Origin: a virus
IMG/VR virus record: IMGVR_UViG_3300025897_000087
Span: 1 to 24,404 of that record
Length of the DNA stretch: 24,404 nt
Direction: 5' to 3' (one strand)
Shown here one piece after another: positions 1-24,404 of the stretch (positions are counted from its first letter, which is position 1; every line of letters starts with the position of its first letter). Below the pieces are notes generated by a model. That model worked only from the letters and a program-made list of their open reading frames with translations. It was not told the origin of the DNA and ran no database searches. The position numbers and the translations under genes were made by a program.

Positions 1-1
1 T

Positions 2-1285
2 GCTTCTCTATATGAGAAAATGCGTATCGGCGCTGGAGATTCAGAAGGCATTGACGTTTTTTCTGATTTAAACGTTAATGGTCTCACCACACTTGACTCG
101 ACCACGATTGATGGTACATTATCCATAAATCCTGTCGGAACGCAGTCTGTAATTTTCGGAAACAATCAAACTACATTTAGTAACAGAGATATTTTAATTC
201 AGTCCAAACTTACTACTAGTGATTCTGTTAGTTTTGGAGAGCCTCCTATGGTTTCTTCAGGCGGTACAGGATTGAGAACAAAGATTGGCGGAGAATTATT
301 ATATGGTGATCCTAATGTAGATAGATTAGCGTTTACAAATGGTGCGGGAACCAACGCTATTCTTAGTCATAATGGCAATGTCCCAGTATGGATTTCTACT
401 GCGCCGTTTTTAAATGCTAATTCTGTAACCCTAAACGCTGTTCCTGTTAATGATAATGATACTGTTTTTCCTCTGTTCAGAAGACAAAACACTGCGGGTG
501 AAGACAGTGTAGAGTTTGATACTGATTTTTTCTATAATCCTTCTTCTAATAGATTAGACGTTGGCGTATTAGACGTAACTACTGCTATAACAGCAGATAC
601 TCTCGAAACTTCTGGCAATATTATTGTTAATGGAGTTTCAAATCTTGACTCGGTAAATGTTATTGGCGACCTACAATTATCAGGAGATGCATCGTCTGTA
701 GGAAGGTTACTCGATAGTGCAGGAAGGTCTTTTGTAGTCTTTGATTCTGCTGGACAATTACTTTGGGGTAATGATGGAACGGGCGGCACACCTGCTGGCG
801 GTGGTGGCGGCGGAGCAGGCGGTGGTGGTGGTGGAATTGCATTCACCGATTTAGAAGTTATACAGCAATCTGCTTCTGGTGGAGGTTCATTAACTTACAG
901 CGATAACGGTGTAACTGCCGGAGACTTTTTCTATTCTCCTGCAGAACTAGGCGATTTCGCTTTTAGTGCAACACAAATAGATAATACGTCTGGCGCTTGG
1001 TCGGTAACCGATTCCGTAAGTTTTGCCAAAGCGGTAGCAATAACAGGAGACTTAATTGTTTCTGGAGAAATTATTGCTAACGGCGCAGGTACGCCAGAAA
1101 TTACTTCTGGTAGTGCGATCGAATTAACCGCAACTACTAGGGTTCAGGTTAACAATACTCCGTTCAGGTTAGCGACATTATCTGCAGATCCTGTGAGTGG
1201 TAGTGTAAATGGTGATATGTATTACAATACTACAACTCATAAATTTAGAGGTTATGCCAACAGCGCTTGGGTCGATTTAAACTAA
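2..1285 (+). CDS. Tail-fibre-like virion protein, 5' end outside the window
   Basis: The reading frame is open from base 2 and continues in from the left, so the ATG at 20 is probably internal. 427 residues are visible. They are rich in Asn, Thr, Ser and Gly, with short beta-type repeats such as SDSVSFGE and TDSVSFAKAVAITGD, as in phage fibre shafts. A run of 12 glycines broken by one alanine (bases 797-835) forms a flexible linker. The C-terminus contains NGDMYYNTTTHKFRGYANSA, a type of ending I recognise from many marine phage fibre proteins. It is followed after 9 bases by the S8 protease gene, and both precede neck gene 13, the place of fibritin in T4. A fibre or whisker role is inferred from composition and position only. 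Confidence 0.75.
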   Translation, partial: ASLYEKMRIGAGDSEGIDVFSDLNVNGLTTLDSTTIDGTLSINPVGTQSVIFGNNQTTFSNRDILIQSKLTTSDSVSFGEPPMVSSGGTGLRTKIGGELLYGDPNVDRLAFTNGAGTNAILSHNGNVPVWISTAPFLNANSVTLNAVPVNDNDTVFPLFRRQNTAGEDSVEFDTDFFYNPSSNRLDVGVLDVTTAITADTLETSGNIIVNGVSNLDSVNVIGDLQLSGDASSVGRLLDSAGRSFVVFDSAGQLLWGNDGTGGTPAGGGGGGAGGGGGGIAFTDLEVIQQSASGGGSLTYSDNGVTAGDFFYSPAELGDFAFSATQIDNTSGAWSVTDSVSFAKAVAITGDLIVSGEIIANGAGTPEITSGSAIELTATTRVQVNNTPFRLATLSADPVSGSVNGDMYYNTTTHKFRGYANSAWVDLN

Positions 1286-1294
1286 GGAGTAATC

Positions 1295-3412
1295 GTGGAT
1301 AAGTTTTATTTAGTACTCTACGATGAAACGAATAAAGAAACTTTTTTATCGGATCATCCTGAAATAAATATAAGTTCTTCTTTAAATAATTTTCCAAATA
1401 TGTTAGTTGCATTCGGAGAATCAGTAGAAGAATTTGCATCTTATTCAGAAATTAAAACATGTTATAATGCTTCGAAAACAGAAGCAAAACATATACCTGA
1501 GTCTGTTGCAGAACCTACTACACTAACGTCAAATTTTACTATGAGAATTCCGGCGGCCACAGAAAACGGTTCGGAATATGCCAACATGACTCATATTAAA
1601 CATACAGGAATGAAAGACGAACTTTCTCCTAACACATATGGTCTTGCTAATAATGATACAGACACTAATGTTGACGCGACATATACAAATTATTGGACAG
1701 GAAAAAACATAGATGTTTTTATATTAGATCCTGGGTCATCTTTTGGGTCGGGGAGCAATTCAATATTTCCCAGCGATCACCCTAATTTTGATGATTTAGA
1801 CAATCCAGGCAACACCAGATATCGAAGAGTTAATTGGAGCTTGTATGATTCGGGGTTGTCTTCTACTAATAAGGGCACAAATCAAACTTTACAAACCGGA
1901 ACCGAAACTCATTTTGCGGTTCACGCTTCGGGGTGTGCAAACGTTTCTTGCGGCATTTATTCTGGATTTGCCAAAAGAGCAAATATTTATGGAATGCAAT
2001 TCAACAGTGCATCTACAATTGCAGAAATTTTAAATGCGATTATTAGTTGGAATTCAGCAAAACCTGTTAATCCTGAAACTGGATTTAAGAACCCGACCAT
2101 CTTGACTAATAGCTGGGGGCAACCATATGACCTTCAAGGTTTTCTTAATTTTGATAATATTACAAGCGTAGTTAAAGACGGCGTTACTACTAATAGACCC
2201 GGATCTACTTGGGATTTTGATTACAGCGCATTTGTTGATGCAGGAATTATACCTGTTTCTGCTTTTCAGTCAGACGATCGCGTACCATATGATGGTTTGT
2301 TTTTTCCATACCAAAACGAAGATATTAATCCAAGAGCGGGCGACACCGAAGTTGTAGCAAATTTATTTGCAACGGCATGGGATGCTGGTATAACAAATTT
2401 TATGTCTGCTGGGAATTATCCTCTTGCAGTAGGAAGTGAAGAAACAGAATCTAATAATTATGTCGTTTGGGAAGAAGGACTGGGAAATTACGAAAGACAA
2501 ATTACCACTAGAAATATCAACATGTTTAGAAATGATGGGTTCACTGATTTGGCCGGATCTGCTTTACATCCAACAAATCCTGAAAACATATACTATCATG
2601 GATTTCGTTCTAGAATTCATTATTGGATACCCCAAAACAAAAGAATAGTGGTGGGCGCTCTTAACAGTTCTGGAGTTCATTATTTTATAGAAGGATATAG
2701 TGCAAGAGGACCAGGAGTAGATTTATATGCACACGCTACAGCAACATGGTCCGGATATGCTTCTACTGATGGTAGTTTAACTTATAATGACGGTTTTGAA
2801 TGGAGAATGTTTGGCGGAACATCTTCTGCCACTCCAGTAACTGCAGGAATGGCAGCGTGTTATGCAGAATACTTTTATCATAAAAATAACAGATATCCAA
2901 CTCCTTCGGAATTAAAATCTCTTTTAATTGATAATGCTTTAGACGGTGTAATTCGCGAAGATCCACCAGAATCCAATTGGTCTTTTACTGATCTTGAATG
3001 GGATCAAGTAAGTCCTGCCACTTTGCTAATTGATGGTGTTCAAGCGAATCAAGTTATTGGTAAATATCCTTTTTCTTCTTCATCTATTGCTGAAGGATAT
3101 TATTATACATCGAAAAGGTTTAATCAATGGGCGTCCCAGTCGCCGTCGACCCCCCTTACTGTAAGTGGGCTTTTCCGCCAAATCGATCCATTTTTTAATA
3201 AGGGATATTCGACTATGTCTCTTATGCTCGGCAATGGCAATAATAAGGTTTTATATATGCCGGACGAAATACGATTAACTGGAAATGAAGATCCCCCACC
3301 CCCGCCATCTGGCGGAGGCGGCACTAACGAAGACAGTGGTCCAGGAATTTATCGTGTAAAAGGTTCGGGCGGAAATATAAAAAATGGGATAACTTTAAAA
3401 TTTAATTCTTAG
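1295..3412 (+). CDS. Virion-type subtilisin-like (S8) serine protease
   Basis: This is a 705-residue protein with a GTG start, five bases after a strong AAGGAG. The subtilase triad can be read directly. Asp145 is in DVFILDPGSS, His210 is in HASGCANVSCG (compare the family pattern HGTxxA), and Ser510 is in FGGTSSATPVTAGMAA. The oxyanion Asn374 sits in MSAGNYPL. The protease domain spans roughly residues 135-550. The first 130 residues could be a propeptide or an attachment domain. No signal peptide or membrane segment is visible, so it acts in the cytoplasm or on the particle. The C-terminus has a PPPPPSGGGG linker (667-676) and then a short Gly-rich end. The gene lies among structural genes just before neck gene 13, which suggests a virion component that cleaves phage or host-surface proteins. 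The substrate is unknown. Family assignment is firm, role is inference. Confidence 0.88.
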   Translation: MDKFYLVLYDETNKETFLSDHPEINISSSLNNFPNMLVAFGESVEEFASYSEIKTCYNASKTEAKHIPESVAEPTTLTSNFTMRIPAATENGSEYANMTHIKHTGMKDELSPNTYGLANNDTDTNVDATYTNYWTGKNIDVFILDPGSSFGSGSNSIFPSDHPNFDDLDNPGNTRYRRVNWSLYDSGLSSTNKGTNQTLQTGTETHFAVHASGCANVSCGIYSGFAKRANIYGMQFNSASTIAEILNAIISWNSAKPVNPETGFKNPTILTNSWGQPYDLQGFLNFDNITSVVKDGVTTNRPGSTWDFDYSAFVDAGIIPVSAFQSDDRVPYDGLFFPYQNEDINPRAGDTEVVANLFATAWDAGITNFMSAGNYPLAVGSEETESNNYVVWEEGLGNYERQITTRNINMFRNDGFTDLAGSALHPTNPENIYYHGFRSRIHYWIPQNKRIVVGALNSSGVHYFIEGYSARGPGVDLYAHATATWSGYASTDGSLTYNDGFEWRMFGGTSSATPVTAGMAACYAEYFYHKNNRYPTPSELKSLLIDNALDGVIREDPPESNWSFTDLEWDQVSPATLLIDGVQANQVIGKYPFSSSSIAEGYYYTSKRFNQWASQSPSTPLTVSGLFRQIDPFFNKGYSTMSLMLGNGNNKVLYMPDEIRLTGNEDPPPPPSGGGGTNEDSGPGIYRVKGSGGNIKNGITLKFNS

Positions 3413-3415
3413 TAT

Positions 3416-3423
3416 TATAAATA
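3416..3423 (+). promoter_or_regulatory. T4-type late promoter box TATAAATA
   Basis: An exact match to the T4 late -10 element lies just after the protease stop codon. By T4 geometry (box at -13 to -6) the transcript would begin near 3429, four bases before the ATG at 3433. Its likely main job is to drive gp13 to gp15. No -35 element is expected for this class. Confidence 0.7.
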
Positions 3424-3432
3424 GGTGTAACA

Positions 3433-3618
3433 ATGCCAGAAAATAACGTATCAAGATCTAGAAGAAACGTAAGATCTTTAAAGAGAAAAACAAAAATTCT
3501 GGAAAAAAGAAAAACCATTCCTGCTATCAGAAGAAAAACGAGACTGTTGAGAAAAGAAGATAGATTAGGCGTTTCTGTAATATACGAAATGATCTTTAAT
3601 AAAGTAAACGAGGATTAA
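3433..3618 (+). CDS. Small, very basic protein of unknown function
   Basis: The protein has 61 residues, with 19 Lys/Arg against 7 Asp/Glu. The charge is packed into residues 8-44 (for example RSRRNVRSLKRKTK and IRRKTRLLRK). The last 15 residues are hydrophobic and then acidic. The N-terminal part looks helical and could bind DNA, RNA or an acidic protein surface. An AGGTG Shine-Dalgarno lies five bases upstream. The gene ends two bases before gp13, so the two are probably translated together. I do not recognise the family. The gene has typical spacing and its own late promoter box, so I consider it real. A packaged DNA-binding or neck-associated peptide is possible, but nothing in the sequence proves it. 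Confidence 0.7.
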   Translation: MPENNVSRSRRNVRSLKRKTKILEKRKTIPAIRRKTRLLRKEDRLGVSVIYEMIFNKVNED

Positions 3619-3620
3619 AA

Positions 3621-4382
3621 ATGGCGACTCCTGCGTCAAGGCAACAATTAATAGATTTCTGTTTGCGTCGTCTCGGCGAACCTGTCATTGAAATCAACGT
3701 AGATGTTGATCAGATTGAAGACAAGGTTGATGACTCTTTACAAATGTACAGAGAGTTTCATTCTGATGCGACATATCGCACATATCTCAAACATCAAATT
3801 ACGCAAACAGATGTAGACAATAAGTATATACCTATAAGTCCAAACATATTATATGTTTCTCAGTTGTTTCCGATCAATCCAACGTTTTCTACTATTAATA
3901 TGTTCGATATCAGGTATCAAATGATGCTTAATAGTTTGGGCGATTTTATGAATTTTGCTGGTGGTATGTCTTACTATTATCAAATGAATCAATATTTAGA
4001 TTTTTTAGACCAGATGTTATCAGGAACTCCTCAAACAACTTTTTCTAGAAGGCAAGACCGTTTGTATATCTGGGGCGAATGGAGTGAAAATTCTATATCA
4101 GCTTTGAAACCAGGCGATTATATAGTCGCTGAAGTTTACGAAGTAATTGATCCGGATTTACACACAAGTATATACAATGATATGTTCATTAAAAATTATA
4201 CTACTGCTTTGATCAAACAACAATGGGGTTTGAACATGTCTAAGTTTGAAGGTATGCAACTTCCAGGAGGCGTAACTATCAGCGGACGTCAGATATTAGA
4301 GGAAGCAAACACAGAAATTGAAAAACTTGAAGAAAAAATGCGGCTCGAGCAGGAGTTACCACCAGATTTCTTCGTAGGATAA
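3621..4382 (+). CDS. gp13: Neck protein gp13
   Basis: The 253-residue protein resembles T4 gp13 (309 residues), the head-completion/neck protein that binds under the portal once DNA is packaged and makes the docking site for the tail. Family features are the opening MATPASRQQLIDFCLRRLGE, the acidic helix with DQIEDKVDDSLQMYREFH, and the closing PPDFFVG. The last 45 residues form a charged helix rich in Glu. The start lies after GAGGATTAAAA and only two bases past the previous stop. It is followed four bases later by gp14, its partner in the neck ring, in the same order as T4. The protein is shorter than T4 gp13 but shows no break. Confidence 0.92.
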   Translation: MATPASRQQLIDFCLRRLGEPVIEINVDVDQIEDKVDDSLQMYREFHSDATYRTYLKHQITQTDVDNKYIPISPNILYVSQLFPINPTFSTINMFDIRYQMMLNSLGDFMNFAGGMSYYYQMNQYLDFLDQMLSGTPQTTFSRRQDRLYIWGEWSENSISALKPGDYIVAEVYEVIDPDLHTSIYNDMFIKNYTTALIKQQWGLNMSKFEGMQLPGGVTISGRQILEEANTEIEKLEEKMRLEQELPPDFFVG

Positions 4383-4386
4383 TTTA

Positions 4387-5301
4387 ATGGCAACGAATCA
4401 ATATTTCTCACAAGGTTCGCGGTCTGAACAGATCCTTTATGAAGATCTTATCGTCGAATCTTTAAAAATGTTTGGGCAAGATGTGTATTATCTTCCTCGC
4501 GAATCTATTGACGTAGACGACATTTTTAAAGATGAATCATCTGCTAGTTTTGACAATGCATACAAAATAGAAATGTACATCGAAAACATTGAAGGGTTTG
4601 ATGGTGAGGGAGATTTGTTCACGAAGTTCGGGGTAGAGATTCGTGACCAAGCAACCTTTGTTGTCGCCCGACGACGATGGAAAGAATTTATTGCTCCGTT
4701 AGAAAATGATCCTGGAGTAGAAGGCAAAGCGTTCTATAGACCAAGAGAAGGCGACCTGATACATTTACCATTATCTAATTCAATATTCCAAATAATGAAG
4801 GTGTTTGATGAAACTCCGTTCTATCAATTAAAAAATCTTCCTGTGTTTAGACTTAGTTGCGAATTGTATGAATATAGTAGTGAAGATTTTAATACGGGTA
4901 TCGAAGCAATAGACGCGGTTGAAAATTTTGGTTATAAGTATTTAATAACAGTGACGAATGAAGCAGGTATTGGTGGTATCCCAGGTACTTTTGTTGCGGG
5001 AGATCAAATAACGCAAACAAATGACGGGTATACGATGACTGCTGACGTTGTTGATTGGAATTCGGTTACACAAATTCTGACTGTTGTTAACGTAGGTTCT
5101 TCTGACGGATTACTTAGAGGATTTGGAACAACCAATCCTATAATTGCACAGAGAGGAGTAAACACTTCTGTGACTGCTACCGTAGTTTCTGTAGCGGAAG
5201 AAATAGAAAATTCTTCTAACGAAGTTCAGAATGATGAATTCGAAACTGTTGCTGATAGTATTTTAGACTTCAGCGAATCAAATCCATTCGGTGATCCATA
5301 A
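4387..5301 (+). CDS. gp14: Neck protein gp14 with a C-terminal insertion
   Basis: The 304-residue protein is the gp14 neck/head-completion protein, which joins gp13 below the portal. The N-terminal 175 residues carry the family core (SEQILYEDLIVESLKMFGQD, DVYYLPRE, FVVARRRWKEF, YRPREGDLIHLPL). The last residues, DFSESNPFGDP, match the ending I associate with marine T4-like gp14. Between them, residues about 182-268 form a Gly/Thr/Val-rich beta-type segment that probably accounts for the extra length over T4 gp14 (256 residues). The stop codon overlaps the gp15 start as TAATG, so translation is likely coupled. The insertion may be a small surface domain. That reading is inference. Confidence 0.92.
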   Translation: MATNQYFSQGSRSEQILYEDLIVESLKMFGQDVYYLPRESIDVDDIFKDESSASFDNAYKIEMYIENIEGFDGEGDLFTKFGVEIRDQATFVVARRRWKEFIAPLENDPGVEGKAFYRPREGDLIHLPLSNSIFQIMKVFDETPFYQLKNLPVFRLSCELYEYSSEDFNTGIEAIDAVENFGYKYLITVTNEAGIGGIPGTFVAGDQITQTNDGYTMTADVVDWNSVTQILTVVNVGSSDGLLRGFGTTNPIIAQRGVNTSVTATVVSVAEEIENSSNEVQNDEFETVADSILDFSESNPFGDP

Positions 5302-6908
5302 TGCTTGAATCATATTTTTATAATGAACGTATAAGAAAGGCAGTAGCGGTTTTCGGATCGCTGTTCAACAACATTTATGTTGTGCGCACTGACTCTGCTG
5401 GTGCTGTTTTAAGTCAGGTAAAGGTTCCTTTGTCGTATGCGCCGAAAAGAGATTTCATAGATCGTATAGCAAGAACAGATGTAGGCGAAGAACAAGAAAG
5501 GCAGATTGCTGTTAAACTTCCGCGTATGTCTTTTGAAATACTAGGAATGAACTATGATCCTCAAAGGCAGTTGCCAAAATTAAACAAAAGGATTATACCT
5601 GCTTCTACTGGGGCAAGTTCGGGGCAGGTCGTCTATACGCCTGTGCCATACAATATCAATTTTCAATTAAACGTATACGCTCGTAGTCAAGACGATGCGT
5701 TACAGTGCGTTGAGCAAATATTACCTTACTTCACTCCGCATTACAACCTGCAAGTAAAACCTTTAGATGGTTTTGATTTACAAGAAGATACGCCGATTAG
5801 GTTAGACGGAGTTGTTATACAAGACGACTTTGAGGGTGCGTTAGAGAATAGAAGAACAATTATATACACGCTTGACTTTGAGATGAGGTTAAACCTGTAC
5901 AAAGTTATCAACAGCGCTACCAATCTTATTACTCAAGCGACTACTAACTTTTACGATTACACGAACACGGGCGACCTTCTTACTTTTCTAGAATGTAATA
6001 CTAATATTGTTGAAGGCAATACTGGAACTATAACAGAAGATAGCGGTAGCGTTTCTAATACTCTGCGCGTCGAATATACACTCAATGGATTGTACGACTC
6101 TGCTAATAGTGTTATAGGAACACCGTTCAGTATCGCATCTGGCGATTCTGCTTCAAATGGTACAACGTCTATAGTGCCTTCTACTGGAGTTTGGACATAT
6201 ACTCCGAACGCAGATTTCTTTGGTGTCGATACCTTTGATGTATCTGTTGATGTCGGACAAAACGTTACTGAAAAATTCGCTGTAACTGTCAATGTTTCTG
6301 CGGTTAGTGATGCGGTCGACGACGCGTTCACTGTATTTAACAACGTGCCGACTATAGTAGATGTTTCTACAAATGACACATTTGAAACTACAGGAGACAT
6401 AACCCATACAATAGAAGATCCAGGATCGTCAACAGTAACTATTTCTAATTCACTTGCAGGTACTTTCAGTTATCTCGCGCCTGATTCGTTTATAGGAGTA
6501 ACTACTTGGGAATATCGCGCGTTACCCACAGGTGGCGCAGCAGAAACTGCTACGGTTACGATGACATGTGTAACTGGTCTTACGTATACAGTCTCTGTAC
6601 CAAACGGTATCGAAGGTACAACAGTACAAGCAACAATCACCACCAACTATGCAAATAATCAGACAGTAAACTGGTCGATTACTGGCGACAATAACACTAA
6701 CGGACGTATCTCTACAACCAGCGGAACTGTAACGATGGACGCGCTGAGCAAAACAGTTGACATTGTTATAGGTCAACCTGCAGGTGAACAGGGTACGGTA
6801 ACAAGCACGTTTACTATTTCAGACGCTGGTACAGACCACGATGCGCCATATAACAACGCGTTTGCTGCCGCAATCACTGCGTCAGATACGTTTGACGTTC
6901 TTGACTAA
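5301..6908 (+). CDS. gp15: Tail sheath stabiliser/completion protein gp15 with Ig-like extension
   Basis: Residues 1-220 correspond to gp15, which caps the top of the sheath and tube and joins the tail to the neck. They include MLESYFYNERIRKAVAVFGS, the VPLSYAPKRDFIDRI stretch and the PRMSFEILGMNYD motif. T4 gp15 has 272 residues and this protein has 535. The extra part holds three beta-sandwich-like domains. Residues 250-336 contain a cadherin/VCBS-type signature (TYTPNADFFGVDTFDVSV). Residues 338-424 form a second Ig-like domain. Residues 428-535 form a module also seen twice in the next gene. The ATG overlaps the gp14 stop (TAATG), and the frame is unbroken from core to extension, so this is a real fusion. 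The extension probably projects from the neck/tail junction. Confidence 0.88.
   Translation: MLESYFYNERIRKAVAVFGSLFNNIYVVRTDSAGAVLSQVKVPLSYAPKRDFIDRIARTDVGEEQERQIAVKLPRMSFEILGMNYDPQRQLPKLNKRIIPASTGASSGQVVYTPVPYNINFQLNVYARSQDDALQCVEQILPYFTPHYNLQVKPLDGFDLQEDTPIRLDGVVIQDDFEGALENRRTIIYTLDFEMRLNLYKVINSATNLITQATTNFYDYTNTGDLLTFLECNTNIVEGNTGTITEDSGSVSNTLRVEYTLNGLYDSANSVIGTPFSIASGDSASNGTTSIVPSTGVWTYTPNADFFGVDTFDVSVDVGQNVTEKFAVTVNVSAVSDAVDDAFTVFNNVPTIVDVSTNDTFETTGDITHTIEDPGSSTVTISNSLAGTFSYLAPDSFIGVTTWEYRALPTGGAAETATVTMTCVTGLTYTVSVPNGIEGTTVQATITTNYANNQTVNWSITGDNNTNGRISTTSGTVTMDALSKTVDIVIGQPAGEQGTVTSTFTISDAGTDHDAPYNNAFAAAITASDTFDVLD
5964..6905 (+). other. Region encoding the Ig-like C-terminal extension of gp15
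   Basis: This part of gp15 (residues about 222-535) lies beyond the family core. It is rich in Thr, Val, Ser and Asp, poor in Lys, and contains three successive beta-type domains. The final one ends ASDTFDVLD, matching the repeat end ATDTLQVLD in the following gene, so the stop codon falls at a domain boundary. Confidence 0.75.
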
Positions 6909-6916
6909 ATAAAACT

Positions 6917-9652
6917 ATGCATAACGGATTAGAAGACAAAAGAAGGCGAAGAATTAACTTGCGCGATAGGCGAGTCGAAGAAGTCTTGCCCGAGCATTTT
7001 GCTGCGGATTATCCTAAATTTATTTCTCTGCTTGAATCATATTATGAATTTGAAAACGAAAATGACCCTACTGAACTTTTAAATCATTTGTTCGAAACAA
7101 GGGATATTACTCAAACCGACCTTGACCTTTTAGCATTTATCGAAGATGAGTTATTGCTAGGCGAAGCATACTTTGAAGGGTTCCCTGATCCTAGAGCGGC
7201 AGCGAATTTTTCTAGTATATTGTTTAGGTCTAAAGGATCAAAGTATTCTATTGAGTGGTTTTTTAGAGCATTTTTTAACGAAGACGTTGAAGTAATTTAT
7301 CCAAAGAAAAATATTTTTAATATTGGAGAATCACAAATAGGTCCTGATTCTTTAAGATATATTACCGATAATAAATTATATCAAACGTTTGCTATACTTT
7401 TAAAAACGGGACGCTCTATTTCTGAATGGAAAGACATCTACAAGTTATTTGTTCATCCGGCAGGCATGTATCTTGGTGGTTCAGTTTTAAAAATTATGAA
7501 CGAAGAACTTCAGACATTAGATTCTGCAGAAACTGGTACGAGATTAACTCCGGCATATTCTATAATCGGAGGAAGTTCAAACGAAGGTACGACTGGCACA
7601 GTAACAGTTAATGCTACAAATTCTCCGGATACGAATTTAAGATATTACATTGAACATCTATCTACTTCCCCGACAGATTTTGTTGTTCCTCGTCCACCGA
7701 CAGATTTATCTTCTGCAGGAAATATAACGATTACTTCAAATTCTGGATCTGTTGATTTAGAATATGCGTCAGATTTATTGGTCGAAGGAAATGAAGTTTT
7801 TGCTTTTAAATTGTATGATTGGGAAGGAAGGAAATTAGATTCTGCGAATATAAACATCAACGATGTCGTTCCTCAGTACACCGTTAATTTAGATGCAACT
7901 AGCATAACAGAAGGCGCTGCCATAACAGGAGAAGTAGTTTCCGACGACCCTCAAAACGAAGTAGTGACATTGTCGATTATTGGCGCATTATCAGGAAATT
8001 CGAGAATTTCTTCTCCTGGTACAGTTACAATGACCAGCAGTCCTCAACCGTTTTCTATTGCTACAACAGCAAATGCAGCTGCTCAAGGACCGCTCACTGG
8101 CCAAGTTCAAGCTTCTTCTGCGTTTGATACAGAACCTTCGGCAACTTTTACTTTAAACGATGGACCTGCTTCTTATACTTTATTTTCTCCTTCATATTTG
8201 TATAGCGAAGGGAATACAATATCTTTTAATGTTTCGGGAAGCAACGTTCCTTCTGGAACATATAAACTTAGACTTGCTGAAGAGGGTACAGCAGATAATA
8301 CAGATTTTGTTGAAGACGTTTCATCGGCGTTAAACCTATCAGTTACTACCGCTGTTAGCGGAACTTTAGGATCGACTACAGCAACTCTAACTAATACAGC
8401 AGATAATCCTGAGTGGTTTTCTGCAAAATTATACGATCCCACCAATGTTACAAAATTAGATAGTGTTACGATCAATATTGCTGGGGCGTTGACGCCAACA
8501 TATTCTGTTTCTGCGCCAGATACAGTAGAAGGAAAACAAATACCGTTTACCTTAACTCCGACTAATGCTAATGGAGAAGATGTTAGTTGGTCTTTTATTA
8601 GCGGAACCACTAACAGAATTGTGAATGGAGATTCTACAGGAACAGTTTCTTCTGTTAACGGAACAACTTCTTTTGGGGTTCGTTTGCGAGACGATGATTA
8701 TGATTATGGGGCAGGAGGAACTTCTTTAACTGTTCAAATTCAAGGCGTATCTTCTGGTAGCACAGCAACCGATACTCTTCAAGTATTAGATTCTGATGCA
8801 GTTTATACTATATCTGTTAATAACACTACACCGACCGAAGGCAATACGCTTACTTTTACAATCGGAGGAACAGATTGGAGTCAATCGCCGATTTATTTAC
8901 AGTTCGTACCCGTCGTAGGTGCGATATCAACAGCAGATTTCACAAATCCTTCCGCCGGATCTGTAGCTCCTATTAGCGCTAAGCAAGCAATTACAACTTC
9001 TGGAAACCCTGCTTCGGCATCATACACGATTGATCTTGTAGATGACGCTGTTACAGAAACAGAAAGTTTTACTGCTAAATTATATACTAGTTCTGGTTCT
9101 TCTACTCCTGTTGCAACTACGCCTACGATTACTATAAACGATGGAGTAGCAATACAAACGAGCGATGGTTATGTTATGTTTTTACCAGGAACCACTAGTG
9201 TATCAACTACTTCATCTGGAATTACTTCGGTACTTGATTTTAACGCTGATGGCACGTTTGTAGTAGGATTTCCAAGCGCTCCTACAACAGGTCAGACAGA
9301 AGCATACGCTCCTCCTGAAGACCTAATGGGTCCGTGGGAAGGTCGTTGGTGCACTGGATCATTTGGAAGTCAATACCAGATAAACGTTTCGGCGATTGCT
9401 TCCGGTGAAGCGCGTTTTGATACGGGTATAGGAACAGGAAATAACGATTCTTTTAGTACTTGGATTGGTTTAGATACTGATCGAGAATTTACCGCTGCTC
9501 TCTCAGCAACCGATAGTTTTCAAGAAAACGGGTCAGTCTCATATGAAATCCACATCAAAACCTGGGATGGCACTGGGGGCAATTTAGGTGCTGGCACTAC
9601 TGTTATGCAAAAAACATATAACGTCAATCTTGAAGCTAGGAGAGGATCATAA
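6917..9652 (+). CDS. Large virion structural protein with five alternating Calx-beta/Ig-like repeats
   Basis: The protein has 911 residues. Residues 1-200 form a conserved mixed helical domain (RRVEEVLPEHFAADYPKFIS, GSKYSIEWFFRAFF, LYKLFVHPAG-like end) that I associate with marine T4-like structural proteins. It probably docks the protein to the tail or baseplate. Residues 213-743 hold five repeats in the order A-B-A-B-A. Type A carries an EGN...FTAKLY pattern typical of Calx-beta domains. Type B resembles the last domain of gp15. Residues 745-911 form a separate beta-rich end domain with PWEGRWCTGSFGSQY and a WIGLDTDREF stretch. No Shine-Dalgarno is visible before the ATG, and there is no other in-frame ATG before residue 184. 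The stop overlaps the next start (TAATG). The role is inferred as a long projection such as a fibre. Confidence 0.8.
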   Translation: MHNGLEDKRRRRINLRDRRVEEVLPEHFAADYPKFISLLESYYEFENENDPTELLNHLFETRDITQTDLDLLAFIEDELLLGEAYFEGFPDPRAAANFSSILFRSKGSKYSIEWFFRAFFNEDVEVIYPKKNIFNIGESQIGPDSLRYITDNKLYQTFAILLKTGRSISEWKDIYKLFVHPAGMYLGGSVLKIMNEELQTLDSAETGTRLTPAYSIIGGSSNEGTTGTVTVNATNSPDTNLRYYIEHLSTSPTDFVVPRPPTDLSSAGNITITSNSGSVDLEYASDLLVEGNEVFAFKLYDWEGRKLDSANININDVVPQYTVNLDATSITEGAAITGEVVSDDPQNEVVTLSIIGALSGNSRISSPGTVTMTSSPQPFSIATTANAAAQGPLTGQVQASSAFDTEPSATFTLNDGPASYTLFSPSYLYSEGNTISFNVSGSNVPSGTYKLRLAEEGTADNTDFVEDVSSALNLSVTTAVSGTLGSTTATLTNTADNPEWFSAKLYDPTNVTKLDSVTINIAGALTPTYSVSAPDTVEGKQIPFTLTPTNANGEDVSWSFISGTTNRIVNGDSTGTVSSVNGTTSFGVRLRDDDYDYGAGGTSLTVQIQGVSSGSTATDTLQVLDSDAVYTISVNNTTPTEGNTLTFTIGGTDWSQSPIYLQFVPVVGAISTADFTNPSAGSVAPISAKQAITTSGNPASASYTIDLVDDAVTETESFTAKLYTSSGSSTPVATTPTITINDGVAIQTSDGYVMFLPGTTSVSTTSSGITSVLDFNADGTFVVGFPSAPTTGQTEAYAPPEDLMGPWEGRWCTGSFGSQYQINVSAIASGEARFDTGIGTGNNDSFSTWIGLDTDREFTAALSATDSFQENGSVSYEIHIKTWDGTGGNLGAGTTVMQKTYNVNLEARRGS
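7553..9145 (+). repeat. Five protein-level Ig/Calx-beta repeats, order A-B-A-B-A
   Basis: Repeats of about 100 residues begin at 7553 (A), 7874 (B), 8171 (A), 8495 (B) and 8798 (A). Type A units start with a YS/YT strand and an EG turn. Two of them end in FxAKLY, then LDS or ATT, then a TINI or TITIN strand, and the first has the close variant FAFKLY with NININ. Type B units start YTV/YSV, contain SI or SF after VTL/VSW and an NSRI/NRI turn, and end near a FTLND or LQVLD strand. Similarity is at protein level. No long exact DNA repeat is obvious. Confidence 0.7.
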
Positions 9653-10233
9653 TGGCAGTTGAATTTATAAGTTATCTCGGAGGCGACTATGGTAGCGGAT
9701 CCAGTTTTCTTCCTTTCTACTCGACTGGCGTTGATCATCAATTAGGAATAGTTTTCCATGGCAGCTCTGGCGCTGGTAATAACCTTAGTGAGACTACAGA
9801 TCAGAATGCTGTTGCAAGAGAAAGAGGAACCTGGAGATACGAAAAATCTACTCCTAATCCCTCCTTTAACGATTTAGATGAAATTCAAGATAACTATGTT
9901 AAAAATCCGATGATAGATTCTTTGAATTTTGATAACATTTGGATATATGCAGAAGAAATCGCTACACCTGCTGCCGAATCACCCCTCCAAGGCGGCAACA
10001 GCGGATGGGATGTTAATAATGCTGGGTTGGACCAATGGATCTCAATGGGCGCTCAGACCCGCTCTTGGACATTTAGTAGAAGCGCTGCAAATACCTCGTC
10101 CGAGGTTTACATCGGCACTTTAAAATTTTATTTCGTAGAAAGCGTCTCAACACCGACAACAGATCCTTCAACAGGAGTTACGAATGAGACTTATTTCGGA
10201 CAAGTTCAATTGACGTTAGGAGCATTAGTATAA
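9652..10233 (+). CDS. Beta-rich virion protein of unknown function
   Basis: The 193-residue protein begins MAVEFISYLGGDYGSGSSF and is rich in Gly, Ser, Thr and aromatic residues. It has no membrane segment, signal peptide or enzymatic motif that I can identify. Alternating hydrophobic strands at the C-terminus (VYIGTLKFYFVESV and TYFGQVQLTLGALV) suggest a beta-sandwich. The start overlaps the stop of the 911-residue gene (TAATG), with a strong AGGAGAGGA just upstream. The stop overlaps the small-terminase start in the same way. Tight coupling to a large structural gene suggests a partner or cap protein of that projection. I do not recognise the family. Confidence 0.78.
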   Translation: MAVEFISYLGGDYGSGSSFLPFYSTGVDHQLGIVFHGSSGAGNNLSETTDQNAVARERGTWRYEKSTPNPSFNDLDEIQDNYVKNPMIDSLNFDNIWIYAEEIATPAAESPLQGGNSGWDVNNAGLDQWISMGAQTRSWTFSRSAANTSSEVYIGTLKFYFVESVSTPTTDPSTGVTNETYFGQVQLTLGALV

Positions 10234-10598
10234 TGAAACATAACGACAAAGATACGCCCGAAGATAAAGTAGATTACGATTATGATTACTCTCGTTCGAC
10301 TTATTACGAACTCATAGAGAAAGGAAAAGAATCGCTTGACCTTATGATTGAGGTTGCGCGTGAATCAGAACACCCTCGTGCTTTCGAAGTTTTAGCAGGT
10401 ATGGTAAAAAACATATCTGATGTGAATGACAGGTTGATGGATCTGAATAAGAAACAAAAAGAAATGAAAGCGCCTGGCAAAAACGAAGCAAAACAAATTA
10501 CAAATAATAATGTGTTTTTAGGAAGCACAACTGATCTACAAAAATTATTACGTAATGAGGAAAAGGTGATTGATGCAGACAGCGTCGAGAATGATTAA
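10233..10598 (+). CDS. gp16: Terminase small subunit gp16
   Basis: The 121-residue protein matches T4-like gp16 in position directly before gp17 and in character. It is a charged helical protein with a central segment ARESEHPRAFEVLAGMVKNI followed by a coiled-coil-like VNDRLMDLNKKQKEMK. The end is NNNVFLGSTTDLQKLL, a pattern I associate with small terminases of this group. It should assemble as a ring that recognises phage DNA and stimulates the gp17 motor. It is shorter than T4 gp16 (164 residues). AGGAG lies ten bases before the ATG, which overlaps the previous stop as TAATG. Its 3' end overlaps the gp17 reading frame. Confidence 0.9.
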   Translation: MKHNDKDTPEDKVDYDYDYSRSTYYELIEKGKESLDLMIEVARESEHPRAFEVLAGMVKNISDVNDRLMDLNKKQKEMKAPGKNEAKQITNNNVFLGSTTDLQKLLRNEEKVIDADSVEND

Positions 10599-12213
10599 TG
10601 TAAACGAAACTTATCTTGGAAATATAAATGTTAAACGCGATGGTATCGTACAAGAATGGTCTCAAGAGCAAGTTCAAGAGTATGCAAAATGCATGGGGTC
10701 TCCCGAATATTTTGCGAGAGAATATATTAAAATCATCTCTTTGGACAAAGGACTTGTTCCATTTAGTCTTTACGACTATCAGAAAAACATGTTCAAACAT
10801 TTCAACGATAATCGTTTTAGCATCGTACTTGCTTGTCGACAATCTGGTAAATCGATATCTTCGGTTGCATACTTACTCTGGTACGCTATATTCAATTCCG
10901 AAAAAACAATCGCCATATTGGCGAATAAAGGATCTACTTCCAGAGAAATGCTCGCGCGTATTACTCTTATGTTGGAAAACCTTCCATTTTTCTTGCAACC
11001 AGGTTGTAAAACTCTTAATAAAGGTTCCATCGAGTTTTCTAATAATTCTAGGATTGTTGCTGCTGCTACCAGCGGTTCTTCTATTCGGGGTATGTCTGTT
11101 AATCTCCTCTATCTCGATGAGTTTGCTTTTGTTGAGCGAGCAGCTGAATTCTACACTTCAACGTATCCTGTTATCTCCTCAGGAGTAGACACTAAAGTAA
11201 TTATTACCTCTACTGCCAATGGTATTGGAAACACTTTTCATAAAATATGGGAAGGCGCTGTTCAACAAACAAACGAATACAAATCTTTTAGAGTAGACTG
11301 GTGGGACGTTCCTGGAAGAGACGAGAAATGGAAACTAGAAACTGTAAACAATACCTCTCAATTACAGTTTGATCAAGAATTCGGTAACACGTTTTTTGGT
11401 ACAGGCAATACTCTAATAAACGCTGAAACACTCCTTTCCTTGCGGGCAGGAGTGCCCCAGCGGGTCTTAGAGGGCGGTCTTTTGTTAGTTTACAAAGAAC
11501 CTTGCGCAAAGCACGAGTACATCATGACCGTAGATGTCTCGAAAGGAAGAGGTCAGGATTACTCTACGTTCAATGTCATAGACATTACGACACGCCCTTT
11601 TGAGCAAGTGGCAGTGTATCGGAATAACAATATATCTCCAATACTCTTCCCTAATATTATCTATAAGTATGCTACTGTTTACAATCAAGCATATGTGATT
11701 ATTGAAGCAAACGATCAGGGATCATTAACTTGCGCTGGGTTGTATTACGATTTAGAATATGAGAATACGCACGTTTCTTCTGCTATTAAATCTTCTCATA
11801 TTGGCGTTGAAATGAACAAACGAGTTAAAAGAATTGGGTGTTCTGGGATAAAAGATATCCTAGAAGAAAATAAAATGACTATTCATGATGAAGAAACTAT
11901 ATTAGAAATATCAACATTTGTCGCTTCTGGTTCTTCGTATGAAGCGAGTCAAGGCAATCATGATGATTTAATGATGAACCTTGTTATGTTTGGTTACTAT
12001 GCTATGACAGAACAATTTATTAATATGACAGACGTTAACATAAAAGAAACGTTGTATAAAGAAAAGATGAAAGCGATTGAAGATGACGTAGTTCCTTTTG
12101 GTTTTGTTGATGATGGTTCAGAATTTATTGAACACATAGTTACTCGAGAAGAAATGGAACGTTTAGAATGGTCTTTGCCTATTTTAGAACAAGAACTTGA
12201 TTTTTATAAATAA
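10573..12213 (+). CDS. gp17: Terminase large subunit gp17, packaging ATPase and nuclease
   Basis: This is the DNA-packaging motor (546 residues from the ATG at 10573, T4 610). Walker A is CRQSGKS at residues 88-94. Walker B is LLYLDE at about 178-183, and the coupling motif TSTANG follows near 213-218. The C-terminal RNase H-like nuclease has its acidic residues at Asp321 (MTVDVSKGRGQD), Glu378 (IIEAND) and the HDD at 463-465. All key residues are present, so it should be active. The start is uncertain. AAGG at 10563 favours 10573 (TTG just before it at 10570), while the ATG at 10591 would reduce the overlap with gp16 to 8 bases. The end contains the late promoter box for the sheath gene. Confidence 0.96.
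   Translation: MQTASRMINVNETYLGNINVKRDGIVQEWSQEQVQEYAKCMGSPEYFAREYIKIISLDKGLVPFSLYDYQKNMFKHFNDNRFSIVLACRQSGKSISSVAYLLWYAIFNSEKTIAILANKGSTSREMLARITLMLENLPFFLQPGCKTLNKGSIEFSNNSRIVAAATSGSSIRGMSVNLLYLDEFAFVERAAEFYTSTYPVISSGVDTKVIITSTANGIGNTFHKIWEGAVQQTNEYKSFRVDWWDVPGRDEKWKLETVNNTSQLQFDQEFGNTFFGTGNTLINAETLLSLRAGVPQRVLEGGLLLVYKEPCAKHEYIMTVDVSKGRGQDYSTFNVIDITTRPFEQVAVYRNNNISPILFPNIIYKYATVYNQAYVIIEANDQGSLTCAGLYYDLEYENTHVSSAIKSSHIGVEMNKRVKRIGCSGIKDILEENKMTIHDEETILEISTFVASGSSYEASQGNHDDLMMNLVMFGYYAMTEQFINMTDVNIKETLYKEKMKAIEDDVVPFGFVDDGSEFIEHIVTREEMERLEWSLPILEQELDFYK
12205..12212 (+). promoter_or_regulatory. T4-type late promoter box TATAAATA before the sheath gene
   Basis: An exact late box overlaps the last codons and stop of gp17. 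The predicted transcript start is near 12218, giving a leader of about 58 bases before gp18. It would drive high late expression of sheath and tube. Confidence 0.8.
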
Positions 12214-12275
12214 ATACAATTGAGATTTATACCGTATTATGTTTTCAGATAAGCAAATGACAAAAGGAAACGACT

Positions 12276-13991
12276 ATGGCAACCATACCAAGTGAGTCTC
12301 CCAACATTCTAGTCAAAGAAATTGACTTAACTGGGCAGGTACCAGGAGTCACTACTAGCACTGGAGCGTTCGTAGGAGAATATTCATGGGGTCCAACAAA
12401 TACTCCTGTTCTAGTTGGTAATGAAGCGCAACTAGCAGAAACGTTTGGTGCGCCCGGATTAGATTCAGCAGTATCTAGTAGAGATTTTTTAACCGGAGCA
12501 TATTTTCTAAAATATTCTGGCAGTTTATACAATGTTAGAGGAGTAGGAGCAGGCGCTACAAATTCGACTAATGCTGGATCGGCACAACTAATCGAAAATA
12601 GAACAGACTGGGAAACTGACGAACCCACTACTGGCGATTTTCATGCTAAATACCCAGGAAGTGTTGGTAACTCATTAGCAATTAAAGTTTGTTCAGGATC
12701 GTCAAACTTTGCCACATTTAATGCTGGAGTAGATTCTGCATTTGATGGACAACCAGAATCTTCTGTGTTTGTAAAACAATCGCAAGGCGTTACGACAAAT
12801 ACTATTTTTGACGAAATGCATATTGCGGTTGTTGATAGTGGCGGTGTGTTTACTGGGTCTCCTGGCACTGTTCTGGAAACATTTCCTTTTGTCTCTGCAG
12901 CAAACGACGCTAAAGCGCCAGATGGCAGCACAAATTATGCAAAAGATGTAATTAACGCTGCTTCCGAATATGTTTGGTGTCGTACTATTACTGGCGTTAC
13001 TGGATTTGGCGAAACTTCCACAAATATCGTTGGTTCAAATACCGACGCTAATACAAGTTTTGCATTGGGATCTGGATTAACCGGAACATATAGCGCGTCT
13101 TCGGTTCAATCTGGTTACGACGAATTTAATGACGGAGATAATATTCAGGTAGATTTTTTAATTACGCCTGGACAAGATACTACGGCGGACGTAACGACAG
13201 TAGCGAATGACCTTATTTCTATAGCAGAAGGTCCGTCTAGAAGAGATTGTGTTGTAACTGTTTCTCCAGGGTTAGATGATTGCGTTTCTCTTTCTCCTGC
13301 CGCTGCTACAAATGCAGTCAATCTTTGCGCTAACACTGTAACTCGAAGCAACTATACAATCTTCGATAATAACTGGTTGAAGGTTTATGACAAGTATCGC
13401 GATCAATATGTTTATATTCCAGCATCTTCTTCAACAGCAGGATTAATGGCTGCAGGCGATTTAACTGCAGATCCATGGTTCTCTCCTGCTGGTCAGAGGA
13501 GAGGAAGATATTTGGGTGTGACTGCTTTAGCATATAACGCTGATCGAGTTGGAAGAGATTTGTTGTATAAAAACGGTGTTAACCCAATTGTTAATCTACC
13601 TGGGCAAGGCGTTTTGCTTTATGGAGATAAAACGTTCCAGAACAGACCTTCTGCGTTCGATCGAATTAATGTTCGAAGATTGTTTTTAACAATTGAAAGA
13701 GCGATTAAAGGCGCAGCACAAAACGTGCTGTTTGAACTTAACGATGAATTTACTCGTGCTGAATTTGTCAACGTTGTAGAACCTTTCTTAAGAGAAGTTA
13801 AAGGAAGGCGAGGCATTACAGATTTCAGAGTTGTTTGTGACGAAACGAATAACACGCCATCTGTAATTGACGCAAACAGATTTGTTGCTAGTATCTTCAT
13901 TAAACCTGCACGTTCCATCAACTACATCACTCTTAACTTTGTTGCTGTAAGAAGCGGAGTTGAGTTTGAAGAAGTAGTCGGCACAGTTTAA
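12276..13991 (+). CDS. gp18: Contractile tail sheath protein gp18
   Basis: The 571-residue protein matches the T4-like tail sheath. The N-terminus SPNILVKEIDLTGQVPGVTT, then GAFVGEYSWGPTNTPVLV and RDFLTGAYFLKYSGSLYNVR, is characteristic. So are the C-terminal NVRRLFLTIERAIKGAAQNV and NDEFTRAEFVNVVEPFLREV stretches, which form the conserved inner domain. T4 gp18 has 659 residues. The deficit is most likely in the outer, variable protrusion domains. The protein polymerises around the gp19 tube and contracts to drive it into the host. AAAAGGAAA lies about ten bases before the ATG. The gene is led by its own late promoter and followed after 11 bases by the tube gene. Confidence 0.96.
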   Translation: MATIPSESPNILVKEIDLTGQVPGVTTSTGAFVGEYSWGPTNTPVLVGNEAQLAETFGAPGLDSAVSSRDFLTGAYFLKYSGSLYNVRGVGAGATNSTNAGSAQLIENRTDWETDEPTTGDFHAKYPGSVGNSLAIKVCSGSSNFATFNAGVDSAFDGQPESSVFVKQSQGVTTNTIFDEMHIAVVDSGGVFTGSPGTVLETFPFVSAANDAKAPDGSTNYAKDVINAASEYVWCRTITGVTGFGETSTNIVGSNTDANTSFALGSGLTGTYSASSVQSGYDEFNDGDNIQVDFLITPGQDTTADVTTVANDLISIAEGPSRRDCVVTVSPGLDDCVSLSPAAATNAVNLCANTVTRSNYTIFDNNWLKVYDKYRDQYVYIPASSSTAGLMAAGDLTADPWFSPAGQRRGRYLGVTALAYNADRVGRDLLYKNGVNPIVNLPGQGVLLYGDKTFQNRPSAFDRINVRRLFLTIERAIKGAAQNVLFELNDEFTRAEFVNVVEPFLREVKGRRGITDFRVVCDETNNTPSVIDANRFVASIFIKPARSINYITLNFVAVRSGVEFEEVVGTV

Positions 13992-14002
13992 GGAGAACAT
14001 AA

Positions 14003-14530
14003 ATGGCAATTTTAGGAGTCGACGACTTTAAAGCAAAACTACGCGGTGGTGGCGCTCGTGCAAATTTATTCAAAGCAACGTTAAATTTCCCTCAGTACGC
14101 TGGGGGAGATGTTGAACTTTCTTCGTTTATGTGTCGAGCAGCACAACTTCCGGAATCAACGACTAATATCATCAACATTCCTTTTCGTGGTAGAGAGTTA
14201 AAAATCGCAGGCGATAGAACGTTTGCCGATTGGAACGTTACTATCATGAACGACACTGATTTTAGTGTAAGAGACGCGATGGAAAGGTGGTTGAATGGAA
14301 TTAATGCGCATAGTGCTAATACTGGATTAGTAAATCCCGTAGACTATCAAGCGGATCTTATCGTAGAACAACTTGATCGCGATGAGTCTGTGGTTAAAAG
14401 ATATGATTTCCGAGGAGCGTTTCCTATTTCGGTGGGTCAGGTTCAGTTAGATTATGCGCAGGTGGGAGAAATTGAAACTTTTGATGTAGTATTTGCAGTA
14501 CAGTACTGGGAAAGTAACACCACATCATAA
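14003..14530 (+). CDS. gp19: Tail tube protein gp19
   Basis: The 175-residue protein fits T4 gp19 (163 residues), which stacks as hexamers to form the inner tail tube. Visible features are GVDDFKAKLRGGGARANLFK at the N-terminus, the FMCRAAQLPES strand, IPFRGRELKIAGDRTFADW and the closing GEIETFDVVFAVQYWES. A strong TAAGGAG, which overlaps the sheath stop, precedes the ATG by about eight bases. The position directly after the sheath is as in T4. A terminator hairpin follows ten bases after the stop, so sheath and tube probably form one highly expressed late transcript. Confidence 0.95.
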   Translation: MAILGVDDFKAKLRGGGARANLFKATLNFPQYAGGDVELSSFMCRAAQLPESTTNIINIPFRGRELKIAGDRTFADWNVTIMNDTDFSVRDAMERWLNGINAHSANTGLVNPVDYQADLIVEQLDRDESVVKRYDFRGAFPISVGQVQLDYAQVGEIETFDVVFAVQYWESNTTS

Positions 14531-14532
14531 GC

Positions 14533-14540
14533 TCTAAATA
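14533..14540 (+). promoter_or_regulatory. Near-match late promoter box TCTAAATA before the portal gene
   Basis: There is one mismatch (C for A at position 2) to TATAAATA. It lies in the only gap between tube and portal and ends where the terminator stem begins. A transcript from it would start near 14546, inside the left arm of the hairpin, with a leader of about 35 bases. Its activity is uncertain because of the mismatch. Confidence 0.4.
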
Positions 14541-14570
14541 ACGGGGGAGAGATCCCCCGTTTAATTTTTT
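14540..14570 (+). terminator. Rho-independent terminator after the tube gene
   Basis: The stem is AACGGGGG (14540-14547) pairing with CCCCCGTT (14554-14561), with a six-base loop AGAGAT. It is followed by TAATTTTTT. The strong G-C stem and T-tract are classic. It would limit read-through from the sheath/tube transcript into the portal gene. Confidence 0.88.
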
Positions 14571-14580
14571 AGGAATATTC

Positions 14581-16270
14581 ATGGCAGACGATAACGTACT
14601 CAAATTATTTGGTTTTGAAATTAAAAGACCGTCTAAAGAAAAGGCAGGGGACAAATCGTTACGTTCTGTCGTGCCTCCTACTGACGACGATGGTGCAGGA
14701 TATGTAACTGCTGCTGCTGGTCATTATGGCCAGTATATTAATATGGACGGTGATCAATCAAAAGATAATCATCAACTTATTATGCGTTATCGTGGCGTCT
14801 CTATGAATCCTGAAGTTGATATGGCAATTGAAGAAATTGTAAACGAAACAATATCTGCTTCAGAACTTAGAAGTTCCGTTGAAATATCTTTAGAAGACGT
14901 TGAAACTACCAATAGAATTAAAAAACTTATATCAGAAGAATTTGACAATGTTATAGCAATGTTGAAATTTAACGAACTTGGGCATGATATTTTTAGGTCA
15001 TGGTATGTAGACGGAAGAATTTATTATCACCTTATGGTTAACGAATCTAACCTTAAGGCAGGAATTCAAGAAATACGAAATATTGATTCTTCTAAAATGC
15101 GAAAAGTTAAACAGGTAAAATATAAAAAAGATCCTAAGACTAATGCTAAAATAGTAGATCATATAGACGAGTTTTATATTTACGAAGAAAGACCTGGTTC
15201 TATGACCAGCGCAGTTAAATTTTCAGTAGATGCTATTCAGTATACCACTTCTGGTATGCTCGACGAAACTAAAAAGAAAGTCGTATCTCATTTACACAAG
15301 TCACTAAAAGCAATTAATCAGTTGCGTATGATGGAAGACTCTCTGGTCATCTATCGTCTCGCGCGTGCACCAGAAAGGCGTATCTTTTATATTGATGTAG
15401 GTAACTTGCCTCGTGGTAAGTCTGAACAATATATGAAAGATATTATGGCTAAGTATCGTAACAAATTGGTATACGACGCGAACACTGGCGAACTTAAAGA
15501 TGATCGCAAACATATGTCGATGCTTGAAGATTTCTGGTTACCACGTCGAGAAGGTGGTCGCGGTACAGAAATTTCTACTCTTCCTGGTGGCGATAACCTT
15601 GGTCAGATTGACGATATCATTTATTTCCAAAAGAGATTATATCGTGCATTGAATGTTCCTGTCAATCGTTTGGAACAAGAAGCGCAGTTTTCTTTAGGAA
15701 GGTCTGCAGAAATTAGTCGAGACGAAGTTAAGTTTCAAAAGTTTATTGATAGATTGCGTCGGCGCTTTTCACAAGTATTTCTTGGTATTCTTAAAAAACA
15801 ACTTATCTTAAAAGGCGTTTGTACTGAACAGGATTGGAACAACTGGAAAAATGATATCGTCGTTGATTTCGTAAAAGATAATCATTTTTCAGAATTAAAA
15901 GAAGCAGAAATTCTTAGAGATAGGTTGGGACTGTTAGCAGAAGCAGAACCTTTTGTCGGTCAATATGTTTCTAAAGAATGGATTTGGAGAAATGTTTTAC
16001 GATTATCTGCCGAAGACATTGAAGAAGTTAAAACCCAAATTGATGGCGAAATTGATGCGGGAGAAGTTCCAGATCCTATGGAACCAGAACCAGAACCAGA
16101 ACCAGAAGAAGAAGAACCGAAACCCGAACCGCCTAAAACGCCGCCACAACAAGTTCATATTAATGTTAATGGCGGTAAACCCGAATCTAAGAAAAATAAA
16201 AAAGAACAATATGTACCCTCTCAAGAAGATGAATTGGTTGAAGAGTTGACGAGGTATATGGCAAAAGCAA

Positions 16271-16284
<14 letters not shown>
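14581..16284 (+). CDS. gp20: Portal vertex protein gp20 with acidic Pro-Glu-rich tail
   Basis: The 567-residue protein matches T4 gp20 (524 residues), the dodecameric portal at the head vertex that starts head assembly and is the channel for packaging. Family stretches include RYRGVSMNPEVDMAIEEIVN, GRIYYHLMV, RLARAPERRIFYIDVGNLPR, LEDFWLPRREGGRGTEISTL and the VNRLEQEAQFSLGRSAEI motif with the following long helices. From residue 500 it continues with MEPEPEPEPEEEEPKPEPP and a Lys-rich stretch, ending in a short acidic helix. T4 gp20 is shorter, so this tail is probably extra. The start follows TTAGGAATATTC. The last 14 bases overlap the collagen-like gene. Confidence 0.95.
16081..16104 (+). 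repeat. Hexanucleotide repeat (GAACCA)x4 in the portal tail
   Basis: Four perfect tandem copies of GAACCA encode Glu-Pro pairs and are followed by a GAA run. Copy-number changes would alter the tail length by whole Glu-Pro units without shifting the frame. Confidence 0.85.
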
Positions 16285-17350
<1,066 letters not shown>

Positions 17351-17351
17351 T

Positions 17352-17359
17352 TATAAATA
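17352..17359 (+). promoter_or_regulatory. T4-type late promoter box TATAAATA
   Basis: An exact late box lies just after the collagen-like gene's stop. The predicted start near 17365 gives a leader of about 32 bases that contains GGAG at 17385 before the ATG at 17397. Confidence 0.8.
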
Positions 17360-17396
17360 AAAACATTAATCAATATCGTTTATCGGAGAAATTTAA

Positions 17397-19376
17397 ATGG
17401 CAATTATCACAGATCCTGATAATTTATTAGACGCTGGGGTCGACTCAGCGCAAAATATTTTTATCGACACTGCTTCAAGAACAATTAAAATAAGAAATAA
17501 TTCTGCTGCTCCATCTGGACCAGAATTAAATAATGATGGTGTAACACACCAAGCATTATACTCGTTCTTAAAAGAAGAATGGAAAAACGACACTAAGTCT
17601 AAAGACCTTATTGCCTATCCGTTTCCTCTAATCGCCATTACTCCCGAACAGTTCGAGTGGCGGTTTGGTTGGTCTCCTGCTGACGATTCGTCACGATCAC
17701 TGTTACGTACTGGTGGTTGGAGAGAATTTGATATTGACAACAGCACACAGTTAAGAGAATTCATTGGTACGATTTCTCTAGGCAATATTCAGGGTACTCC
17801 GACTCAGGGTGATGCTGCTACTGTTGTACAACACAAAGTATATTATGCGTTTTTTGATTCTGCTGATGGAACATCAAGCGCTGGTCCTTTCGATTACGAT
17901 TATGCTGGAGAAGTCAATCAAGCAGTTGAAACCTATCGAGATTTGAATGGTGATGGTACTCCCGACTTTGATCGTCGCGGCGATATTTTACGATTGTTTA
18001 CTCGTTCACAACCTTATACTGGACCAAACGCAGATCAACAGTCTAAAGCATGGACTTTTGATCAAACTGATACAACAGATATTGGTTTGGCGGCAGGCAC
18101 AACCCTTCCTTTTAATACTCAAAGATTCCCGTTGGTCGAAGGCGAAGACTTAAACGTAAAAGACAGAGATGGTGCTAGTATTACTGATGCTGTTATTGCT
18201 GCAGGGTTGGGCGCAGGACAAAAATATGCAAACGCTGGCGGTCCTACTATCGATTACCGTGCTGCTGATGTTGCATCAAGCACTTTAGGGTACTCAGAAG
18301 ATCTTCTGAGTGGTCCTTTCAATTTTGGTAATATTATTGACGCGACCTCTCCAACAGTTACGCAATTATCTAACTCTGAACTGTATAGTTGGGTTCAATA
18401 TAAATTGCGTCAAGATTCTGACATTGAATTTGCTGGTGGTACGGTTAAGAATGGTAAATTACAGGATGAATTATTGGCGTTTGTTGGACCTACTTTGACC
18501 ACAAAATTGGCGACTAACCTCGATCAATCTGGTTCTAAGCGTGGTACAGCGGTTACTAATATTCGTTCTGCTGATATTAACAACACGCAGTTACGAGATA
18601 CTGTTAATAATGCATTACAATCGTTTCCTTTCTCGGCGTCTGTTAAAGTCACTTTCTCAAATGATATACTTGCTGATAGTGATAACGCAAAAGCAACTGT
18701 ATTTTATGACTACACGCGAGAATATACAGGCACCAACATTATTATAGCAGACGCTGGTGCTGCTGCTGGTGACGCTACTAAAGATAGTTGTAACATTACA
18801 TTAACTGGATTTAGTACTACGCCGCTTCTTAGGGTTGGAACTCCAAACGGTCTCAATACTATTAGTAATCAAGCAGAGGACGCATATTTTAAAATAACTG
18901 GCGATGCTACTAATGCAGACAATAATGTTATTTTCGGTGTTACTTCGATATTCGATTCTGTTAGTTTTGCTGCGATTACTTTAGACGACACTCCCACTAT
19001 TGTAAACGTTCCTGGAGGAATTTCAGGAGGGACTATCAGAACACACCCAATTAATAGTCCTGCTTCGTTAAAAGTTGACTCAGCAGGTACTGCTGTTGAA
19101 AATACAGGCGGCGTTGTTTCGTTACTTGCAACTCCTCCGTTATATAACGGACCAGAAAACACTGTTAATTCCTTAGATGAACTTGTATTTTCATACTCTT
19201 ACGATAATAACTCTCAAAAAGATCGCGTAGCGAGTACTGATGTTGCAATTAATGTTCGCGCGATAGGGTTAAATTCTGGTCAGTGGGTACAACAAACCGC
19301 GAGTATCACACGTGTTAACGAAATTCCGGTGTCAGTAATTTCTGCTGTTGAAAGAAACTACAATAATCCAACGTAA
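17397..19376 (+). CDS. Large virion structural protein (marine T4-like type)
   Basis: The protein has 659 residues. The N-terminal third (IFIDTASRTIKI, GVTHQALYSFLKEEWK, YPFPLIAITPEQFEWRFGW, SLLRTGGWREFD) is a pattern I know from large structural proteins of marine T4-like phages. Those are annotated only as virion structural. The middle and C-terminal parts are Ser/Thr/Asp-rich and beta-type. The last residues are VERNYNNPT, with the RNYxNP motif shared with the protein at 19698. No enzyme motif, signal peptide or membrane helix is visible. It has a late promoter and GGAG ribosome site of its own, and another late box directly follows it. The precise place in the virion cannot be read from the sequence. 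Confidence 0.82.
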   Translation: MAIITDPDNLLDAGVDSAQNIFIDTASRTIKIRNNSAAPSGPELNNDGVTHQALYSFLKEEWKNDTKSKDLIAYPFPLIAITPEQFEWRFGWSPADDSSRSLLRTGGWREFDIDNSTQLREFIGTISLGNIQGTPTQGDAATVVQHKVYYAFFDSADGTSSAGPFDYDYAGEVNQAVETYRDLNGDGTPDFDRRGDILRLFTRSQPYTGPNADQQSKAWTFDQTDTTDIGLAAGTTLPFNTQRFPLVEGEDLNVKDRDGASITDAVIAAGLGAGQKYANAGGPTIDYRAADVASSTLGYSEDLLSGPFNFGNIIDATSPTVTQLSNSELYSWVQYKLRQDSDIEFAGGTVKNGKLQDELLAFVGPTLTTKLATNLDQSGSKRGTAVTNIRSADINNTQLRDTVNNALQSFPFSASVKVTFSNDILADSDNAKATVFYDYTREYTGTNIIIADAGAAAGDATKDSCNITLTGFSTTPLLRVGTPNGLNTISNQAEDAYFKITGDATNADNNVIFGVTSIFDSVSFAAITLDDTPTIVNVPGGISGGTIRTHPINSPASLKVDSAGTAVENTGGVVSLLATPPLYNGPENTVNSLDELVFSYSYDNNSQKDRVASTDVAINVRAIGLNSGQWVQQTASITRVNEIPVSVISAVERNYNNPT

Positions 19377-19384
19377 TATAAATA
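19377..19384 (+). promoter_or_regulatory. T4-type late promoter box TATAAATA
   Basis: An exact late box starts directly after the preceding stop codon. The predicted start is near 19390, three bases ahead of the GC-rich hairpin at 19393, with a leader of about 41 bases to the ATG at 19431. Confidence 0.78.
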
Positions 19385-19392
19385 TGTTATAT

Positions 19393-19409
19393 GGGGGCAT
19401 TACGCCCCC
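19393..19409 (+). other. GC-rich hairpin in the leader of the 88-residue gene
   Basis: GGGGGC pairs with GCCCCC around the loop ATTAC. No run of T follows (ATTGATTTCCGG), so it is a poor intrinsic terminator. It may instead form the 5' end structure of the late transcript or mark the 3' end of read-through RNA. Confidence 0.65.
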
Positions 19410-19430
19410 CATTGATTTCCGGAGAATATT

Positions 19431-19697
19431 ATGAAAATTACACTCGCTCAGGCATCTGAGATTTTAAGTCGTTCTGAAGATGAAGTTTTATTCATCGCAA
19501 ACAGTGAGGGGCGACTACCTATCACATTGGTATCCGACCAAGAACTCACATATAATAAAGACGGCACTATATCATTTAATGATGATGTAGAGCATACCAC
19601 GCCCGAATGGATTTTCGAATTAGAAGATGTATTGGCGTTTAAAAAAGACATGGACGAAGGTCTCGTTGGGACCGTCGAAAAACTATTAGAGAGTTAA
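19431..19697 (+). CDS. Small acidic protein with a helix-turn-helix-like N-terminus
   Basis: The 88-residue protein has about 20 Asp/Glu against 7 Lys/Arg. The first 30 residues (LAQASEILSRSEDEVLFIAN, then SEGRLPI) resemble the winged-helix pattern of excisionase/MerR-type proteins. The later WIFELEDVLAFKKDM fits the closing strand and helix of that fold. The strongly negative charge argues against ordinary DNA binding, so a protein-binding role is as likely. GGAG lies six bases before the ATG, after a late promoter and hairpin. The stop is directly followed by the ATG of the next gene, so the two are probably coupled. It could be a chaperone or assembly factor for the large protein downstream, but that is a guess. 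Confidence 0.75.
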   Translation: MKITLAQASEILSRSEDEVLFIANSEGRLPITLVSDQELTYNKDGTISFNDDVEHTTPEWIFELEDVLAFKKDMDEGLVGTVEKLLES

Positions 19698-21761
19698 ATG
19701 ACCGTAGTCGTATTTGACACAAGAAACACCATCGACGCCGCCGATGCATTGACCAACTGGAACTTTTCAGTTAACAACAACGCACGTGATCTTTTTACGG
19801 CTGATCCCGATCCAATCGAAGCAACTGGGCACATTGGTATCGCGGTATCAACAGCAACCGAAGAAGGGTACTTCAACGGTACTATACCTAACAGTGGAGA
19901 TTTATCGAATACGCTTCTTTATATCTGGGGGCTTTCACAGGGCATTATGGACACCGAAGTAAACGGTGGTGTTCAAATTGTTTTAGGTGATGGTACTAAC
20001 CGAAGAGGATATCACGTTGGTGGCTCAAATGTGTCTAGTTTTCGACATCCTACAGATAACCCAAATTATGAGTGTCACGTATTAGACACGTCTAATCTTC
20101 CTACTGCAATAACTAACTTTCAGGGAGCGGGTGCACCAACACTTACCACAATTACTGAAGTAGGGCTTGCATTCAAAACGCTACAGGACGCAAAAGGTGG
20201 TACTGAAAACTGCTTTATCGATATCATGCGTTTCGGTACAGATGGCATAGAACTTACATCACAGACACTTGGTCAAATAATACGATTTGACAGTGTGGCG
20301 GCATACGACAGGAGCGGGCTTACAGGCAGGGCCAACGGCGCTATAAGAGAAATTGGTGACGGCGTTTTTTCTGCTCAAGCGAAAATAACGTTTGGCACTC
20401 TAGGCGATACTGTTGGTAGAAATTGTGATTTCTTGACAAAAAACGAAACGTTTTTGTGGGAATCAAGAGGGTTGTCTACGGATACTCGTTATGGTTTCGA
20501 AGTAAGAAAACGCGGCGGGGTCGGCGGAACTCCCGGCCGAGCCTCGTTTATTGCGGGTAATCGTGTGAGTCAAGGTGTTGGCAATCAGGGCACTACATTT
20601 ATTGCCAACTCAGCGTCTAATGCAAAGGCAAACTTTATTGCATCACAAATCAACCTCGACTCTGTTGGTATATACGGCTGTGTGTTTAGAGATTGGGAAG
20701 AATTTGTATTTCGAGGCGATGATAGTGCCGCAGTCGATACGGAAATATTTCAAACAGATTTTATTCAATGCGGCAATGTTGATTTAGGTCGTATTGAAGC
20801 ACGTAATTGTGGTTTCTTTTCTACTAAGGCTACGGGAACTACAACAGCCGCGGCAACATTTAACGACACAACTAATATGAGTGGTTTGTTCTTTTCTTCG
20901 GGAGGGGCAGGGCACGGGATTAACATCGACTCTGCTACTGCGAACCAAGAATTTACGTTTAGTAATTTCACATATAGTGGTTATGCGGCAACAACAGGAA
21001 ACACAGGAAACGAAGCATTAATTAATCTTTCAGGCGAACCTATTACAGTTCTCGTATCCGGTGGCGATGCTCCTACAGTCGATTCTGATGGTGTGCGTGG
21101 TCAAGTCACAGTTGTTAACAACATTACGACTACTATTTCCAGCGTTCTAGGCAATAGCGAAATCAAAGTGTTACCAACTGCTGGGTCACCATACTCAGGC
21201 AACACTCTTTCAGATTTCGCAAGTCCAATTGCTACTGAAACTGTTAGTGCAGACACAAACAGTGGTGACGGTGGTTCTAATTACATTGGTTACTCCAACA
21301 ACGGTGGTTTTGTTCAAATTGATGCCAACGGAACAAATGTTTTTAGTAATTTTCCCGGCGTACTTCAAGACACAAATTCAACAAATCCAAGAGCGTTAGC
21401 GGCAGGAGACACTGTGCGTGTTCTTATCAGAAACGATGCCGACAACCCATCATTACAATTATTTGATACGTTTGTGGTATCGGGTACACCAAGTGCATCA
21501 ACTATATTGACAACGACTTCATTTAGTGGATTTACCTCAGCATTTGGCACAACATTAAATAGTGCGAACAGTAAAACAGTCACCGTCGAAAAGGTTGATG
21601 CAAGATATCAATTCAGTGTTGCGAATGGAACGCAAATAGACTTCTTAACATATCGAATCGGTAGTGATTCTATTTTAACAACTGGACAGACAATTACTAG
21701 TGCTAACAGTTCGTTTCCTCTCTCACAAGTCGGTGACAGAAACTATAAGAACCCAGCATAA
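19698..21761 (+). CDS. Large virion structural protein with probable beta-helix region
   Basis: The 687-residue protein has an N-terminal beta-rich domain (residues 1-180: LLYIWGLSQG, GVQIVLGDGTNRRGYHVGGS). Residues about 225-460 contain repeated short turns with aromatic and Asn/Cys steps (NCDFLTKNETFLW, YGCVFRDWEEFVFRG, FQTDFIQCGNVDL, ARNCGFFST), as in right-handed beta-helix phage proteins. The C-terminal domain ends DRNYKNPA, sharing RNYxNP with the gene at 17397. The ATG directly abuts the stop of the 88-residue gene. No polysaccharide-lyase or hydrolase active site can be assigned by eye. It is likely a fibre, spike or head-surface protein. The fold is inference from composition. Confidence 0.78.
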   Translation: MTVVVFDTRNTIDAADALTNWNFSVNNNARDLFTADPDPIEATGHIGIAVSTATEEGYFNGTIPNSGDLSNTLLYIWGLSQGIMDTEVNGGVQIVLGDGTNRRGYHVGGSNVSSFRHPTDNPNYECHVLDTSNLPTAITNFQGAGAPTLTTITEVGLAFKTLQDAKGGTENCFIDIMRFGTDGIELTSQTLGQIIRFDSVAAYDRSGLTGRANGAIREIGDGVFSAQAKITFGTLGDTVGRNCDFLTKNETFLWESRGLSTDTRYGFEVRKRGGVGGTPGRASFIAGNRVSQGVGNQGTTFIANSASNAKANFIASQINLDSVGIYGCVFRDWEEFVFRGDDSAAVDTEIFQTDFIQCGNVDLGRIEARNCGFFSTKATGTTTAAATFNDTTNMSGLFFSSGGAGHGINIDSATANQEFTFSNFTYSGYAATTGNTGNEALINLSGEPITVLVSGGDAPTVDSDGVRGQVTVVNNITTTISSVLGNSEIKVLPTAGSPYSGNTLSDFASPIATETVSADTNSGDGGSNYIGYSNNGGFVQIDANGTNVFSNFPGVLQDTNSTNPRALAAGDTVRVLIRNDADNPSLQLFDTFVVSGTPSASTILTTTSFSGFTSAFGTTLNSANSKTVTVEKVDARYQFSVANGTQIDFLTYRIGSDSILTTGQTITSANSSFPLSQVGDRNYKNPA

Positions 21762-21767
21762 AAACCA

Positions 21768-21775
21768 TATAAATA
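21768..21775 (+). promoter_or_regulatory. T4-type late promoter box TATAAATA
   Basis: An exact late box lies seven bases after the previous stop. The predicted start near 21781 gives a leader of about 29 bases that contains CAGGAT before the ATG at 21810. Confidence 0.8.
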
Positions 21776-21809
21776 GAACTATTAACAAAGAATTTAACAG
21801 GATCTAAAA

Positions 21810-24311
21810 ATGTCAGGCGAAAAGAAATTTACTAGGATACCACCGGAGAGTACTGGCGACCGTGTGTACATGGTACATACTGCCGAGATTGGGTTCAAGG
21901 ACTTCAACGTTGTTCCTGCGGGTTCTACTGATCATGTATGGAAAACAGGAGAATTGTACGACATCTCTGGTTTCGGAGGTAATGGCAAGGTTCATGTCCA
22001 TGGAGATTATGTCAATGGCGAAACAGGTCTTCTGGCGGTTCACTATAACAAAACTGCCAAGTTTGAAAATTTAGTTCCTGCTGTTGATGCTGTCATATCA
22101 TACAAAGGGACAGCTATTGCAATAGTAACTTCTGCTTATGATGTATACGTTCCTACTCAAAACATTATGGGGTTTGATAACCCAGAATTTGGTCTTGATA
22201 TTGACCGCTTCGGCTCTGCTCAAATTACTTTTGGTGAAGGTGCTCCAGAGATTAATGGTTTTGGTGCGTTACGTATCGCAAACTCAAGGGTAATCGCACA
22301 GTATAACTTTTCGCAAAGTGCTTTGCCTGACCAATTTGCTAATACTCAAGTTGGAACGGGGTCTGCTACGTATGAAGCAGATAGACGTTGGGTTAAACTC
22401 AGTGTTGCAGGTGATGCCTCTGGCGGAGCAGACAACGATTTAACAACAAACACTTCTCACTTATATCACCCAGTAACCTATGGATCAACAAACCTTCTTG
22501 TAATGGGCACACGGTTGCCTGATGCTGGTGTTGCGGGTCTTGTTAGGAACTGGGGTTCATTTGATGCAACAGACGGATTTATGTTTCGTTTGGTCGGAAC
22601 ATCACTAGGGGTTGTTCATCGACACACTTTCAATGCAAATTATGTTAGTGCCAATAAAACAGAAAACTTTATTGCTCAGGCAGATTGGAATAGAGACACG
22701 CTTCTGGGTACAGGCGGAACCACAAACAAATCAGGTGTTACATTAGATGTAACCAAAGCAAACGCATACTGGATCGACTTTCAACAGTTGGGCGGGGGTA
22801 CGATTCGCTGGGGTATTTTTGCTGGTGGTGAACGAATTATTTGTCACGAAATGGACATGGGTAATGGTGGTCCTGCTGGCACTTGGGTTACTAATGCGGT
22901 AGCAAATAGTGCAAGACCTATCTGTTGGGCAATGAAACGCATTGACATTACACAAGATCCAGGTGGTCCAGAAAGATCTTTTTATTCTTTGGGTGCTACG
23001 GTATGGACGGATGCAGATGTAGAACCAATTCAAGAATACGGAAAACCAGGAAATTTTGACGCAGTGTTTGCAATTGATGAAAACACCACGCAAAGAGGTG
23101 TTCCTTTTACTCAAGGGGCATACTATCTAACTTCTTTAAAACCATCTGTTAGTTATCCTAACGGACAAGACAATCATACCATATACACTCCTAAAAAATT
23201 GGATGTCAATTGTTTCAATCAAGATGGATCACGCCCAGACGGGGAAATTAGAGTATTCTTACAGTGTATACTGCGTGGTGAAAACTTCAATACACCATCG
23301 TATAGTACATTGGAATACGATGGGCAGAATGCGTCTTCATCTGTTACTGGTGGTGTTCGATCTATATACAATCAAAAAGGAAATCACGTAGGACACGGTC
23401 CTGAGATTTTCAGAGTGCCCATAAGTCAAGGTGTTGGTCAGTTGGACATGGGCGATATCTTTGACAATATTCAATACGGTGCTGTTCGACCTAATGCTGA
23501 AGCATTTGTTGCTTTTAGATCACAACCGCTTGCGAATATCAATGCACAAGATGATCACAATGCCGTGGGTTCATTAGTAGGTTCTACTTTCGGTGCTGGT
23601 AAAGTAAGTATTCAAGTTGGCACTAATCCACTTAATGGCGGCAACGTTCACTTCTTCGAGGATCGTGCGCCCATTACTATTACAGGAGTTTCAGGACTAA
23701 CTACTGGACCAGAAACATTAACAGGCACGTATTATCTTTCGTTCATCGACGGTAACGAAGCATTCTTGTATGATAGTGCCGCAGGTGGTTTGACGACACT
23801 AGAAGACGATAGAGATTGTCGTGTGATTAACTTTACACCATCAACTGTTCCTCTTGGCATTTCTGAAGATGATTCGTGTTCAGTTGCTGGTATAGGTAGT
23901 GCATATGTATTAGACTATGATTCTGATGCCGGTAACATATATCTACACGGAAGAACTGTTGCGGCGCTCGATGATACTGTTGCGGGTGGAACGGCATTCA
24001 CCGTAGCATCTGCGACGAATACCAGTCTGCTTGCTACCACGTTAATAGCAATCAACAAAACCGGTTTTAGTAATTATCCCAAAGACTACAAGACAACATT
24101 AGGCGCAGTTAATTCTTCTGGGTGGTCGCAACCAACACTTGATGTTGCATCTATCGGAAACATTAGGGGTCTTGCGCCGAAATCACCTGTTTGGACATTC
24201 ATGTATAATCCTATTGGTGGCGACGATCTTGGGTTACAACCTGGTGGAGCATCTGGTCCAGAAAGAACCTTCGTTACATTCAATCTCACTTGGAAAGAAT
24301 TAAGTCAGTAA
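21810..24311 (+). CDS. Large virion structural protein with a widespread phage particle domain
   Basis: The protein has 833 residues. Residues about 125-395 match a domain I recognise from structural proteins of many large phages. Its parts here are DIDRFGSAQITFG, an RRWVKLSV strand, YHPVTYGSTNLLVMGTRLPD, GSFDATDGFMFR and AYWIDFQQLGGGTIRWGIFA, followed by IICHEMDMGNG. The rest is beta-rich. Segments PITITGVSGLTTG and YYLSFIDGNEAFLYDS suggest further small Ig-like domains near residues 625-670. No catalytic motif or membrane helix is visible. The stop overlaps the next ATG (TAATG). A tail or baseplate surface role is likely but not shown. Confidence 0.82.
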   Translation: MSGEKKFTRIPPESTGDRVYMVHTAEIGFKDFNVVPAGSTDHVWKTGELYDISGFGGNGKVHVHGDYVNGETGLLAVHYNKTAKFENLVPAVDAVISYKGTAIAIVTSAYDVYVPTQNIMGFDNPEFGLDIDRFGSAQITFGEGAPEINGFGALRIANSRVIAQYNFSQSALPDQFANTQVGTGSATYEADRRWVKLSVAGDASGGADNDLTTNTSHLYHPVTYGSTNLLVMGTRLPDAGVAGLVRNWGSFDATDGFMFRLVGTSLGVVHRHTFNANYVSANKTENFIAQADWNRDTLLGTGGTTNKSGVTLDVTKANAYWIDFQQLGGGTIRWGIFAGGERIICHEMDMGNGGPAGTWVTNAVANSARPICWAMKRIDITQDPGGPERSFYSLGATVWTDADVEPIQEYGKPGNFDAVFAIDENTTQRGVPFTQGAYYLTSLKPSVSYPNGQDNHTIYTPKKLDVNCFNQDGSRPDGEIRVFLQCILRGENFNTPSYSTLEYDGQNASSSVTGGVRSIYNQKGNHVGHGPEIFRVPISQGVGQLDMGDIFDNIQYGAVRPNAEAFVAFRSQPLANINAQDDHNAVGSLVGSTFGAGKVSIQVGTNPLNGGNVHFFEDRAPITITGVSGLTTGPETLTGTYYLSFIDGNEAFLYDSAAGGLTTLEDDRDCRVINFTPSTVPLGISEDDSCSVAGIGSAYVLDYDSDAGNIYLHGRTVAALDDTVAGGTAFTVASATNTSLLATTLIAINKTGFSNYPKDYKTTLGAVNSSGWSQPTLDVASIGNIRGLAPKSPVWTFMYNPIGGDDLGLQPGGASGPERTFVTFNLTWKELSQ

Positions 24312-24404
24312 TGCCTAGTTTAATATTCAACTATGGTTCTTGGTGGAACTGGGAGACTGCCGCAGCAGGTGGTTATCCTAATCAAAAAGTTGCGTTTGAT
24401 GGAC
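24311..24404 (+). CDS. Start of a further structural gene, 3' end outside the window
   Basis: The ATG overlaps the stop of the preceding gene as TAATG, and the frame stays open to the window end. The 31 readable residues begin MPSLIFNYGSWWNWETAAAG. They are aromatic and Gly-rich and carry no recognisable motif. The overlap and the run of four tightly coupled structural genes before it make it probable that this is a real gene, most likely another particle protein. Confidence 0.65.
   Translation, partial: MPSLIFNYGSWWNWETAAAGGYPNQKVAFDG

Follow-up and report, generated by a model that had tools for sequence, protein, structure and literature searches.

The fibre-subtilase locus and its surroundings

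The DNA analyzed here (the window) comprises 24,404 nucleotides of the virus record IMGVR_UViG_3300025897_000087 and carries a cluster of neck, tail and packaging genes from a T4-like marine phage, in the order gp13, gp14, gp15, gp16, gp17, gp18, gp19 and gp20. The named phage with the closest portal gene is C48C1 (Kyanoviridae), with 72% nucleotide identity across 59% of the gene. The C-terminal 427 aa of a tail fibre of 1,835 aa are encoded on the plus strand at 2..1285 (the whole gene is found at L002:484-5991), and the last 143 aa of this fibre (854..1282, plus strand) form a tip domain designated type B. The next gene on the same strand (1295..3412) starts with GTG and encodes an S8 subtilase of 705 aa, as indicated by Pfam PF00082, PHROG 15006 and the core of an AlphaFold2 model. 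A Shine-Dalgarno sequence (AAGGAG, 1284..1289, plus strand) overlaps the stop codon of the fibre inside the 9-nt gap between fibre and S8 gene, and this gap is almost unchanged in a homologue with only 41% protein identity. The open reading frame 1295-3412 is a real gene.

The S8 gene is flanked by the long fibre on one side and by gp13/gp14/gp15 on the other. Its location in the structural cluster beside neck and fibre genes is therefore as described in an earlier sequence-only reading of this DNA, but the informative neighbour is the upstream fibre and not the neck genes. Elsewhere, fibre and S8 gene form a pair within clusters of baseplate or fibre genes that are separate from gp13. The position that S8 occupies in the window, ahead of gp13, is exchangeable, because in C48C1 (OQ984149, L012) it is filled by an unrelated fibre-like protein of 594 aa (3963-5747) and no S8 gene is present there. 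Confusion with the "tail sheath subtilisin-like domain" PF04984 was ruled out, as the sheath gp18 is encoded at 12276-13991.

Further downstream, gp15 of the window (tail sheath stabiliser, 5301-6908) carries a Big_9 Ig-like domain at its C-terminus. A comparison with L094 revealed a silent divergence (pS) of 0.735 for gp15, which far exceeds the 0.20 of gp13 and the 0.13 of the wedge gene, and an exchange of this part is therefore probable. The structural cluster also contains open reading frames at 9652-10233 (193 aa), 17397-19376 (659 aa) and 19698-21761 (687 aa) without a PHROG match.

Catalytic residues and predicted fold

The S8 protein matches Pfam Peptidase_S8 (PF00082) with an E-value of 2.6e-10 and 40.5 bits at a gathering cut-off of 21.8, and the profile of PHROG 15006, which is annotated as "tail fiber protein", with an E-value of 2.2e-43. 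Peptidase_S8 is its sole Pfam match; the profile of the T4 prohead protease gp21 and the profile or fold of T2-type gp38 were absent. The catalytic residues Asp145 (codon GAT, 1727..1729), His210 (1922..1924) and Ser510 (2822..2824, in the motif GTSSATP) as well as the oxyanion-hole Asn374 (2414..2416), all encoded on the plus strand, are present at the positions claimed earlier and in the order of S8 enzymes. Among 83 distinct relatives, the His, Asn and Ser columns are invariant (81/81, 81/81 and 80/80), whereas the Asp column contains Asp in 71 and Glu in 10 cases, and this conservation of the catalytic columns argues that the presence of the triad is not due to chance. The unusual His motif does read HASGCA, as noted before. 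However, a missing second His (H-x-x-G) is typical of the clade of the window protein (e.g., HGIGV or HGGGC), so HASGCA is a trait of the clade and on its own no sign of inactivity.

To obtain a structural model, we used AlphaFold2 with 42 sequences from the window and IMG/VR (mean pLDDT 65, pTM 0.69). The catalytic core (residues about 75-555; 1517..2959, plus strand) is well predicted and, as a global fold match, aligns with proteinase-K-type subtilases at a Z of 31.3 and an rmsd of 2.7 A, with 275 of 282 residues aligned. The protein is thus predicted to have a subtilisin fold, in a model whose mean pLDDT is just 65 and in which residues 554-648 and 661-704 are of low confidence. Taken together, the triad, the oxyanion Asn and the complete subtilisin-type core make it a well-supported prediction that the S8 protein is active.

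The model also contains a feature that was missing from the sequence-only reading. Residues 2-58 are modelled as a beta-alpha-beta-beta-alpha-beta unit with a pLDDT of 80-89, followed by a disordered linker (residues 62-70) and the core, and this order of N-terminal fold, linker and core is that of an I9 prodomain. We therefore refer to residues about 2-62 (1298..1480, plus strand) as a putative I9-like prodomain, and the top Foldseek matches include the pro-forms pro-Tk-SP and EpiP. On the level of sequence the assignment is only suggestive: a profile of the family's N-termini ranked the prodomain chain of ProteinT (8c4z_A) first among 177,635 PDB sequences, with an E-value of just 0.83, and Pfam I9 had no match in the window protein and matches below the cut-off in relatives (E 0.03-0.15). 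The absence of a signal peptide, already noticed earlier, agrees with an average Kyte-Doolittle value of 0.74 for the most hydrophobic 15-mer of residues 1-60.

Relatives and the exchange of Asp and Glu

Scans of IMG/VR identified at least 579 stretches that encode relatives of the S8 protein, of which 80 were kept, and 50 loci nearer to the window were added. The named relatives all belong to marine phages, nearly all with cyanobacteria as host, and with the patterns used no relatives of the window clade were found in bacterial genome contigs. The forms with Glu in place of the catalytic Asp are confined to one clade (SH-aLRT 100), and the window protein is a member of this clade. In an enlarged set of the window clade, Glu occupies 33 rows, including a distant S8 gene on the minus strand of L111, and Asp three, which are the window protein and L103 with its partner L106. 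The sister of the window protein, L014 (41% identical), has Glu (GAA) instead of Asp (GAT). The Glu in these neighbours implies either a return to Asp in the window protein or an original Asp that was retained there and replaced in the neighbours, and the minimum number of changes that accounts for the distribution is two. In L103 (6980-8920) and L106 (1371-3311) Asp is kept together with altered motifs (HSVPCHS, GGNSGALP), and these are possibly degenerating enzymes.

A comparison of the window with L003, whose S8 protein is 88% identical, gave a dN/dS of 0.61 for S8 and of 0.04-0.11 for gp13, gp14 and the wedge gene. Such a value fits a host-facing protein, since higher values are expected for this kind of protein. 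Thirty of the 51 amino-acid replacements fall into a variable extension at residues 556-640 (2960..3214, plus strand), where the silent changes are raised too; the block may have been recombined or may evolve fast. The C-terminal tail is almost unchanged between both proteins.

Two unrelated fibre tips are each followed by an S8 gene

In named as well as unnamed phages, S8 is immediately preceded by a gene for a fibre or pin protein, mostly with a distance of about 1 nt between stop and start codon. A 125-aa domain, named tip A, terminates 118 of 128 open reading frames upstream of S8, and it is located at the extreme C-terminus in 120/120 cases. After clustering of the S8 proteins at 80% identity, tip A is found directly upstream in 59 of 65 clusters. 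In the reverse searches, which started from the tips and made no use of S8, the next gene downstream was S8 for 77 of the 81 assessable open reading frames with tip A and for 79/80 loci with tip B, the tip type of the window; the S8-first and the tip-first samples both consist of the best-scoring matches and are biased in this respect. Tip B has no similarity to tip A, so both searches together indicate that two unrelated fibre tips each have S8 as the next gene.

Tip A is predicted as a beta-sandwich (pLDDT 95.6), and there is no convincing match to it in the PDB (best Foldseek E-value 2.4e-4 with a viral turret; best Z 7.5, which is below a meaningful level). The idea that tip A is the obligatory partner of S8 was discarded, as the lineage of the window lacks it. 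In named phages the coupling of fibre tip and S8 is not absolute: S-BM3, Sf-CH1b, PSS2, S-CBS2 and S-CRES2 possess tip A and no adjacent S8 gene, and in P-SSM2, Sf-CH8 and S-SCSM1 the S8 gene follows a different fibre.

The C-terminal tail corresponds to the type of fibre tip

When the S8 gene follows a tip-A fibre, the catalytic domain of its product is succeeded by a short motif, typically RPxSGxxYPRP accompanied by basic residues (the PR tag). At a clustering level of 70% identity, [YFW]PR is present in 88/88 clusters with tip A and in 0/16 clusters with tip B (Fisher 4e-19, kinship ignored), and 13 of the clusters with tip A have a further domain appended after the motif. In the tree of catalytic cores, tip B is found on three distinct branches, and the PR tag is absent each time. 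One of these branches is the lineage of the window and L014, which joins the Glu clade of tip-A subtilases with a support of 100, yet has tip B. The tail of the window protein, RVKGSGGNIKNGITLKFNS (3353..3409, plus strand), is proposed to be a docking tag; the tail of the window lineage, RVKGSGGNIKNGITLKF, is like those of other subtilases behind tip B, RVRGPISLRGGLSIRF. When an HMM of tip-B tails was applied to tails that were not used for training, the window and L014 ranked first, with weak E-values of 0.023 and 0.037, and shuffled sequences scored as well in 0/1000 cases for the window and in 1/1000 for L014. No second copy of the S8 tail was detected among the open reading frames of the window.

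Tip-A fibres that lack S8 as the next gene commonly have one or more other large structural proteins behind them, together with a small protein of 77-142 aa whose C-terminal RPxxGxLYPR tag is the same as that of tip-A subtilases. This arrangement was found in S-SCSM1, S-H9-1, S-BM3, Sf-CH1b, PSS2, L126, L203 and L214, with GQDRPATGQMYPRFNK in S-SCSM1 and GRPGTGQLYPRGNQ in Sf-CH1b as examples of the tag, and S-CBS2 and S-CRES2 are exceptions. Most simply, these observations would be explained by binding of the tag to tip A.

Proteins of 77-93 aa with RPxxGxLYPRG-like ends are encoded at L006:6881-7111, L126:4574-4837, L203:6689-6952, L214:2780-3058 and L226:18679-18918, in each case after a tip-A fibre and a large protein ending in ARTT. 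Tandem or fused copies of S8 in one operon were observed in L042 (791-3580 and 3593-5782) and L017 (1598-5620), and the second copy in L042 likewise bears the PR tag.

Fused domains and a possible link to the virion

A distant homologue of the window S8 protein with a third type of partner is ORF228 of S-SCSM1 (1411 aa), which combines S8 with Laminin_G lectin domains and is marked as "virion protein" in GenBank. The record contains 48 such notes, mass spectrometry of the virion identified 45 proteins according to the corresponding paper (PMC9602691), and several predicted structural genes have no note, so the notes are probably the mass-spectrometry list. Other relatives of S8 have fused esterase-like (BD-FAE) or cupredoxin-like domains. 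Esterase domains are fused to S8 in L029, L035 and L050, and ACG-2014h has weaker esterase/hydrolase matches. Combinations of S8 with esterase or alpha-beta hydrolase-like domains are encoded at L009:7347-10271, L029:3554-7963 and L050:3686-6631, and plastocyanin-like or Ig domains are also present in some of these fusions.

A possible role on the fibre tip

The pair of tip and S8, with ends that match, recurs in hundreds of related viruses and points to a protease that rides on the fibre tip and cuts host surface proteins from there. The sequence-only reading had offered maturation of fibres, trimming of host surface proteins and self-cleavage as possible roles. Trimming of the host surface fits best because of the near-obligate pairing with a tip, the virion label of the homologue and the fused lectin and esterase domains; self-cleavage is plausible since a prodomain-like fold precedes the core, and fibre maturation is the main rival. 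We infer docking, autoprocessing, the presence of S8 in the particle of the window phage and an extracellular substrate. S8 would be translated right after the fibre from its own ribosome site on a shared transcript. The putative prodomain would assist the folding of this secreted-type subtilase and keep the enzyme silent, and the C-terminal tail would dock on the C-terminal tip domain of the fibre. Auto-cleavage would then remove the prodomain, and the freed enzyme could cut host surface proteins during attachment or release. We give this picture of a virion-borne, prodomain-silenced subtilase that is docked by its tail and acts on the host surface an even chance of being correct.

As a more general and tentative proposal, which we consider possible rather than probable, interchangeable tip-specific docking tags mount enzymes on the fibres of marine phages. 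RPxSGxxYPR, in subtilases as well as in small adaptors, would fit tip A and other tails would fit tip B, and the window would represent a natural swap, in which a catalytic domain of the tip-A lineage is combined with a type-B tip and tail and has Asp within a Glu clade.

Most of the same patterns would also be produced by a protease for fibre maturation that is recruited by the same tail to the new fibre tip, trims or releases its C-terminus and need not stay in the particle. One-to-one pairing and matching of tail and tip are also expected if the tip is the substrate. However, the fused lectin and esterase domains and the virion label of S-SCSM1 ORF228 would be superfluous for such a role, and the tips end at the same extreme C-terminal place in all 120 open reading frames with no obvious removable extension, so we regard maturation as unlikely. 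The missing signal peptide and the late operon would be in line with a host-directed protease that acts off the fibre, either intracellularly or at lysis, and is encoded in the late cluster for expression timing only. This is very improbable, as it accounts neither for the near-obligate adjacency to two unrelated tip types at many genome positions nor for the virion label of the homologue.

A catalytically dead remnant, in which the S8 fold is retained as adhesin or spacer, would be compatible with the Glu at the catalytic Asp position in most of the clade, the further changes around the motifs of L103/L106 and the relaxed dN/dS. On the other hand, His, Asn and Ser are invariant wherever relatives cover them, the window protein has Asp and L003 is unchanged at the triad columns covered (Asn374, Ser510), which makes a loss of activity rather improbable. 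S8 peptidases of cyanophages have been annotated since at least 2010 (PMC3037559), and the locus might be read as one more ordinary phage S8 peptidase next to a fibre by chance, but this is contradicted by the 79/80 and 77/81 loci from the searches without S8 and is hardly credible.

Comparison with known systems and significance

S8 subtilases of the proteinase K, aqualysin and ProteinT type share with the window protein a common fold (Z 30-31), the triad, the oxyanion Asn and a prodomain-like N-terminus. In contrast to them, the window protein lacks a signal peptide, reads HASGCA where they have HGTHVA, is only about 22% identical, carries an extra C-terminal variable region with a tail, and is encoded in a phage fibre operon. 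Closer counterparts are the "subtilisin-like serine proteases" of cyanophages (PHROG 15006 / T4-GC 292; S-H38, S-H9-1, S-WAM2, S-CREM1, S-CAM1, P-SSM2), which are homologous over most of the length with 22-31% identity and are likewise encoded behind a fibre or pin gene. Most of them are combined with a tip-A fibre and carry the PR tag, whereas the window is a tip-B variant with another tail and differs from its nearest clade by the catalytic Asp in place of Glu. S-SCSM1 ORF228 also has an N-terminal S8 core directly behind a structural gene, but with two lectin domains appended and another partner.

The T2-type gp38 is an adhesin on the long tail fibre gp37, its gene lies directly downstream of the fibre gene and its product is thought to be located at the tip. 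Gene order and the idea of a tip protein are the same for S8, whereas gp38 is non-enzymatic and has another fold. Tailspike depolymerases such as LKA1 gp49 (PMC5701251) are enzymes of the virion that attack the host surface, as proposed here for S8, but LKA1 gp49 is a polysaccharide lyase fused into the spike and the window S8 is a separate protease. Phage S8 peptidases themselves are already known, without an assigned role, from GenBank annotation and the literature; Sullivan et al. (2010) list an S8 peptidase as T4-GC518 without the pairing to a fibre (PMC3037559). In the literature searched for phage S8 and tail fibre, no description of the pairing of fibre tip and S8, the tip-specific tails or the Asp/Glu variation was found.

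The exchange of Asp and Glu provides a natural series for studies of the catalytic triad. Furthermore, the pairing with two unrelated tips and the match between tail and tip lead directly to the hypothesis of proteases that are mounted on fibres by plug-in tags. If this is true, the tag would help to find further tip-mounted proteins by sequence alone, and surface proteolysis would join polysaccharide degradation as a step in the entry or release of ocean phages.
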